Source: Roseococcus suduntuyensis
GTDB lineage: Bacteria; Pseudomonadota; Alphaproteobacteria; Acetobacterales; Acetobacteraceae
NCBI RefSeq assembly: GCF_014196305.1
Contig: NZ_JACIDJ010000001.1
Coordinates: 124,001 to 188,000 of the forward strand
Direction of reading: 5' to 3'
Length of the DNA: 64,000 nucleotides
Below, in pieces: positions 1 to 64,000 of this stretch. The first letter of the stretch is position 1, and each line of letters begins with the position of its first letter. Below the pieces are notes generated by a model, which saw only the letters and a program-made list of their open reading frames with translations, was not told the origin of the DNA and did no database searches. Position numbers and translations under genes: made by a program.

Positions 1-1
1 C

Positions 2-346
2 GCGCGCTTCCCGCTGCTGGAAGTGCTGTTCATCGAGAGCGGCGGTGACAACCTGGCCGCCACCTTCAGCCCGGAACTCGCGGACCTGACCATCTACGTC
101 ATTGACGTCAGCGCCGGCGACAAGATTCCCCGCAAGGGCGGCCCGGGCATCACGCGCTCGGATTTGCTGGTCATCAACAAGATAGATCTCGCCCCGCTGG
201 TGGGCGCGGACCTGTCGGTGATGGACCGCGACGCGCGCAAGATGCGCGGCGCGCGGCCCTTCATCTTCACCAACCTGAAGGTGGATCACGGCGTGGCCGA
301 GATCGCGGATTTCATCCTGGAACAGGGCGGGCTCAGGCCGCGTTAG
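2..346 (+). CDS. ureG: Urease accessory GTPase UreG, C-terminal part
   Basis: This is the last 114 residues of UreG, the SIMIBI-class GTPase that delivers nickel to urease together with UreE, UreF and UreH/D. The visible part contains the conserved ESGGDNL stretch, the [18 protein letters not shown] region and the guanine-specificity motif NKIDLAP. The P-loop and the metal-binding CPH region lie upstream of the window. The gene reads in frame from the first bases of the window to a TAG at 344-346. Its position next to a PuuE-like gene fits purine-to-urea catabolism. Only the truncation by the window edge limits the call. Confidence 0.95.
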
Positions 347-358
347 CGCCCCTCCCGC

Positions 359-1312
359 CTACGGCCCCACCCGCGCCATCTGCTCCATGCCGGGCTGGTA
401 CGGGAAGGTGCGGCGCCAATGCTCCGCGATCTCGATGCGCCGCGCCACCCACACGCCCTCATGGCCACGGATGTAGTCCAGGAAGCGCGCCAGCCCCACG
501 GCCCGCGCCGGGTGGCCGATCAGGCGCAGGTGCAGCCCGCAGGACATCATCTTGGGCTGCGTGGCGCCCTCGGCGTAGAGCATGTCGAACTGGTCGCGCA
601 GGAAGGTGAAGTAGTCATCGGCCGTGCTGAACGGGCCGCGCCCGAACTTCGCGTCATTGGTCACCAGCGAATAGGGCACGACCAGCACGGGCTTGCCGTC
701 CTGCAGCACCCAATAGGGCAGCTCGTCATTGTAGGCGTCGCTGTCGTAGAGAAAGCCCCCCTCCTCGGCCAGCAGCGCGCGGGTGTTCACGCTGGGTCCA
801 TAGCGGCAATACCAGCCCAGCGGGCGGTTGCCGGTGCTGCGCGTCAGGCTCTCCACCGCGAGGCGGATATGCTCGCGCTCCTCCTCCCGCGTCAGCTTGA
901 AATGCTCGATCCAACGCCAGCCATGGCAGCAGATGTCGTGCCCCGCCTCGCGGATGGCGGCGGCGGCGGGTGGGTGGCGCTCCAGGGCCAGGGCGCAGGC
1001 GAAGATGGTCATGGGCAGGCGGCGCTCGGCGAAGAGGCGCATCACCCGCCAGAACCCCACCCGCACGCCGTATTCGAACATGCCCTCGGCCGCGAGGTCG
1101 CGCTGGCCCGCCGGCACGGGCGAGGCCGCCATTTCCGTCAGCCCCACCTCCGACCGGCCATCATTGTCCATGAAGGAAGGTTCGGAACCCTCCTCGTAGT
1201 TCATCACGAAGTTGACCGCGATGCGCGCACCCCCCGGCCAGCGCGGGTGTGGCGGATTCGCTCCATAGCCGATCAGGTCCCGCGCGAAGGCGGCGTTGCC
1301 GTGAATGCTCAT
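359..1312 (-). CDS. puuE: PuuE-type allantoinase / polysaccharide deacetylase family protein
   Basis: This 317-residue protein matches the metal-independent allantoinase PuuE branch of the polysaccharide deacetylase (NodB) family. It carries the characteristic opening DLIGYGANPPHPRWPGGARIAV, then NYEEGSE, the CHGWRWI segment and a late SCGLHLRLIGHPAR segment. Allantoinases of this kind open allantoin to allantoate, and family members can act on other cyclic amides. The ATG at 1312 puts the conserved opening about ten residues in and gives the usual family length. An in-frame ATG at 1375 would add 21 residues and has a better purine-rich upstream sequence, so the start is open. The gene converges with ureG, with only 12 bases between the stop codons. 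Confidence 0.82.
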   Translation of the reverse strand: MSIHGNAAFARDLIGYGANPPHPRWPGGARIAVNFVMNYEEGSEPSFMDNDGRSEVGLTEMAASPVPAGQRDLAAEGMFEYGVRVGFWRVMRLFAERRLPMTIFACALALERHPPAAAAIREAGHDICCHGWRWIEHFKLTREEEREHIRLAVESLTRSTGNRPLGWYCRYGPSVNTRALLAEEGGFLYDSDAYNDELPYWVLQDGKPVLVVPYSLVTNDAKFGRGPFSTADDYFTFLRDQFDMLYAEGATQPKMMSCGLHLRLIGHPARAVGLARFLDYIRGHEGVWVARRIEIAEHWRRTFPYQPGMEQMARVGP

Positions 1313-1367
1313 GCCGCCTTGCTCCGCTGTGATCTGTCTTGCATCCCATACCGGGGCATGCCCTATG

Positions 1368-1394
1368 GTTGACATTGTAACTCTTTTGGTCAAC
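1368..1394. promoter_or_regulatory. Inverted GTTGAC/GTCAAC element between puuE and the HWE kinase
   Basis: GTTGAC at 1368-1373 and GTCAAC at 1389-1394 form a perfect 6-base inverted repeat separated by 15 bases in the divergent promoter region. It could be an operator, but the half-site is short and the spacing differs from the GTTGAC-N3-GTCAAC sites near 23.6 kb. If puuE starts at 1375 the element lies partly inside the gene. Confidence 0.3.
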
Positions 1395-1438
1395 TCGCGT
1401 CGCCCAGTCGCATCTTGTGGCGCATCCCGCGACGCATC

Positions 1439-2506
1439 ATGACGGCGGCGACCATTCCGGTGGGAGAGGTCATGCAGGAGCGTGCCAAGCGTCAGGGACG
1501 GCCCCCGCCCCCCGCGCCATGCGCCACGCCCGAACTCCTGCGCGGCGCGACCGAGGGGCTGCGCCTGCCGGTGGTGGTGCTGCAAGGCGGGGCCGGCGCC
1601 AGCATCCTCTTCGCCAACGCGGCCTTCGGCGCGCTGAGCGGCTTCACCCCGGCCGAGCTGGAAGGGCGCGCGCTCTGCGGCCTGCTCGGCCGCAAGGGCG
1701 ACACCAGCCTGGAGGAAGGGCTGACGCACGCCGATACCGGCATGCCCGGCGGCCCCACGGAATACTGCTTCCGCCGCAAGGACGGGACCACCTTCTGGGC
1801 CACGCTGTCCATCACCACCCTGCCGGGCGAGGAGGGCGTGCCCGGCCACCGCGTGCTCGCCATGCAGGACGTCACGCCGCAGCATCAGGACATGGACCGG
1901 ATGCGCCTGCTGCTGGTGGAGATGAACCACCGCACGCAGAACATGTTCTCCGCCGTGCTGGAAATGATCCGCCACAGCCTGCGCGGCAAGGCGCCCGGTG
2001 CGGTGGTGGAGACGCTGACGGGGCGCGTCCTCGCCTTCTCCCGCGCCCAGGCCATGCTGCGTGACGAGATGGACGGCCACATCACCCTGCGCCAGGTGCT
2101 GGGCGTGGCGCTCCAGCCGCCCACCATCCCGCGCAACCTGGCCGAACGGCTGGTGCTGGAGGGCGAGGATGTGCGCCTGCCCACCAATGTCGCGCTGACC
2201 ACCGCCATGGCCTTGCACGAACTTGCGGTCAACGCGGTGCGCCACGGGGCGTTGTCAGGAGATGATGGCGTTGTTCGCATCCAATGGTCGGTCCGCTCGC
2301 CGCCGCGCGGCGGACTGCTGGCCCTGCGCTGGCAGGAGGCGGGCGGCCCCCGCATGAAACCGCTCTACGAAAAGGGCTTCGGCATGCGGCTCATCGAAGG
2401 CGGCGTGCAGCACGGGCTGGGCGGCACCGCGACGCTCAACCTGGAGGCCACGGGTCTCGTGTGCGACATCACCCTGCCTCTGCGGGCGGATGGGAGGACT
2501 CCATGA
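1439..2506 (+). CDS. PAS-domain HWE-family sensor histidine kinase (cytoplasmic)
   Basis: This protein of about 355 residues has no membrane segment. An N-terminal PAS domain (about residues 35-150, FANAAFGALSGFTPAELEGR and later FRRKDGTTFWATLSITTL) is followed by an HWE kinase core. The phospho-acceptor box is EMNHRTQN near residue 162, the N-box is LHELAVNAVRHGALS near 259-273, and the WQE variant of the family motif is near 297. HWE kinases include blue-light and general-stress sensors; the ligand here is unknown, and the PAS lacks the NCRFLQ motif of LOV photosensors. An upstream in-frame ATG at 1415 is possible. Its TGA overlaps the ATG of the next gene, so kinase and response regulator are co-translated partners. 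Confidence 0.88.
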   Translation: MTAATIPVGEVMQERAKRQGRPPPPAPCATPELLRGATEGLRLPVVVLQGGAGASILFANAAFGALSGFTPAELEGRALCGLLGRKGDTSLEEGLTHADTGMPGGPTEYCFRRKDGTTFWATLSITTLPGEEGVPGHRVLAMQDVTPQHQDMDRMRLLLVEMNHRTQNMFSAVLEMIRHSLRGKAPGAVVETLTGRVLAFSRAQAMLRDEMDGHITLRQVLGVALQPPTIPRNLAERLVLEGEDVRLPTNVALTTAMALHELAVNAVRHGALSGDDGVVRIQWSVRSPPRGGLLALRWQEAGGPRMKPLYEKGFGMRLIEGGVQHGLGGTATLNLEATGLVCDITLPLRADGRTP

Positions 2507-3213
2507 CCGAACGCCTCGCGGGGCAACGCATCCTGATCGTCGAGGACGAGGTGATCCTGGCCTGGGCGTTGCAGGACATGCTGACCTCCTATGGCTGCCA
2601 GGTGGTGGGCCCGGCGGCGGGCGTGGCCGAGGCGCTGGACCTCATCGGCCGCGAGGGAATCGACGCCGCGGTGCTCGACGTGAACCTCAACCGCGAGAAG
2701 TGCTATCCGGTGGCCGATGCGCTGGTGCGGCGCGGCCTGCCCTTCGTCTTCTCCACCGCCTACAGCGCCGACAGCATCGAGGAGGGCTACCGCCACCACC
2801 CCTCCGTGCAGAAGCCGCATTCGGCGCCCGAGCTGGCGGATGCCCTTTCGGCATTGTTGCCCATGCCGGCCAGCCTCCCCTTCCCGACCGAGGCGGCGCT
2901 GGCAGCCGCGGGCATCGGCCTCTGGAGCTTCCACCGCAAGCGCGACGCGCTGCGCCTGGATGCCGGGGCGCAGTCCCTGCTGGGCATGCCCGAGGGCCCG
3001 ACCACCCTCGCCACCCTGCTGGCACGGGTGCATGAGGAGGATCAGGCGGGGCTGCGCGCCGGGCTGCGCGCCGCCTGCGCGGAGACAATCGCACGTGACG
3101 TGCGGTTCCGCCTTGTCACGCCCGCGGGGCCGCGCGCCCTTGTGATGCGCGGGGCGGCGGGCGCCGAGGGGAACGGCGCGTCCGGCGCGATCTTCCCCCT
3201 GCCGGAGGTTTGA
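2503..3213 (+). CDS. Response regulator with receiver domain and unassigned C-terminal domain
   Basis: The first 125 or so residues are a receiver domain: acidic pair in LIVEDEVIL, phospho-acceptor aspartate near residue 58 in VLDVNLN, and the conserved lysine in VQKPHS near 108. Single-domain or short receivers of this type commonly accompany HWE kinases and act as phosphate sinks or throttle a stress pathway. Here about 110 further residues follow (WSFHRKRDALRLDAGAQSLLGM and later), which look like a degenerate PAS fold rather than a DNA-binding domain. The ATG overlaps the stop of the preceding kinase by four bases and follows GGGAGGACT, a good ribosome site. Confidence 0.85.
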   Translation: MTERLAGQRILIVEDEVILAWALQDMLTSYGCQVVGPAAGVAEALDLIGREGIDAAVLDVNLNREKCYPVADALVRRGLPFVFSTAYSADSIEEGYRHHPSVQKPHSAPELADALSALLPMPASLPFPTEAALAAAGIGLWSFHRKRDALRLDAGAQSLLGMPEGPTTLATLLARVHEEDQAGLRAGLRAACAETIARDVRFRLVTPAGPRALVMRGAAGAEGNGASGAIFPLPEV

Positions 3214-3448
3214 CCTTCCCTTTCCGTGCCAACCCACCATTTCCCAAGATGTCTGGTCGGTGGATAATATTAGCAAGCAAGCCCAGGGGAGAGGTGGCCA
3301 AGCATGACGCCAGGCTTTTCGTCGAACCTTCCATGATACCTGCGCCGACCCGCCTTCCGCCCGGACGCGCGCCCTGCCGCTGACGCCGCCCGACCTCCCA
3401 CCCGGCGCGGCCGCGCCGCGGGCCGAGCCCCCTTCCGCGCGCCTGCAG

Positions 3449-6400
3449 GTGGGCGTCGGCACATGGCTGCTGGGCCTCGTCCTGGCGGCCGTGCTGCCCG
3501 TCGTGCTGCTGACGATGGTCGCGGCCTGGATCGCGGCCGAAGGGGTGCGGGGGGGGCTCGATGACCGCGTCGGCCGCGTCGCGCATACCTTCGCCATGGC
3601 GGTGGAGCAGGATGTCGCGCTGACCCGCACGGTGCTGGAGGGCCTCGCCACCGACCCTCTTCTCTCCGCAATGCGCGACACCGGCCCCGATCCCGACAAC
3701 CTGACCCACTTCACCGCCCATGCCCGGCAGCTTACGGCGCGGCTCGGCGCCCTTCTCTCCCTCACCGATCTGGACGGGCGCGAATGGCTCCGCATCAACG
3801 CCGCCCCCGGCGAGATCCCGCCATACCAGCTTGCGCCCGCGGCCGCGGCCCGCGCGCTGGCCACCAACGCCGTCACGGTCAGTGACCTCCTCTTCGCGGA
3901 TCGGCCGGATGGGGCGCGGCTTGCGTTCTTCCTGCCGCTGGTGGGAGAGCAGGGGCGGCCTTTGGGCCTCCTGGGCGCCACCCTGCCACCCAACGCCCTG
4001 CGGGAGCGTGTCAGCGCCCACATGGTCCCGACCGGGGGGTTCATCATCGTCGCCGACGCGGCGGGGCAACGGGTGGCCGAGGCAGGGCGCGGCGCCGCGG
4101 GCGTCACGCGTCCCGCCGACGCCACCTGGCAGGAGGGCGGAGCGGCGGCCTTCCCCGCCAGGGACGCCGATGGCGCGCCCTGGCTTCTGGGCGTCACCGG
4201 CATCCCGGGGCTGCCGGGATGGACGCTGACGCTGGGTGTGCCGCTCGATGCCCACCTGGCCATGCTGCGCGCGCCCGCCCAATGGCTGTTGGTGGGCGGG
4301 CTGGTCGCGGCCGCACTCACCGGGCTGCTGGCCTGGCTGCTGGGCCGGCAATTGCTGGGCCCCGCGCGCGCGCTGGCCGCCCATGCCCGCGCCATCGCGC
4401 GCGAGACCATGGCCCCGGGGCCCGAAGGGCCGTTCCCTGCTCCTCCGGCCTTGGTCCCCACCGCCATCCGGGAGCTGGAGGAGCTGCGCCTGGGCTTCGC
4501 CGGCGCGGAGGCCGCGCTGCGCCGCCGCGCCGAGGATGCCGCCGCCCTGCTGCAGGTCCGCCAGCAGAGCGAGGAAAGGCTGCGCCAGGTGCTGGAGCAG
4601 TTGCCCGTGGGCATCAGCATCGCCGAGGCGCCCACGGGCCGCCTGATGTTCCACAACGCCCGGGCCGAGCGCATCCTGGGCCACGAACTGGCGGAAACGC
4701 CGGAGCTGGAAGCCTACCGGCAATATCCCGCCGCGCACCCCGACGGCACGCCCTACCGGCCGGAGGATTTCCCCATCCTCCGGGCGCTGCTCTTCGGCGA
4801 ATGCGTGGATGGCCAGCACATGCGCTACGAGCGCGGCAATGGCGAGGCGACCTGGCTCGAGGTCAGTGCCGCGCCGATCCGCGACGCCATGGGCGAGATC
4901 GCCTTCGCGGTCTGCGCCTTCACCGATGTGGGCGCGGCCCGCGCGGCGGCGGAGGCGCTGGCCTCGGCCGAGGCGCGTTCCCGCGCGCTGTTCCAGTCGG
5001 CGCCCGTGGCCGCCTACCTCGCGGACGCCGTCACGCGCCGCATCCTGGACTGCAACGCCACCGCGACGGCCATGCTGGGCCACCCGCCGGAGACGCTGCG
5101 GGGCATGTTTCTCACCGATCTCGACGCCGGCCCGCGCCACGGCGCGCCCCGCCCGCGTGGCGCCGGCGGCCCGCGCGAGACGCGCCACCGCCACCGCGAC
5201 GGCACCATGCGCGACGTGCTGGTGACGACGGTGCCGCTGGAACTGGACGGACGGCCCCTGCTCTATGCCATCGCGCTCGACGTGACCGAGCAGCGCAAGA
5301 CCGAAGCCGCGCTCGCGACCAGCGAGGCCCGGCTGCGCATGGCGATGGAGGTCGCGGGGCTGGGCAGCTGGGAGGTGGATCTGCGCACCGGCACCATGTC
5401 GCGCGAGGGCCGCGTGATCCCGCCCCGGCCCGGCCTGCCGCTCGCGGGGTACACGGTGGAGGACTTCTTCTCCAAGGTGGTGCATCCCGAGGATGCGGCC
5501 CGTGTGCGCGAGACCTTCAACCTCCTCGCCAACGGGCACACCACCCGATACCGCATGGAATACCGCGTGCGCCGGCCCGACGGCCAGGGCTGGCTGCACA
5601 TGGAAAGCTATGGCGTGCTGGTCGAGACCGACCCCGAGACCGGCGCGCCGCTGCGCGCGGCCGGCACCTCGCGCGACGTGACCGCGCGGCGGGAGGCGGA
5701 GGAGGCGCTGCGCGCCAGCGAGGAGCGCTTCCGCTTCGCCCTGCAAGCCGCGGGCGGCATCGGCACCTGGGACTGGGACGTGCCCAACGGCGGCATGATC
5801 GCCGATGCGGGCTATGCCAGCCTCTTCGGCGTCCCGCCGGCGCGCGCCGCCGAGGGGGTGCCGGTGGAGGAATTCCTGGCCGGCATCCATCCCGACGACC
5901 AGGCGCGCGTCCATGCGCTGCTGGACGAGGCCATCCGCCCGAACTCCCATGGCGACTACGCGGCCGAACACCGGGTGGTGGACGCCCAGGGGCGCATCCG
6001 CTGGGTGGTGGCGCGCGGCCGCTGCTACCATGACCTCTCGGGGAAGCCCGCACGCTTCCCCGGCGTGGTCATCGACATCACCGCCCGCAAGGAGGGCGAG
6101 GAGCGCCAGGCGCTGCTGGCGCATGAGGTGGACCACCGCGCCAAGAACGCGCTGGCCGTCGCGCAGTCGGTCGTGGCGCTGACCCGCGCGGAGGACCCCG
6201 CGGCCTTCCGCGCCGCGGTGTCCGGCCGCATCACGGCGCTGGCCCGCGCCCACACGCTGCTGGCGCGCGAGAGCTGGAAGGGGGCCTCCCTCGCCGTCGT
6301 GCTGGAGGCCGAGCTGGCGCCCTACCAGGACAAGGCGGCGGACGAGCTGCGCGGGCGCATCCAAGTGGCGGGGCCGGAGGTGGAACTGGCGCCGGCCGCC

Positions 6401-6721
6401 GTGCAGCCACTGGCCATGACGCTGCACGAGCTGACGACCAACGCGGCCAAGCACGGGGCGCTCTCGGTGCCCGGGGGCGAGGTGGATGTGGAATGGCGGC
6501 GCAGCCCGTCGGGCGGCCTGCTGCTGTCCTGGCATGAGCGGGGCGGGCCACCCGTGGCCGGGCCGCCCAAACGGCGTGGCTTCGGCGCCACGCTGATCGA
6601 GGCCACCATGCGCCGGCAGCTCGGCGGGGAGATGCACCTGGATTGGCGGCCGGAGGGTCTGCGGGCGCAGATGGAGCTGCCCGCCCTCCATCTGCGCTGG
6701 CACGGGGGCTCGGTCGCCTGA
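3449..6721 (+). CDS. Membrane-anchored multi-PAS HWE-family sensor histidine kinase
   Basis: This 1090-residue kinase starts with a membrane segment (about residues 5-25) and an extracytoplasmic Cache-like sensor (about 30-270). A second membrane segment follows (about 275-300), then a HAMP-like linker and four PAS domains (roughly 370-490, 500-610, 615-750 and 755-880). The HWE kinase core ends the protein: HEVDHRAKN near 892-900, LHELTTNAAKHGALS, and a WHE motif in LLSWHERGGPP. The annotated start is a GTG at 3449; no in-frame ATG exists between it and the upstream stop at 3305, so a slightly earlier non-ATG start is possible. The 235-base gap before it holds an AT-rich GATAATATT at about 3262-3270 that could be a -10 element. 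Its stimulus cannot be read from sequence. Confidence 0.88.
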   Translation: MGVGTWLLGLVLAAVLPVVLLTMVAAWIAAEGVRGGLDDRVGRVAHTFAMAVEQDVALTRTVLEGLATDPLLSAMRDTGPDPDNLTHFTAHARQLTARLGALLSLTDLDGREWLRINAAPGEIPPYQLAPAAAARALATNAVTVSDLLFADRPDGARLAFFLPLVGEQGRPLGLLGATLPPNALRERVSAHMVPTGGFIIVADAAGQRVAEAGRGAAGVTRPADATWQEGGAAAFPARDADGAPWLLGVTGIPGLPGWTLTLGVPLDAHLAMLRAPAQWLLVGGLVAAALTGLLAWLLGRQLLGPARALAAHARAIARETMAPGPEGPFPAPPALVPTAIRELEELRLGFAGAEAALRRRAEDAAALLQVRQQSEERLRQVLEQLPVGISIAEAPTGRLMFHNARAERILGHELAETPELEAYRQYPAAHPDGTPYRPEDFPILRALLFGECVDGQHMRYERGNGEATWLEVSAAPIRDAMGEIAFAVCAFTDVGAARAAAEALASAEARSRALFQSAPVAAYLADAVTRRILDCNATATAMLGHPPETLRGMFLTDLDAGPRHGAPRPRGAGGPRETRHRHRDGTMRDVLVTTVPLELDGRPLLYAIALDVTEQRKTEAALATSEARLRMAMEVAGLGSWEVDLRTGTMSREGRVIPPRPGLPLAGYTVEDFFSKVVHPEDAARVRETFNLLANGHTTRYRMEYRVRRPDGQGWLHMESYGVLVETDPETGAPLRAAGTSRDVTARREAEEALRASEERFRFALQAAGGIGTWDWDVPNGGMIADAGYASLFGVPPARAAEGVPVEEFLAGIHPDDQARVHALLDEAIRPNSHGDYAAEHRVVDAQGRIRWVVARGRCYHDLSGKPARFPGVVIDITARKEGEERQALLAHEVDHRAKNALAVAQSVVALTRAEDPAAFRAAVSGRITALARAHTLLARESWKGASLAVVLEAELAPYQDKAADELRGRIQVAGPEVELAPAAVQPLAMTLHELTTNAAKHGALSVPGGEVDVEWRRSPSGGLLLSWHERGGPPVAGPPKRRGFGATLIEATMRRQLGGEMHLDWRPEGLRAQMELPALHLRWHGGSVA

Positions 6722-6775
6722 GCCGGCGGGCCATGCCATAAGCGGCCCGCCATTGCCGGAGCCACGCGCCACCCC

Positions 6776-8395
6776 ATGATCCGCCTCGACAACATCAGCA
6801 AGCAGAACGGACGGCAGCTGCTGTTCATCGAGACCTCCGCGGCCCTGCAGCGCGGCGAGAAGATCGGCCTGGTCGGCCCCAACGGCGCGGGCAAGACCAC
6901 GCTGTTCCGCATGATCACCAGCAAGGAACCGCCCGACGAGGGCCTGGTGCTGGTGGACCGCGGCGTCACCATCGGCTTCTTCAGCCAGGATGTGGGCGAG
7001 ATGTCCGGCCGCAGCGCCGTGGCCGAGGTGATGGAGGGCGCGGGCGATGTCAGTGCCGTCGCCGCCGAGCTGCGCGACCTCGAAGCCGCCCTCGCCGACC
7101 CCGACACCACGGATTTCGACGCCGTGCTGGAACGCTTCGGCGAGGTGCAGGCCCGCTTCGAGGAGCTGGGCGGCTATGCGCTGGAAGGCCGCGCGCGGGA
7201 GGTGCTGGACGGGCTCGGTTTCAGCCAGGAGATGATGGAGGGCGATGTCGGCAAGCTCTCCGGCGGGTGGAAGATGCGCGTGGCGCTCGCCCGCATCCTG
7301 CTGATGCGCCCGGACGTGATGCTGCTGGACGAACCCTCGAACCACCTGGACCTGGAAAGCCTGATCTGGCTGGAGAATTTCCTGGGCGGCTATGACGGCG
7401 CCCTGCTGATGACCTCGCACGACCGCGAGTTCATGAACCGCATCGTCAACAAGATCATCGAGATCGATGGCGGCAGCCTGACCAGCTATGCCGGCGACTA
7501 CGAATTCTACGAGGCCCAGCGCGCCATGGCCGAGCGCCAGCAGCAGGCGCAGTTCGAGCGCCAGCAGGCCATGCTGGCCAAGGAGATCAAGTTCATCGAG
7601 CGCTTCAAGGCCCGCGCCTCGCACGCGGCCCAGGTGCAGAGCCGCGTGAAGAAGCTCGACAAGATCGAGCGCGTGGAGCCGCCGCGCCGCCGCCAGGCCA
7701 TCAGCTTCGAATTCCAGCCTGCCCCGCGCTCGGGCGATGACGTGGTGAACCTCAAGGGCGTGCACAAGCGCTACGGTTCGCGCGTGATCTATGAGGGCCT
7801 CGATTTCCTGCTGCGCCGACGCGAGCGCTGCGCGGTGCTGGGCACCAATGGCGCGGGCAAGTCCACGCTGCTGAAGCTGGCCACGGGGCACCTGGCGCCG
7901 GACACGGGCAGCGTGGCGCTCGGCGGCAGCGTGAAGATGGCCTATTTCGCGCAGCACGCCATGGAATTGCTGGATGGCGAACGCACCGTGCTGCAATCGC
8001 TGGAGGATGAGTTCCCCCGCGCGAACCAGGCCGCGCTGCGCGGCGTGGCCGGCGCCTTCGGCTTCCCGGGCGATGATGTGGACAAGCGCTGCCGCGTGCT
8101 CTCGGGCGGCGAGAAGGCGCGGCTGGTGATGGCGCGCATGCTGTTCGACCCGCCCAACTTCATCGTGCTGGACGAGCCGACCAACCATCTGGACATGGCG
8201 ACCAAGGACATGCTGATCGCGGCGTTGGCGGAATACGAGGGCACCATGCTCTTCGTCTCGCACGACCGGCGCTTCCTGGCGGCGCTGTCCAACCGCATCC
8301 TGGAAGTCACGCCGGATGGCGTGCACGATTACGGCGGCGGCTACACGGAATACGTGGCACGCACGGGGCAGGAGGCACCGGGGCTGCGGAGCTAG
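6776..8395 (+). CDS. ABC-F family ATPase (ribosome-associated type)
   Basis: Two ABC ATPase cassettes lie in one soluble 539-residue protein without membrane segments. Cassette one has Walker A GPNGAGKTT (near 35-43), signature LSGGWK and Walker B MLLDEPSNHLDL. Cassette two has GTNGAGKST (near 355-363), LSGGEK and IVLDEPTNHLDM. Between them is the charged ABC-F linker (QQQAQFERQQAMLAKEIKFIERFKARASHAAQVQSRVKKLDK), which reaches toward the ribosomal peptidyl-transferase centre in known members. Length and layout fit the YbiT/Uup-type translation factors rather than transporters. The exact subfamily was not resolved. Confidence 0.93.
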   Translation: MIRLDNISKQNGRQLLFIETSAALQRGEKIGLVGPNGAGKTTLFRMITSKEPPDEGLVLVDRGVTIGFFSQDVGEMSGRSAVAEVMEGAGDVSAVAAELRDLEAALADPDTTDFDAVLERFGEVQARFEELGGYALEGRAREVLDGLGFSQEMMEGDVGKLSGGWKMRVALARILLMRPDVMLLDEPSNHLDLESLIWLENFLGGYDGALLMTSHDREFMNRIVNKIIEIDGGSLTSYAGDYEFYEAQRAMAERQQQAQFERQQAMLAKEIKFIERFKARASHAAQVQSRVKKLDKIERVEPPRRRQAISFEFQPAPRSGDDVVNLKGVHKRYGSRVIYEGLDFLLRRRERCAVLGTNGAGKSTLLKLATGHLAPDTGSVALGGSVKMAYFAQHAMELLDGERTVLQSLEDEFPRANQAALRGVAGAFGFPGDDVDKRCRVLSGGEKARLVMARMLFDPPNFIVLDEPTNHLDMATKDMLIAALAEYEGTMLFVSHDRRFLAALSNRILEVTPDGVHDYGGGYTEYVARTGQEAPGLRS

Positions 8396-8538
8396 AGCAT
8401 GCTGCGTTCACATGCGTTCACGTAGCCTGCTCTAACCTTTGTTGAGAGCGGGATTCAGCGTTCTCGGTGATTCCACCTCAACGCATCCCGCTCTAGCGTC
8501 TGATCGGCTTCGGTGGAATCTCCGAAGCCGTGAATCAG
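8393..8538. repeat. Cluster of three intergenic palindromes between convergent genes
   Basis: Three inverted repeats lie head to tail. TAGAGCA/TGCTCTA spans 8393-8434, starting in the stop codon of the ABC-F gene. AGAGCGGGAT (8445-8454) pairs with ATCCCGCTCT (8485-8494). CTGAT plus GGCTTCGG (8500-8513) pairs with CCGAAGCC plus ATCAG (8522-8538). The third belongs to the dispersed family also seen at 11011, 14375 and 30424. Together they could act as a bidirectional transcription stop between the converging ABC-F and hydrolase genes. Confidence 0.75.
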
Positions 8539-8553
8539 CCGCTCAGTAACGCT

Positions 8554-9408
8554 CTACACCGGATAGGCGCGCAGGTGCTCCAGCAGCAGCGCCGTCACGC
8601 GCTCCGGCATCTGGTCGGGCGTGTAGTGGCCGCCGCCCGCCAGCACCTCGAAGCGATAGGGCGCCTCGATGAACGCCGCCGTGCCCTCCGCCGCCATGCG
8701 ACCCACCGTGTCATCCGCATCACCCCAGATGAAGAGCGTGGGCACCTTCACCTTCCCGATGTCGCGATAGACGCGGCCGCGCGCGCGATACCAGGCGAGC
8801 GCCGCCTCCAACGTCTCCGCATGGCCGATCACGGCCAGGTGCTTCTCCGTCGCCTCGGGCGGGATGCCCTGGGCGGCATGGCGGGTGCGCAGCCATGCGG
8901 CGTTGTCGGCCAGCAGCTTCGGCACCGCATCGGCCTCCTGGAAGGCCTTGTGGTGGCGCGAGCGGTGGGGCTGGTCCGGGTCCTCGCGCATGGCACGGGC
9001 GAAGGCGCCGGGATGCGGGCGCGAGAGCATGGTCAGCGAGGCCAGCCGCTCCGGCACCCGCGTCGCGATGTCCCAGGCGAGGCTGCCGCCCCAGTCATGG
9101 CCGACCAGATGGAAGCGCCGTCCCGGCGCCAGCGCCTCGGCCATGGCGATGGCATCGCCGACCAGCTTCTCGATGTCGTAGTTCGCGTGCCGCGTGGTGT
9201 CCGGCCGCGCGCCCGGCGAATAGCCGCGCTGGCTGGGCGCCGCGGCGCGATAGCCGGCCTCGGCCAGCGCGGGCAACTGCTTGTCGAACAGGTGGCGTGA
9301 CACGGCGAAGCCGTGCAGCAGCAGCACGAGCGGCGCGTCCCCGGGTCCGGCCAGGAACACGTCGAAGACGAGCCCCGGGCCCAGCGTGATCTTCCGGTCC
9401 TCGATCAT
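8554..9408 (-). CDS. Alpha/beta hydrolase, epoxide-hydrolase / dehalogenase-like
   Basis: This 284-residue alpha/beta hydrolase has an oxyanion-loop HGF at 32-34, a nucleophile elbow GHDWGG with aspartate 105, and a catalytic histidine at 261 in GGGHYTP. A charge-relay acid is among the aspartates near 230-233 (IWGDADDTV). An aspartate nucleophile after GH is the hallmark of epoxide hydrolases and haloalkane/fluoroacetate dehalogenases rather than of esterases. The gene overlaps the stop of the upstream GMC oxidoreductase by four bases (TCAT at 9405-9408), so the two enzymes are probably made together and may act in one catabolic route. The substrate is unknown. Confidence 0.85.
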   Translation of the reverse strand: MIEDRKITLGPGLVFDVFLAGPGDAPLVLLLHGFAVSRHLFDKQLPALAEAGYRAAAPSQRGYSPGARPDTTRHANYDIEKLVGDAIAMAEALAPGRRFHLVGHDWGGSLAWDIATRVPERLASLTMLSRPHPGAFARAMREDPDQPHRSRHHKAFQEADAVPKLLADNAAWLRTRHAAQGIPPEATEKHLAVIGHAETLEAALAWYRARGRVYRDIGKVKVPTLFIWGDADDTVGRMAAEGTAAFIEAPYRFEVLAGGGHYTPDQMPERVTALLLEHLRAYPV

Positions 9409-10973
9409 GGCGTTGTCCTTCCCTTGTCTTGTGCGATGCGCCGCGCCGCCATCTCACCGATCATCACGCAGGTGAAGTGCAGGTTGGCGCGGCAATCCGT
9501 GGGCATGATGGAGGCGTCGGCGACGCGCAACCCCTCCACGCCACGCACCCGCAGATCCGGGTCCACCACGCCGCGCGGATCCTCGTGCGCGGTCATGCGG
9601 CAGGTGCCGGCGGCGTGCTGGATGTCGCTCGCGTGTTCCAGCATCAGCGCATCCAGCGCGTCATCGGGCAGCACGGCGGCTTCCTCCATGGAAAGCGCCG
9701 TCTCGCTGAAGGTGATGGCCTCCGCCAGCCCCGCCAGCGCCGGCTGGGCGCAAAGCCGTGCCAGCCGCCGGATGCCGTCGCGCATCCGCAGCCGGTCGGC
9801 GGGATGGTCGAGCATGTTCTCCTCCACCTCCGGCTGCGCCTCCGGGTCGGCGGAGATGAGGCGCACCTCGCCGCGCGAGAAGGCGTCGTAGAGTCCCACC
9901 GCCACCGCCCCCATCGGGCCGATGCCCGACGCATCCAGGCCGCGATGGTTGTAGGCCACCATGATCATGTCCCGCACACCGCCGCCGCCGAGCCCGCTGG
10001 AATAGGTCAGGCAGGCATTGGTGTGCCGCGCATCCAGGCCTGCCGCGCGGTGCTCGGGCTTCAGGGCGAGGTTCGCGCGCAGCACCGGGTGGTCCATGAA
10101 ATGCCGCCCCACGGCGGCATTGTCGCGCAGCACCGGAATGCCCAGCGCGCGCAGCGCCTCCGCCGGGCCGATGCCGCTGCGCATCAGCAGACAGGGGCTG
10201 TGGATGGCGCCGGCACACAGCACCACCTCGCGCCCCGCCACCTCCTCCCACGGGCCGTTGCCGAAGCGCACCCGCACGCCGCGCGCGCGGGCGCCGTCGA
10301 AGAGCACGCGGTCCACCATCGCCTCGCCGCGGATGGCGAGGTTCGGGCGGCCGCGCGCGGGCTCGATATAGCCGTCATGGGTGGTGACGCGTTGGCCGTT
10401 GCGCAGGTTGATGGGGTTGCAGGCCACGCCCTCGCCCTCGGGCGCGTTGAGGTTGGCCATCCAGGGATGGCCCTCGGCGAGCGCCGCATCGCGGAAGCCA
10501 AGATCCACCGCGCCCCACTCGGCCACGGGCATGCGGAAGACGGGCAGCGGGCCGCCCTGCCGGCCGAACTCCGCGTCATCCTCGATGCGGTCGAACAGCG
10601 GCAGCACGTCGGAGGCTGCCCAGCCCTCGCAGCCCGCCTCGGCCCAGGCGTCGAAGGCGGCCGCCACGCCGCGGATCGCGATCTGCGCGTTCACCGTGGA
10701 GGAACCGCCCATGGCCTTCCCCCGCCAGTAGTATTTCGGCGCCTGGGCGCGGGTGCGGCGCGTCATCAGCCCAGGCCATTGCCATTCCGCCTGGTGCGCG
10801 GGGTCGTGCATGAAGGGGATGATGTTGGCGCTGCGCAGCGCCTGGGGCGCCTGATCGGGGCGCCAGTCGCGCCCGGCCTCCAGCAGCAGCACGCGGCGTC
10901 GCGGGTCTTCCGACAGCCGTGCCGCCAGCGCCGCCCCGGCCGAGCCCGCGCCCACCACGATCACATCCCACAT
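9405..10973 (-). CDS. GMC-family FAD-dependent oxidoreductase (choline-dehydrogenase-like)
   Basis: This 522-residue flavoprotein has an N-terminal dinucleotide-binding fold (VIVVGAGSAGAALAARLSEDP) and the GMC signature region YYWRGKAMGGSSTVNAQ. The C-terminal block is HAAGTCRM followed by GLRVADASIMPT and NLHFTCVMIGE. GMC members oxidise alcohols such as choline, glucose or polyethylene glycol. There is no signal peptide, so a cytoplasmic or membrane-associated alcohol dehydrogenase is likely. It is the first gene of a two-gene operon with the downstream hydrolase, and a GGGGAA ribosome site lies before the ATG. The specific alcohol is not predictable here. Confidence 0.88.
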   Translation of the reverse strand: MWDVIVVGAGSAGAALAARLSEDPRRRVLLLEAGRDWRPDQAPQALRSANIIPFMHDPAHQAEWQWPGLMTRRTRAQAPKYYWRGKAMGGSSTVNAQIAIRGVAAAFDAWAEAGCEGWAASDVLPLFDRIEDDAEFGRQGGPLPVFRMPVAEWGAVDLGFRDAALAEGHPWMANLNAPEGEGVACNPINLRNGQRVTTHDGYIEPARGRPNLAIRGEAMVDRVLFDGARARGVRVRFGNGPWEEVAGREVVLCAGAIHSPCLLMRSGIGPAEALRALGIPVLRDNAAVGRHFMDHPVLRANLALKPEHRAAGLDARHTNACLTYSSGLGGGGVRDMIMVAYNHRGLDASGIGPMGAVAVGLYDAFSRGEVRLISADPEAQPEVEENMLDHPADRLRMRDGIRRLARLCAQPALAGLAEAITFSETALSMEEAAVLPDDALDALMLEHASDIQHAAGTCRMTAHEDPRGVVDPDLRVRGVEGLRVADASIMPTDCRANLHFTCVMIGEMAARRIAQDKGRTTP

Positions 10974-11010
10974 GCGCCATTCCCCTGTCCTGGTAGGGGA
11001 AGGCTAGCGC

Positions 11011-11049
11011 CTGATCCGCGGAGGCGGAATCGCCGGAGCGGTGAATCAG
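11011..11049. repeat. Dispersed palindromic repeat (CTGAT...ATCAG family)
   Basis: CTGATCCGC at 11011-11019 faces GCGGTGAATCAG at 11038-11049 with a GC-rich centre. The flanks (GCGC before, CCGCTC after) match the copies near 8.5 and 30.4 kb. It lies between the GMC gene start and the oxyR stop. Confidence 0.7.
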
Positions 11050-11064
11050 CCGCTCAAGGATGCC

Positions 11065-11970
11065 TCACACCGCGCCCGCGGCAGCCCCCTCCGCAAAGGG
11101 CCGCAGCCGGGCGGCGATGACCTGGCCCACCGCCTCCACCGCCGCGCGGCGCGGAAAACCCGCCCGCCAGACGATGCGGATGCAGCGGCCCGCCCGCGCC
11201 GAGAGCGGCCGCAGCACCAGCCCCGCATCTTGCGCGGCGCCGGCCGCCAGGCCCGGGATCAGCGTCGTGCCATAGCCGGCCGCCACCATGTTGAGCAGGG
11301 TGGAGAGGCTGGCCGAGCGCAGCGTGCTGCCCAGCAGCCCCGCCTGGCCACAGGCCGCCAGCGCCTGGTCGCGCAGGCAATGCCCGTCCGCCAGCACCAG
11401 GATGTCCTGGGCGAGTTCGGCCTCGTCCACCAGTTCGCGCCCCGCCAGCCGGTGGTCGGGCGGCAGGGCGGCGAGGAAGGGTTCCTCAAACAGCGCCTCG
11501 CTGACCAAATCCGGCCCATCCACCTCGGTGGCGAGAAGCGCGGCGTCGAGCTGGTGGGTCCGCAGCCGCTCCAGCAGGGCCAGCGTCTGGTCCTCCCAGG
11601 GCTCGATCTCCAGGGCGGGCAGGGATTCGCGGAGCGGCGCAAAGATCAGCGGCAGCAGGTAGGGCGCCAGCGTGGGGATGATGCCCAGCCGGAACCGACC
11701 CGCCAGCGGGTCGCGCAGGTCGCGCGCCACGGCCAGGATGGCATCCGCCTCGGCGACCGCGCCCCGCACATGGCCCAGCAGCCGGTCGCAGGCATCGGTG
11801 GGCACCACGCTCTTGGCGCCGCGCTCGAAGAGGGTGACGCCCAGCGCCTCCTCCAGCTTGCGGACCTGCACGGACAGCGTGGGCTGGCTGATGCCGCAGG
11901 CCTCGGCCGCGCGGCTGAACTGCCCGTGCTCGGCGATGGCGAGGATGTAGCGGAGGTCACGGAGGTTCAT
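11065..11970 (-). CDS. oxyR: LysR-type peroxide sensor OxyR
   Basis: This 301-residue LysR-family regulator has the N-terminal winged helix (FSRAAEACGISQPTLSVQVRKLEEALGVTLFER). Its redox pair is cysteine 198 and cysteine 207 within DGHCLRDQALAAC, the same context and spacing as Cys199 and Cys208 of Escherichia coli OxyR. Oxidation to a disulfide by hydrogen peroxide turns OxyR into an activator. The gene is divergent from katG across 190 bases that contain a near-textbook OxyR-type site, so both activation of katG and autoregulation are likely. The ATG at 11970 places the DNA-binding domain at the usual position. Confidence 0.95.
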   Translation of the reverse strand: MNLRDLRYILAIAEHGQFSRAAEACGISQPTLSVQVRKLEEALGVTLFERGAKSVVPTDACDRLLGHVRGAVAEADAILAVARDLRDPLAGRFRLGIIPTLAPYLLPLIFAPLRESLPALEIEPWEDQTLALLERLRTHQLDAALLATEVDGPDLVSEALFEEPFLAALPPDHRLAGRELVDEAELAQDILVLADGHCLRDQALAACGQAGLLGSTLRSASLSTLLNMVAAGYGTTLIPGLAAGAAQDAGLVLRPLSARAGRCIRIVWRAGFPRRAAVEAVGQVIAARLRPFAEGAAAGAV

Positions 11971-11990
11971 GCGGGGGCCATGGCAAGCGC

Positions 11991-12007
11991 CATAGATGGC
12001 ATCTATG
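11991..12007. promoter_or_regulatory. OxyR-type binding site in the oxyR-katG intergenic region
   Basis: The 17-base perfect palindrome CATAGATGGCATCTATG contains ATAG-N7-CTAT and matches the half-operator pattern ATAGnTnnnAnCTAT at every specified base. It starts 20 bases upstream of the oxyR start codon and about 155 bases upstream of katG. A second half-operator seven bases further right (from 12014) is at best very degenerate. Confidence 0.85.
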
Positions 12008-12055
12008 ACGACAGTTGAGATTAAGTGGTTCCCTTCATACTCGTGATGCCTCTAG

Positions 12056-14365
<2,310 letters not shown>

Positions 14366-14374
14366 GGCGGGCGT

Positions 14375-14410
14375 CCGATCGGCTTCGGGGACAACACCGA
14401 AGCCGGAAAC
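14375..14410. repeat. Dispersed palindromic repeat, variant copy
   Basis: GGCTTCGG at 14381-14388 pairs with CCGAAGCC at 14397-14404, the same 8-base core as the copy at 8506-8529. The outer CTGAT/ATCAG arms are degraded here. It lies just after the katG stop codon. Confidence 0.7.
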
Positions 14411-14412
14411 CC

Positions 14413-14442
14413 GGCCGGGCCTGTCGTTGCACAGGCCCGGCC
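14413..14442 (+). terminator. Strong hairpin downstream of katG
   Basis: A perfect 12-base stem, GGCCGGGCCTGT at 14413-14424 and ACAGGCCCGGCC at 14431-14442, encloses a 6-base loop. No run of T follows, so it may slow rather than fully stop transcription, or protect the katG mRNA 3' end. It separates katG from the Fur-family gene. Confidence 0.6.
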
Positions 14443-14500
14443 TCCCCGCCGCGAGGGCGGGGCAATCCGCCCAGCAAGGGCGCCCCGGGAGGATCACGCC

Positions 14501-14938
14501 ATGCCCTATGCCGTGGACGCCACGCTGCGCGAGGCCCTGCGCCGCGCCGGCCTGCCCGCGCAGGGCCCGATGGCCCGGCTGCTGGCCCTGTTGCGCGGCG
14601 ACGCCGAGACGCATTTCACCGCGGCCGCCGCCGCGCGCATGGCCGCCGCCGCCGGCATCGCGGCCCCGCCCACCGAGGTCGCGCGCCTGCTCGACACCCT
14701 GGCCGATCACGGCCTGCTGGGCCGCCTGCCCAGCCCGGGCGGCGAGGCCGTCTTCGACACGGTGCCCGAGCCGCATTCCCACCTGGTCTATGAGGAGACG
14801 GCGCAGACCGTGGACCTCCACGTCTCGCCCGAGACGCTGCTGGCCCTGCTGCGCCAGGCGCTGGCCGAACGCCCGGGCGAGGTGGAGGTGATGGTCCGCC
14901 TGCGCCGCCCGGCAACCCCAGAGCCCCGCCGCGCCTGA
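14501..14938 (+). CDS. Fur/Irr-superfamily metalloregulator
   Basis: This 145-residue protein has a Fur-like N-terminal winged-helix region (LREALRRAGLP..., EVARLLDTLADHGLLGRLPSPGGEAVFDT) and a short metal/haem-binding part, PHSHLVYEETAQTVDLHVSPETL. H92, H94, E98-E99 and H107 occupy the usual regulatory-site positions. The structural CxxC zinc pairs of Fur and PerR are absent, which is typical of Irr-like alphaproteobacterial members. A GGGAGGATCACGCC ribosome site precedes the ATG. It follows katG in the same direction, suggesting a link between iron or haem status and peroxide defence. Fur-family membership is firmer than the Irr subtype. Confidence 0.75.
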   Translation: MPYAVDATLREALRRAGLPAQGPMARLLALLRGDAETHFTAAAAARMAAAAGIAAPPTEVARLLDTLADHGLLGRLPSPGGEAVFDTVPEPHSHLVYEETAQTVDLHVSPETLLALLRQALAERPGEVEVMVRLRRPATPEPRRA

Positions 14939-14996
14939 CGCTGCAACGCCCCCGCTTGCGGCGCGTTACGTGTTCTTAACGCGGAAGGGGACATCC

Positions 14997-17417
14997 ATGG
15001 CCATGCAACCGAGCGACCGGTTCTTCGTGTCACGGGGGTGGCGCGTCGTTCACCTGTTGCTGCTGTTGGTGGTCGGGCTGCTGGGCCTCGCTCAGGCGGG
15101 GCTGGGCGGCTGGCTTGTCGCGGTCGGCGGCACGCCCATGCACCTCGTCTGCGGCCTGCTGCTGGTCATCGCGGCCTTCCTGGGCTGGCGCCGCCCTGGC
15201 GCGGCCGAGGGCCTGGCCATGCTGGTCGCCTTCGGCGTGGCGCTGGGCTGGGCCATCTTCGAAATCGCGGGCAAGGGCTGGATGCCGGCCTGGGGCTTCG
15301 ACCTGGCCGGGCGCGTGGGCATCGTCTTCGCCCTGCTGGCATTCACCTTCGCGGCCTCCATCCTGGCGCGGGTGCCGCGTTCGGGCCTCGCCGTGGGCGG
15401 GGCGGCGGGGGTCGGCATTCTCGCCAGCGCGGGCCTCGTCGCCTTCTTCTGGGAACGGCCGATGGAGCCGACGACCGGCGCCGCGCTCGCCTCGCAGCAG
15501 GTGCCGGCCGGGGGGAATGATGCCTCAGAATGGCGCGCCCATGCGGGTTCGCATCTCGGCCAGGGCTACTCGCCCGCCGCGCAGGTCACGCCCGCCAATG
15601 TCTCGCGCCTGCGCGAGGTCTGGCGCCACCGCACGCGCGACCTTCCACCCAATGAGCGCGTCTTCTACTCCGCGCAGAACACCCCCCTCGTCATCGGCGA
15701 TGGCCTCTACACCTGCAGCGCCAGCGGGCAGGTCTTCGCCCTCGACCCCGCCACGGGGCAGGAGCGCTGGCATTTCGACCCGCGAACCTCGCCCAGCGTC
15801 ATGGAAAGCCTGTTCAGCGTGGCCTGCCGCGCGGTGGGGCATCATGGCACGCCGGGCGCCCAGGCCTGTGGCGAGCGCATCTTCTCCACCACCGCCGATG
15901 GCCGCCTCTTCGCGCTGGATGCGCGCAACGGCACGCCCTGCGCCGAGTTCGGCGAGGGCGGCATCGTGGACCTGACGGAAGGCATGGGCATCCGCGAGCC
16001 CGGCTTCGCCTCCAGCACCTCCGGCCCCGCCGTGGTGGGGGATGCCGTCATCATCGGCCAGCAGGTCAGCGACAATCAGCGCCGCGACGCGCCCTCCGGC
16101 GTGGTCCGCGCCTATGACGCGCGCAGCGGCGCCCTGCTCTGGGCCTGGGACGCGCACCGGCCGGACGCGCAGGCGCCGCTCGCGCCGGGCGAGATCTTCC
16201 CCCGCGGCACGCCCAATGTCTGGACGCTGATCACGGCCGATGAACAGTTGGGCCTCGTCTTCCTCGGCACCGGCAATTCGGGCGCGGACCATTGGGGCGG
16301 CAACCGCACGCAAGAGGAGGATCGCTTCACCTCCGCCGTCGTGGCCGTGGATCTGGCCACCGGCGCCACCCGCTGGTCCTTCGCCACCGTGGACCATGAT
16401 TTGTGGGACTACGACATCGGCGCGCAGCCGGTGGTGATGGACATGGAGATCGAGGGCGTCATGCGCCGCGTGGTGGTGCAGGGCACCAAGACCGGCTCGC
16501 TCTTCGTGCTGGACGCCGCGACCGGCGAGGCGCTGCGGCCCATCGAGCGCCGCCCCGCGCCCCAGGGCCCGCTGCTGTCGAACGAGCGTATCTCGCCCGA
16601 CCAGCCACATTCGGTGTTCTACCCCAACTTCGCTGGCCACCCCGGCCCGATGCCCGAGGTGGTCGACGCGCGCCACACCTTCGGCGTGACGCCGCTGGAT
16701 GCCGCCTGGTGCCGCATCCAGTTCCACCAGATGCGCTATGAGGGCATCTTCACGCCGCCCACGACCGAGGGGCGCGGCATGCTGCTCTTCCCCGGCACCA
16801 TCGGCGGCATCAATTGGGGCGGGCTGGGCGTGGACCAGGCGCGTCGCATCGCCATCACCAACCACAGCCGCCTGCCCAACCAGGTGCTGATGATCCCGCA
16901 GGCCGAGGTGACGGATCGCGCCGTGGGCGATGGCGGCGCGCGTCCGGACCAGGCGACGGCGCCGCAGGCCGGCACCCCCTATGGCGTGCAGCGGCCCATG
17001 TGGCTCTCGCCGCTGGACGTGCCCTGCATCGCGCCGCCCTGGGGGTATCTCGCGGCCACGGACATGGCGACCGGCCAATTGCTGTGGTCGCAGCCGCTGG
17101 GCACGGGCTTCGACACCGGCCCGCTGCTGATGCCGACCTTCCTGCGCATCGCGACCGGCACGCCGAACATTGGCGGGCCGCTGGTGACGGCCTCGGGCCT
17201 CACCTTCATCGCCGCCGCGCAGGATGACTGGCTGCGCGCCTTCGAGACCGAGACGGGCCGCCTGCTGTGGTCCGGCCGCCTGCCCGCGGGCGGTCAGGCC
17301 AGCCCCATGACCTACATGCACCAGGGCCGGCAATACGTGGCCATCGGGGCTGCCGGGCACCAGCGGCTGGAAACCCGCACGGGCGACTACCTGGTGGTCT
17401 TCGCCCTGGACGAATGA
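14997..17417 (+). CDS. Membrane-bound PQQ-dependent dehydrogenase, glucose/quinate/shikimate family
   Basis: This 806-residue quinoprotein starts with four or five membrane helices (about residues 15-140), which in this family pass electrons to ubiquinone. An eight-bladed periplasmic PQQ propeller follows. Propeller repeats of the type AYDARSGALLWAWDA and AVDLATGATRWSFA are visible, as is the family segment ATVDHDLWDYDIGAQP with its conserved aspartate. The enzyme oxidises a sugar or cyclic alcohol in the periplasm, typical of acetic acid bacteria. The ATG at 14997 follows GGAAGGGG; a GTG at 14970 is less likely. The substrate within the family is not resolved, and no PQQ biosynthesis genes are in the window. 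Confidence 0.9.
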   Translation: MAMQPSDRFFVSRGWRVVHLLLLLVVGLLGLAQAGLGGWLVAVGGTPMHLVCGLLLVIAAFLGWRRPGAAEGLAMLVAFGVALGWAIFEIAGKGWMPAWGFDLAGRVGIVFALLAFTFAASILARVPRSGLAVGGAAGVGILASAGLVAFFWERPMEPTTGAALASQQVPAGGNDASEWRAHAGSHLGQGYSPAAQVTPANVSRLREVWRHRTRDLPPNERVFYSAQNTPLVIGDGLYTCSASGQVFALDPATGQERWHFDPRTSPSVMESLFSVACRAVGHHGTPGAQACGERIFSTTADGRLFALDARNGTPCAEFGEGGIVDLTEGMGIREPGFASSTSGPAVVGDAVIIGQQVSDNQRRDAPSGVVRAYDARSGALLWAWDAHRPDAQAPLAPGEIFPRGTPNVWTLITADEQLGLVFLGTGNSGADHWGGNRTQEEDRFTSAVVAVDLATGATRWSFATVDHDLWDYDIGAQPVVMDMEIEGVMRRVVVQGTKTGSLFVLDAATGEALRPIERRPAPQGPLLSNERISPDQPHSVFYPNFAGHPGPMPEVVDARHTFGVTPLDAAWCRIQFHQMRYEGIFTPPTTEGRGMLLFPGTIGGINWGGLGVDQARRIAITNHSRLPNQVLMIPQAEVTDRAVGDGGARPDQATAPQAGTPYGVQRPMWLSPLDVPCIAPPWGYLAATDMATGQLLWSQPLGTGFDTGPLLMPTFLRIATGTPNIGGPLVTASGLTFIAAAQDDWLRAFETETGRLLWSGRLPAGGQASPMTYMHQGRQYVAIGAAGHQRLETRTGDYLVVFALDE

Positions 17418-17423
17418 TGCGAA

Positions 17424-17450
17424 GGCTCGCCCGCGCCATGCGGGCGAGCC
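17424..17450. terminator. Hairpin between convergent PQQ dehydrogenase and egtD genes
   Basis: GGCTCGCCCGC at 17424-17434 pairs perfectly with GCGGGCGAGCC at 17440-17450 around a 5-base loop. It begins seven bases after the dehydrogenase stop codon and lies between converging genes, so it probably serves as a terminator for the plus strand. No T-run follows. Confidence 0.6.
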
Positions 17451-17517
17451 ACCATCCTCGCGTGCCGGCGATGGAGGGCGGATCGGCCACGATCCGCGCC
17501 AGTGAGAGGAGGGGGCC

Positions 17518-18492
17518 TCAGCCCTCCTGCTTCAGCAGCCAAACGGAGAACAGCCCGTCCGCATCACCCCAATGCCGCTCGGCCTGCCAGCCGGCGGCGG
17601 CGCACAGGGCGGTGAAGCCTTCCGGCCGGTACTTGTGACTGTTCTCGGTGTGGATGGTCTCGCCACCTGCGAAGCGCAGCCGCCGCCCCGCCATCCGCAC
17701 CAATTGCGGCCGCAGCGAGACGAGGTGCATCTCGATCCGCTCCTTCTCCGCGTTCCAGCGGGCCTCGTGGCGGAAGGCCGAGAGGTCGAAATCCGCCCCC
17801 AGCTCCCGGTTCAGCCGCGCCAGCAGGTTCATGTTGAAGGCGGCGGTGACGCCGGCCGCGTCGTCATAGGCGGCCTCCAGCACGGCCTGGTCCTTTACCC
17901 GGTCGGCGCCGATCAGCATCCTGGACCCTGGCCCCAGGATGCGGCCCGCCATGCGGAGAAACTCCCGCGCCGTATCAGGCGTGAAATTGCCGATGGTGGA
18001 GCCGGGGAAGAAGCCCAGCAGCGGGGTGCCGCGCGGCAGGCGCGGCAGCGGGAAGGGCCGGGTGAAATCCGCGACCACGGGCAGCACCGTCAGGCCCGGA
18101 TGCGCGGCGGCGACGCGCGCCGCGCCCTCTTCCAGCCATTCGGGCGCGATGTCCACCGGCACATAGGCGGCGGGGCGCTCCATCGCGTCGAACAGCAGGC
18201 CCACCTTCTCGGCGCTGCCCGAGCCGAACTCGACCACCGCCGCCCCCGGCCCCGCCAGCGCGGCGACCTCGGCCGCGCAGCCGCGCAGAATCGCCGTCTC
18301 GGTGCGCGTCGGGTAGTATTCGGGCAGGCGGATGATGTCCTCGAACAGCCGCGCACCCTCGGCGTCGTAGAGCCATTTGCAGGGGAGCGTCTTGCGTTCG
18401 GCGGTCAGGCCCGCCACGGCATCGGCCAGCAGGGCGGCGCGCTGGGTGCGGGCCTCGGCCTCCGGGTCATACCGGTTCTCCGCGCGGCTCAT
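17518..18492 (-). CDS. egtD: L-histidine N-alpha-methyltransferase EgtD
   Basis: This 324-residue SAM-dependent enzyme trimethylates histidine to hercynine, the first step of ergothioneine synthesis. The opening segment (LPCKWLYDAEGARLFEDIIRLPEYYPTRTE) and the SAM-binding VEFGSGSAEKV are diagnostic of EgtD, as is the FFPGSTIGNF segment. The gene starts within the last bases of egtB (TCAT overlap at 18489-18492), so the pair is translationally coupled. Ergothioneine is a thione antioxidant, which fits the oxyR-katG neighbourhood. No egtC or egtE homologue is visible nearby. Confidence 0.94.
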   Translation of the reverse strand: MSRAENRYDPEAEARTQRAALLADAVAGLTAERKTLPCKWLYDAEGARLFEDIIRLPEYYPTRTETAILRGCAAEVAALAGPGAAVVEFGSGSAEKVGLLFDAMERPAAYVPVDIAPEWLEEGAARVAAAHPGLTVLPVVADFTRPFPLPRLPRGTPLLGFFPGSTIGNFTPDTAREFLRMAGRILGPGSRMLIGADRVKDQAVLEAAYDDAAGVTAAFNMNLLARLNRELGADFDLSAFRHEARWNAEKERIEMHLVSLRPQLVRMAGRRLRFAGGETIHTENSHKYRPEGFTALCAAAGWQAERHWGDADGLFSVWLLKQEG

Positions 18493-19688
18493 GCCACGTC
18501 CTTCGCGAGGCGCAGCCCCGTGAACTGCCATCGCGCCCCGGGCGGGAAGAAGTTGCGGTAGGTCTGTCGCGAATGGCCCGGCGGCGTGGCGCGCGAGCCG
18601 CCGCGCAGCACCATCTGGCCGATCATGAACTTGCCATTGTATTCGCCCACGGCCCCCGCCCAGGGGCGAAAGCCGGGATAGGGGCGATAGGCGCTGCCGG
18701 TCCATTGCCAGACATGGCCCTCGGCGGCGAGGAAGCCCGGCAGGGCGCTGGACACCTCCCACTCCTGCTCGGTGGGCAGGCGGCAGCCGGCCCAGCGGGC
18801 ATAGGCGTCCGCCTCATACCAGCTGATGTGCCGCACGGGCGCGTCGGGATGGAGCGTGCCCAGCCCACCCGGCGTGAAGCCCAGCCAGGCGCCATCGCGC
18901 GGCTCCCAGTGTTCCGGCGCCTGCCAGCCCTCGGCCTCGCATTGCGCCCAGCCCTCGGACATCCAGAGGGAGGCGGTGCGGTAGCCGCCATCCGCCACGA
19001 ATTCCATCCATTCGGCGTTGGACACCGGGCGGTCCGCGATGGCGAAGGGTTCCAGGAAGACGCGGTGGCGCGGGGCCTCGTTGTCGAAGGCGAAGCCCTC
19101 GCCGTCATGGCCCACCGCCACCACGCCCGAGGGCCCGTCCAGCCAGCGCAGCATGGCGGGTGGCGGGGTGGCCTCGCGCCAGGCGGGGTCCATGGCGGGG
19201 TTGAGCGGGTTCTGCGCCATCAGGTGCAGCGCGTCGGTCAGCAGCAATTCCTGGTGCTGTTCCTCATGCCGCAAACCCAGTTCCACCAGCGTCGCGATCT
19301 CGGGCGACATCGGCCCGGCCAGCAGCGCCGTCATCGCCTGGTCCACATGCTGGCGATACGCGGTGACGCGGGCCGTGGCCGGGCGGGTCAGCATGCCGCG
19401 CCGCGGGCGCGCATGGCGGGGCCCGGCGGCCAGGTAGTAGGAGTTGAACAGGAAGGCGAAGTCCGGGTCGAAGCCCTGGTAGCCCTCCACATGCGGCTTC
19501 AGCACGAAGGTCTCGAAGAACCAGGTGGTGTGCGCGCGGTGCCACTTCGCCGGCGAAGCGTCGGGCATGGACTGCACGCACTGGTCCTCGGGCGAGAGCG
19601 GTTCGGCCAACCGCTCGGTGCCGGCGCGCAACGCCGCGTAGCGATCGGCCAGCGAGGCTTCCGCCTCCAGCCTGGCGTGCTGGTCCAT
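18489..19688 (-). CDS. egtB: Ergothioneine sulfoxide synthase EgtB
   Basis: This 399-residue non-haem iron enzyme joins a thiol donor to hercynine. The N-terminal DinB-like bundle supplies the iron-binding histidines within WHRAHTTWFFE and LRHEEQHQELLL. The C-terminal part is an FGE-sulfatase fold (NAEWMEFVADGGY, HISWYEADAYARWAGCRLPTEQEWE, GHVWQWTGSAY, RGGS). Start choice: the ATG at 19688 follows GGGGAGAGAGAT, a strong ribosome site, and is preferred over a longer frame from 19709. It is the first gene of the egtBD pair. Whether the sulfur donor is cysteine or gamma-glutamylcysteine cannot be told from sequence alone. Confidence 0.94.
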   Translation of the reverse strand: MDQHARLEAEASLADRYAALRAGTERLAEPLSPEDQCVQSMPDASPAKWHRAHTTWFFETFVLKPHVEGYQGFDPDFAFLFNSYYLAAGPRHARPRRGMLTRPATARVTAYRQHVDQAMTALLAGPMSPEIATLVELGLRHEEQHQELLLTDALHLMAQNPLNPAMDPAWREATPPPAMLRWLDGPSGVVAVGHDGEGFAFDNEAPRHRVFLEPFAIADRPVSNAEWMEFVADGGYRTASLWMSEGWAQCEAEGWQAPEHWEPRDGAWLGFTPGGLGTLHPDAPVRHISWYEADAYARWAGCRLPTEQEWEVSSALPGFLAAEGHVWQWTGSAYRPYPGFRPWAGAVGEYNGKFMIGQMVLRGGSRATPPGHSRQTYRNFFPPGARWQFTGLRLAKDVA

Positions 19689-19787
19689 ATCTCTCTCCCC
19701 TTCGCGCAAGGCCGATCGCCGGGCGCGGAGGGTCCGGTCCGAGCGGTGGCTTGAGGGGGTGAACGTGCAGAGGGGCGCAGGGTTGCG

Positions 19788-21674
19788 TCAGTCGGCACGG
19801 AAGCCCGCGGCGGTGTGGGAGCCGTCGCAGTAAGGCTTGTTGCGCGACTGCCCGCAGCGGCACAGCAGCGCCGCCTCCGCCTTCAGCAGCGTCCGCCCCG
19901 TGCCGCTGATGATCTCCATGGCCCCCGCGACGGAGAGCGGCCCGTCGCGCTGCGGCGCCACCGCCAGCACGCCGCCACGCACCGCCAGGGCGGGGCTGTC
20001 GCTGGTCTCGGGCTCGCCCGTCGCGCGGAAGCCGGCCGCGTGATGGGAGCCGTCGCAATAGGGCTTGTTCTGCGAGGCCCCGCAGCGGCACAGCGTGGCA
20101 CGATACCCGATCGCCGCGCCGCGCAACCGGATGTCGGCGCGCAGCGCGAGCGGCCCGTCCTCGCGCAGTTGCACCAGGTTCACGGGCGGCGGCGCCTCCT
20201 CCGGCCCGCCATCGTGGCGGCGATAGCGGATGGCGCCGGAGGGGCAGGCCTGCGCGACGGCGACGAGGCCCTCGGTGCTGGTGGCCTCGTCGGGCGCGAT
20301 CCAGGCGCCGACCACATTGGCCTTGAACACGGCGGGCTGCTGCAGCACGCAAAAGCGCGCATGGATGCAGCGCTTCGCCTCGAAGAGGATGGTGAGGTCC
20401 CGGCCCTCGGCGGTCTCGATCTCCGGTGCCTGGGCGGCTTGCGCCTCGCCCGCCAGACGCCGCGCGATGCCGGCCAGCACCTCGCCGGCCGCGAGATGCG
20501 GCAGCAGCGCGGCGGTGCGCGCGGCGACCTCGCGGAAACGTTCGGCCAGCAGCGCCTGGGCGGCCTCACCCGGCGGCAGCGGCGCCACGTCGCGCAGCAT
20601 GGCGAAGCTCATCCCCGCACGGCGCGCATCGCCACCCGCGCAGGCCGGCAAGGTGGTGAGGTGCTCGGCCACCGGGACCAGGGCGCGCATGGCGTCCACG
20701 GAAGCATCGAGGCAGGCGCGCTTGCGCGTGGCGTCCGTTTCCGCGAAGCCCTGAACCAGCGCGCGCAGCATGGCGGCATAGATGGCGTTGGCGGCGTCCA
20801 TCACCGGCGCCGTCTGCGGGTGGTCCACATAGGTCTTGCCCGCGGGGTCGGGCGGGCGGCGCATGACCGGGTTGGCCACGACCGCCCGCGCCGGGGCGAA
20901 GCCTGGCTCGGCGGCGAGGCGCGCGGCATAGGCGTCCCGCACCGCGATGAAGCGGCGGTAGTGCGAGGCCTCCACATCCTCGGGCGAACCCTCGCCCTGC
21001 TCCACGATGGTGTCGAGCGCGGCCAGCGCCGAAGCGAGCCCCGTCACCGCCTGCAGCCCCGGCAGCGCGGCCAGGTCCGGCCCCACCTGCAAGGCGGGGT
21101 CGCCGGGGAAGAGCGCCGCCTCGCCCATCCCGGCCGCGAGTTGCTCCAGACCCGCGCGGAGGCTGCGATAGAGGTGCCCCACCGTCAGGTAGTCCTGCGC
21201 GCTGGGCATCAGCCTTTCGCCGGGGGTTTCGCGGCGATAGACGGGGTTGGGGGCGGCGAAGCCCGCGCCATCCTCCAGCGCCACGCCCTCGGGCCGTTCG
21301 AGGTAGATGAAGTGGTCCAGCGTCGCGCGGTCGAAGGGGGTGAGGTTCACCACCACGCCCGAGGGATGATAGCCCGGCGCCACGGGGAAGTTGGGCCGCC
21401 CGAAGCGCGGCGCGCCGCCGATGGCGGAGGTGAGGTTGGCCACCAGCGCCAGATGCGTCATCTCGTCCACCGCGACATGGAGGATGGCGCGGCGCCACTC
21501 CGCCACCATGGCGGCATCGGCGGGCGCAAGCCCATCGGCCGCGGACTTCAGGCTGAAGGCCGCGTAGAGGTAGCAGCACATCAGGTTGTGCTCGATCTCG
21601 GCGGCCTCCGCGAGAAGGTAGAGCAATTCCTCGCGCGAGGTGATGCGGATGGCGGGTTCGGGCGCGTCCATCAT
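19788..21674 (-). CDS. Ferritin-like / divergent 4Fe-4S / double CDGSH iron-sulfur fusion protein
   Basis: This 628-residue protein combines at least three metal modules. The N-terminal half (about 1-310) resembles the ferritin-like domain of VioB-type iminophenyl-pyruvate dimer synthases, with E28-H29 (EIEHNLMCCYLY) and E71xxH74 (DEMTHL) as likely di-iron ligands. A divergent ferredoxin-like module has cysteines 436, 442 and 477 (RCIHARFC...ACPSGAIRY). Two complete CDGSH motifs end the protein: C529, C531, C540, H544 and C605, C607, C616, H620, each fitting CxCx2Sx3PxCDGSH. No signal peptide is seen. Its start overlaps the stop of the SMP-30-like gene, so it is the last gene of a three-gene operon. 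An iron-dependent redox or electron-transfer role is inferred; the reaction is unknown. Confidence 0.8.
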   Translation of the reverse strand: MMDAPEPAIRITSREELLYLLAEAAEIEHNLMCCYLYAAFSLKSAADGLAPADAAMVAEWRRAILHVAVDEMTHLALVANLTSAIGGAPRFGRPNFPVAPGYHPSGVVVNLTPFDRATLDHFIYLERPEGVALEDGAGFAAPNPVYRRETPGERLMPSAQDYLTVGHLYRSLRAGLEQLAAGMGEAALFPGDPALQVGPDLAALPGLQAVTGLASALAALDTIVEQGEGSPEDVEASHYRRFIAVRDAYAARLAAEPGFAPARAVVANPVMRRPPDPAGKTYVDHPQTAPVMDAANAIYAAMLRALVQGFAETDATRKRACLDASVDAMRALVPVAEHLTTLPACAGGDARRAGMSFAMLRDVAPLPPGEAAQALLAERFREVAARTAALLPHLAAGEVLAGIARRLAGEAQAAQAPEIETAEGRDLTILFEAKRCIHARFCVLQQPAVFKANVVGAWIAPDEATSTEGLVAVAQACPSGAIRYRRHDGGPEEAPPPVNLVQLREDGPLALRADIRLRGAAIGYRATLCRCGASQNKPYCDGSHHAAGFRATGEPETSDSPALAVRGGVLAVAPQRDGPLSVAGAMEIISGTGRTLLKAEAALLCRCGQSRNKPYCDGSHTAAGFRAD

Positions 21675-22570
21675 GCGATGGCGAGCCGCGCCAGCACCGC
21701 CTCGCCCCGCCCACCCGAGGTCAGGCCCCCCGTGCCCAGCGCATAGAGCGCGCGCCCATCGGGGGTGAGGGCCACGGCCGTGCTGCCCTCCACGCCCGGC
21801 GCCGGAATGGTGTCCGGCGTGGCGGCGCGGGGGGCGAGGCGCGCGATGCCGGTCGCGTGGGTGGCCGCGAAGATGGTGCCGTCGGCCGCCACCGCGAAAT
21901 CATCCACGCCGCCGGTCATCTGCGCGAGGGTCTCGGGCATGCCGCCCGCGAGCGGCACGCGCAGCAGCAGGCGCCGCGCGGAGTTGGAAACGAGCAGGTG
22001 CTCCCCCTGCCGCTTCAGGCCGTTCACGCCCGGGTTGCGCTGCCCCTCGACGGGCGTCAGCAGCGGGTGGTCCAGCCAGGGCGCGACGGTGCCGGCCGCG
22101 AGGTCCACCGCCCAGATGCGGCCCAGCGCGCTGTCGGCCAGCAGCATCCGCCCCGGTGCCAGCAGCACGCCACCGTTGGGGAAGATGGCCTCGGGCAGGG
22201 CGATGCGGCCTTGTACGCGGCCCTCGCCATCCAGCAGCAGCACGGAGCCCGTTCCGCGCGTCGCCGCCGGGCCTTGCAGGAAGGAGGCCCCATGCGCGGC
22301 CAGCGCCTGGCGCCCATCGCCCAATGCCGTGAGGCTGACAGGGTATGCCGGCACCTCCGCGAGCATCGCGGCGCCCGCGCCCTCGCTCCAGCGCTCGATG
22401 CGACGGGCGAGGTAGTTGGTGAAGAGCACGCGCCCCTCCGGCTCCACCACCAGGTTTTCCAGGAAGGTGCCGTTGGGGAAGCGCGCGAGGATCTCGGGCG
22501 CGGACTGGGCGCGGACGGGCGCGGCCAGGAGGGACAGGGGCGCGAAGGCGAGCAGGTGACGGCGTTGCAT
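21671..22570 (-). CDS. Exported SMP-30/gluconolactonase-like beta-propeller protein
   Basis: This 299-residue protein starts with a twin-arginine-like export signal (MQRRHLLAFAPLSLLAAPVRAQS, predicted cleavage after ALA/AQS). Propeller repeats follow, such as FLENLVVEPEGRVLFTNYLARRIERW, FPNGGVLLAPGRMLLADSALGRIWAVDL and DDFAVAADGTIFAATHATGIARL. SMP-30-type propellers hydrolyse lactones or merely bind ligands; catalytic metal residues were not verified. A GAGGG ribosome site overlaps the stop codon of the upstream MBL-fold gene, and the TGA overlaps the ATG of the next gene, so it is the middle gene of the operon. Confidence 0.8.
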   Translation of the reverse strand: MQRRHLLAFAPLSLLAAPVRAQSAPEILARFPNGTFLENLVVEPEGRVLFTNYLARRIERWSEGAGAAMLAEVPAYPVSLTALGDGRQALAAHGASFLQGPAATRGTGSVLLLDGEGRVQGRIALPEAIFPNGGVLLAPGRMLLADSALGRIWAVDLAAGTVAPWLDHPLLTPVEGQRNPGVNGLKRQGEHLLVSNSARRLLLRVPLAGGMPETLAQMTGGVDDFAVAADGTIFAATHATGIARLAPRAATPDTIPAPGVEGSTAVALTPDGRALYALGTGGLTSGGRGEAVLARLAIA

Positions 22571-22582
22571 GGCGTGTGACCC

Positions 22583-23518
22583 TCAGCGTGCCGCGATCTC
22601 GCGCGCAAGCGCGCCGGCGTTCAACTCGATCAGGTTGGGCATGGGGGCCACGCGCGGAAAGCCCTGGAAGCGCGCATCCATCGCCGCGCGGATGCGGCCC
22701 GTCGCCTCGGGCGAAAGCGGCGTGGCGGTGGCGAGTTCCGCACGCACCAGGCGCTCCATGGTGCGGAGGTAGTCCAGTTGCTCACGGATGAGCACACCGG
22801 CCGGGGCGGCCGCGCCATGGCCAGGCAGCGCCGTGCCCACGCCGTCATAGCGCGGCAGCGCGGCTTCGAGCTGCGCGATCCATTCGAGGGTGTGGCCGTC
22901 CAGCAGCCAGGGTGTGGCGCGGTTGCCGGCCAGGTCGGCCGTCACCAGCAGGTCATTGGCTTCGGAATACAGCAGCGTCATGCCGCTCGCCTCGCCGCGG
23001 CCCAGCTGGTCCACGCGCCATTCGGCGCCGGCGAGCGTGATGCGTTCATCCGGGCGCAGCACGCGCGTCGGCACGGGCAGGGTGTCGGGCACGCGGCCGG
23101 GGAAGAAGCCCTGCATCATCCCGATCAGCTCGCGGCCGCTGCGGGCCGCGTAGTCGCGCGTGACCTCGCTGGCGAGGATGGGCGCATCGGGAAAGGCGCG
23201 ATGGACCACGTCGAGGCCCGTCACATGGTCCGCGTGTTCGTGCGAGAGAAAGATGGCCTCCACCGGCAGGCCGGTGCCGCGGGCATGGGCGACCACCTGC
23301 GCGGCCTCCACCGAGGTGCGCTGGCAATCCACGATGACGACGGAGCGCGGGCCGATCAGCAGGAAGGAGTTCACGGACCCCTGGCCCGGCCGGTCGTATT
23401 TCGCGACCTCCAGCCCCGCGCCGGGCGTATAGGCCCGCACAGGGGCAAAGGCGGCCGGAACGATGGCGAGGACGGAGAGCGCGCCGGCGGCGTGGCCGAG
23501 GCTGCGGCGGGTGACCAT
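22583..23518 (-). CDS. Exported metallo-beta-lactamase-fold hydrolase
   Basis: This 311-residue protein has an export signal with a twin arginine (MVTRRSLGHAAGALSVLAIVPAAFAPVRA). The MBL-fold zinc motif is SHEHADH (H93, H95, D97, H98), with later aspartate and histidine ligands in LLVTADLAGN and ALPGHGAA. The ATG at 23518 follows AAGGA at good spacing and keeps the operator-like sites at 23540-23576 outside the coding region. A longer frame from 23575 would place them inside it. It is the first gene of a three-gene operon with the SMP-30-like and CDGSH fusion genes, all reading left. The substrate is unknown. Confidence 0.83.
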   Translation of the reverse strand: MVTRRSLGHAAGALSVLAIVPAAFAPVRAYTPGAGLEVAKYDRPGQGSVNSFLLIGPRSVVIVDCQRTSVEAAQVVAHARGTGLPVEAIFLSHEHADHVTGLDVVHRAFPDAPILASEVTRDYAARSGRELIGMMQGFFPGRVPDTLPVPTRVLRPDERITLAGAEWRVDQLGRGEASGMTLLYSEANDLLVTADLAGNRATPWLLDGHTLEWIAQLEAALPRYDGVGTALPGHGAAAPAGVLIREQLDYLRTMERLVRAELATATPLSPEATGRIRAAMDARFQGFPRVAPMPNLIELNAGALAREIAAR

Positions 23519-23539
23519 GGGGTGGCATCCTTGCGTGAC

Positions 23540-23661
23540 ATGGACAGTGTCAACTTCGTGAGTTGTCGGCGTCAACTGAAATGCGGGGCGTCATCGGATT
23601 GTCACATCGAATTGTGTTGACGCCGTCAACTTCGGTGCGCGATGAAGTTGACGATGTCAAC
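23540..23661. promoter_or_regulatory. Four GTTGAC-N3-GTCAAC-type operator sites in a divergent promoter
   Basis: Two perfect 15-base palindromes, GTTGACGCCGTCAAC (23616-23630) and GTTGACGATGTCAAC (23647-23661), lie near the DUF2141 gene. A one-mismatch copy, GTTGTCGGCGTCAAC (23562-23576), and a weaker one on the other strand (GTTGACACTGTCCAT, 23540-23554) lie near the MBL-fold gene. The cluster fills the space between the two divergent operons. The TetR protein at 24944-25591 is the obvious candidate binder, by position only. Confidence 0.75.
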
Positions 23662-23677
23662 ACGAGAGGCCCCCGCC

Positions 23678-24094
23678 ATGCGTCCCCTGCCCTTCCTGCT
23701 CTTCCTCCTCACGACACCCGCCGCCGCGGCGGGGCTCGACGTCACGGTCACCGGCGCGCGTGGCGCCACGGGCGAGGTGGGCTGCGCCCTCTACGCCACG
23801 GAGGCGGGCTTCCCCACCGATGCCGCGCCCGCCACGCAACTCTGGCAGCCCGCGCGCCCGGAAGGTGTCATCTGCCGCTTCGACGGGCTGCGCCCCGGGC
23901 GCTACGCGGTGGCGGTCTCGCACGACCTGAACGGCAACCGCCGCACCGACACGAACCTCTTCGGCATCCCGACCGAGGATTGGGGCGTGTCCAACAACAT
24001 CCGCCCCAGCTTGCGCGCGCCGCGCTTCAGCGAAGCGGCGGTGGAGGTGCCCGAAGGCCCCGCCACGCGCATCGAGATCAGGCTCGGCCGATGA
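23678..24094 (+). CDS. Secreted DUF2141 domain protein
   Basis: This 138-residue protein has a short Sec signal (MRPLPFLLFLLTTPAAAAG) and the DUF2141 beta-sandwich: GEVGCALYATEAGFP, CRFDGLRPGRYAVAVSHDLNGNRRTDTNLFGIPTEDWGVSNN. The aspartate/asparagine-rich loop of this family resembles a calcium-binding site. The function is unknown; members often sit beside short-chain dehydrogenases or carotenoid genes. The ATG at 23678 has GAGAGG eight bases upstream. An earlier ATG at 23642 would put the operator at 23647-23661 inside the gene and is less likely. Its stop overlaps the SDR start by four bases. Confidence 0.85.
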   Translation: MRPLPFLLFLLTTPAAAAGLDVTVTGARGATGEVGCALYATEAGFPTDAAPATQLWQPARPEGVICRFDGLRPGRYAVAVSHDLNGNRRTDTNLFGIPTEDWGVSNNIRPSLRAPRFSEAAVEVPEGPATRIEIRLGR

Positions 24095-24879
24095 GCGCGC
24101 GCCTCGATCGTTACGGACCCTGGGCGCTGGTCACCGGTGCCTCCGACGGCATCGGCCAGGCCACGACGCAGCGCCTGGCCGCACAGGGCTTTTCGTTGCT
24201 GCTCGTGGCACGGCGGGCGCATCGGCTGGAGATGCTCGCCGCCGAATTGCGCGCGGCGCATGGTGTCGCGGTGCGATGCCTGGCGCTGGACCTCGGCACC
24301 GAGGCCGGCCTCGCCACGCTGCGCCATGAGAGTGCCGCGCATGACGTGGGCCTGCTGGTGGCGGCGGCGGGCTTCGGCACCTCGGGCCCCTTCCTCGCCG
24401 CGCCGCTCGACGAGGAACTCGCCATGCTCGACGTGAACTGCCGTGCCGTGCTGGCACTCGCGCATGAATTCGGCAACCGCTTCGCCGCGCGCGGGCGGGG
24501 CGGCATCGTGCTGTTCAGTTCGCTGGTGGCCTTCCAGGGCGTGCCGCACGCCGCCGGCTATGCCGCCACCAAGGCCTTCGTGCAGTCGCTGGCCGAGGGC
24601 ATCGCGCCCGAACTCCGCGGGCGCGGCGTGGATGTGCTGGCCGTGGCCCCCGGCCCCGTCCGCAGCGGCTTCGCGGCCCGCGCCGGCATGCGGATGGGTG
24701 CCACCGAGAGCCCGGCGACGGTGGCCGATGGCCTGGTCGCGGCACTGGGCCGCCGCGCGCTGGTGCGGCCGGGAATGCTGTCCAAGGCGTTGGAATTCGC
24801 GCTCACCCCGCTGCCGCGCCGTGGCCGTGTCTGGATGATGGGCCGCGTCATGTCCGGGATGGCGCGCCATGTGGCTTGA
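24091..24879 (+). CDS. Short-chain dehydrogenase/reductase
   Basis: This 262-residue classical SDR has a cofactor loop TGASDGIG at 15-22, serines near 143-144 and the YxxxK pair Y157 and K161 (HAAGYAATKAF). R41-R42 after the second strand suggests NADPH preference. The usual NAG motif is AAG here. The C-terminal part (MLSKALEFALTPLPRRGRVWMMGRVMSGMARHVA) resembles membrane-associated SDRs of the YqjQ/DltE-like group. It is co-translated with the DUF2141 gene through an ATGA overlap. The substrate is unknown. Confidence 0.87.
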   Translation: MSARLDRYGPWALVTGASDGIGQATTQRLAAQGFSLLLVARRAHRLEMLAAELRAAHGVAVRCLALDLGTEAGLATLRHESAAHDVGLLVAAAGFGTSGPFLAAPLDEELAMLDVNCRAVLALAHEFGNRFAARGRGGIVLFSSLVAFQGVPHAAGYAATKAFVQSLAEGIAPELRGRGVDVLAVAPGPVRSGFAARAGMRMGATESPATVADGLVAALGRRALVRPGMLSKALEFALTPLPRRGRVWMMGRVMSGMARHVA

Positions 24880-24904
24880 GCCCCGCTTGGTGCCGGGCGG
24901 CAAT

Positions 24905-24921
24905 TTGGCTAGTCTCGCCAA
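24905..24921. promoter_or_regulatory. Inverted repeat upstream of the TetR gene
   Basis: TTGGC at 24905-24909 and GCCAA at 24917-24921 form a perfect 5-base inverted repeat with a 7-base spacer, 22 bases before the preferred TetR start codon. Size and position fit an autoregulatory operator, but the half-site is short and differs from GTTGAC. Confidence 0.4.
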
Positions 24922-24943
24922 GCCCTTCGCCACAAGGCCCCGC

Positions 24944-25591
24944 ATGCCACGCAAGCCCGAACCCCCGCGCGACCTGCGCGAGGCCTGCATCGCCGAGGCC
25001 CTCGCGGTCATCGAGCGCGACGGCGTCGAGGCGTTGAGCCTGCGCGAAGTCGCGCGTCGCCTCGGCGTCTCGCACCAGGCGCCCTACAAGCACTACCCCA
25101 GCCGGGATCATCTGCTGGCCGAGGTGGTGCGCCGCGCCTTCGCCGCCTTCGCGGCCCATCTGGACGCACGCCCGCGCGCGAAGGACCCCTTCGAGGACCT
25201 GCACGCCATGGGCCGCGCCTATCTCGACTACGCGCTGCGCCACCCGCTGCAATACCGGCTGATGTTCGGCACGCCCCTGCCGGATGCGGAGGCACATCCC
25301 GACATGATGTTGGATGGCCGCCACGCCTTCGGCCTGCTGAAATCCGCCATCGCGGCGCTGGACGAGGCGCGGCCCGAACCCGCCCGTCCCGCCGATCCGC
25401 GCCAGGACGCGCTGCTGGTCTGGTCCATGCTGCATGGCCTGGCCAGCATCGGCCAATGCAGCGCGCTGCAAACCCTGCGCCTGCCACGCGCGGTCATGAC
25501 CGCCATGCACGCGCACGCCATGGCGCGCATGGAGGAAGGGCTGCGCGCCGCCCTGCCCGCGGCCCGCGCCACCCGCGGCCGACGAACATGA
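24944..25591 (+). CDS. TetR/AcrR-family transcriptional regulator
   Basis: This 215-residue protein has an N-terminal TetR helix-turn-helix (IAEALAVIERDGVEALSLREVARRLGVSHQAPYKHYPSRDHLLAEVVRRAF). Its ligand domain includes FEDLHAMGRAYLDYALRHPLQYRLMFG, similar to the TetR_C_33/WHG group. The ATG at 24944 gives a standard N terminus; upstream in-frame extension to 24869 would run through an operator-like repeat. Its last bases overlap the start of the membrane-protein gene. Its position suggests it controls this divergon, plausibly through the GTTGAC sites at 23540-23661. Confidence 0.88.
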   Translation: MPRKPEPPRDLREACIAEALAVIERDGVEALSLREVARRLGVSHQAPYKHYPSRDHLLAEVVRRAFAAFAAHLDARPRAKDPFEDLHAMGRAYLDYALRHPLQYRLMFGTPLPDAEAHPDMMLDGRHAFGLLKSAIAALDEARPEPARPADPRQDALLVWSMLHGLASIGQCSALQTLRLPRAVMTAMHAHAMARMEEGLRAALPAARATRGRRT

Positions 25592-26379
25592 TGGCGCGCG
25601 AGGCGGGCGCGGCGCTGCCGCTGGCCTGGCTCGCGGTCCTGGGTTTCCTGCTGGTGTTCCTGGTGACGGCAGGGCTGGACCGCATGGATTCGCGGCAATG
25701 GGGCGGCGTGGGCGTCTGGGTGAAGCCCATGAAGTTCCAGCTCTCGGTGGCGCTGCACCTCGCCACGCTCGCCTGGGTGGCGGGGCGGCTGGGCGAGGAG
25801 TGGCGCATGGGCTTTGTGGTGCAGTCGGTGTTGCTGCTGGCCGTGCTGATGGCGGTGCTGGAGGTGGCCTACATCACCTTCCAGGGCGCCATGCAGCAGG
25901 GCTCGCACTTCAACCTGAGCACGCGCTTCCACGCCACCATGTATTCGCTGATGGCGGCGGGGGCGGTGGTGCTGACCTCGGCCGCGGCGGTGCTGGGTGT
26001 GGTGGCGCTGCTGGACGGGCAGGCGCGGCTCGGCCCCGGGCTTCGCCACGCCGTGGCGCTGGGGCTGGTCGGCGGCACGGTGCTGACGCTCATCATCGCC
26101 TTCGACATGGGCGGGCGCATGGCGCACCATGTCGGCACGCCCGCGAACCCTGAGGCGCGCTGGCCCCTGGTCGGCTGGTCGCGCGAGGTGGGGGATCTGC
26201 GCGCGCCCCACTTCTTCGCCACCCACATGATGCAGGCGGTGCCGGCGCTGGGCTGGGCGGCGGACCGCGCGCTGCCGCCGGCCTGGGCGGTGGCGGCGGC
26301 CTGGGGGGCGGCCCTGCTCTGGGCCGCGATGACGTGGTTCTTCTATCGTGGCGCGCTGGCGGGGCGGCCCTTTCCATAG
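25588..26379 (+). CDS. Polytopic membrane protein of unknown function
   Basis: This 263-residue protein has about seven predicted membrane helices (near 8-28, 50-68, 74-98, 117-143, 152-174, 213-230 and 234-255). Conserved-looking polar segments lie in between, such as VKPMKFQLSVALHLATLAW, RFHATMYSL and HFFATHMMQAVPALGW. Several histidines sit at helix ends, which could bind haem or metal, but no family was recognised. It starts inside the TetR stop codon (ATGATGG at 25588), so it is the last gene of the DUF2141-SDR-TetR operon. A repeat array begins 32 bases after its stop. Confidence 0.6.
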   Translation: MMAREAGAALPLAWLAVLGFLLVFLVTAGLDRMDSRQWGGVGVWVKPMKFQLSVALHLATLAWVAGRLGEEWRMGFVVQSVLLLAVLMAVLEVAYITFQGAMQQGSHFNLSTRFHATMYSLMAAGAVVLTSAAAVLGVVALLDGQARLGPGLRHAVALGLVGGTVLTLIIAFDMGGRMAHHVGTPANPEARWPLVGWSREVGDLRAPHFFATHMMQAVPALGWAADRALPPAWAVAAAWGAALLWAAMTWFFYRGALAGRPFP

Positions 26380-26411
26380 CCCGCCGGGCGGGACGATCGG
26401 GCGCCCCCCTC

Positions 26412-26617
26412 TCAGCGGCTAATTCATGCCCTTGGCGTTCCGCCAAGGGCGATCAGGCCCCTCTCAGCGGCTGATTCACGCCCTTGGCGTTCCGCCAAGG
26501 GCGATCAGGCGCCTCTCTGCGGCTGATTCACGCCCTTGGCATTCCGCCAAGGGCGATCAGGCGCCTCTCTGCGACTGATTCACGCCCTTGGCGTTCCGCC
26601 AAGGGCGATCAGGCGCT
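26412..26617. repeat. Four-copy 52-bp tandem array of a perfect palindrome
   Basis: Units begin at 26412, 26464, 26516 and 26568 with exact 52-base spacing and few differences between copies. Each contains GCCCTTGGCG-TTC-CGCCAAGGGC (copy three has one change), framed by TGATTCA on the left and GATCA on the right. The frame matches the arms of the dispersed CTGAT...ATCAG family. The array sits between converging genes and touches the stop codon of the DUF1289 gene. There is no spacer diversity, so it is not a CRISPR array. Confidence 0.93.
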
Positions 26618-26822
26618 AGCCCTTCTTCCGCTTCGCCGCCTTGCCGGTGCGGTGGCCCGCCCGTTCCAGGGCGGCCAGCCGCGCCGGCAGGGCGTCGCGC
26701 ACGGCGGGCCGCGCGTCACGGTCCTTCTTCCAGCGCTTCTTCTCGGGCTTGGCCATGCCGCAGCCGAGGCACCAACCGGTGGCCTCGTCGAAGCGGCAGA
26801 CGTCGATGCAGGGGCTTGCCAT
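26616..26822 (-). CDS. DUF1289 family small protein
   Basis: This protein of about 68 residues carries the DUF1289 cysteine signature SPCIDVCRFDEATGWCLGCGM with four cysteines. A highly basic tail (KPEKKRWKKDRDARP, ending KAAKRKKG) follows. The four cysteines suggest a metal- or Fe-S-binding role, and the family is common in alphaproteobacteria without a known function. The ATG at 26822 places the signature at the N terminus as in most family members. A GTG at 26858 would add 12 residues and cannot be excluded, because the ribosome site before 26822 is too close. Its stop lies in the last unit of the tandem array. Confidence 0.8.
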   Translation of the reverse strand: MASPCIDVCRFDEATGWCLGCGMAKPEKKRWKKDRDARPAVRDALPARLAALERAGHRTGKAAKRKKG

Positions 26823-26989
26823 GCCTTCCAGATGGGGATGTTTCGGCGCGGTGGGCACGGAAGCTTCACGCCCCTGCCATCCCGTCGCAGCAAGGCTTGG
26901 CCCACGCTCGGCCCACGGGGTGGTTTACCGCCCCCCTGCCCGCCCTACATGACATCCAGGCCACGGCCCAACGGAGAGGAGATCCACCC

Positions 26990-27478
26990 ATGACCCCACC
27001 GCTTCGCCGAACCCTGCTTATTGCCGGGGGCGCGGCCCTGGCCGCCCCCGCCCTGGCGCGCCCGGCCCTCGCCCAGGGCCTGGCGCCCACCCCCACCATG
27101 CGCGGCAGCGCCAACAATTATCGGCCCGGCGCGGCCATCGTGCCGCGCATCGGCCAGGGCGGCTTCTGGCTGACCGGCACGGTGCGCCGCGCGGGCGATG
27201 GCGCGCCCATCCCGCGCGCGCGCATCCAGATCTGGGCGCACACCACCGAGGGGCATGAACGCGACCCGCACAGCCATGGCGCCACGCTGACCGATGCCGA
27301 GGGCGTGTTCCGCATGGAGATGCCGCAGATCGTCCCCGCTTTCGGACAGGCACACGGCCACCTCGCCTATGACGCCGCGCATGACGAGAATGGCTACGAG
27401 ACCGTCTTCCTCCGCCCGCTGCTCCGCAGTGCCCGCGACACCAGCCTGACCGCGCATTTCGTCCTGCGCCGGGCGTGA
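26990..27478 (+). CDS. Exported intradiol-dioxygenase-like beta-sandwich protein
   Basis: This 162-residue protein has an export signal with a twin arginine (PLRRTLLIAGGAALAAPALARPALAQ). Its fold resembles the intradiol ring-cleavage dioxygenase beta-sandwich: FWLTGTVRRAGDGAPIPRARIQIWAHT, DPHSHGATLTDAEGVFRMEMPQ and AHGHLAYD. Several histidines and tyrosines are present, but it was not possible to match all four iron ligands, so catalysis is uncertain. GGAGAGGAGATCCACC precedes the ATG at 26990. The stop overlaps the GTG start of the membrane ferric-reductase-like gene, implying a two-gene unit acting in the periplasm and membrane. Confidence 0.7.
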   Translation: MTPPLRRTLLIAGGAALAAPALARPALAQGLAPTPTMRGSANNYRPGAAIVPRIGQGGFWLTGTVRRAGDGAPIPRARIQIWAHTTEGHERDPHSHGATLTDAEGVFRMEMPQIVPAFGQAHGHLAYDAAHDENGYETVFLRPLLRSARDTSLTAHFVLRRA

Positions 27479-28089
27479 CGCGCGGGCGCGCGGCGCTCGC
27501 CTGGGTCGGACTGGCCCTCGCCCTGGCAGTCCCGCTGGTGGTCGCGGCGAGAAGCCCGCTGCTGGCCTGGCGCGAGCCCATCTACATCGCGGCCGGCATG
27601 GCCGGCGTGGTGGGGCTGGGGCTGCTGCTGGTGCAGCCGCTTCTGGCCGGCGGCCATTTGCCGGGGCTGCGCCTGATGGCCTCGCGGCGGCTGCACGCCT
27701 GGGTGGGCGCGGGGCTCGTCCTGGCCGTGGTGCTGCATGTGGCGGGGCTGTGGCTGACCAGCCCACCCGATGTGGTGGATGCGCTGCTGTTCCGTTCGCC
27801 CACGCCCTTCTCGGCCTGGGGCGTGGTGGCCATGTGGGCGGTCTTCGGCGCGGCGCTGCTCGCGCTGCTGCGCCGGCGGCTGCGACCGCTGCTCTGGCGG
27901 CTGTGCCATGTCACACTGGCCGCCATCATCGTGCTGGGCACCGTGGTCCATGCCTGGCTGGTGGATGGCACCATGGGCACCCTGTCCAAGGCCATGCTCT
28001 GCCTGCTGGTGCTGGCGGCGGCGGCCAGGGCGGTGCACGAGGCGCGGCTGCCCGCCGCGCTGCGCCGTCTTGGCCGGCGGGGCGGATGA
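27475..28089 (+). CDS. Ferric-reductase-like transmembrane protein
   Basis: This 204-residue protein has about six predicted helices. Histidines lie inside them at RRLHAWVGAGLVLAVVLHVAGLWL, LWRLCHVTLAAIIVLGTVVHAWL, the b-type haem pattern of the ferric reductase-like transmembrane domain (YedZ/NOX type). No flavin or NAD domain is attached, so it needs a partner for electrons. It begins with GTG inside the stop of the preceding exported dioxygenase-like gene. A role in passing electrons across the membrane to that periplasmic partner is inferred only. Confidence 0.75.
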   Translation: MTRGRAALAWVGLALALAVPLVVAARSPLLAWREPIYIAAGMAGVVGLGLLLVQPLLAGGHLPGLRLMASRRLHAWVGAGLVLAVVLHVAGLWLTSPPDVVDALLFRSPTPFSAWGVVAMWAVFGAALLALLRRRLRPLLWRLCHVTLAAIIVLGTVVHAWLVDGTMGTLSKAMLCLLVLAAAARAVHEARLPAALRRLGRRGG

Positions 28090-28162
28090 GGCGCCTAAGC
28101 CCTTGAGCGGCGATGCCTTCGCCCGCTAGCCTTCCGGCAATTCCATCCCGGAGACTCCAAGA

Positions 28163-29776
28163 ATGCTTCGTCGCGACATCCTGGCCGGCGGTGCCGCCCT
28201 GGCGGGCGCAGCCGCCCTGCCGCGCTTCGCCATCGCCCAGCCCGCCCGCAACCGCGTGCTGCGCTACGTGCCCCACGCCAACCCCGGCAACATAGACCCC
28301 TTCACCAACACCGCCTTCGTGGCGCGCGACCACGCCTTCCTGGTCTATGACCAGCTCTACGGCATGGACGAGCAGTTCCGCCCGCAGCCGCAGATGGTCC
28401 AGGGCCATGTCGTCGAGAATGACGGCCTGCTCTGGCGCTTCACCCTGCGCGAGGGGCTGAAGTTCCATGATGGTTCCGCCGTGCGCGGGCGCGACTGCAT
28501 CGCCTCCATCCGCCGCTGGGGCCGCCGCGACGCCTTCGGCCAGGTGCTGATGTCGCGGGTGGCCGACATGACGGAGGAGAGCGACCGCGTCTTCTCCATC
28601 CGGCTGGAGAAGCCCTTCCCCAAGATGCTCGAAGCCTTCTCGAAGGTGACGACGAGCTGCCTCTTCGTCCTGCCCGAACGGCTGGCGAATGTGGACCCCT
28701 TCACCAACATCACCGAGGCCGTGGGCAGCGGCCCCTATCGCTTCGTGCAGAACGAATGGGTGCCGGGCTCCTCGCTCGCCTACACGCGCAACCCGGACTA
28801 TGTGCCGGTGTCCAGCGGCACGCCCTCCATGACGGCCGGCCCCAAGGTGGCGCATTTCGACCGCGTGGAATGGCGCATCATCCCCGACCACTCCACCGCC
28901 GCCGCCGCCCTGCAATCGGGCGAGATCGACTGGTGGGAGCAGCCGACGGCGGACCTGTTCCCGCTGTTCCTGCGCGGCGCCAATGCGCGCAACATCGGCG
29001 TGGACATCATCAACAACACGGGGCTGATCGGCATCTTCCGCCCCAACCACGCGACCGAGCCCTTCAACAACCCCGCCGTGCGCCGCGCGGTGCTGACCGC
29101 CATCAACCAGATGGACTTCATGACGGCCGTCATCGGCCAGACGGGCATCGAGGGCCGGCCCGATCTGCGGCGCGAGGGCATCGGCTATTTCGCCCCGGAA
29201 TCCCCCTCCGCCTCCGCGGTCGGCCTGGACCGGATGCAGAAGAGCGTGGAGGCCGCGCGCGCGGCGCTCCAGGCGGCCGGCGCGATGGGCGCGCGCCTGG
29301 TGCTGCTGAACGCGACGGACCTTTCCTCCATCAACGCCGCCACCCTGGTGGGCGCCGACCTGTTCCGGCGGATGGGCTTCAACGTGGACCTCGTCTCCAC
29401 CGACTGGGGCACGCTGGTGGCCCGCCGCGCCAGCCGCAACCCGCTGGACCAGGGCGGCTGGAGCGGCTTCTTCACCTTCTGGTCCGGCGTGGACCATTGG
29501 AACCCCGCAAGCCACGCCTCCATCCGCGGGCATGGCGCCAATGCCTGGCCCGGCTGGCCCGAGATCCCCGCCATGGAAGCGCAGCGCGACGCCTGGTTCG
29601 ACGCGCCCAATGACGCGGCGGCGCTGGCGGCGACGACGGAGATGCAGCGCATCGCCTTCGACGAGGTGCCCTATGTGCCGACCGGCATGTACTACCAGCC
29701 CACCGCCTTCCGCCGCAGCCTGACGGGCATGCTGAAGGGCCAGCCGCCGCTGTTCTGGAATATCCGTCGCGCCTGA
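28163..29776 (+). CDS. Peptide/nickel-type ABC transporter substrate-binding protein
   Basis: This 537-residue exported protein belongs to the SBP_bac_5 (DppA/OppA) family. A twin-arginine-type signal (MLRRDILAGGAALAGAAALPRFAIAQ) is followed by the family core: LRYVPHANPGNIDPF, WRFTLREGLKFHDG, VGSGPYRFVQNEWVPGSSLAYTRNPDY and GYFAPES. No permease or ATPase genes adjoin it, so it must use a transporter encoded elsewhere, or act in sensing. Its stop codon lies inside the first unit of a 24-bp tandem array. Confidence 0.88.
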   Translation: MLRRDILAGGAALAGAAALPRFAIAQPARNRVLRYVPHANPGNIDPFTNTAFVARDHAFLVYDQLYGMDEQFRPQPQMVQGHVVENDGLLWRFTLREGLKFHDGSAVRGRDCIASIRRWGRRDAFGQVLMSRVADMTEESDRVFSIRLEKPFPKMLEAFSKVTTSCLFVLPERLANVDPFTNITEAVGSGPYRFVQNEWVPGSSLAYTRNPDYVPVSSGTPSMTAGPKVAHFDRVEWRIIPDHSTAAAALQSGEIDWWEQPTADLFPLFLRGANARNIGVDIINNTGLIGIFRPNHATEPFNNPAVRRAVLTAINQMDFMTAVIGQTGIEGRPDLRREGIGYFAPESPSASAVGLDRMQKSVEAARAALQAAGAMGARLVLLNATDLSSINAATLVGADLFRRMGFNVDLVSTDWGTLVARRASRNPLDQGGWSGFFTFWSGVDHWNPASHASIRGHGANAWPGWPEIPAMEAQRDAWFDAPNDAAALAATTEMQRIAFDEVPYVPTGMYYQPTAFRRSLTGMLKGQPPLFWNIRRA

Positions 29777-29910
29777 GGCGCGCGGGGAAAGGGCGCCTGA
29801 GGCGCGCGGAGGAAAGGCGCCTGAGGCGCGCGGGGAAAGGGCGCCTGAGGCGCGCGGAGGAAGAGCGCCTGAGGCGCGCGGGGAAAGGGCGCCTGAGGCG
29901 CGCGGGGCCG
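29770..29910. repeat. Six-copy 24-bp tandem repeat with a palindromic core
   Basis: The core CGCCTGAGGCGCGCGG recurs at 29770, 29794, 29818, 29842, 29866 and 29890, always 24 bases apart. Each unit contains the palindrome GCCTGAGGC extended by G/C, followed by a GGGGAAAGG- or GGAGGAA-type spacer. Because 24 is a multiple of three, an open frame persists through the array on the minus strand, but the first copy also carries the stop codon of the binding-protein gene. Slippage-driven expansion is likely. Confidence 0.92.
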
Positions 29911-29921
29911 GCCGCGCCGGC

Positions 29922-30407
29922 TCAGCGCCGGGCGCGGCGTCCCGCCTTGCGCTTGGCAGCAGCCTTTGGCCGCTTCGGCGGGGCCTTGGGCCGTTGGGGC
30001 GGCGCTTTGGGCCGCTGCGCGGCAGGGGCCTCGGCCCGCTTCAGCGGCGGGGCGGGCGGCAAAGGTTGCGGCGCGGGCATGCCCTCCGGCCCGGCATAGC
30101 GCTGGAGCGTCGCGCCGGCGGCGAGGTGCGGATAGGCCTGGGCGCCCTTCGGCCATGTCCGCGCGAAGGAGGTGACCTCGGCCTGGTCCTGGCGACGGAT
30201 GGTCTGGACCAGCAGCGACACCGCCTGCGCGGGCCGCAGCCGCTGCTGGCGCAGCAGATGCAGGTGCCATTCGCGCGTGCGCAGCGGGCACCAGTCCACC
30301 AGGGCTTCCTGCAAGGCACGGCGCACCTCGCCGGGCAGCTCCTCATAAGCCCGGTAGGGGTCGCCCTTCAGCTTGCTGTAGGGCTTGGTGGCCATGCTGT
30401 TGTCCAT
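29922..30407 (-). CDS. Small protein with basic Pro-Ala-Lys-rich tail (DUF6525-like)
   Basis: This 161-residue protein has a conserved-looking N-terminal domain (KLKGDPYRAYEELPGEVRRALQEALVDWCPLRTREWHLHLLRQQRLRPAQAVSLLVQTI). A low-complexity tail of PKAPPQRPKAPPKRPKAAAKRKAGRRARR follows. The first part resembles alphaproteobacterial DUF6525 proteins, by recollection only. The tail resembles histone H1-like or nucleic-acid-binding extensions. The start could be the ATG at 30407 or the one at 30395. The 24-bp array ends about a dozen bases beyond its stop. Confidence 0.6.
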   Translation of the reverse strand: MDNSMATKPYSKLKGDPYRAYEELPGEVRRALQEALVDWCPLRTREWHLHLLRQQRLRPAQAVSLLVQTIRRQDQAEVTSFARTWPKGAQAYPHLAAGATLQRYAGPEGMPAPQPLPPAPPLKRAEAPAAQRPKAPPQRPKAPPKRPKAAAKRKAGRRARR

Positions 30408-30423
30408 GGCCGGCTTCTAGCGG

Positions 30424-30452
30424 CTGATCGGCCTCGGTGGAATTGCCGAAGA
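30424..30452. repeat. Dispersed palindromic repeat copy
   Basis: CTGATCGGCCTCGG at 30424-30437 and CCGAAGACGGGGATCAG ending at 30452 form an imperfect dyad. The flanks (AGCGG before, CCTCTCGGCAACGCCCTA after) closely match the copy at 8500-8555. It lies between two genes transcribed leftward. Confidence 0.7.
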
Positions 30453-30547
30453 CGGGGATCAGCCTCTCGGCAACGCCCTACAAAGCCTGGGGCGCGGGGA
30501 AACCGCCGCGCCCCACCGCCCGCCGCGTGGCACCCATGCGGCGCGGC

Positions 30548-31414
30548 TCAGCCGGTCTCCGCCCAGCGGCGCTCGAAGGCGTGCACCTCGGGGAAGCCCA
30601 TGATCTCCGTCAGCGTCTTGAAGTCGAACACGGGCACGGGGGCGTCGAGGCTGCTGCCCGTCGTGGTCAGGTGGCGGTACATCCCGTCCAGCACCGCGGC
30701 GGTGGAGAGGAAGCCCGCGGCCGGATAGATCGCGACCTGGAAGCCCAGCTCCGCGAGGCGCGCGCGCGGCAGCACCGGCGTCTTGCCGCCCTCCACGATG
30801 TTGGCGAGCAGCGGCTGGTGGAAGGCGCGGCCGATGGCCTCCATCTCCGCCTCGCTCTCAGGGCTTTCGACGAAAAGGATGTCGGCGCCGGCCTTCGCGA
30901 AGGCCTCCGCGCGGCGCAGCGCCTCATCAAGCCCAAGCGAGGTGCGCGCATCGGTGCGCGCGATGATGAGGAAATCCGCGGAGGACCGGCTGTCGGCCGC
31001 CACCTCGATCTTGCGGACCATGTCGGCCAGCGGGATCACGCGGCGGCCGGGCGTGTGCCCGCATTTCTTCGGGAATTCCTGGTCCTCGAGCTGAATGGCG
31101 GCGATGCCGGCCGCCTCATAGCCACGCACCGTGTGGCGCACGTTGAGCAGCCCGCCATAGCCGGTGTCCGCGTCGGCGATGACCGGGGCCTTGGAGAATT
31201 CGGCGATGCGCCGCGCGCGGTCCAGCATCTCGGTGTAGGTCGCAAGCCCCGCATCGGGCAGGCCCAGCGCCGAGGCCACCACGCCGAAGCCGGTCATGTA
31301 GGTGGCTTCCGCGCCGTGCTGGTTCAGCATGTGCGTCGAGATCAGGTCGAAGACGCCGGGGGCGATGAGGCATTTGCCCCGGGCGAGAAGGGGCTTCAGC
31401 GGCGTTCGGGGCAT
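30548..31414 (-). CDS. Isocitrate lyase / PEP mutase superfamily lyase
   Basis: This 288-residue TIM-barrel enzyme has the superfamily signature KKCGH (residues 116-120) and the magnesium-binding DADTGYG (81-87). ICL/PEPM members cleave or form C-C or P-C bonds in 2-methylisocitrate, oxaloacetate, dimethylmalate or phosphonopyruvate. The length fits the methylisocitrate-lyase/oxaloacetate-decarboxylase-like group. AGGAGGAAAAC precedes the ATG, an excellent ribosome site. It is divergent from a GntR regulator, with a perfect palindrome between them. The natural substrate is not clear. Confidence 0.85.
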   Translation of the reverse strand: MPRTPLKPLLARGKCLIAPGVFDLISTHMLNQHGAEATYMTGFGVVASALGLPDAGLATYTEMLDRARRIAEFSKAPVIADADTGYGGLLNVRHTVRGYEAAGIAAIQLEDQEFPKKCGHTPGRRVIPLADMVRKIEVAADSRSSADFLIIARTDARTSLGLDEALRRAEAFAKAGADILFVESPESEAEMEAIGRAFHQPLLANIVEGGKTPVLPRARLAELGFQVAIYPAAGFLSTAAVLDGMYRHLTTTGSSLDAPVPVFDFKTLTEIMGFPEVHAFERRWAETG

Positions 31415-31462
31415 GTTTTCCTCCTGTGCGGTGCGGTCATTCACCGCTTGCGACGGGATGAC

Positions 31463-31478
31463 ACATTGCATACAATGT
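31463..31478. promoter_or_regulatory. GntR-type operator palindrome between the lyase and the GntR gene
   Basis: ACATTG-CATA-CAATGT is a perfect 16-base palindrome in the divergent promoter, 49 bases from the lyase start codon. A closely related sequence lies at 32223-32238, just after the GntR gene and before the ABC operon. Size and AT-rich centre fit FadR/FCD-type GntR operators. Confidence 0.7.
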
Positions 31479-31536
31479 CGGTATCCATCGATCGCGCAAG
31501 GGGGAAACGAACACTCCTCGCATGACGGGAGAAGGC

Positions 31537-32205
31537 ATGGCGACCGCGCGTGAACAGGCCTACCTGACCCTGCGCCGGCGGCTGGCGGATGGCACCTACG
31601 CACCCGGCTCGCACCTGCGCGAGGAAGAGCTGGCCGCCCAGCTCGGCGTCAGCCGCACGCCTGTGCGAGAGGCGCTGCGGCGCTTGGATGCCGAAGGCTG
31701 GCTGCGCGTCGTGCCGAACCAGGGCGCCTTCGCCTTTGAATGGTCCGTCGCCGACATCGAGGAGATCTTCGACCTTCGCGCGCTGCTGGAAGCCCACGCG
31801 GTGGAGCATGCCGCGACCGCGCCCGACCAGCGTGGCCTGGATGCCATGAAAGCCGCCTGCGAGCTGGCCGAACGCGCATTTCCAGGCGGCGATCTCGCGG
31901 CGCTGGAGGTGATCTCGGACGCCAATGTCCGCTTCCACCGCGCCATCTGGGAGATGAGCGGCCAGGCGCGCTGCCGCACCATCCTGCAAAGCCTGGCCAT
32001 GCCGCCGATGATGCTGCGCAACTTCCGCAACTTCGACGCGGCCGGGCTGCGCCGCAGCCTGGACCAGCACCGGGAGATGCTCACGGCGATCATCGCCGGC
32101 AACGCGGCCTGGGCGGGGGCCGTCATGCGCGCCCATGTGCAGGCGGGGCGCGCCGTGTTCCTGAATGCCGTGGTCCATGGCGAGGCCGCGGCGGTGGCGG
32201 CATGA
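31537..32205 (+). CDS. GntR-family (FCD domain) transcriptional regulator
   Basis: This 222-residue regulator has an N-terminal GntR winged helix (YLTLRRRLADGTYAPGSHLREEELAAQLGVSRTPVREALRRLDAEGWL). Its FCD ligand domain shows IEEIFDLRALLEAHAVEHAA, FHRAIWEMSGQARC and LDQHREMLTAIIAGNAAWAGAVMRAHV, with the metal-binding histidines usual in this class. The ATG at 31537 follows GGGAGAAGGC; an upstream ATG at 31522 lacks such a site. FCD regulators sense small organic acids, which fits the adjacent lyase and transport genes it probably controls. Confidence 0.9.
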   Translation: MATAREQAYLTLRRRLADGTYAPGSHLREEELAAQLGVSRTPVREALRRLDAEGWLRVVPNQGAFAFEWSVADIEEIFDLRALLEAHAVEHAATAPDQRGLDAMKAACELAERAFPGGDLAALEVISDANVRFHRAIWEMSGQARCRTILQSLAMPPMMLRNFRNFDAAGLRRSLDQHREMLTAIIAGNAAWAGAVMRAHVQAGRAVFLNAVVHGEAAAVAA

Positions 32206-32222
32206 CGCCCGCCGCGCACCTC

Positions 32223-32238
32223 ACATTGGATACAAAAT
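32223..32238. promoter_or_regulatory. Second GntR-type operator-like site before the ABC operon
   Basis: ACATTG-GATA-CAAAAT repeats the left half and spacer length of the palindrome at 31463-31478, with two changes in the right half. It lies 17 bases after the GntR stop codon and 132 bases before the binding-protein gene, so it probably serves the ABC operon promoter. Confidence 0.55.
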
Positions 32239-32369
32239 GACCTGCCCAGCCTGGCAGAGGCCCTCGCCTGCGGCGCGGTGCGGCGCGCGCTGGCCGCGCG
32301 ATTGGCCAGGGAAACTCCGGCCCGACCTTCCGGCCGCCGAGGACATCGACAAGACGGGAGAGCAGAAAG

Positions 32370-33926
32370 ATGGGTGACACGAGGATGCCGGCGGGAATGG
32401 GACGCCGTGGAATGCTGGCGGCCGGCGCCGGGCTGGGGCTCGGCGGGGCCTTCGGCTCGCCGGTGCTGGCGCAGGGCGCGCGGACGCTGCGCGTGCGCTT
32501 CGGCGCGGATGTCTCGCAGCTGGACCCGGCGCGGATCTTCCAGAACGAGAACCAGTCGGTCGCGAGCCACATCTACAGCGGCCTCGTCCAATACGACCAG
32601 GCGACCAACGCCATCGTGCCCGACCTCGCGGCCAGCCATGAAGTCTCGGCCGATGGCACGGCCTGGACCTTCCGCCTGCGACCCGGCGTCACCTGGCACA
32701 AGAATTTCGGCGCCCTCACCTCCGACGACGTGAAGTTCTCGCTGGATCGCGTGCTCGACCCCGCCACGGGCAGCCTGTACCGCGGCCAGCTGGCCAGCGT
32801 GCGCGAGGTGCAGGCGCCCGACCCGATGACGGTCCGCATCGTGCTGAACGAGGCGAATTCCGGCTTCCTGCACAAGCTCTGCGCCTTCAACCAGGGCTGG
32901 ATCGTCTCGCGCCGCGCCGTCACCGAGATCGGCGAGCGGTACAGCATGAACCCAATCGGCACCGGGCCCTTCGTGTTCGACCGCTGGACCCCCGGCAGCG
33001 ATGTGCGCCTCACCGCGAACCCGGATTACTTCGCCGGCGCCTCCACGCTGACCGATGTCGTCTTCCGCATCGTGCGCGACGAGACGGCGGCGGCCATCGC
33101 CCTCGAAAACCGCGAGCTGGACGTCTTCTACGCGCTGCAATCGCCCGACGTGATCGAGCGCCTGCGCCGCGCGGGCGGCGTCACCGTGCTGGACCGTCCG
33201 GCGAACAACACCGTGAACCTGGTGCTGAACACCACAGTCGGGCCGCTGCGCGACGTGCGGGTGCGCCGCGCCATGGCGCATGCGATGAACCGCAAGGCGC
33301 TGGTGGACGGGTTCTTCCGCGGCACGAAGTTCGAGGCGACCAGCGTGCTGACCTCGACCTTCCAGGAATTCACCGAGGAGGACGTACCGCGCTACGCCTT
33401 CGACCCTGCCCGCGCCCGCGCCCTGCTACGCGAGGCGGGGGCCCCGAACTTCCGCTTCGAGATCACGACGGTGGGCCTCAACCCCTTCGACCGCTTCCCC
33501 GTCGCCCTGGCCAATGACCTGCAGCAGGTGGGCATCCAGGCCACGGTGCGCGTGCTGGAACGCGGGGCCTATGTGCAGGCGCGCAGCAGCGGCAACGTGC
33601 AATCCTGCGTCACCGCCGTGGTCGGCCCGCCCGATCCGGACAGCCCGCTGGTCACGCTCTACCACACGCGCAGCCACCCACCGGGCCTCAACACCTCGCG
33701 CTACGACCGGGCGGACGACCTGCTGGCGGAAGCCGCGCGCGCGCCCGACCTGGTGGCGCGCAAGGCGGCCTATGCGCGCCTGCTCCGCCAGACCATGGAG
33801 GACCTGCCCGTGATCCCGCTCTACGCGGACCGGCTGTTCATCGCGCATGGCCCCACCGTGCAGGGCTTCGTGCAGAACAGCCTGTTCACGGTGAACGTCT
33901 CCCCGGTCTCGCTGCGCGGCGCCTGA
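32370..33926 (+). CDS. Peptide-type ABC transporter substrate-binding protein (operon gene 1)
   Basis: This 518-residue SBP_bac_5 protein has an export signal (GRRGMLAAGAGLGLGGAFGSPVLAQG). Family segments are visible: RFGADVSQLDPARIFQNENQSVASHIYSGLVQYD, WTFRLRPGVTWHKNFGALTSDDVKFSLDRV, IGTGPFVFDRW. GGGAGAGCAGAAAG precedes the ATG. It is the first gene of a six-to-seven gene unit and overlaps the first permease by one base (TGATG). The ligand is unknown; the downstream amidohydrolase-type enzyme hints at an amide or short peptide-like compound. Confidence 0.9.
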   Translation: MGDTRMPAGMGRRGMLAAGAGLGLGGAFGSPVLAQGARTLRVRFGADVSQLDPARIFQNENQSVASHIYSGLVQYDQATNAIVPDLAASHEVSADGTAWTFRLRPGVTWHKNFGALTSDDVKFSLDRVLDPATGSLYRGQLASVREVQAPDPMTVRIVLNEANSGFLHKLCAFNQGWIVSRRAVTEIGERYSMNPIGTGPFVFDRWTPGSDVRLTANPDYFAGASTLTDVVFRIVRDETAAAIALENRELDVFYALQSPDVIERLRRAGGVTVLDRPANNTVNLVLNTTVGPLRDVRVRRAMAHAMNRKALVDGFFRGTKFEATSVLTSTFQEFTEEDVPRYAFDPARARALLREAGAPNFRFEITTVGLNPFDRFPVALANDLQQVGIQATVRVLERGAYVQARSSGNVQSCVTAVVGPPDPDSPLVTLYHTRSHPPGLNTSRYDRADDLLAEAARAPDLVARKAAYARLLRQTMEDLPVIPLYADRLFIAHGPTVQGFVQNSLFTVNVSPVSLRGA

Positions 33927-34867
33927 TGGTCGGCCATGTCGCCCGCTGCGTGGGGCAGCTCGCGGTGGCCCTGCTGGGCATCGTCACGGTGGCCTTCTTC
34001 CTGATGCGGGCCATCCCCGGCGACCCCGCGCTGTACATGCTGGGCGACTTCGCCACCACCGAGGCGCTCGCGGCCCTGCGCGCGCGCCTCGGCCTCGACC
34101 TGCCGGTGTGGCAGCAATACGGAGTGTTCCTGCTGCGCGCCGTGCAGGGCGACCTCGGCACCTCCGTGGTGACGGGGGAGCCCGCGCTGCGCGAGATCCT
34201 GGCCTCGGTGCCGCCCTCGGCCGCACTGGCCGTGGCCGGCATGGCCATCGCGGTCGTCTTCGGCGTGCCGCTCGGCATCATCGCCGCCGTGCGCCAGGGC
34301 AGCGCGGTGGATGTGGGGGTGATGCTGCTGGCGCTGGGCGGCATTTCCTTCCCGGTCTTCTGGGTGGGCATCGTGGCCATCCTCACCTTCTCGCACGCGC
34401 TGGGCCTGTTCCCGGCGCTGGGCGCCACGAGCGAGCCGGGCTTCTGGAAGGGGCTGCACCACTTGGCGCTGCCCGCGCTGGTGCTGGGGCTTTCGGTCGC
34501 GGCCTATATCGCGCGGCTGACGCGCTCGGCCATGCTGGAGGTGCTGGGGCAGGACCACATCCGCGTGGCCCGCGCCATGGGCGTGCCGGAGCGGCGCATC
34601 GTCTGGAAGCTCGCGCTGCGCAACGCGCTGATCCCGGTGCTGGCCGTCATCGGCGTCACCTTCGCCTGGTCGCTCGGCAACGCCATCCTGGTGGAGGCGG
34701 TGTTCAGCCGGCCGGGCCTCGGCTCCACCATCCTCAAGGCGATCCTCGCGCGGGACTACCAGCTGGTGCAGGCGGGCGTGCTGGTGCTGGCCGCCGCCGT
34801 CGTGCTGCTGAACACCGCGCTGGACCTGCTCTACGCCACCATCGACCCGAGGCTTCGCCAGCGATGA
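33926..34867 (+). CDS. ABC transporter permease, DppB/OppB type
   Basis: This 313-residue inner-membrane permease has an N-terminal helix, a periplasmic stretch (FFLMRAIPGDPALYMLGD) typical of DppB, and the EAA loop (YIARLTRSAMLEVLGQDHIRVARAMGVPERRIVWKLALRNALIPVLAVIGVTF) that contacts the ATPases. It starts one base inside the stop of the binding protein and its TGA overlaps the ATG of the second permease. Confidence 0.93.
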   Translation: MVGHVARCVGQLAVALLGIVTVAFFLMRAIPGDPALYMLGDFATTEALAALRARLGLDLPVWQQYGVFLLRAVQGDLGTSVVTGEPALREILASVPPSAALAVAGMAIAVVFGVPLGIIAAVRQGSAVDVGVMLLALGGISFPVFWVGIVAILTFSHALGLFPALGATSEPGFWKGLHHLALPALVLGLSVAAYIARLTRSAMLEVLGQDHIRVARAMGVPERRIVWKLALRNALIPVLAVIGVTFAWSLGNAILVEAVFSRPGLGSTILKAILARDYQLVQAGVLVLAAAVVLLNTALDLLYATIDPRLRQR

Positions 34868-35763
34868 GCGCCACCTTCGAAGACATCGACGCCGCGGCCG
34901 AGGCCGCCACGCGCCGCCGCGCCACCCTGCGCCGCTACGCGCGGCACCCGGGCTTCATGATCGGCGCCGCGGGCATCCTGCTGCTGTTGCTGGTGGCGAT
35001 TCTGGCCCCCTGGATCGCGCCGCATTCGCCCACCCAGACCGACCTGATGAACACCCTGGCGCCGGCCTCTTCCACCTACTGGCTGGGCACGGACCAGTTC
35101 GGGCGCTGCGTGGCCTCGCGCCTGATCCATGGCGCGCAGGTGTCGCTGCTGGTGGGCTTCTTCGTGGTGCTGATCTCGCTCAGCGCGGGCACCATCATCG
35201 GCGCGGTGGCAGGCTATGCCGGCGGCTGGCTGGAACGCGCGCTGGTGGCGGTCATCGACATCCTGCTGGCCTTCCCCTCCTTTCTGCTGGCGCTGGCGCT
35301 GGTCGCGGCGCGCGGCAACACGCTCGATTCCATCATCCTGGCGGTGGCCATCGCCTATACGCCGCGCGTGGCGGCCGTCATGCGCTCCGTCGTGCTGACC
35401 ATACGGCCGCGGCCCTTCATCGAGGCCTCGCGCGCCATCGGCCTCACGCCCTGGACGATCGTGCTGCGCCACGTCATCCCCAACGCGCTGCCGCCGGTCA
35501 TCGTCGTGGCGACCGTCAGCGCCGCGACCGCGATCCTGGCCGAGGCGGGCCTCTCCTTCCTCGGCCTCGGCGTGCAGCCGCCCACCCCCACCTGGGGCAA
35601 TGTCATCGCGGAAGGACAGACCGCCATCACCACCAATCCGCTGATCTCGCTCTCCGCCGGGCTGTGCATCGCCTTCACCGTCGTGGTGCTGAACCTGCTG
35701 GGCGACGGGCTGCGCGACACGCTCGACCCGCAGATGCGCCGCAACACGGGCAAGCTGCTGTGA
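34864..35763 (+). CDS. ABC transporter permease, DppC/OppC type
   Basis: This 299-residue permease has the DppC N-terminal feature (ARHPGFMIGAAGILLLLLVAILAPWIAPHSP, then WLGTDQFGRCVASRLIHGAQVSL) and an EAA loop near FIEASRAIGLTPWTIVLRHVIPNALPPV. It pairs with the preceding permease. The ATG at 34864 overlaps the upstream stop, and its own TGA overlaps the GTG start of the first ATPase. Confidence 0.93.
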   Translation: MSATFEDIDAAAEAATRRRATLRRYARHPGFMIGAAGILLLLLVAILAPWIAPHSPTQTDLMNTLAPASSTYWLGTDQFGRCVASRLIHGAQVSLLVGFFVVLISLSAGTIIGAVAGYAGGWLERALVAVIDILLAFPSFLLALALVAARGNTLDSIILAVAIAYTPRVAAVMRSVVLTIRPRPFIEASRAIGLTPWTIVLRHVIPNALPPVIVVATVSAATAILAEAGLSFLGLGVQPPTPTWGNVIAEGQTAITTNPLISLSAGLCIAFTVVVLNLLGDGLRDTLDPQMRRNTGKLL

Positions 35764-36743
35764 GCGCCGCCTTCGAACTGCGCGGCCTCACCGCCGCCGT
35801 GCCGGGCGAGAAGGCCGCCATACGCCTGGTCGAGGATGTCTCGCTGCACGTCCACGCCGGCGAAACCCTGGCCGTGGTGGGCGAGAGCGGCTCGGGCAAG
35901 ACGGTCACCTTCACCTCGGCGCTCGGGCTGCTGCCCAAGCCCGGCCGCGTCATCGCGGGGCAGGCACTGCTGGAGGGCGTGGACCTTCTCACCCTCGGCC
36001 CCGAGGCGTTGCGCCGCATGCGGGGCGCGCGCATCGGCATGGTCTTCCAGGACCCGCTGACCGGCCTCAACCCCGTCTTCCGCGTCGGCGCGCAGATCGC
36101 GGAGGTGCTGCGCGCGCACCTGCCCCTCTCGCGCCAGGCCGCCCGCGACCGCGCGGTGGAGTTGCTGGCGCGCGTACAGATCCCCGACCCGGCGCGGCGT
36201 GTGGACGACTACCCGCACCAGTTTTCCGGCGGCATGCGCCAGCGCGTGCTGACGGCCATGGCCATCGCGCTCGGCCCGCGCGTGCTCATCGCGGATGAGC
36301 CGACCACGGCGCTCGACGTGACGGTGCAGGCCCAGGTGCTCGACCTGCTGGGCGACCTGCGCGACGCGGATGGCATGGCGATGGTGCTGATCACGCATGA
36401 CCTCGGCGTGGTGGCGCGCCAGGCGGATCGCGTGGCCGTGATGTATGCCGGCCGCGTGGTGGAGACGGGCACGGTGGCCGAAGTCTTCGCCGCGCCGCGC
36501 CACCCCTACACCATCGCGCTGTTCCGCAGCATTCCGGACATCGAGGCGCCGCCGGGCACGCAGCTCGCGCCCATCGCGGGCAGCCCGCCCGAGCCCGCGC
36601 GCCGGCCCGCGGGCTGCGCCTTCGCGCCGCGCTGCTTCGCCGCCTCCGAGGCGGCCGGCTGCCACGCCACGCGCCCGCCGCTGACGGGCACGGGCCATGC
36701 CGCCGCCTGCCACCGACAGGGCGCGCTGGAGATCGCGGCATGA
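35760..36743 (+). CDS. ABC transporter ATPase, DppD/OppD type
   Basis: This 327-residue ATPase has Walker [10 protein letters not shown], signature FSGGMRQRV, Walker [13 protein letters not shown] and the H-loop ITHDLGVVA. The oligopeptide-type C-terminal extension ends with [19 protein letters not shown], whose cysteines fit the Fe-S-like motif of this family. It starts with GTG inside the permease stop (GTGA) and overlaps the second ATPase by four bases. Confidence 0.93.
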
Positions 36744-37771
36744 GCGCGCTGCTGGACGTGCGGGACCTTCGCAAGACCTTCGGCGGCGGCCAGACGCTGT
36801 TCGGCGCGCCGCGGCCGGAGGTGCGCGCGGTGGACGGAATCTCCTTCACCCTGGCGCGCGGCGAGACGCTGGGTCTTGTGGGCGAGACCGGCAGCGGCAA
36901 GAGCACGCTGGGCCGCCTGGTGCTGCGCCTGATCGAGCCGAGCGCGGGCCAAGTGCGCTTCGAGGACACCGACGTCACCGCCGCCTCCACCCGCGCGCTG
37001 CGCGCCATGCGGCCGCGCATGCAGATGGTGTTCCAGGACCCCTATGGCTCGATCGACCCGCGCATGACGGCGGGCGCCATCATCGCCGAGCCGATGACGG
37101 CGCATGGCGTGGGCCGGGCGGAGGCGGCGGGCCGCGCCGCGCGGCTGCTGGCGCAGGTCGGGCTGTCGCCGGCCATGGCGGCGCGCTACCCGCATGAATT
37201 CTCGGGCGGGCAGCGGCAGCGCATCGGCATCGCGCGCGCCATTGCGCTCGACCCCTCGCTGGTGGTGCTGGATGAGCCGGTGAGCGCGCTCGACGTCTCG
37301 GTGCAGGCGCAGATCCTGAACCTGCTGGCGGAGATCCAGGCGCGCTCCGGCGTGGCGTTCCTGTTCATCGCGCATGACCTGGGCGTGGTGCGCCATGTGA
37401 GCGACCGCGTGGCCGTGATGTATCTCGGCCGCGTGGTGGAGATGGCGCCGCGCGATGCGCTCTATGGCGCGCCGCTTCACCCCTACACCGTCTCGCTGCT
37501 GGCCGCCGTGCCGCGGCCCGACCCGCTGAAGGAGCGCAACCGCCCGCGCATCCGCCCCATCGGCGAGATCGGCAGCGCGGCCTCGCTTCCCACCGGCTGC
37601 CGTTTCCACCCGCGCTGCCCGCGCGCGCGCCTGGTGGCCGCGCGCGGCGGCGACACGGTGGAGGCGGAGGGCACGCGCCTGCCCAGCGCCTGCGTGCGGC
37701 AGGACCCGCTGCTGGCGCCGGCGGGCGGCGCCGCGCATCTCGCCGCCTGCCATTTCCCCCACGAGGATTGA
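36740..37771 (+). CDS. ABC transporter ATPase, DppF/OppF type
   Basis: This 343-residue ATPase has Walker A GETGSGKST, signature FSGGQRQRIG, Walker B VVLDEPVSALDVS and the H-loop IAHDLGVVRHVS. The C-terminal extension contains TGCRFHPRCPRARLV. It completes a five-component uptake system (binding protein, two permeases, two ATPases). It is followed after 11 bases by an isochorismatase-family gene that appears to share the transcript. Confidence 0.93.
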   Translation: MSALLDVRDLRKTFGGGQTLFGAPRPEVRAVDGISFTLARGETLGLVGETGSGKSTLGRLVLRLIEPSAGQVRFEDTDVTAASTRALRAMRPRMQMVFQDPYGSIDPRMTAGAIIAEPMTAHGVGRAEAAGRAARLLAQVGLSPAMAARYPHEFSGGQRQRIGIARAIALDPSLVVLDEPVSALDVSVQAQILNLLAEIQARSGVAFLFIAHDLGVVRHVSDRVAVMYLGRVVEMAPRDALYGAPLHPYTVSLLAAVPRPDPLKERNRPRIRPIGEIGSAASLPTGCRFHPRCPRARLVAARGGDTVEAEGTRLPSACVRQDPLLAPAGGAAHLAACHFPHED

Positions 37772-37782
37772 GAGGAACCCCC

Positions 37783-38427
37783 ATGGCCGCCACGCGCGAG
37801 CAGAACTATGTCGGCGTCTTCGATGGCAAGGTGGGCTACGGCACGCGCCCGGCGGTGGTCGTCATCGACTTCACCCTGGCCTACACCACGCCCGGCTCGC
37901 CCTTCTTCGCCGAGGGCGTGGTGCGCGCGGTGGCCGACACCGTCCCGCTGCTGGCGGCGGCGCGCGCGGCGGGCGTGCCGGTGATCCACACACGGGTGGA
38001 ATACCACCCCTCCGGCGCCGATGGCGGCTGGTTCGTCCGCAAGGTGCCCGCGCTGCGCAAGATGGTGGCGGGCGAGCCACTGGCGCAGATCGACCCCAAG
38101 GTGGCCCCCCTGCCCGAGGAGGTGGTGCTGGTGAAGCAATACCCCAGCCCCTTCTTCGGCACGCCGCTCGGCCCCATGCTCGCGGCCATGGGCGTGGACA
38201 CCTTGATCCTGGCCGGCTGCTCGACCAGCGGCTGCGTGCGCGCCGGCGCGCTGGACGGCGTGCAGCACGGCTATCGCGTCATCGTCCCGCGCGAATGCGT
38301 GGGCGACCGGCATGACGGCCCGCATGACGCGAACCTGTTCGACATCCACGCGAAATACGGCGACGTTGTGAGCCGCGAGGAGGTCGTGTCCTATCTCACC
38401 GGCCTGCCCCGCGGCGCCGCGACATGA
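37783..38427 (+). CDS. Isochorismatase-family cysteine hydrolase
   Basis: This 214-residue protein has the family triad: aspartate 29 (VVIDF), lysine 118 (VLVKQY) and nucleophile cysteine 151 in GCSTSGCVRA. The length, opening (NYVGVFDGKVGYGTRPAVVVIDF) and FFGTPLG segment resemble N-carbamoylsarcosine amidohydrolase and maleamate amidohydrolase, so an amide-bond hydrolysis is likely. The ATG at 37783 follows AGAGGAACC. Its place right after the ABC genes suggests it processes the imported compound. Confidence 0.87.
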   Translation: MAATREQNYVGVFDGKVGYGTRPAVVVIDFTLAYTTPGSPFFAEGVVRAVADTVPLLAAARAAGVPVIHTRVEYHPSGADGGWFVRKVPALRKMVAGEPLAQIDPKVAPLPEEVVLVKQYPSPFFGTPLGPMLAAMGVDTLILAGCSTSGCVRAGALDGVQHGYRVIVPRECVGDRHDGPHDANLFDIHAKYGDVVSREEVVSYLTGLPRGAAT

Positions 38428-38442
38428 GGGAAGGAAAACCAG

Positions 38443-39252
38443 ATGGACCACACCGCCACGGCCGATGACGCGATCCGCGTCTACTGGATGACCGGCTGTT
38501 CCTCCTGCCTCCGCACGAAGGAATTCCTGCAGAAGCACGGGGTGCCCTTCCTCTCGCGCAACGTGCTGGAGGATGAGAGCGCCTATGCGGAGCTGGAACG
38601 CTTCGGCCTGAAGCAGGTGCCGATCGTCACGCGCGGGGCGGAATGGGTGAATGGCCAGGTGCTGCGCGATGTCGCGCGGCTCTGCGACATCACCTATGGC
38701 GAGGTCCGCATGCTGCCGGTGGAGGTGATGCGCGCGCGCCTCGACGCCGTGCTGGCCGGCGCCGCGCGCTTCCTGGCCCAGATGCCCGACGAGGCGCTGG
38801 CGCGGATGCTGCCCAACCGCCCGCGCAGCTTCGCCGAGCTCGGCTGGCACATCGCCAACATCGCCGATGCCTTCCTGGAGCATGAGGACGGCATCCCGCT
38901 CACCTTCGACAGCTACATGCGCGTGCCCATGCCCGCGCAGAGCGGCCGCGACCAGCTCATCGCCTATTGCGAGGAGATGCGCCGGCGCATGTCCGAATGG
39001 TTCGGCGGCCCGGGCGCGGATTGCGACTGGTCCAGGCGCGCGGATGTCTATTACGGCGAGCAGACCATGCATGAGTTCCTGGAACGCACCGTCTGGCACG
39101 CCGGCCAGCATGTCCGGCAGCTGATGTGGGTGCTGGAGGGGCTGGGCATCGCGCCCGACCGGCCGCTCGGGCCCGAGACCTTCGCGGGCCTGCCCATGCC
39201 GGAGAAGGTCTGGGACGAGGCCGACCCGGCGAAGCTGCGCCGCGCCCCCTGA
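38443..39252 (+). CDS. Glutaredoxin-DinB fusion protein
   Basis: This 269-residue protein joins two folds. Residues 10-90 are a glutaredoxin/thioredoxin fold with redox motif C19-S-S-C22 and cis-proline P60 (KQVPIV). Residues 95-250 are a DinB-like four-helix bundle with histidines H136 (ELGWHIAN), H219 and H223 (VWHAGQH) at the metal-binding positions. DinB-family enzymes include thiol-dependent transferases and maleylpyruvate isomerase, so a thiol-transfer or isomerase role using glutathione is plausible. It is the last gene of the transport operon, 15 bases after the amidohydrolase-type gene. The exact reaction is unknown. Confidence 0.82.
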   Translation: MDHTATADDAIRVYWMTGCSSCLRTKEFLQKHGVPFLSRNVLEDESAYAELERFGLKQVPIVTRGAEWVNGQVLRDVARLCDITYGEVRMLPVEVMRARLDAVLAGAARFLAQMPDEALARMLPNRPRSFAELGWHIANIADAFLEHEDGIPLTFDSYMRVPMPAQSGRDQLIAYCEEMRRRMSEWFGGPGADCDWSRRADVYYGEQTMHEFLERTVWHAGQHVRQLMWVLEGLGIAPDRPLGPETFAGLPMPEKVWDEADPAKLRRAP

Positions 39253-39263
39253 TCCCGGCCAGT

Positions 39264-39950
39264 TCAGCGGCAGCTGCGCCAGCTTCCCATGTCGAAGTGG
39301 AAGTGGTCGGCATGCGCGGCGTTGTAGTCCGGGCCGAGCACGGCGCGGAACCAGCGGCAGGCGCCGTCGCGCACGCCGCGCAGGAAGGCGGCCTCCGGCC
39401 CCGTGCCACCCCAGTCGCGCAGCAGCCGCACCTCGCGCCCGTCGCGCAGCGTGAAGCCCGCGATGTCGATCGCGTTGGCCGTCGCATGCTGGCTGCGCCG
39501 GCCGGCCCTGGCGTGGTTCACGTTGCGGCAATTGGTGGTGCCGAGGTGGCGCACGCCGCTGACCTCCGTGCCCAGATGCGCGCGCGCCGCCGGCTGCAGG
39601 CTGTGCCGCTCGAACAGCACCCAGGCGGCGGCCATGCGGCAGGTCACCACCGGGTTGGCCGGCTGCAGGCGCGCTTCGCCGGGCAGCAGCATGGCGTTCT
39701 CGATCGCGCAGCCGACATCTGAGGGGCGGTCGGGCACGCGCCGCGGCGTCATGCCGGAGGCGGCGAAGGCGGCGAAGCAGGCCTCCGGCTCCCACGCCAG
39801 GCGCCGCAGCTTCAAATCGGTCATCCAGCCTGGCGCGGCGCTGAAGTCGAGCGGCGCGCGCGGGTCCCATTCGGGCGGGAGGTGCCGCAGCGCGAAGAAG
39901 GCGGCGCCGGCCAGGGCCAGCAGAAGCAGCAAGAGAATGAGCAGTCGCAT
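39264..39950 (-). CDS. Extensin-like C-terminal domain protein
   Basis: This 228-residue protein has an N-terminal membrane anchor or signal (MRLLILLLLLLALAGAAFFAL) and the extensin-C domain: DVGCAIENAMLL, NPVVTCRMAAAWVLFERHSL, CRNVNHARAGRRSQHATANAIDIAGF and HADHFHFDMG. The histidine/aspartate pattern resembles LAS/VanY-type zinc peptidases, so a cell-wall peptidase role is possible. It lies 40 bases downstream of an ABC permease gene on the same strand and only 11 bases from the converging fusion gene. Confidence 0.85.
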   Translation of the reverse strand: MRLLILLLLLLALAGAAFFALRHLPPEWDPRAPLDFSAAPGWMTDLKLRRLAWEPEACFAAFAASGMTPRRVPDRPSDVGCAIENAMLLPGEARLQPANPVVTCRMAAAWVLFERHSLQPAARAHLGTEVSGVRHLGTTNCRNVNHARAGRRSQHATANAIDIAGFTLRDGREVRLLRDWGGTGPEAAFLRGVRDGACRWFRAVLGPDYNAAHADHFHFDMGSWRSCR

Positions 39951-39990
39951 CCGGAAGATATGGCCCCGCCGGGGGCAATCGCACCCCTCC

Positions 39991-40794
39991 TCAGCCCCGC
40001 CCCTGCTCCCGCAGCCGGTCGCCCAGCAGGGTGCAGGCCAGCACGACGGAGAGAATGGCCGCGCCCGGGCCGGCCACCAGCCACCAGCGGTGCAGCGCCG
40101 TCGCTCCCTCGGCCACCATCAACCCCCACTCCGGCGCGGGCGGCGGCGCGCCCAGGCCCACGAAGCTCAGCCCGGCCCCCAGCAGGATCACCTGCCCCAA
40201 ATCCAGCGGCAGCGCGACCAGGATGGGCGTCGTGCACAGCGGCACCACATGCCGGCGCAGGATGGTGGCCGGCGTGGAGCCCACCGTCACCGCGGCCTGG
40301 ACATGCTCCATCCGCATCACGCCGCGCACCTGCGCCCGCATGAATCGCAGGTAGATGGGCCACCACACCGCCAGCATCGCCAGCCCCGCATTGAGCAGCC
40401 CCGGCCCCAGCGTCGCCGCCACGGCCAGCGCCAGCAGCACGGGCGGGAAGGCCAGCGCGATGTCGGCCGCGCGCGACAGCAGCCAATCCGCCGCCCCGCC
40501 CAGGAAGCCCGCGATGGCGCCCAGCAGCACGCCAAGGGCCGCGGCCCCCAGCACCACGCAGGCAGCCAGCGGCAGCGACAGCCGCGCCCCGTGCAGGGTG
40601 CGCGACAGCACGCAGCGCCCCAGCGCGTCCGTCCCCAGCGGGAAGGCGCCGCCGGGCGGCTGGAAGCGGCGGCCCACGCTCTCGGTCGGGTCGGGCAGCC
40701 CCCACCAGGGCACGCTGATGGCCGTGACCACCCAGAAGCCCAGTACCAGCAGGGCCAGGAGGGCGGCGGGCGAGGCCAGCGCGCGGCGCCACAC
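39991..40794 (-). CDS. ABC transporter permease, DppC type (second, incomplete operon)
   Basis: This 267-residue permease has the DppC-type opening with PWWGLPDPTE and PLGTDALGRCVLSRTLHGARLSL. The EAA loop is MRMEHVQAAVTVGSTPATILRRHVVPLCTTPILVALP. The start is a GTG at 40794, three bases after the stop of the partner permease. Unlike the first operon, no ATPase genes follow; the next gene is the extensin-like one. It may therefore depend on ATPases from elsewhere, or be a remnant. Confidence 0.87.
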   Translation of the reverse strand: MWRRALASPAALLALLVLGFWVVTAISVPWWGLPDPTESVGRRFQPPGGAFPLGTDALGRCVLSRTLHGARLSLPLAACVVLGAAALGVLLGAIAGFLGGAADWLLSRAADIALAFPPVLLALAVAATLGPGLLNAGLAMLAVWWPIYLRFMRAQVRGVMRMEHVQAAVTVGSTPATILRRHVVPLCTTPILVALPLDLGQVILLGAGLSFVGLGAPPPAPEWGLMVAEGATALHRWWLVAGPGAAILSVVLACTLLGDRLREQGRG

Positions 40795-40797
40795 CCC

Positions 40798-41805
40798 TCA
40801 ACGGTCCCGCAGGCGCGGGTCGAGCCAGGCTTGCCCCGCATCGGCCACCACGCCGCTGAGCGCCAGCGCCACGCCGCCCAGCATGGTCACCGCCATGATC
40901 GCCGGGTAATCGAGGGTGGGGGCCGATTCCAGCGCATAGGCGCCGACGCCCGGCCAGGCGAAGACCGTCTCGGTCAGCACCGCCCCGGCCACCAGCGTGG
41001 CGAAGGAGAGGCTGATCAAGGTCAGCGCGGGCACCATCGCGTTGGGCAGGGCGTGGTCCAGCAGCAGCCGCCCCTCGCTCAACCCGCGCGAGCGCGCGGC
41101 GACGATGTGGAAGCGCGCCAGTTCCTCGATCAGCGTGGCGCGCAGCAGCCGCGCCACCAGCGCCGCGATGCCCCAGCCCAGGGCGGCGGCGGGCAGCACG
41201 AGACGGCGCGCCGCGTCCCGCCAGACCGCCCAATCCATCGCCAAGGCCGCATCCACCAGCAGAAGACCCGTCCACACGGGCGGCGGCGTCAGCCGCGCGT
41301 CGAGCCGCCCCGGCCCCGGCAGCCAGTCGAGCCAGCTGGCGAAGACCCACAGGAACAGCAGCCCCGCGAGAAAGACCGGAATGGACACGCCCGCCGAGGC
41401 GAAGCCGCGCACCGCCTGGTCCAGCAGCCCATGCGGCCAGCGCGCGCTCAGCAGCGCCAGCGCAGCCCCCACCAGCGTGCCCAGCAGCGTGGCCGCCAGC
41501 ACCAGTTCGAGGGTCGCGGGCAGCCGCTCGGCCAGATCGGTGCCCACCGGCCGGCGCGTGCGGAAGGAGGTGCCGAAATCGCCCTGCGCGGCATTGGCCA
41601 CATGGCGCAGGAACTGCACCGCCACCGGCCGGTCCAGCCCCCATTGCGCGCGGGCGGCGGCGACCACGGCCGGGTCCTCCATGGCGCGCTCGCCCACGAT
41701 GGCGATCACGGGGTCCACGCCGGTGGCGCGGGAGAGGCCGAAGCTGACCGCCGCGATGCCCAGCAGCAGGACGGGCAGCAGCAGCAGGCGCTGGATCAGG
41801 ACCAC
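40798..41805 (-). CDS. ABC transporter permease, DppB type (second, incomplete operon)
   Basis: This 335-residue permease starts with GTG at 41805 (VLIQRLLLLPVLLLGIAAVSFGLSRATGVDP), has DppB-like segments and the EAA loop LIEELARFHIVAARSRGLSEGRLLLDHALPNAMVPALTLISLSF. It lies 16 bases after the stop of the broken binding-protein gene, so it was originally the second gene of that operon. Confidence 0.88.
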   Translation of the reverse strand: MVLIQRLLLLPVLLLGIAAVSFGLSRATGVDPVIAIVGERAMEDPAVVAAARAQWGLDRPVAVQFLRHVANAAQGDFGTSFRTRRPVGTDLAERLPATLELVLAATLLGTLVGAALALLSARWPHGLLDQAVRGFASAGVSIPVFLAGLLFLWVFASWLDWLPGPGRLDARLTPPPVWTGLLLVDAALAMDWAVWRDAARRLVLPAAALGWGIAALVARLLRATLIEELARFHIVAARSRGLSEGRLLLDHALPNAMVPALTLISLSFATLVAGAVLTETVFAWPGVGAYALESAPTLDYPAIMAVTMLGGVALALSGVVADAGQAWLDPRLRDR

Positions 41806-41821
41806 CTCGGCGAGGCCCCCC

Positions 41822-42487
41822 TCAACGGGGACGGATCTCGGCCAGCGGCAGGTTGCAGCAGGTGCTGTAGCGCACGCCCTGCAAGCCCGGACGATGCGCG
41901 ATGACGAGGTCCGGCGAGAGCAGCGGCAGTATGATCCGGTCGCCCATCATGGAGCGCGCGACGGCCTGGAAGGCGGCCTCGCGCTCGCCCTCCGGCGCGG
42001 CGAGGGCGCGGGTCAGCAGCCCGCGCAACTCCGCGTTGGCGATGGAAGACAGGTTGCCGCCGCCCGCGCGGGTGAACCAGGGCGTGCCCTCCATGATGCC
42101 GAAGAAGTTCACATACTGCGCCGAGCCGAAATAGTCGGGCGCGTAGTAGCCGATGGTCATGGGCAATTGCGCCGCGCGCATCTGCTGCACCCAGACGGGG
42201 AAGGTGGCGGGCTGCAGCCGCAGCCGGATGCCCACCCGGCCCAGATCCTGCTGGAGCCGCTGCGCGACCAGCGACATGTCCGCGCCATAGCTGTTGATGG
42301 CGGGGAAGGTGAAATCCACGTCGAAGCCACGCCCATGGCCGGCGGCGGCGAGCATCTGCCGCGCGCGCGCCACGTCGGTGCCCGGCACCTCCAGCCCCGC
42401 ACTGCCCGGGAAGCCGTTGGGGATGGGGCTGGCCTGCGGCTTGCCCGCGCCGCCCAGCACGAACTCGATCATGGCCGCGCGGAAATG
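41822..42487 (-). pseudogene. C-terminal remnant of a peptide-type substrate-binding protein
   Basis: Only about 215-220 residues of an SBP_bac_5 protein remain (normal length about 520). The fragment begins near RAAMIEFVLGGAGKPQASPIPNGFPG, a region normally two-thirds along the protein, and continues to a normal C terminus (MMGDRIILPLLSPDLVIAHRPG). There is no export signal, so it cannot work as a binding protein. The homology stops around 42487-42505, immediately before the left copy of the long direct repeat, which points to loss of the 5' part by the rearrangement that created the 42.5-57.9 kb segment. Reading up to an ATG at 42472 is possible, but the product would be non-functional. Confidence 0.82.
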
Positions 42488-42511
42488 CCCTGAGCCTAGC
42501 GCGGCATAAAT

Positions 42512-42710
42512 AATGAAATTTCAACAAGATAGAGCTTGAGGGTGAAATCACCCCACCCCGAGCCTCGGAGACTTGTGCGCCTCCGGAGAGCGATTTCCGG
42601 GATCGTTGCGTTCTCCAACCCTCAAGCCATAGCGACAAAACCCCAGGAAATCTGCGGTTCACGGCACCATCAGCGGATAGGAAATGTGAGGTTGGAAAGC
42701 CGACTGGAGC
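42512..42710. repeat. Left copy of the approximately 200-bp direct repeat
   Basis: It aligns with 57702-57905 almost end to end, including a 36-base exact match (42593-42628 with 57788-57823). It carries an inverted repeat, GCTTGAGGGT at 42534-42543 and ACCCTCAAGC at 42618-42627, that is conserved in the other copy. Just beyond it (42704-42735, minus strand) is GGTTGGAATCC, one base from the T-loop region of tRNA-Gly, as if a tRNA 3' end had once stood here. The remaining DNA to 43035 holds no gene, only the candidate kdp control site. Confidence 0.85.
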
Positions 42711-42928
42711 AGCGGTGGGAACCGGATTCCAACCTGCTCTGGTGTTAGTGAGACGCGTCTCGGCAGCCGAGAGTGTTCGCCTGCGGTGACTCAACCGGCT
42801 TGAGCCTGAGTTTTATGCTGGCGGTAGGGGGCTCGTTCGTGATCGCCCCGTGAGGCTTTGGTGCAAGCATCGCGCCCATGCGGCGGCGCCTTGCGCCGGC
42901 CGGAACAAGCCCACACGCCAGCCCAGCC

Positions 42929-42945
42929 TTTACGCTACCCTTACG
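42929..42945 (+). promoter_or_regulatory. Candidate KdpE-box direct repeat upstream of kdp
   Basis: TTTACG at 42929 and CTTACG at 42940 form a direct repeat spaced 11 bases apart, one helical turn. This resembles the TTTATA/TTTACA arrangement of the E. coli KdpE operator. It lies about 90 bases before the first small gene of the kdp cluster. It is a pattern match only. Confidence 0.4.
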
Positions 42946-43035
42946 GGCTCAGCCAGAAATCCGAATAGCGCCTTTGCGCCTACCGGGCGGATGGTCACCC
43001 TGACCCGGGCGCCCTTCGTCCGGGAGGGAGCCACC

Positions 43036-43119
43036 ATGCTTGATGTCCTTCTCCTCCTCCTCGGCCTCGGCGCCTTCGCGCTGATGGGCCTCTACGCCCG
43101 CGCCTGCGCCCGGGTCTGA
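43036..43119 (+). CDS. 27-residue membrane mini-protein preceding kdpF
   Basis: MLDVLLLLLGLGAFALMGLY followed by ARACARV is a single hydrophobic helix with a short positive end. GGGAGGGAGCCACC gives it a strong ribosome site, better than that of kdpF. It precedes kdpF by seven bases and reads in the same direction, so it is very likely translated as part of the kdp mRNA. A similar tiny protein is seen upstream of kdpF in other alphaproteobacteria, from memory. By analogy with KdpF it may stabilise the KdpABC complex. Confidence 0.6.
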   Translation: MLDVLLLLLGLGAFALMGLYARACARV

Positions 43120-43126
43120 CGCCGCC

Positions 43127-43213
43127 ATGCTGGACCTTATTCTCGGCGGCGCCGTCGCGGCGGGCCTGCTCGGCTACCTCGTCTGGGCGCTGCTGCGGCC
43201 GGAGGATCTGTGA
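43127..43213 (+). CDS. kdpF: K+-transporting ATPase small subunit KdpF
   Basis: This 28-residue single-helix protein ([28 protein letters not shown]) has the KdpF pattern, including the closing LLRPE. KdpF sits beside KdpA and stabilises the potassium-pumping complex. Its TGA overlaps the ATG of kdpA (TGATG at 43211-43215), which explains the close coupling. Confidence 0.88.
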
Positions 43214-44898
43214 TGACCCTGATCGGCTGGGCGCAGATCGCCTTTCTCCTCACCCTCGTGCTCGCCACGGCCGTGCCGCTGGGGCGCTACATCGCGGCCG
43301 TGGCTGAGGGGCGAGTGGGCTTCCTGCGACCTCTCGAAACCGGTTTTTACCGCACCGCCGGCGTGGACCCGGCACAGGGCATGGGCTGGCAGCGCTACGT
43401 GCTGGCCATGCTGGCGCTGAATGCGGCGGGGTTCCTGCTGCTGTATGCGCTGTTGCGCGCACAGGCCTGGCTGCCGCTGAACCCGGCGGAGCTGCCGGGC
43501 CTCTCGCCCTGGCTCGCCTTCAACACCGCCATCAGCTTCGTCACCAATACCAACTGGCAGGCCTATAGCGGTGAGACGGCAATGTCGCACCTCAGCCAGA
43601 TGGCTGGGCTGGCAGTCCAGAACTTCCTCTCCGCCGCCACCGGCATTGCGCTGGCACTGGCGCTGACGCGCGCCCTGGCGGCGGGTGGTGTGCAGGCGCT
43701 GGGGAATTTCTGGGCCGATCTGGTGCGCATCACGCTCTACCTGCTGCTGCCGCTGGCCCTTCTGTTGGGCATGCTGCTGGTGGCGCAGGGCGTGCCCCAG
43801 ACACTGTCCGCCGGCGCCACGCTCGAAGGTGGCGAGGTGCTGCCCCTCGGTCCCGCCGCCTTCCAGGTCGCGATCAAGCAGCTCGGCACCAATGGGGGCG
43901 GCTTCTTCGGCGTGAACTCCGCGCACCCGTTCGAGAACCCGACGGCCATCACCAACCTGCTGCAGCTCTGGGCCATCCTCGCCCTTCCCTTCGCGCTGAC
44001 ACTCACCTTCGGGCGCATGGTGGGCGACATGCGCCAGGGCTGGGCGCTGTCCGCCGTGATGATGCTTTTCGTCATCGCCGGCACGGCCTTGGCCTACGCC
44101 GCCGAGGCCGCGGGCAACCCGCTGCACATCGCGGCCGGCCTCAACCCCGCCGATGGCAACATGGAGGGCAAGGAGGTGCGGCATGGCATCGCGCTCTCCG
44201 CGCTGTGGGCCGTGGCCACCACCGGTGCCTCAAATGGCAGCGTCAACGCCATGCATGACAGCTTCACGCCGCTTGGCGGCTTGGTGCCGATGTTCCTCAT
44301 CCAGCTGGGTGAGGTTCTGCCGGGCGGCGTCGGCTCCGGGCTTTATGGCATCATGGTCTTCGTGCTGCTGGCGGTGTTCGTGGCCGGGCTGATGGTGGGG
44401 CGCACGCCCGAATACCTCGGCAAGAAGATCCAGGCGCGCGAGGTGAAGCTCGCCATGTTGGCGGTGCTGGTGGTGCCGCTCTGCGTGCTGGGGTTCAGCG
44501 CGGTGGCGGCGGTGCTGCCGGCCGCACTCGCCAGCGTGCAGGATGCCGGGCCGCACGGGCTCTCCGAGATTCTCTACGCCTACTCCTCGGCGGCGGGGAA
44601 CAACGGCTCGGCCTTCGCGGGGCTGACGGCCGACACGCCCTACATGAACACCACGCTCGGCATCGCCATGCTGTTGGGCCGCTACGCCATCATCGTGCCG
44701 GTGCTGGCCATCGCGGGCAGCCTGGCGGCCAAGCCGCGCGCGCCGGATTCCGCCGGCAGCTTCCCCACGCATGGCCCGCTCTTCGTGGGGCTCCTGAGCG
44801 GCATCATCCTGATCCTGGGCGGGCTGCAATTCCTGCCCGCGCTCTTCCTCGGACCCGTCGCGGAGCATTTCGCGCTGATGGCCGGCCAGACCTTCTGA
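43213..44898 (+). CDS. kdpA: K+-transporting ATPase channel subunit KdpA
   Basis: This 561-residue polytopic subunit selects potassium with four channel-like repeats. Filter-like loops are visible: [55 protein letters not shown] and [12 protein letters not shown]. The start is the ATG at 43213, overlapping the kdpF stop, and the length is normal for the family. It works with KdpB, which hydrolyses ATP, in high-affinity potassium uptake. Confidence 0.97.
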
Positions 44899-44909
44899 GG
44901 CACCCTGAC

Positions 44910-46928
44910 ATGAATACGACAGCTGAAGCGCGGGGCCAGCCCGTCCTGGCCCGTGCCCTGCGCGACGCGGTGCTGAAGCTCAACCCCGCGCATCTCATCC
45001 GCAATCCGGTGATCTTCGTGACGGAGGTGGTCTCCATCCTCGTCACGCTGCTGGCGATGCTCGCCGCTTGGCGGGCCGAGCCCTGGGGCTTCCAGGCCGG
45101 CATCGCCGCCTGGCTGTGGCTCACGGTGCTGTTCGCCACCTTCGCGGAAGCCATCGCCGAAGGCCGCGGCCGGGCGCGCGCCGAAAGCCTGCGCCGGTCT
45201 CGCGGCGAGGCGCGTGCCAAGCTGCTGGCCCGCGCCGACGACCGCACCCAGTGGCAGGATCGTGCGGCCGCGGACCTGCGCGAGGGCGATCTCATCCTCG
45301 TGGCGGCTGGCGACCTCATCCCCGCCGATGGCGAGGCCATCGAAGGCATCGCCAGCGTGAACGAGGCCGCGGTCACCGGCGAAAGCGCGCCCGTCATCCG
45401 TGAATCCGGCGGCGACCGCAGCGCCGTGACGGGCGGCACCACGCTGGTCTCGGACTGGCTGGTGGTGCGCGTCACCGCCGCCCCCGGCAACAGCTTCATG
45501 GACCGGATGATCGCGCTGGTGGAGGGCGCCTCCCGCCAAAAGACGCCCAACGAGGTCGCACTCGACATCCTGCTGGCCGGCATGACGATCGTCTTCCTGA
45601 TCGCGGTCGCGACCATCGTGGGGCTGGCCAGCTTCCACGCCACGCCGCCCTCCGTGCCGGTGCTCGCCGCCCTGCTGGTCACGCTGATCCCGACCACCAT
45701 CGGCGGGCTGCTCTCGGCCATCGGCATTGCGGGCATGGACCGACTGGTGCGCTTCAACGTGGTGGCGACCTCCGGCCGCGCGGTGGAGGCGGCGGGGGAT
45801 GTGGACGTGCTGCTGCTGGACAAGACCGGCACCATCACGCTCGGCAACCGCCAGGCGGCCAGCTTCATCCCGGCACCGGGCGTGGACGAACGCGACCTGG
45901 CCGAAGCCGCCGTCCTGGCCTCCCTGGCCGACGAGACGCCGGAGGGCCGCTCCATCCTCGTGCTGGCGCGAGAGAAGCACGGCGTGGCGGCGGAGGCGGT
46001 GCCCGAAGGGGCCACCATCATCCCCTTCACCGCCCAGACGCGCGTCTCGGGCCTCGACCTGCCCGGCCGCGGCAGCTTCCGCAAGGCCGCGGCCGACCGG
46101 ATGGCCGACGCGACGCCGCCCGCTTTGGTGGAGGCCGTCGCCCGCATCGCCCGCGCCGGCGCGACCCCGCTGGTGGTGGCGCGCGACGGCCAGGTGCTGG
46201 GCGCCATCGCGCTGAAGGACGTGATCAAGCCCGGCATGCGCGAGCGCTTCGACGCGCTGCGCCGGATGGGCATCCGCACCGTCATGGTCACCGGCGACAA
46301 CCGCCTGACCGCCGCCGCCATCGCCGCCGAGGCCGGCGTGGATGATTTCCTGGCCGAGGCCACACCCGAGGACAAGCTGGGCTACATCCGCCGCGCCCAG
46401 GCCGAGGGGCGCCTGGTCGCCATGGCCGGCGACGGCACCAACGACGCGCCGGCGCTTGCCCAGGCCGATGTCGGGCTGGCCATGCAGACCGGCACCCAGG
46501 CGGCGCGCGAGGCCGGCAACATGGTGGACCTCGACAGCGACCCCACCAAGCTCATCGAGGTGGTGGAGATCGGCAAGCAGCTGCTCATCACCCGCGGCGC
46601 GCTGACAACCTTCTCCATCGCCAATGACGTGGCCAAGTACTTCGCCATCCTGCCCGCCATCTTCGTCGCGCAATATCCGGGGCTGGCGGCGTTGAACGTG
46701 ATGGGGCTGACCAGCCCCGAAAGCGCCATCCTCTCCGCCGTCATCTTCAACGCGCTGATCATCGTGGCGCTGGTGCCGCTGGCGCTGCGCGGGGTGGGGC
46801 GTGGCGGCCTGGGCGCGGCGGCGCTGCTGCGGCGGAACCTGCTGGTCTACGGGCTGGGGGGGCTCCTCGTGCCCTTCCTCGGCATCAAGGCCATCGATGT
46901 GTGTCTCACTCTGTTGGGGATCGTCTGA
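44910..46928 (+). CDS. kdpB: K+-transporting P-type ATPase subunit KdpB
   Basis: This 672-residue P-type ATPase has phosphorylated aspartate 304 in [10 protein letters not shown], the actuator motif VTGESAPV, the hinge [16 protein letters not shown] and [16 protein letters not shown]. The KPGM-region segment [12 protein letters not shown] is also present. It couples ATP hydrolysis to potassium transfer through KdpA. The gene lies 11 bases after kdpA, and kdpC follows after three bases. Confidence 0.97.
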
Positions 46929-46931
46929 ACC

Positions 46932-47459
46932 ATGTGGAACCTGCTTCGTCCTGCCCTGGTGATGCTGGGTGGCTTCACCCTGCTGCTCGGGTTGATTGTG
47001 CCGCTGGGCTTCACCGGCGTCGCGCAGGCGCTGTTCCCGCATACGGCGAATGGCAGCCTGATCGTGCGGGAGGGGCGCGTGGTCGGCTCGGACCTCATCG
47101 CCCGGCGCATGGAGGGTGCCGCGTGGTTCCAGCCGCGCGCCTCCGGCAGCGTTGCGGGCGATGGGCCGAGCAACCTCGGGCCTACCAGCGCCGCGCTGCT
47201 GGAAGCGGTGCGCGCCCGCGCCGATGGCCAGCGCGATGTGCCGGCCGATGCCGCCACGGCCTCGGGCTCCGGCCTCGACCCGCACATCAGCCCGGCCCAC
47301 GCCGCGCGCCAGGTGGCCCGCGTGGCCTCGGCACGCGGCCTCCCGCCCGCGCAGGTGCAGGCGCTGGTGGACCGCCATACCGAGCGCCGCCTGCTGGGCT
47401 TCCTGGGGGAACCCCGCGTGAACGTGCAGCGCCTGAACCTCGCCTTGGGTGCACCGTGA
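46932..47459 (+). CDS. kdpC: K+-transporting ATPase subunit KdpC
   Basis: This 175-residue subunit has one N-terminal helix (LLRPALVMLGGFTLLLGLIVPLGFTGVAQALFP) and the KdpC periplasmic part: GSDLIARRMEGAAWFQPRAS, NLGPTS, DAATASGSGLDPHISPAHAARQVARVA and NVQRLNLAL. It is needed for assembly and ATP affinity of the pump. Confidence 0.96.
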   Translation: MWNLLRPALVMLGGFTLLLGLIVPLGFTGVAQALFPHTANGSLIVREGRVVGSDLIARRMEGAAWFQPRASGSVAGDGPSNLGPTSAALLEAVRARADGQRDVPADAATASGSGLDPHISPAHAARQVARVASARGLPPAQVQALVDRHTERRLLGFLGEPRVNVQRLNLALGAP

Positions 47460-47480
47460 CGGACCGGTAAAAGAGGCCCC

Positions 47481-50138
47481 ATGCCCAATACCCGCGACCC
47501 GGATCGCCCCGACCCTGACGCGCTGCTGGCCCTGGCGGCGCGGGAGGGGCGCGGGCGGCTGAAGGTGTTCCTCGGCGCCGCTCCCGGCGTGGGCAAGACG
47601 CACGAGATGCTGGCCGAGGCCCGCCGCCGCCTGGCCGGCGGCGCCGATGTGCTGGCCGGCATCATCGAGACGCATGGCCGCGCGGAAACCATCGCGCAGG
47701 TCGGCGACCTGCCCATCCTGCCGCGCGCCCGCCTCGAACATCGCGGCCAGGTGCTGGAGGAGTTCGACCTCGACGCCGCGCTGGCCCGCCGCCCGCAGAT
47801 CCTGCTGCTGGACGAACTCGCCCACAGCAACGCGCCGGGCAGCCGCCACCCCAAGCGCTGGCAGGATGTGGAGGAGCTGCGCGACGCCGGCATCGAGGTC
47901 TGGACCACGATGAACGTCCAGCACCTGGAGAGCCTGTCGGACGCCGTGGCGCGCATCGCCGGCATCCGCGTGGCGGAGACGGTACCCGATGCCGTGCTGG
48001 CCGGCGCCGATGCGGTGGAACTCATCGACATCCCGCCCGCCGAGCTGCTGGAGCGGATGCGCCAGGGCAAGATCTACCGCCCCGACCAGGCGGCGCGCGC
48101 CATGCGCGGCTTCTTCCGCGAGGGCAACCTGGCGGCGTTGCGCGAAATGGCGCTGCGCCGCACCGCCGAGCGCGTGGACGCCGATGTCACCGGCTACATG
48201 CGCGCCAACGCCATCGCGGGGCCATGGCCCGCCGGGGACCGCGTGCTGGCGCTGGTCGGCGCCGATGCCTCGGCCGAGACGGTGGTGCGCCAGGGCCGTC
48301 GCATAGCCGATGCGCTGCGCGCGCCGCTGGTGGTGCTGCACGTCGAACGCCCCGGCACCCTGGACGCGACGGACCCCACGCCCATCCTGCGCATGGCCGA
48401 GGCGCTTGGCGCCGAGGTGGAGACGGTGGCGGCGACGGACCTGCCCAGCACCATCCTGGCCCAGGCGCGGGCGCGCAACGCCTCGCACATCGTCATCGGC
48501 CGGGGGCAGCCGGGTTTCGGGCGGCGCTGGCTGGGGCGGACGCTTTCGGCAACGCTCGCGCGGCGCGCCACCGACTTCACGCTGCACATCGTGCCCGGCC
48601 CGGCCGGCAAGGCGCGCGCGGTGCCCACCGCCCCGGCCGCGCTGCCGCGCTGGCTGGGGTGGTGCGCGGTGCCGGCCACCATCGCCCTGGTGGTGACGCT
48701 GGGTTACGGCGCGGAGGGGCTGCTGCCGGAGCGCACGCTGGGCATGGTGTTCCTCGCCGTGGTCGTGGCGCTGGCGGCCCTATTGGGGCCGTGGCACGCC
48801 GCGGCGGGGGCGGCGCTGGGCTTCCTCAGCTGGAATTTTTTCTTTCTCGAGCCGCGCTACACCTTCGAGCTGTTCGACGGCGCAGACTTGGTGGGCCTCG
48901 GCGCCTTCGCCGCAGTGGCGCTTCTGCTGGCCGGCACCACGGGCAGGCTGGGGCGGTCCGTCCGCACGGCACGGGCGCGCATGCTGGCGCTGCGGCGCCT
49001 GGTGGAGTTCAGCCGTCGCCTGGGCGGGCCGGGCGGGTTGCCGGACCTGCTGCCCGCCGTGGCCGAAGAGGCCACCCGCGTCGCCGGCGCGCCCAGCGCG
49101 GTGGTGATGCCGCTGGAACCGCTGCTGCCGGGCGCCGCGCCGGAGCCCGTGGTCCGCGCCGCCATGCCGGTCACGATGGAGCTCGATGAGACGGCAATGG
49201 CGGCCGCGCGCTGGGCGCTGGCGCAGAGCCGCCCCGCTGGCCGCGACACGGACACCCTGCCCACGGCGGCCTGGCAGTTCCGCCCCATGCGCACCGCGCG
49301 CGGCGTGGTGGGCCTGGTGGGCGTGAAGCTCGATGACCGGGCGGAGCCCCTGGCGGGCGAGACGGACAAGGCCCTGACCGCGCTGCTGGACCAGGCGGCG
49401 GTGGCCATCGAGCGCGCGCAACTGATGGAGCGCGAGGCCCGCGGCGCAGCGCGCGCCGAGACCGAGCAACTCCGCACGGCGCTGCTGACGTCGCTTGGCC
49501 ATGATCTCCGCACGCCATTGACCTCAATTCGCGGGGCGCTGGGCACGCTGCGGGCGTCGGGTGACGCTCTGTCCGCGGACACCCGCGCCGACCTGCTCCT
49601 GGCCGCCGAGGAGGAGACGGCGCGCCTTTCGCGATACCTGTCGAACATCCTGGACATGGTCCGCATCGAGCACGGCCAGGTCGAGCCGCGGCGCGAGGCG
49701 GTGAACATCCCGGAGGCGCTGGAGGTGGCGGTCGGCCGGGCGCGGCGCGCCACGGGACGCGAGATTGCCGTGACGGCCGGCGAGCGCCTGCCCGAACCGC
49801 GGCTGGATCCGGCGCTGCTGGACCAGATCCTCGGCAATGTGCTGGACAACGCGCTCAAGTTTTCGGAAGCGCCGGTGCGCGTCGCGGCACGGCGCGAGGG
49901 GCATGAGGTGGCGATCGCAGTGGAGGATGACGGGCCGGGCATCCCGGCCGGGGACCTGCACCGCGTCTTCGATCCCTTCTTCCGGGTGACGCGGACCGAT
50001 CGCGTGGCTGCCGGCACGGGCCTCGGCCTCGCCATCTGCCGCGGGCTGGCGCACGCGATGGGCGGCCGGATCGCCGCGGAAAGCCCGATACGTCCCGCTG
50101 GCGGCGGCACCCGCATCACGCTGCGCTTTCCTGCATGA
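47481..50138 (+). CDS. kdpD: Osmosensitive K+ sensor histidine kinase KdpD
   Basis: This 885-residue sensor starts with the KdpD domain (GRLKVFLGAAPGVGKTHEMLAEARRR, Walker-A-like; LLLDELAHSNAPGSRHPKRWQDVEEL) and a universal-stress-protein domain. Four closely spaced helices (about 395-490), a GAF-like region and the kinase core follow. The phospho-acceptor is H674 in LGHDLRTPLTSIRGA, with the N-box NVLDNALKFSE and ATP-binding DDGPGIP. It detects potassium limitation and phosphorylates KdpE, whose gene overlaps the last four bases. Confidence 0.96.
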   Translation: MPNTRDPDRPDPDALLALAAREGRGRLKVFLGAAPGVGKTHEMLAEARRRLAGGADVLAGIIETHGRAETIAQVGDLPILPRARLEHRGQVLEEFDLDAALARRPQILLLDELAHSNAPGSRHPKRWQDVEELRDAGIEVWTTMNVQHLESLSDAVARIAGIRVAETVPDAVLAGADAVELIDIPPAELLERMRQGKIYRPDQAARAMRGFFREGNLAALREMALRRTAERVDADVTGYMRANAIAGPWPAGDRVLALVGADASAETVVRQGRRIADALRAPLVVLHVERPGTLDATDPTPILRMAEALGAEVETVAATDLPSTILAQARARNASHIVIGRGQPGFGRRWLGRTLSATLARRATDFTLHIVPGPAGKARAVPTAPAALPRWLGWCAVPATIALVVTLGYGAEGLLPERTLGMVFLAVVVALAALLGPWHAAAGAALGFLSWNFFFLEPRYTFELFDGADLVGLGAFAAVALLLAGTTGRLGRSVRTARARMLALRRLVEFSRRLGGPGGLPDLLPAVAEEATRVAGAPSAVVMPLEPLLPGAAPEPVVRAAMPVTMELDETAMAAARWALAQSRPAGRDTDTLPTAAWQFRPMRTARGVVGLVGVKLDDRAEPLAGETDKALTALLDQAAVAIERAQLMEREARGAARAETEQLRTALLTSLGHDLRTPLTSIRGALGTLRASGDALSADTRADLLLAAEEETARLSRYLSNILDMVRIEHGQVEPRREAVNIPEALEVAVGRARRATGREIAVTAGERLPEPRLDPALLDQILGNVLDNALKFSEAPVRVAARREGHEVAIAVEDDGPGIPAGDLHRVFDPFFRVTRTDRVAAGTGLGLAICRGLAHAMGGRIAAESPIRPAGGGTRITLRFPA

Positions 50139-50833
50139 CCACGAGAGATGCCGCGCGGATCCTGGTCGTGGATGACGAGCCGCAGATCCATCGCTTCCTG
50201 AAGCCGGCACTCGAGGCGGCGGGCCTCGCGGTGCTGCGCGCGGACACGGCCGCCGACGCGCTGCGCCTGATGGCGACCCAGTCGCCAGAGCTGGTTCTGC
50301 TCGACCTTGGCCTGCCCGACATGGATGGGCAGGAGGTCTTGCTGCGGCTGCGGGCCTTCAGCCTAGTGCCGGTCATCATCGTCTCCGCACGGGAGCGCGA
50401 GATGGAGAAGGTGCAGGCGCTGGACGCCGGCGCTGATGACTATGTGGAGAAGCCCTTCGCCCTGGCCGAGTTGCTCGCCCGCATCCGGGCCGCGCTGCGG
50501 CGCGTGGCGCCCGCGGGGGTGAAGCCGGAGACGCTGCTGCGCTTCGGCCCGCTTGAGGTGGACCTTGCACGCCGCACTGCGCGTCTGGACGAGCAGGAGA
50601 CGCTGCGCCTGACGCCTCGCGAGTGGGAGTTGCTGGCGGCGTTGGCACGGGCGGGTGATGGCCGCGTCGTGACGCAGCGCCACCTGCTGGCGACGGTCTG
50701 GGGCGCGGCGCATCTGAAGGACACGCAGTACCTGCGCGTCTACGTCGCGCAGCTGCGCCAGAAGCTGGGTGAGGCGGCCTTCCTCATCCGCACGGAGCCC
50801 GGCGTTGGGTATCGGTTTGGCGAGGATCCGTGA
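50135..50833 (+). CDS. kdpE: Response regulator KdpE
   Basis: This 232-residue OmpR-type regulator has a receiver with D13-D14 and phospho-acceptor D57 (LVLLDLGLPDMDG), K in VEKPF, and a winged-helix output domain (LRLTPREWELLAALARAGDGRVVTQRHLLATVWG, YLRVYVAQLRQKL). It activates the kdp operon, possibly through the direct repeat at 42929-42945. The following gene fragment converges on it after 26 bases. Confidence 0.96.
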   Translation: MTTRDAARILVVDDEPQIHRFLKPALEAAGLAVLRADTAADALRLMATQSPELVLLDLGLPDMDGQEVLLRLRAFSLVPVIIVSAREREMEKVQALDAGADDYVEKPFALAELLARIRAALRRVAPAGVKPETLLRFGPLEVDLARRTARLDEQETLRLTPREWELLAALARAGDGRVVTQRHLLATVWGAAHLKDTQYLRVYVAQLRQKLGEAAFLIRTEPGVGYRFGEDP

Positions 50834-50859
50834 TGTCGTTCGAGAAAGGCATTCCCCCA

Positions 50860-52473
50860 TCAGGGCACGCGCCGTTTGACGACCCCCACCGACAGCGTCG
50901 CCGCCGCCAGGTCGAACGTCGCCGCGGAGATGTTTCGTGCCATCACGCGCACCGTGTTGTTCGACCACACGGCGGCATCGAGCTCGATGAACCGCGTCGA
51001 CGACACCAGCGACGCCTGCGCCAGATCGCCGGCCCGCGCCCCGTTCACCGTGACGTCGATGAGCGCCGTCGCCCCCGGCGGCAGGTTCGGCAGATCCCAG
51101 GACACCTCTGCAGCAAACTCCCGCCGCCCGGAGCCGAACAGCGCACCCGTCAGAAGCGGCGTGCCGTTCAGCACCGCGGGTGCCGCCTCCGGCAGCCCGT
51201 AGAGCCGCAGCGATTGCAGGTCGATCGGCCCGTCGAAGCCGATCACTCCCACCTGCGCATAGGCGACAGACGCGCCGACGCGGATGGTCTGCCGACGATT
51301 GAAGTTCGCATCGTCCATCGGCGCGCCGGCGTTCCACCCCTTGGCCGGCCCGTTCCACTGCATCGTGGTGATCGAGGCCAGGACGTCGCCCGCGATGTCC
51401 TCCCGCACGTTCCCAGCGCCATCGAACACGCGCACGAACAGCCGCCCGCCCGACGCGCCGCTCGTCAGCCAATGCGCCAGCGCGAACTCCTTCGCCTGGG
51501 AGGTGTCGAGCACCCACCCCAGCCCGCGGTTCGCCGCCAGCGTCACCGCCCGGTCGGTCGGCGTCAGGTCGGTCAGCCCGTTGAAGCAGAAATCCGCCAT
51601 GAAGGTCGCAGTGGTGGTCGACGTGGCGATGGTGATCAGGCCCTCCACGCCAACCTCCGTCGCCGACTGGCGGAACGCCGCGGCGCGCGTGTTCGGCACA
51701 CCGGCCAGGAAGCGCTGGAAGCGCGACGCCGGCGCCCGGTGCCGGTTGATCACCGCATTGCCGCAGCGGTTCGCGGTCGCCGTGTAGTCGATGCCGACCA
51801 GGTAGGTGTTGGTCCAGGCGACGTCGTACTCGCAATCCTGCGCCCCGGCGGTGTGCCGCGCCGCCAGGGGCGAGCAGGCCTCCATGCGCATGTTGCGCGC
51901 GATAATGGCAGAGCCCGAGGTCTGGTTCAGGAAGGGGATGGCGATGTTGCCGCCGGCCTGGCGCAGCTCGAAGTTGGGCGCGTCAAAGACGTGACGGTTG
52001 TGGTTGGCGTAGGCGCCGGGCTCATTCCCGAGCCGGATCCCGAACCGGTCCTGGCTCGCATTCACCCCGGTCGCGTGCGCGAAGTGCCCGCCATAGTAGC
52101 GCACGGAGGTGTTCCAGGCGGTGGCGGTGGCGCACCAGATGTCGAGGCCGATGCGGTTGTTGACGATGCGGCCCAGCGTGAAGGTGCTGTCCTCCACGCC
52201 GCGGCCATCGCCCAGCGTGCGCATGCCGATGGTGAAGCCTTCCACGCGGCGCAGCTCGATCTGGCTCGCATCAACGTTGCGCACAGTGATGCCGATATCG
52301 GCCTCGGAGGACCAGTCGGACTGGGTGGCGCGGATGACGTTCAGCCCCGTGTAGAGCTTCTCCGCATTCCGGAGGGTGCCGCCATCGCCCAGCACCAGCA
52401 CGCTGGTGGGCGCGGTGCCCGTGCTGGGGACGACGACATCCTCGCGGAAATCCGTGCCGTTACCGACGCCCGC
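50860..52473 (-). pseudogene. Phage-tail-spike-like right-handed beta-helix protein, 5' truncated
   Basis: The open frame encodes over 500 residues with pectate-lyase-type beta-helix content (SQIELRRVEGFTIGMRTLGD, STFTLGRIVNNRIGLDIWCATATAWN). Its C-terminal domain (PNLPPGATALIDVTVNGARAGDLAQASLV...NNTVRVMARNISAATFDLAAATLSVGVV) resembles receptor-binding ends of tailed-phage structural proteins. In-frame sequence (WAGVGNGTDFREDVVVPSTG) continues upstream of the first usable start (GTG at 52401) and then runs into IS3-family transposase sequence near 52474. The original N terminus, which would attach to a tail or be secreted, is missing. No other intact phage genes are nearby. Confidence 0.65.
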
Positions 52474-52475
52474 CC

Positions 52476-52751
52476 ACCTATGGCTATCGTCGCGTCACCG
52501 CCCTGCTGAACCGGGCCAGGGGTCGCACAGGACTGCCGCGCCTAAATCACAAACGCGTCTTTCGGCTCATGCGCCTGGCCTCGCTGCTGCTCCAGCCTCG
52601 CACTGACAGGAGAGCCATCCGGGCGCTTGAGGGCGCCGTCGTGGCACGCGCCTCCAACCAGCGCGGGGCGTCCGGCGGGTTTGAGATCCCCTGCTGGAAT
52701 GGCGAAGTCGTTCTCATCGCTTTCGCCATCGACAACCACCCGGTCACGTAG
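52476..52751 (+). pseudogene. IS3-family transposase (OrfB) remnant
   Basis: The frame from 52476 reads TYGYRRVTALLNRARG, LPRLNHKRVFRLMRLASLLLQ and, further on, GFEIPCWNGEVVLIAFAID. These are the helix-turn-helix region and the first DDE-domain strand of IS2/IS3-type transposases. The sequence ends in a stop at 52749-52751, well before the remaining catalytic acids, and the upstream part of the gene is missing. No terminal inverted repeats were found. It marks an old insertion at the broken end of the beta-helix gene. The rest of 52752-52898 holds no gene. Confidence 0.75.
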
Positions 52752-52898
52752 GTCCGTCGACAGCGCTCGCCTCATGGGCTGCTGCCGTCCGCCCAGCCAG
52801 CGGCTTGAATCGGAAATCGACAGGCGCCGGAAGCCACATTCCGATTCCGTCTGTTGCGATCAGGCCCTAGCCTGCGTTGCCCGACCTAGGAGGCTGCC

Positions 52899-54902
52899 AT
52901 GACGCACGCGCTGTTCCCTTCCGCCCGGCGCCGCGCGCGGCGTCGCCTGGCCTGTCTTCTCAGCCTGCTGCTGGGCGCCGCCGGGCCCGTCACCGCCACC
53001 GAGCTACGCAACCCGCCGGAGCTGGACACCGCCGCGCTGACGCTGCGCCTGCAGACCCACAATATGGTGAACGCGGACGGGACGACAGTCGCCGTCCAAG
53101 TCCGCAGCATCGCTGCCTCCGACGCGGCGCCGCTGGTGGGCCCCACAATCCGGACTACCCCGGGCGCCACGCTCCAACTCACCTTCACCAACGACCTCGC
53201 CTACAGCGCGACGGCCGGTCTGGACGGGACCGTCAGCACGACGACGCCGCATGGCTTCGACATCATCAACCTGCACGCCCATGGGCTGCATGTGAGCCCC
53301 GGCTACACGACCGTGGCAGGCCCGCCCCCGTCGATCGCCTTCGCGGACGACGTGCTGCTGAGCCTCTACCCGCGGGACACGCCGTCGGAGGTGATGGACG
53401 ACTGCCGGGCCGCGATCGGCGATCCGAACCTCTGCCAGCAGGGCACGGTCCGCTACAGCATCCAGGTGCCGCCGGACCATCCGGCGGGAAGCTTCTGGTA
53501 CCACCCGCATCGGCATGGCGCCGTAGCGCTGCATCTGGCGAGCGGGCTGGCCGGCGCCCTGATCGTCGAGGACCGCGCGAACGGCATCAACAGCCTGCCG
53601 GCGGTGACGGCGGCCGCCGAGAAGATCCTGGTGATCCAGCAGATCAGATACGCGGCCGATGGCGCGGGCGGCCGGTCGGTGACCTGCGCCTCGGCCTATG
53701 GCGGCCTGTGTCCAAACGCGCCGCCCAACCCGCCCCCGGCGAACGCGGCGTTCTCCGTCAACGGGCAGCTCGCGCCGACGATCTCCATGGGCACCCAGGA
53801 GGTCCAGCTCTGGCGCCTGGTGAACGCCACCCCGGCCGAGCTGGTTCCGGCCTGCCTCATCCCGATGCCGGGGAGCGCGAACCCGCCGGGCCTCTACGTG
53901 CTGACCGCGGATGGCATCCCGATTCAGCGCGCCGCCGGCCCCGCGCCCGACCTGCCCTTCCAGCTGCGCCCCCCGGTCGGCAACTTCTTCGCGGCGCCGC
54001 GCACGCTGACGCCCACGGCCGGTGAGGACATGGTGAACTATGAGCTGAGCTTCCTCGCGGCGGGCCAGCGCCTGGACCTGATGGTGCAGGCCCCGGCCGC
54101 GCCCGGGCGCTACCAGCTGGTCGGCTCGCCAGCCAATCTGTCTGACATCAGCGCGCTCTGCCGCACGCCGGTCGCCGAGGGCGACCCGACCTTGATCGCC
54201 AACGTGGTGGTGACGGCGCCGGCCGCGACGCCGACCTACAGCACCGCCCTGCCCACCCAGACCCAGCTGAACGCGCTGGCCCGGCCGGCCTCCCTCATGA
54301 ATGAGCCGATCCCGGCCGGCCCGACGCAGGGCGTCACCTTCGGGTTCACCAACGCGGAGTTCGCGCCCAGGATCGGGGGAGCGAGCGTCATCAACGGCCG
54401 GCCCTTCACCGAGGAGCGGATCCAGCGCGTGCTGCAGCTCGGCCAGCTGGATCGCTGGAGCGCGATGAGCGCGGCCGACACCCACGTCTTCCACATCCAC
54501 ACCAACTCGTTCCAGGTGTTCCAGCGTGGGCAGGTGCCGCTCGCCTTCCCCATCTGGCGCGACACGCTGCTCGTGAACTGCCCCATGGGCCCGGGCGGCT
54601 GCTCCTTCCCCTGGGCGCTCACCAACGCGTCGAGTGGCCAGATGATCACGCCGCAAACCCCGTTGCCGGTGGCGGCGGGCGCCCAGGGCGAGGTCGTGCA
54701 GTTCCTGAGCCGGGCGCTGGACCACACGGGCGATATGGTCCTGCATTGCCACAACGTGTTCCACGAGGACACCGGGATGATGGAGCTCGTCTCGATCGTG
54801 GATCCCCGCCAAGCGGTAACGCTGGAGACGATGACCGTGCCGCGGCACCTGCGCGCGGCGCAGGGTCGCCCGGCGCAGTCGTCGGGCGGCCACCGGCACT
54901 GA
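52899..54902 (+). CDS. Multicopper oxidase, exported
   Basis: This 667-residue protein has an N-terminal arginine-rich signal (FPSARRRARRRLACLLSLLLGAAGPVTA). Its four copper-binding histidine motifs are in the right order: NLHAHGLHVSP, WYHPHRHGAVALH, HVFHIHTNSFQVF and LHCHNVFHEDTGMMELV. The last carries the type-1 copper cysteine and the axial-methionine position. It is longer than bacterial CueO or laccases (about 500), with inserts such as TCASAYGGLCPNAPPNPPP; cysteine pairs may form disulfides. CTAGGAGGCTGCC precedes the ATG. No copper-resistance partners adjoin it, so the substrate (phenolic, metal or other) is open. Confidence 0.9.
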   Translation: MTHALFPSARRRARRRLACLLSLLLGAAGPVTATELRNPPELDTAALTLRLQTHNMVNADGTTVAVQVRSIAASDAAPLVGPTIRTTPGATLQLTFTNDLAYSATAGLDGTVSTTTPHGFDIINLHAHGLHVSPGYTTVAGPPPSIAFADDVLLSLYPRDTPSEVMDDCRAAIGDPNLCQQGTVRYSIQVPPDHPAGSFWYHPHRHGAVALHLASGLAGALIVEDRANGINSLPAVTAAAEKILVIQQIRYAADGAGGRSVTCASAYGGLCPNAPPNPPPANAAFSVNGQLAPTISMGTQEVQLWRLVNATPAELVPACLIPMPGSANPPGLYVLTADGIPIQRAAGPAPDLPFQLRPPVGNFFAAPRTLTPTAGEDMVNYELSFLAAGQRLDLMVQAPAAPGRYQLVGSPANLSDISALCRTPVAEGDPTLIANVVVTAPAATPTYSTALPTQTQLNALARPASLMNEPIPAGPTQGVTFGFTNAEFAPRIGGASVINGRPFTEERIQRVLQLGQLDRWSAMSAADTHVFHIHTNSFQVFQRGQVPLAFPIWRDTLLVNCPMGPGGCSFPWALTNASSGQMITPQTPLPVAAGAQGEVVQFLSRALDHTGDMVLHCHNVFHEDTGMMELVSIVDPRQAVTLETMTVPRHLRAAQGRPAQSSGGHRH

Positions 54903-55813
54903 CCGTCAGTGGTCGGCCGCGGCCGCCGAGCGGCGCTCAGGGAGAGGGGGCGGCCGCACCCTCGGGCAGCGACACCTCGGCCGTGTTCAACGCGAAGGAG
55001 ACGGCGGTGTAGTAGCCGGCGAGGCCGAGCAGCTCTTCAAGCCCGCCGATGCACATGTCACGGTGCTCCTGACGGTACTATCACCCATCGAGGAACGCCT
55101 CGGCATCACCCGGCGCCTCGCCGCCGCCATCCTGGATCCACGCTGGACATCTGTGGCCCTCTTTTCCGAGCGTGACGCCTTGCGGCCCCATCGCTAGAGT
55201 GCTGCCCAGGGGACCCGGACCCATAAGCGCGGGGACCGTCGGAGACGCCGCACGGTGGGGCGGATCGATGGCCGTGGTGGGGATGGCGGCGACCCCGTCT
55301 AGCTCCCACCAGGCTGGTCGTCATAGGGCTGGCCGAGACGGATGGAGCGTGCCCGGCATGGTGGCGCTGCTGGGTACGCCTATCCGTCAATTCGCTGCCA
55401 AATCCCTCATCACCCCGTTCCCCGTAGTAACGCCACCAACCCATTGGCGGTCCCATCCACCCGCGCGATGACGGTCTGCCCTGGCGTGAGCGTCGGCGTG
55501 GTCGAGCCCCGCACAAACCCCACGCTCTGCGTATTGGCCACGTCGTTATGCAGCAAATTGACCCGCACCACCGCAAGCAGCGTCACCATGTTCGATCTGT
55601 CGCGCGTACCGTGAATGCTGGCCGACGCGAAAGGCCGCTCCGCCCCGCCCTGTGGCCAACCGCGACACCGTGCCCACCTGCTTCATCGTCTCGAACACTC
55701 CGGGAAAGCGAAAGCTCTCCGACCCCTATAGCTCATCGAGTGCTGACCCATTGCGCAGCTGGGCCGCGCAATCCGCTGCCCGCTCTGCAGATAGCAATAT
55801 CATGATCCAACAA
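54903..55813. other. Degenerate intergenic DNA with possible phage-gene fragments
   Basis: No convincing full gene is present in these 911 bases. On the minus strand a 59-residue frame at 55410-55589 (MVTLLAVVRVNLLHNDVANT, then SVGFVRGSTTPTLTPGQTV...) reads like a structural-protein fragment. Further upstream (about 55600-55800) is a frame with an internal TAG (AADCAAQLRNGSALDEL, stop, SESFRFPGVFETMKQVGTVSRL). They lie in different frames, as decayed pieces of one or two genes would. Confidence 0.45.
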
Positions 55814-57400
55814 TCACTTGGCTGATTGGGGCCAGTGGAGCGAATGGTCCCTCAGCCGCGCGATGCGCTCGGGGGTCGCCTCGAAGTTGAGCCGCAACGG
55901 GCGCTCGACCGTCACTTTCAGGAAGCCGAACTCTGCATTGTCGAAGATGCGGGAAACGACCCGCTCCTCCCACGCGCCATCCACCAGCACCCGCTCTGTC
56001 TCACCATCCCGGAAATTGCCGTACAACTCGGTTAGCCGCGCGATGTGGGCGTCGGAGAGCTCATTCCGCTTGTTGTTCAGGCTCTTCTTCATTTTCTGGA
56101 AGAAGCGCGTGCCATCGATCAGCTGAACCTTGCCCCGGCGCTCCGGAGGCTTCCGATTGGACACGAGCCAGACGTAGGTGAAGATGCCCGTGTTGTAGAA
56201 AAGCTGGTCCGGTAGGGCGATGATGGCCTCAAGCCAGTCCTTCTCGATGATCCAGCGCCGAATGTTGGATGGACCCGAGCCTGCATCACCGCTGAAGAGA
56301 GGCGAGCCATTGAAGATGATGGCGATCCTGGAGCCGTCCCCGCCTCGGCCCGGCGCGTCATGCATCTTGGAGATCATGTGCTGCAGGAAGAGCAGCGATC
56401 CGTCATTGATCGCAGGCAGGCCGGCGCCGAAGCGCCCGTCGAAGCCTACCTCCTCATGCTCTTTGGTGACGATCCGCTGCTGTTCCTTCCATTCGACGCC
56501 GAAGGGAGGGTTGGCCAGCATGTAGTGGAACTTCTTGTCGGGGAAACCATCCTTGGTCTTGCCATCGCCGAGCGTGTCACCAAGGACGATGTTGCCCGTC
56601 TCCTCATCCTTGATGAGCATGTCGGCGCAGCAGATCGCCCAACTCTCGTCGTTGTATTCCTGGCCGTAGAGCCCGAGGTTCGCCTTGAGATTCTGCGCCC
56701 TGATCGTTTCCTCTGAGACCGACAGCATGCCGCCGGTGCCGCAGGTCGGATCGTAGATCTCTCGATAGACGCCGGCCTTGTAGACGTCCTCTTCGCCTGT
56801 GTAGATCAGGTGTGTCATCAGTCGGATGACTTCACGCGGCGTGAAGTGATCGCCGGCCTCCTCGTTCGCCTGCTCGTTGAAGCGCATGACGAGGTGCTCG
56901 AAGATGTAGCCCATCTCCAAGTTGCTGATTTTATCCGGGTGCAGGTCCACATCGGACATCAGCTTCACTATGTTGAAGAGGCGGTTGCTCGCGTCGAGCT
57001 TCTCGATCTGCTCTCCAAATTTGAACTTGTCGAAGATGCGCCGAGCTGTCTCCGAGAATCCGTTGATGTAGGACACCAGGTTGGGCGCGATATTCTCGCT
57101 GTCGCCGAGCAGCTTCTCGAAGGTGTAAGGGCTGACGTTGTAGAGCGGCTGCTTGCGGTCTGGCCCAACAATCTTGGTGAGGAGACGCGGTATAGCCCGT
57201 TCAGGCGTGCCGGCAGCCATGAGCCTGGCGTGCTCGCGGATGACTGCGTCCTTGCTGGGTTCCAACACGCAATCGAACCGACGCAGCACCACCATGGGCA
57301 GCATCACCAGCCGGTACTGTGGGGGCCGGTAGGGGCCACGCAGGCGGTTGGCGATGTCCCAGATCGTGCCGGCAATCGCTTTGTGGTTCTCGGTGAGCAT
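55814..57400 (-). CDS. hsdM: Type I restriction-modification DNA methyltransferase subunit HsdM, apparently C-terminally shortened
   Basis: This 528-residue N6-adenine methyltransferase has the SAM motif DPTCGTGGML (217-226), catalytic NPPFG (297-301), the N-terminal HsdM helical domain and the HFTPREVIRLM segment. It ends abruptly after VERPLRLNFEATPERIARLRDHS, where longer family members continue for over 100 residues, so the 3' end looks lost. No hsdS or hsdR is in the window. The gene is visibly less GC-rich than its surroundings, a sign of transfer. Without a specificity subunit it probably does not methylate on its own. Confidence 0.85.
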   Translation of the reverse strand: MLTENHKAIAGTIWDIANRLRGPYRPPQYRLVMLPMVVLRRFDCVLEPSKDAVIREHARLMAAGTPERAIPRLLTKIVGPDRKQPLYNVSPYTFEKLLGDSENIAPNLVSYINGFSETARRIFDKFKFGEQIEKLDASNRLFNIVKLMSDVDLHPDKISNLEMGYIFEHLVMRFNEQANEEAGDHFTPREVIRLMTHLIYTGEEDVYKAGVYREIYDPTCGTGGMLSVSEETIRAQNLKANLGLYGQEYNDESWAICCADMLIKDEETGNIVLGDTLGDGKTKDGFPDKKFHYMLANPPFGVEWKEQQRIVTKEHEEVGFDGRFGAGLPAINDGSLLFLQHMISKMHDAPGRGGDGSRIAIIFNGSPLFSGDAGSGPSNIRRWIIEKDWLEAIIALPDQLFYNTGIFTYVWLVSNRKPPERRGKVQLIDGTRFFQKMKKSLNNKRNELSDAHIARLTELYGNFRDGETERVLVDGAWEERVVSRIFDNAEFGFLKVTVERPLRLNFEATPERIARLRDHSLHWPQSAK

Positions 57401-57701
57401 CTGTCCGTTCGATTCCCCTGAGTAGGCATTTTTATGGACTCAGCCGGAATGTCATAGGTCGCGATGCGGCAGATGCAGCAGAGAATCAGGCAGTGGCCGG
57501 GCCTGTGCCGGGAGGGGGACTGCCAACCGATGACCAGGGAAGAGGAAGCAGAGTGTTGGAGCGCGCGGCGCTCGTCTCGCCCTCGGCCAGTTGCTCCCCC
57601 CATCGATCCAGGACCGATGAACCAGCTACCCGGTTTCCGCTTTCCGGTGCCCTTCGCCCGACCAAACGGCGTTCGGAAACATCCCAAGCTTCGATCCGAG
57701 A

Positions 57702-57899
57702 GAATGACAGAATTTCAATGGGATAAGGCTTGAGGGTAGAATCATCCCACCCCCGAGCTTCGGAGACTCTCGCTCTTCCAGAGAACCATTTCCGGGATCG
57801 TTGCGTTCTCCAACCCTCAAGCCGACACGGGGAAACCCCAGGAAACCTGCGGTTCACGGCGCCAACGGCGAAAAAGACATATGAGGTTGGGAGGCCGAC

Positions 57900-57905
<6 letters not shown>
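57702..57905. repeat. Right copy of the approximately 200-bp direct repeat, abutting tRNA-Gly
   Basis: It matches 42512-42710 in the same orientation. Its internal inverted repeat is perfect over 11 bases: GGCTTGAGGGT at 57727-57737 and ACCCTCAAGCC at 57813-57823. The copy ends in the 3' end of the tRNA-Gly gene. This is where tyrosine-recombinase elements typically attach. The preceding 300 bases (57401-57701), upstream of hsdM, show no gene. Confidence 0.85.
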
Positions 57906-57974
<69 letters not shown>

Positions 57975-58049
57975 TCGTGGCGTGGCGGGTGATTGCCATG
58001 GTTCGCAGACCCTCGCAACCCCCCCGTCGGGAAAACCCCACCGGAAAAG

Positions 58050-59246
58050 CTACGCCCCCCGCCCCAGCCGGCGCAGCACCCACAGCCCCGCCAGCGTCAC
58101 CACCGCCAGGTGCCCGAAGGCCAGGCCCCAGCCCAGCGCACCCCCGCCGCCCAGGTCCAGCATCAGCCCCACGCCCAGCGGCCCCAGGAAGCCGCCCGCA
58201 TAGCCCGCCATGCTGTGCAGCCCCATGGTGGCACCCCGCAGACGCTTGTCGGCCGCCTGGACGGTGCCCGCGGTCAGCGCCGCGCTGTCCAGGTAGATGG
58301 CGGCGTTCCACAGCAGCACCAGCGCCACCGCCAACGGCAGCGAGACACTCCCGGCCCAGCCCGTCAGCACCGACAGCGCGGCAGCGGCCCCCATGGCCCC
58401 CAGCACCACCCGCCCCCGCCCATGCTTCTGCGCCATCTCGTTGCCAGTGATGGAAACCGCGATGCCCAGCAGCCCCGCCAGCGTGAACAGCAAGGCCGGC
58501 GCCGGCAGCCAGGACGGCGCGCCCAGCTGCGCCTGGGACGCCACCAGGAAGGTCACGGCCCAGGCGCGCAGGGCGGCCAGTTCCCAGGTGTGAACGGTGT
58601 AGCCCGCGATCCAGCCCAGGGCCTGGCGGTTCCGCAACACCGGCCGGAAGTCCAGCAGGCGGCCCGGCGCCGGGGCGGGCCGCGCATCGGGCAGCAACCA
58701 GGCCGCGATGCCCAGCGCCAGCCCCGCCATGACGGTGCCGAACAGGAAGGCCGCCCCCGGCCCCGCCAGCGCGTCGAACAGCCCGGCAAAGGCAAAGGAC
58801 AAGGCCCCCGCCAGCCCCACACCCGCCGCATGCCAGGACACGGCGCGGGATTGCGCCGCACCCTCCAGCGGGTCGGTCAGGGCCTTGAGGCCGGGCATGT
58901 AGCAGGCCGCCCAGCCCACCCCCGCCATGGCCCGCAACAGCATCCCGGACCAGAACCCGTCCGCCCAGACCACGAAGCCCAGGTGCGAGACCAGCGTCAG
59001 CGCCGCCCCGCACAGGTAGATGCGCCGCGGCGCCATGCGGTCGGTCAGGGCCAGCAGCACCGGCACGGCGGGCACATAGGCGGCGAAGAAGATGCCGACC
59101 AGCCAGCCCGCCTCGGTGTTGGACAGCTCCCACCGCGCCATGAAGCCGGGCAGCAGCGCGGGCAGGGTGAAGGCGCCCACCTGCACGCCGAACTGCGCCA
59201 GCACCATGGCCCGGAGGAAGCCGCTGGTGCCGGGCGCCGGCCTCAC
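58050..59246 (-). CDS. MFS transporter
   Basis: This 398-residue protein has about twelve membrane helices and typical MFS features, including ALTDRMAPRRIYLCGA between helices 2 and 3 and a central loop at LPDARPAPAPGRLLDFRPVL. It resembles the YbjJ/CynX-like group, but the cargo is unknown. The start is a GTG at 59246 overlapping the stop of the upstream flavoprotein gene (GTGA). An upstream start inside that gene is less likely. It is the third gene of a leftward operon. Confidence 0.85.
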   Translation of the reverse strand: MRPAPGTSGFLRAMVLAQFGVQVGAFTLPALLPGFMARWELSNTEAGWLVGIFFAAYVPAVPVLLALTDRMAPRRIYLCGAALTLVSHLGFVVWADGFWSGMLLRAMAGVGWAACYMPGLKALTDPLEGAAQSRAVSWHAAGVGLAGALSFAFAGLFDALAGPGAAFLFGTVMAGLALGIAAWLLPDARPAPAPGRLLDFRPVLRNRQALGWIAGYTVHTWELAALRAWAVTFLVASQAQLGAPSWLPAPALLFTLAGLLGIAVSITGNEMAQKHGRGRVVLGAMGAAAALSVLTGWAGSVSLPLAVALVLLWNAAIYLDSAALTAGTVQAADKRLRGATMGLHSMAGYAGGFLGPLGVGLMLDLGGGGALGWGLAFGHLAVVTLAGLWVLRRLGRGA

Positions 59247-60418
59247 AGCGCCTCGCCCGCCGCCCAGCCGCTCGACCAGGCCCACTGGAAATTGTAGCCG
59301 CCCAGCCAGCCCGTGACGTCCACCGCCTCACCGACCACGAAGAGGCCAGGCACCGCGCGCGCTTCCATGGTCTGCTGCGACAAGGCGCGGGTGTCCACGC
59401 CGCCCAGCGTCACCTCGGCCTTGGCATAGCCCTCCGTGCCCGCGGGCTCCAGGCGCCAGGATTTCAGCAGCGTCCCCAGCGCGCGGAGGTCCGCATCGCG
59501 CGTGTCGGCCAGACGGCCAGGCAGGTGAAGGGCCGCCAGGGCCTGCGCCAGGCGCTGCGGCAGGGCCTCGGCCAGCAGGGTGCGGCCCTCGGCGCGGGGG
59601 CGGGCGCGCTTGCCCTCCAGCAGCCAGGCGGAGGCGTCACGGTGGGGCAGCAGGTCGAGCGTCAGCGCCTCGCCCTCCCGCCAGTAGGAGGAGGCCTGGA
59701 GGATGGCCGGGCCGGACAACCCGCGATGGGTGAACAGCATGGCCTCCTCGAACGCCACGCGCCCGCAGCGGGCCATGGCATCCAGCGCCACGCCCGCCAG
59801 GGGGCGCATCAGTTCCAGCGCCTCACCCGCAAAGGTCAGCGGCACCAGGCCGGGGCGCAGCGCCGTCAGCGGCAGGCCGAAGCGCCGCGCCACGTCATGC
59901 GCGAAGCCCGTGGCGCCCATCTTGGGAATGGACAGCCCGCCGGTGGCCAGCACCAAAGCGGGTGCGGTGAAGACGCCCCGGCTGGTCTCGATACGATACC
60001 CCGTGTTGCGCACGATGTCGGTGACGCGGCAATCGAGCCGGATCTCCACCCCCGCCGCCGCGCATTCCGCCAGCAGCATCGCCACGATGGCCCGCGCCGA
60101 GCCATCGCAGAACAACTGCCCCAGCGTCTTCTCATGGAAGGGAATGCCATGCCGCCGCACCAGCGCGATGAAGTCATGCTGCGTGTAGCGCGCCAGGGCC
60201 GAGCGGGCGAAATGCGGGTTGGCGGAGAGAAAGCGCTCCGGCACGCAGCCCGTATTGGTGAAGTTGCAGCGCCCGCCGCCGCTGATGAGAATCTTCTTCC
60301 CCGCCGCCTCGGCATGGTCCAGCAGCAGCACGCGCCGCCCGCGCTGCCCCGCGCGCATGGCGGCGAACAGCCCGGCCGCGCCGGCGCCGATCACCACCGC
60401 GTCATAGGCCGTGTTCAC
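59243..60418 (-). CDS. NAD(P)/FAD-dependent oxidoreductase, HI0933/BaiN family
   Basis: This 391-residue flavoprotein has the FAD-binding AVVIGAGAAGLFAAMRAGQRGRRVLLLD and the family hallmark GKKILISGGGRCNFTN. Also present are LATGGLSIPKMGATGFAHDVAR and the C-terminal GLFVVGEAVDVTGWLGGYNFQWAWSSGW. These proteins are reductases of largely unknown substrate (BaiN reduces bile-acid intermediates). The start is a GTG at 60418 inside the stop of the preceding gene, so translation is coupled. Confidence 0.9.
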   Translation of the reverse strand: MNTAYDAVVIGAGAAGLFAAMRAGQRGRRVLLLDHAEAAGKKILISGGGRCNFTNTGCVPERFLSANPHFARSALARYTQHDFIALVRRHGIPFHEKTLGQLFCDGSARAIVAMLLAECAAAGVEIRLDCRVTDIVRNTGYRIETSRGVFTAPALVLATGGLSIPKMGATGFAHDVARRFGLPLTALRPGLVPLTFAGEALELMRPLAGVALDAMARCGRVAFEEAMLFTHRGLSGPAILQASSYWREGEALTLDLLPHRDASAWLLEGKRARPRAEGRTLLAEALPQRLAQALAALHLPGRLADTRDADLRALGTLLKSWRLEPAGTEGYAKAEVTLGGVDTRALSQQTMEARAVPGLFVVGEAVDVTGWLGGYNFQWAWSSGWAAGEAL

Positions 60419-62061
60419 GCGGCTTCCTGCGACAGCCCCGCCATGTCGCGCCCCACCGCCTCGGCCACGCGGATACCGTCCACCCCCGCCGAGAAGATGC
60501 CGCCCGCATAGCCGGCCCCCTCACCCGCCGGATACAGCCCGCGCGTGTTCACGCTATGGAAGGACGCGTCCCGCCGGATGCGCACGGGCGAGGAGGTGCG
60601 CGTCTCCACCCCCGTCATCACCGCATCCTCCATGTCGAAGCCCGGGATGCTGCGCGCGAATTGCGGCAGCGCCTCGCGGATCGCCGCCACCGCGAAATCG
60701 GGCAGGCAGAGCGAAAGGTCGGTCGGCGTGACACCCGGCTTGTAGCTGGGCACCGCGCTGCCGAGGTGGGTGGATGGCCGCCCCGCCAGGAAATCCCCCA
60801 CGCGCTGCGCCGGCGCGCGGTAGTCGCCGCCACCCACCACGAAGGCGCGTTCTTCCCAGTGGCGCTGGAAGGCGATGCCGGCGAGCGGCCCGCCCGGGTA
60901 GTCCACCTCCGGCGTGATGCCGACGACGATGCCGGCATTCGCGTTCCGCTCGGCGCGCGAATACTGGCTCATCCCATTGGTCACCAGGCGTCCAGGCTCG
61001 CTGGCGGCGGCGACCACGGTGCCGCCGGGACACATGCAGAAGGAATAGACGCCGCGGCCATTCGTGCCGTGATGCACCAGCTTGTAGTCCGCAGCGCCCA
61101 GGATGGGGTTGCCCGCGAAGGTGCCGAAGCGTGCGCGGTCAATGACGGATTGCGGGTGCTCGATCCGCACGCCGATGGAGAAGGGCTTGGCCTCCACATG
61201 CACGCCGCGGGCGTGCAGCACCTCGAAGGTGTCGCGGGCGGAGTGGCCGATGGCCAGCACGACATGGTCCGTCTCGATGGTGTCGCCCGCCTCGGTGACG
61301 ACGCTGCGCATGTGGCGCTGCCCGTCGCGCCCGGTCTCGATGAGGAAGTCCGTCACCTTGGTGCCGAAGCGGTATTCGCCGCCCAGCGCCTCGACCTTCG
61401 CGCGCATGGATTCCACCATCTGCACCAGGCGGAAGGTGCCGATATGCGGCTTGGCCACCCAGAGGATCTCCTCGGGCGCGCCGGCCTGCACGAATTCGGT
61501 CAGCACCTTGCGGCCCAGATGCTGCGGGTCCTTGATGCCCGACCAGAGCTTGCCGTCCGAGAAGGTGCCCGCGCCGCCCTCGCCGAATTGCACATTGCTC
61601 TCGGGCGTCAGCACGCCGCGGCGCCACAACCCCCAGGTGTCCTTGGTGCGCTCCCGCACCACCTTCCCGCGATCGAGGATGATGGGCCTGAAGCCCATCT
61701 CCGCCAGGATCAGCGCGGCGAAGAGCCCGCAAGGCCCGGTGCCGATCACGACCGGCCGGCGCGCGGGCGGCGCGGCCGCATGCGCCACATGGCGGTAGCT
61801 GGTGTCCGGGCGCGGCCCCAGCGTGCGCGCCAGCGCCTTGTCGCCCGCGGCGCGCTTGAGCAGCGCGGCCTCATCGGCCACGGCGAAGTCCACGGAATAG
61901 ACCAGCTCGATGGCCGAGCGCCGCCGCGCATCCCAGGCGCGCCGCGCCACCTCGTGCGACAGAAGCTCATCCCGTCGCAGCCCCAGCCGCGCCACCACCG
62001 CGGTGGCGATGGCGTCGGGCGCGTGGTCCAGCGGCAGGCGCAGTTCGGTCAGTCTCAGCAT
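60415..62061 (-). CDS. FAD-dependent oxidoreductase of the COG2509-type
   Basis: This 548-residue protein has an N-terminal ACT-like region (MLRLTELRLPLDHAPDAI..., RRSAIELVYSVDFAVADE), followed by an FAD domain: RPVVIGTGPCGLFAALILAEMGFRPIILDRG. The segments VQFGEGGAGTFSDGKLWSGIKD, YSFCMCPGGTVVAAASEPG and NTRGLYPAGEGAGYAGGI are diagnostic of this uncharacterised family. The biochemical role is unknown. The ATG at 62061 gives the family N terminus. It is the first gene of the three-gene overlapped operon and is divergent from the TRAP permease across 192 bases. Confidence 0.88.
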   Translation of the reverse strand: MLRLTELRLPLDHAPDAIATAVVARLGLRRDELLSHEVARRAWDARRRSAIELVYSVDFAVADEAALLKRAAGDKALARTLGPRPDTSYRHVAHAAAPPARRPVVIGTGPCGLFAALILAEMGFRPIILDRGKVVRERTKDTWGLWRRGVLTPESNVQFGEGGAGTFSDGKLWSGIKDPQHLGRKVLTEFVQAGAPEEILWVAKPHIGTFRLVQMVESMRAKVEALGGEYRFGTKVTDFLIETGRDGQRHMRSVVTEAGDTIETDHVVLAIGHSARDTFEVLHARGVHVEAKPFSIGVRIEHPQSVIDRARFGTFAGNPILGAADYKLVHHGTNGRGVYSFCMCPGGTVVAAASEPGRLVTNGMSQYSRAERNANAGIVVGITPEVDYPGGPLAGIAFQRHWEERAFVVGGGDYRAPAQRVGDFLAGRPSTHLGSAVPSYKPGVTPTDLSLCLPDFAVAAIREALPQFARSIPGFDMEDAVMTGVETRTSSPVRIRRDASFHSVNTRGLYPAGEGAGYAGGIFSAGVDGIRVAEAVGRDMAGLSQEAA

Positions 62062-62253
62062 GGCTCGTCTCTCAACGGTCCTGGATAGGGCGGCGCGCGG
62101 CATTTGGCGACAGGTGGCGTGTCATTCCGTTAACCTGTCATTTCCGCTTGACCTCCGTTGCGTCTGCCGCCATCCGCATCGGCCAAGAATGTCGCGAACG
62201 ACACCGGGCGGGCATTGATATTTCACGATGGATTTTCTGGGGGCAGGACACGT

Positions 62254-64000
62254 ATGGCGCAGACACGCCCGAACGACGACGTGAACACCGAGATCGAGGA
62301 TCTCGAATTCGCCAGCGCGCGGCGCGAACTGCCGGGGCTGCAGGGCATGGTCTGGCGCGCCGCCGCCACCGCCTTCGTGTCCTTCCACCTCTGGATCCTG
62401 CTGGTGCAGCCGGTGGACCCCACCGTGTCCCGCGCCATCCACGTCTTCTTCGGCGCCGCACTCGGCTTCGCGCTGTTCGCGCCGCGCGCCAGCACCAACC
62501 TGGTGCGCCCGGTCCCGCTGTATGACTGGGTGCTGATCGGCCTCTCCCTCATCATCCCGTTCCACTACATCTTCGACGCCGACGGCATCGAGATGCGCAC
62601 CTTCATGGGCCCCAACCTGCAGGACCTGCTGGTGGCCGGCGTGGGCATCCTGCTGGTGCTGGAATTCGCGCGCCGCACGGCAGGGCTGGTGATGCCGCTC
62701 ATCGCCGTCACCTTCATCGCCTATTGCTTCGTGGGCCCCTGGATGCCGGGCATCCTGTTCCATCGCGGCGTCGCCTTCGACCAGCTGCTGGTGGAGCTGT
62801 TCAACAACAATGGCGTGCTGGGCACCATCGTGCAGGTCAGCGCCAGCTTCATCATCATGTTCGTGGTCTTCGCCACCTTCCTCCAGAAATCCAATGCGGG
62901 CGAGTATTTCAACGACGTGGCGCTCGCCCTGGTGGGGCGGCTGCGCGGCGGGCCGGCCAAGGTCACGGTGCTGTCGGGCATCATGTTCGGCGCGGTCTCG
63001 GGCTCGGCGGTGGCCAATGTGGTGGCGTCCGGCGCCTTCACCATCCCCATGATGCGCCGCGTGGGCTATGACCGCGCCACCGCCGGCGCCATCGAGGCCA
63101 CCAGCTCCACCGGCGGACAGATCACCCCGCCCGTCATGGGCGCCGGCGCCTTCATCATGGCCGAGGTGCTGGGCATCCCCTACACCGAGATCGCGCTGGC
63201 GGGCCTCATTCCCGCGCTGCTCTTCTACTGGGCCAACTACACGCATTGCGACCTGAACGCGCGCAAGCTCGGCATCCGGGGCCTGCCGCGCGACGAGCTG
63301 CCGCGCTGGACCACCATCCTGCGCCGCCTCTACATGGCCTCGCCGCTGATCCTGCTGATCTTCATGCTGGTGCAGGGTTTCTCGCCCTTCCGGGCCGCGG
63401 CCTGGGGCATCGCGGCCACGCTGGTCATCATGATCGTCACCTCGCTGGTGCACCGGGTGTGGCTGCAGCGGCAGGGGCTGTTCACCGGCACCGCCTCGGC
63501 CGTCATCGAGACCGTGGCGCAGATCTATGACGCGCTGCACGGCTCCATGAAGGAGGTGATGCAGCTGATTGCCGTCTGCGCCGCGGCGGGCATCGTGGCG
63601 GGCGTCATCGGCGTCACCGGCGTGGGCGGGCGCTTCGCCTCCATGCTGCTGGACGTGGCCGGCGCGTCCTCGCTGTTGGCCATGGTCTTCGCCATGCTGG
63701 TCGCCATCATCCTGGGCATGGGCGTGCCCACCACCGCCGCCTATGCCATCGCGGCGGCCGTGGTGGCGCCAGGCCTGATCCGCATCGGGGTCGAGCCGCT
63801 GGTGGCGCACATGTTCATCTTCTACTTCGCCATCCTCTCGGCCATCACGCCGCCGGTGGCGCTGGCCTCCTTCGCGGCCGCCTCCATGGCCAGGGCGGAC
63901 ATGTGGCAGACCAGCGTGATCGCGCTGAAACTGGGGCTGGCCACCTTCATCGTGCCCTACATGTTCTGGCTCTCGCCCGCGCTGCTGGCGCAGGGCTCGC
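62254..64000 (+). CDS. TRAP transporter fused permease (4TM-12TM), incomplete at window end
   Basis: The frame from the ATG at 62254 stays open to the window end (over 580 residues). It encodes a DctQ-DctM fusion: an early block of helices, then the DctM-type core with SGIMFGAVSGSAVANVVASGAFTIPMM, SSTGGQITPPVMGAGAFIMAE and ILGMGVPTTAAYAIAAAVVAPGL. This is the fused TRAP permease family that works with a TAXI-type periplasmic binding protein, probably encoded just outside the window. AGGA lies five bases before the start. An ATG at 62228 is out of frame. Confidence 0.93.
   Translation, partial: MAQTRPNDDVNTEIEDLEFASARRELPGLQGMVWRAAATAFVSFHLWILLVQPVDPTVSRAIHVFFGAALGFALFAPRASTNLVRPVPLYDWVLIGLSLIIPFHYIFDADGIEMRTFMGPNLQDLLVAGVGILLVLEFARRTAGLVMPLIAVTFIAYCFVGPWMPGILFHRGVAFDQLLVELFNNNGVLGTIVQVSASFIIMFVVFATFLQKSNAGEYFNDVALALVGRLRGGPAKVTVLSGIMFGAVSGSAVANVVASGAFTIPMMRRVGYDRATAGAIEATSSTGGQITPPVMGAGAFIMAEVLGIPYTEIALAGLIPALLFYWANYTHCDLNARKLGIRGLPRDELPRWTTILRRLYMASPLILLIFMLVQGFSPFRAAAWGIAATLVIMIVTSLVHRVWLQRQGLFTGTASAVIETVAQIYDALHGSMKEVMQLIAVCAAAGIVAGVIGVTGVGGRFASMLLDVAGASSLLAMVFAMLVAIILGMGVPTTAAYAIAAAVVAPGLIRIGVEPLVAHMFIFYFAILSAITPPVALASFAAASMARADMWQTSVIALKLGLATFIVPYMFWLSPALLAQGS

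Follow-up and report, generated by a model that had tools for sequence, protein, structure and literature searches.

Do the seven genes of this locus form one conserved pathway, or were they brought together from separate parts? The sequence-only reading had proposed the former, as an undescribed redox system. The window, that is, the whole stretch of 64,000 nucleotides analyzed, contains two opposed arms separated by a gap of 160 bp, which holds four GTTGACnnnGTCAAC-type palindromes. The left arm, on the reverse strand, consists of a metallo-β-lactamase-fold hydrolase (MBL, 22583–23518, 311 aa; open reading frame and profile matches), an SGL/SMP-30-like propeller (SMP, 21671–22570, 299 aa; open reading frame and PF08450), and a fusion of a ferritin-like domain (PF12902), a Fer4_19 domain (PF06902), and two CDGSH domains (PF09360) (FER, 19788–21674, 628 aa; open reading frame and Pfam). 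The right arm, on the forward strand, is comprised of a DUF2141 protein with a signal peptide (23678–24094, 138 aa; open reading frame and Pfam), a short-chain dehydrogenase (SDR, 24091–24879, 262 aa; profile matches), a TetR regulator with TetR_N and TetR_C_33 domains (24944–25591, 215 aa; Pfam), and a membrane protein with seven long predicted helices (TM7, 25588–26379; profile searches and helix prediction). The claimed divergent layout, with all seven open reading frames and their families, was borne out by these checks, as were the couplings: ATGA overlaps occur at SMP/FER, DUF2141/SDR, and TetR/TM7, and the spacings are 12 nt for MBL–SMP and 64 nt for SDR–TetR. The DUF2141 start codon (23678) and its flanks align in two close relatives (G003 and G004); another in-frame ATG lies upstream at 23642, before the palindrome next to this gene.

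The MBL protein matches PF00753 (53.3 versus 22.7 bits) and contains the HxHxDH motif in the form HEHADH; scored as a quinoprotein relay metallohydrolase (TIGR04558), it reaches 62.2 bits against a cut-off of 300. The family match of SMP is marginal, since its PF08450 (SMP-30/gluconolactonase) score of 27.9 bits is barely above 26.3, and the protein also matches PDB 2p4o at an E-value of 1.1e-32. Both N-termini (MVTRRSLG... in MBL and MQRRHLL... in SMP) carry what we take, from the Tat motif, to be twin-arginine signals, in agreement with the export signals claimed before.

The gap between the arms had been described as full of identical palindromes. Palindromes are present, and two of them are exact copies of GTTGACnnnGTCAAC, namely O3 (23616–23630) and O4 (23647–23661), which lie 31 bp apart; the two on the MBL side are degenerate, with O1 (23540–23554) carrying two mismatches and O2 (23562–23576), 22 bp from O1, carrying one. 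At up to two mismatches, the window holds seven matches, four of them in the gap, against a shuffle mean of 0.74, and none of 100 shuffles reaches seven; the enrichment is not a matter of chance. At up to one mismatch, the whole genome contains eight sites (three of them in the gap) against three for the reversed control pattern, while in another genome of the comparison, G019, the control gave three matches and the pattern itself two. Outside this locus, the window genome has no exact site, and G003, G004, and G019 likewise have none elsewhere. Five one-mismatch sites lie elsewhere in the window genome, some of them common to G003 and G004, so the TetR regulon may be larger than this locus. 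A promoter scan of the gap found no sigma-70-like promoter.

The palindrome follows the regulator. The TetR protein (TetR_N profile score 38.0 versus a cut-off of 24 bits) has the conserved palindrome near the start of its own operon, and TetR homologs of at least 57% identity have it nearby in 7/7 genomes examined, with 19 sites beside varying partners (two 2-mismatch matches away from gaps, in L156 and L187, are left out of this count). The spacing of site pairs is 31 bp in five of the six genomes with at least two sites, among them G003, G004, G019, and G200 for the O3–O4 pair, and 34 bp in the remaining one. Specifically, G019 contains DUF2141-SDR-TetR-TM7 at 66–81% identity, facing an MFS gene and lacking the left arm; G223 contains DUF2141-SDR-TetR with neither TM7 nor the left arm; and in G250 and G200 TetR follows an ABM-domain protein. 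TM7 comes after TetR in four genomes of the genus.

Does this regulator also govern the left arm? The two arms might be mere neighbors, TetR governing only the right operon, with MBL-SMP-FER transcribed from a separate promoter and regulated independently. The operator pair that recurs with 31-bp spacing does lie on the DUF2141 side, the MBL-side sites are degenerate, and MBL relatives elsewhere face LysR genes; that degeneracy makes TetR control less certain for the left arm than for its own operon. However, the two additional sites close to the start of MBL, found only in the window genome, G003, and G004, are kept in all three with the same 22-bp spacing, and the left arm has no regulator gene of its own here. 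We consider independent regulation of the arms doubtful, and a shared control region with a shared regulator probable. This part of the earlier proposal is supported, by the palindrome–TetR link and the kept MBL-side sites; its extension to one conserved pathway is not.

Such a pathway, undescribed and comprising all seven genes, would agree with the tight translational coupling within the arms, the common operator region, and an arrangement partly kept in three genomes. Among the genomes searched, however, the full set of seven genes was seen only in the window genome, and the two arms co-occur only there and in G003 and G004, the closest relatives found; SMP is missing from both of these, and in one of them FER is reduced to remnants. 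We collected 78 FER loci; in 53 of them both flanks reach at least 5 kb, and in 25 one flank is shorter than 5 kb. At an identity threshold of 40%, none of the 77 outside Roseococcus has DUF2141, SDR, TetR, or TM7; weaker matches to SDR (27–32% identity, 11 loci, six of them Dyella) and to TetR (29%, two loci) were not counted as orthologs. MBL and SMP are both absent, at 40% identity, from 76 of the 78. The left-arm genes keep other company elsewhere. In Falsiroseomonas, MBL, SMP, and FER genes occur without the right arm, beside a different SDR and partly facing LysR: G435 and G446 contain SDR-MBL-SMP facing LysR, and F. tokyonensis contains ALDH-F420ox-SDR-SnoaL-SMP(70%)-FER(78%). A LysR-like gene faces MBL-SDR in G423, G250, and G200. 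No neighbor family dominates around FER: among 80 neighbors aligned and scanned, out of 149 open reading frames from the 78 loci (a mechanical choice that may include spurious frames), the commonest were short-chain dehydrogenases and histidine kinases, at 6/80 each. Each arm occurs elsewhere with other partners, and a single conserved pathway is quite unlikely; that the arms would neither be found together in other genomes nor answer to the same regulator had been named beforehand as speaking against it, and the first of these is largely what we observed. Searches of an open-access library yielded no paper on this gene set.

The most unusual members of the two arms are FER and TM7. FER shows no export signal, and its AF2 model has a pLDDT of 89.2. 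Its PF12902 match scores 145.6 bits against a gathering score of 22.3, and residues 10–358 superpose on PDB 3hl1 with a Z score of 24.1 (263 aligned residues, 3.0 Å). Most of the putative ligand residues are identical in 60/60 alignment rows. In the ferritin-like part, E28/H29, E71/H74, and E228 (60/60 rows) and H238 (59/60) are putative dinuclear-metal ligands. The Fer4_19 part (49.4 versus 24 bits) has C436, C442, and C477 in 60/60 rows, which are presumably the ligands of that family, and each of the two PF09360 stretches has the three cysteines and one histidine of class II CDGSH proteins (C529, C531, C540, H544 and C605, C607, C616, H620; 60/60 rows). Scored as VioB (TIGR04492), FER reaches 61.9 bits against an equivalog cut-off of 1250. 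FER is an odd multi-iron protein that merits laboratory work, as does the unnamed membrane protein TM7.

TM7 belongs to a membrane family that has no Pfam or NCBIfam match and is new here. Of the 17 loci of this family, 14 have an adjoining TetR and about 12 an adjoining ABA4-like gene, and H106, D202, R204, H207, and H212 are invariant. We also compared the family with heme-copper oxidase subunit I. The TM7 fold aligns with 8iuf_C1 at a Z score of 12.8 (233 residues, 3.9 Å), a value below the threshold of about 13 that the tool gives as a caution for helical bundles; profile-profile comparisons with hhalign gave probabilities of just 0.5% and 5.4%, the latter with a score of 28.6, against at most 24.3 for 20 block-shuffled controls and 21.5 for a reversed one. 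PF00115 was absent from the matches of 10 family members at an E-value of 10 (filters drop most matches above 0.1), Foldseek found no match at 0.001, and the TM7 profile had none among PDB sequences at 10. The helix-2 histidine (residue 56), which we assume might correspond to an oxidase copper ligand, is present in 8 of 18 rows. An oxidase relationship is kept as a lead only. One repressor might still govern two undescribed metalloproteins: FER as a diiron oxidase or oxygenase that is self-sufficient through an Fe-S wire on the same chain, and TM7 as a heme or metal binder that resembles styrene oxide isomerase or the core of heme-copper oxidase subunit I and elsewhere usually works with an ABA4-like partner; we regard this combination as improbable.

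Finally, egtB and egtD (17521–19709, reverse strand; profile matches), a possible left-arm extension that we do not count as part of the system, might form an iron and oxidative-stress island with the left arm (ergothioneine plus iron-sulfur handling), as they follow FER directly, on its strand, in each of the three genomes and EgtB is absent (E-value 1e-60) from five other genomes of the genus searched, but this is very improbable, given that EgtB (68–69% identity) lies in G446 and G435 on contigs other than that of MBL and, in G446, that of FER, that EgtB-EgtD persist where FER decayed (in G003 and G004 they still adjoin FER or what is left of it), and that EgtB or EgtD is near FER at 1/78 loci, in Roseococcus only.

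We therefore favor, with a probability of about 0.6, a TetR-controlled divergent operon pair built from two modules: an autoregulated divergon and a recruited MBL-SMP-FER cassette. Comparison with related bacteria points to separately travelling modules that were joined recently, not to one ancient pathway. The right module would be TetR, mostly with DUF2141-SDR, beside palindromic operators usually paired about 31 bp apart; judged from distribution, not trees, it is probably the older, since it is more widely found. In the likeliest scheme, TetR would repress this operon and, via the additional MBL-side sites, the opposite one as well, until a small organic ligand releases it. The left module would have been acquired by transfer, again as judged from distribution, not trees. 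SMP and FER appear dispensable, being lost in relatives, where the cassette already seems to be decaying. From their signal peptides, MBL and SMP would be exported via the twin-arginine route, while FER would be cytoplasmic. The likeliest chemistry would be an inducible breakdown or detoxification of an electrophilic compound of the carbonyl or lactone type: MBL and SMP would act as periplasmic hydrolases, SDR would reduce a carbonyl group, and FER would carry out an oxidation or a reduction, its diiron-type site being supplied by the Fe-S clusters on the same chain.

The locus clearly exemplifies the swapping of gene modules at a TetR operator, the losses showing up when close relatives are compared, and it cautions against inferring a pathway from the layout of one genome. 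It also provides a testable candidate operator (GTTGACnnnGTCAAC in pairs spaced by 31 bp), an iron protein of four modules that is widespread but has no known function, and a membrane family found reproducibly beside TetR and ABA4-like genes.

TetR-family divergent autoregulated operons are a known class, and the locus resembles them in that one arm encodes the regulator, palindromic operators separate the two arms, and the regulon is apparently local; it differs in gene content, in joining two modules of unlike distribution, and in its recurring 31-bp double operator, supplemented on one side by a 22-bp pair. The TetR/ABA4-like/TM7 loci share the adjoining TetR and TM7 genes, but their TetR is distant, and the arm in the window has DUF2141-SDR in place of the ABA4-like gene. 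The domain combination of FER is already in print: passages of PMC5859297 note CDGSH with Fer4_19 and CDGSH with Ferritin-like in bacteria, as co-occurrence and with no function given; the single-chain four-module order of FER is not mentioned in those passages. The Caulobacter ferritin-like protein CC_0557 (PDB 3hl1) has the fold of FER residues 10–358, but is a 317-residue chain without the Fe-S part, and the match names no function. The closest counterparts of the left arm, the Falsiroseomonas operons of G435 and G446, have MBL (85–86% identical) and SMP (77–78%) in the same order, and differ in having LysR for TetR, an SDR upstream, and no FER in the operon.

All seven open reading frames claimed by the sequence-only reading were recovered in order, strand and family. 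The left arm, on the minus strand, consists of MBL (metallo-beta-lactamase fold), SMP (SMP-30-like propeller) and FER (ferritin-like/Fer4_19/double-CDGSH fusion), and the right arm, on the plus strand, contains DUF2141, SDR, TetR and the seven-helix membrane protein TM7. ATGA overlaps join three pairs (SMP/FER, DUF2141/SDR and TetR/TM7), while spacers of 12 and 64 nt separate MBL from SMP and SDR from TetR, respectively. MBL and SMP, like the homolog N-termini inspected, begin with what we take to be twin-arginine signal peptides, and both may be exported by the Tat route; no such signal peptide was seen in FER. On the FER side, egtB-egtD (17521-19709) adjoin FER in three genomes, and a PQQ-dependent glucose/alcohol dehydrogenase (PF01011; 14970-17417) lies just past egtD. 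Just past TM7, a 52-bp unit is repeated four times in tandem (26408-26616, 95% matches), each unit carrying a CCCTTGGCG-TTC-CGCCAAGGG-type palindrome, and further on, at 26990-28089, a protein that looks exported and weakly matches CarboxypepD_reg is coupled to a ferric-reductase-like membrane protein.

The arms are separated by a 160-bp gap containing operator-like palindromes. Allowing up to two mismatches, GTTGACnnnGTCAAC occurs at seven sites in the window against 0.74 expected, a number reached in none of 100 shuffles, and four of the seven lie in the gap. Genome-wide, exact copies are confined to the gap, with two each in the window genome (G000) and its two closest relatives found, G003 (taken as Roseococcus thiosulfatophilus RB-3) and G004, and one in the same-genus genome G019, which is 88% complete. 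With one mismatch, these four genomes hold 8, 10, 11 and 2 sites; the reversed pattern, used as a control, gives 3, 1, 2 and 3. Alignment of 19 operator sites from seven genomes shows that most positions in both palindrome arms agree in 15-19 of the 19. A spacing of 31 bp separates the two DUF2141-proximal sites in G000, G003 and G004, and also the sites of G019 and G200; in G250 it is 34 bp, and G223 has a single site. The MBL-side pair is degenerate, 22 bp apart, and seen only in G000, G003 and G004. A simple scan of the gap found no sigma-70-like promoter. One-mismatch sites also lie outside the gap (G000:C1:841674, C1:932426 and C5:34732, among others), some letter-identical in G003 and G004, and could possibly mark further regulon members.

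The operator and TetR occur together in other genomes too. G019 encodes DUF2141-SDR-TetR-TM7 at 66, 78, 81 and 68% identity with two operators and an MFS transporter gene opposite, and in G223, which belongs to a different genus, operator-DUF2141-SDR-TetR (51, 57 and 59%) lies opposite a DUF1330 gene, with no TM7 within the 7 kb examined. Operators in G250 and G200 stand at the gene of an ABM-domain protein, followed by TetR (57-60%). A strict TetR search matched in 6 of 397 family genomes; G019, evidently outside that draw, was reached via TM7 and DUF2141. Shared control of both arms is plausible; TetR would act as a repressor released by a small ligand. Published work treats DUF2141 as a domain without a known function and places it next to crtG in Sphingomonadales and Qipengyuania (PMC5989583, PMC9241875).

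The left genes likewise occur without the right arm. At a cut-off of E 1e-40, MBL turned up in 8 of the 394 family genomes. Two genomes taken as Falsiroseomonas, G435 and G446, carry SDR-MBL-SMP (MBL 85-86%, SMP 77-78% identity) faced by a LysR gene, and G423 (also taken as Falsiroseomonas), G250 and G200 carry MBL-SDR faced by a LysR-like gene (35-38%). At the F. tokyonensis locus L023 the run is ALDH, F420/NADP oxidoreductase, SDR, SnoaL, SMP and FER, with SMP adjoining FER and an MBL relative more than 6 kb off. Its SDR is 66% identical to that of G435; thus, MBL, SMP and FER share a partner SDR, although the regulators differ from the window's. In G072 and G015, the SMP relatives adjoin neither MBL nor FER. 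The EgtB proteins of G446 and G435 share 68-69% identity with the window EgtB, below the MBL identity, which at most hints that the cassette was transferred. At L199:4947-6542 in G446 (taken as F. tokyonensis), a fasciclin-domain gene immediately precedes an MBL homolog (63%).

Full FER is present in 2 of 21 same-genus genomes, the window genome counted. G003 has MBL-FER without SMP. G004 keeps MBL and the entire right arm, and, as read by eye, the first codons of SMP run into pieces of the FER end; with this decayed remnant between MBL and egtB (L156:4640-4900), G004 is a natural mutant lacking the greater part of the left arm. EgtB was absent at E 1e-60 from the five other same-genus genomes searched. 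Among 78 distinct FER loci in the genome collection (from the best 80 of 212 stretches encoding a relative; flanks of at least 5 kb on both sides in 53), the Roseococcus locus L027 alone combines, at no less than 40% identity, MBL beside FER with DUF2141, SDR, TetR and TM7. The proposal of one undescribed redox system is therefore unsupported as a conserved unit, since the modules occur apart and relatives show losses; the order in which they joined is something we infer. An open-access literature search found no publication on the seven-gene set. A role in detoxification or catabolism is suggested because SDR, ALDH, SnoaL, ABM-domain and MFS genes keep company with these modules.

FER was aligned in 60 rows, the window protein plus the 59 of 78 homologs passing a full-length filter. 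Under this filter, which itself favours conservation, all 60 rows share E28, H29, E71, H74 and E228 of the ferritin-like part, C436, C442 and C477 of the Fer4_19 part and the ligands of both CDGSH domains, and 59 share H238; these putative ligands would bind metal. In the AF2 model (pLDDT 89.2, pTM 0.83), the best structural match to residues 10-358 is Caulobacter 3hl1 (Z 24.1; runner-up 13.5). The co-occurrence of bacterial CDGSH with Fer4_19 and with Ferritin-like domains has been published, and the passages that describe it assign the fusion no function (PMC5859297). G000 encodes a second PF12902-type protein (L189:4966-5691; G000:C6:138965-139693), 42% identical over FER residues 10-243, a match that does not extend to the Fe-S part, and directly following an ORF resembling a GMC-type oxidoreductase.

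TM7 is rarely encountered, with matches in 14 of 147 relatives (E 1e-10) and in 10 of 398 genomes of the phylum (E 1e-5). It has no NCBIfam match and no credible Pfam match (best 0.011, in one of 10 members scanned at E up to 10). Seventeen loci were compared, from 21 genomes with a match minus three divergon genomes and one truncated copy. In 14 of them, no more than about 750 nt separate TM7 from a TetR relative (exceptions L160, L161 and L240), and in 12 of the 14 an ORF of about 140-175 aa intervenes, which was ABA4-like (PF14108) in all 10 scanned. This unnamed family was noted at 25588-26379 and at L159, L162, L166, L188, L241, L242, L244-L246, L109, L111 and L113, with an ABA4-like neighbour at about 12 loci; the window's right arm itself has no ABA4-like gene. 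Across 18 rows, D33, R35, W43, K45, H106, D202, R204, H207, H212 and Q215 are invariant. The predicted structure has seven long helices (mean pLDDT 89.6); the top structural matches, to heme-copper oxidase subunit I, cover the whole model (Z up to 12.8), and its first half matches styrene oxide isomerase (Z 12.5), for which H58 is reported to ligate heme and DALI to have yielded no substantial neighbour (PMC11374702). A relation of TM7 to one of these two folds is possible, but Foldseek returned no TM7 match at E 0.001, and sequence profiles gave no support to a link with the oxidase or isomerase.
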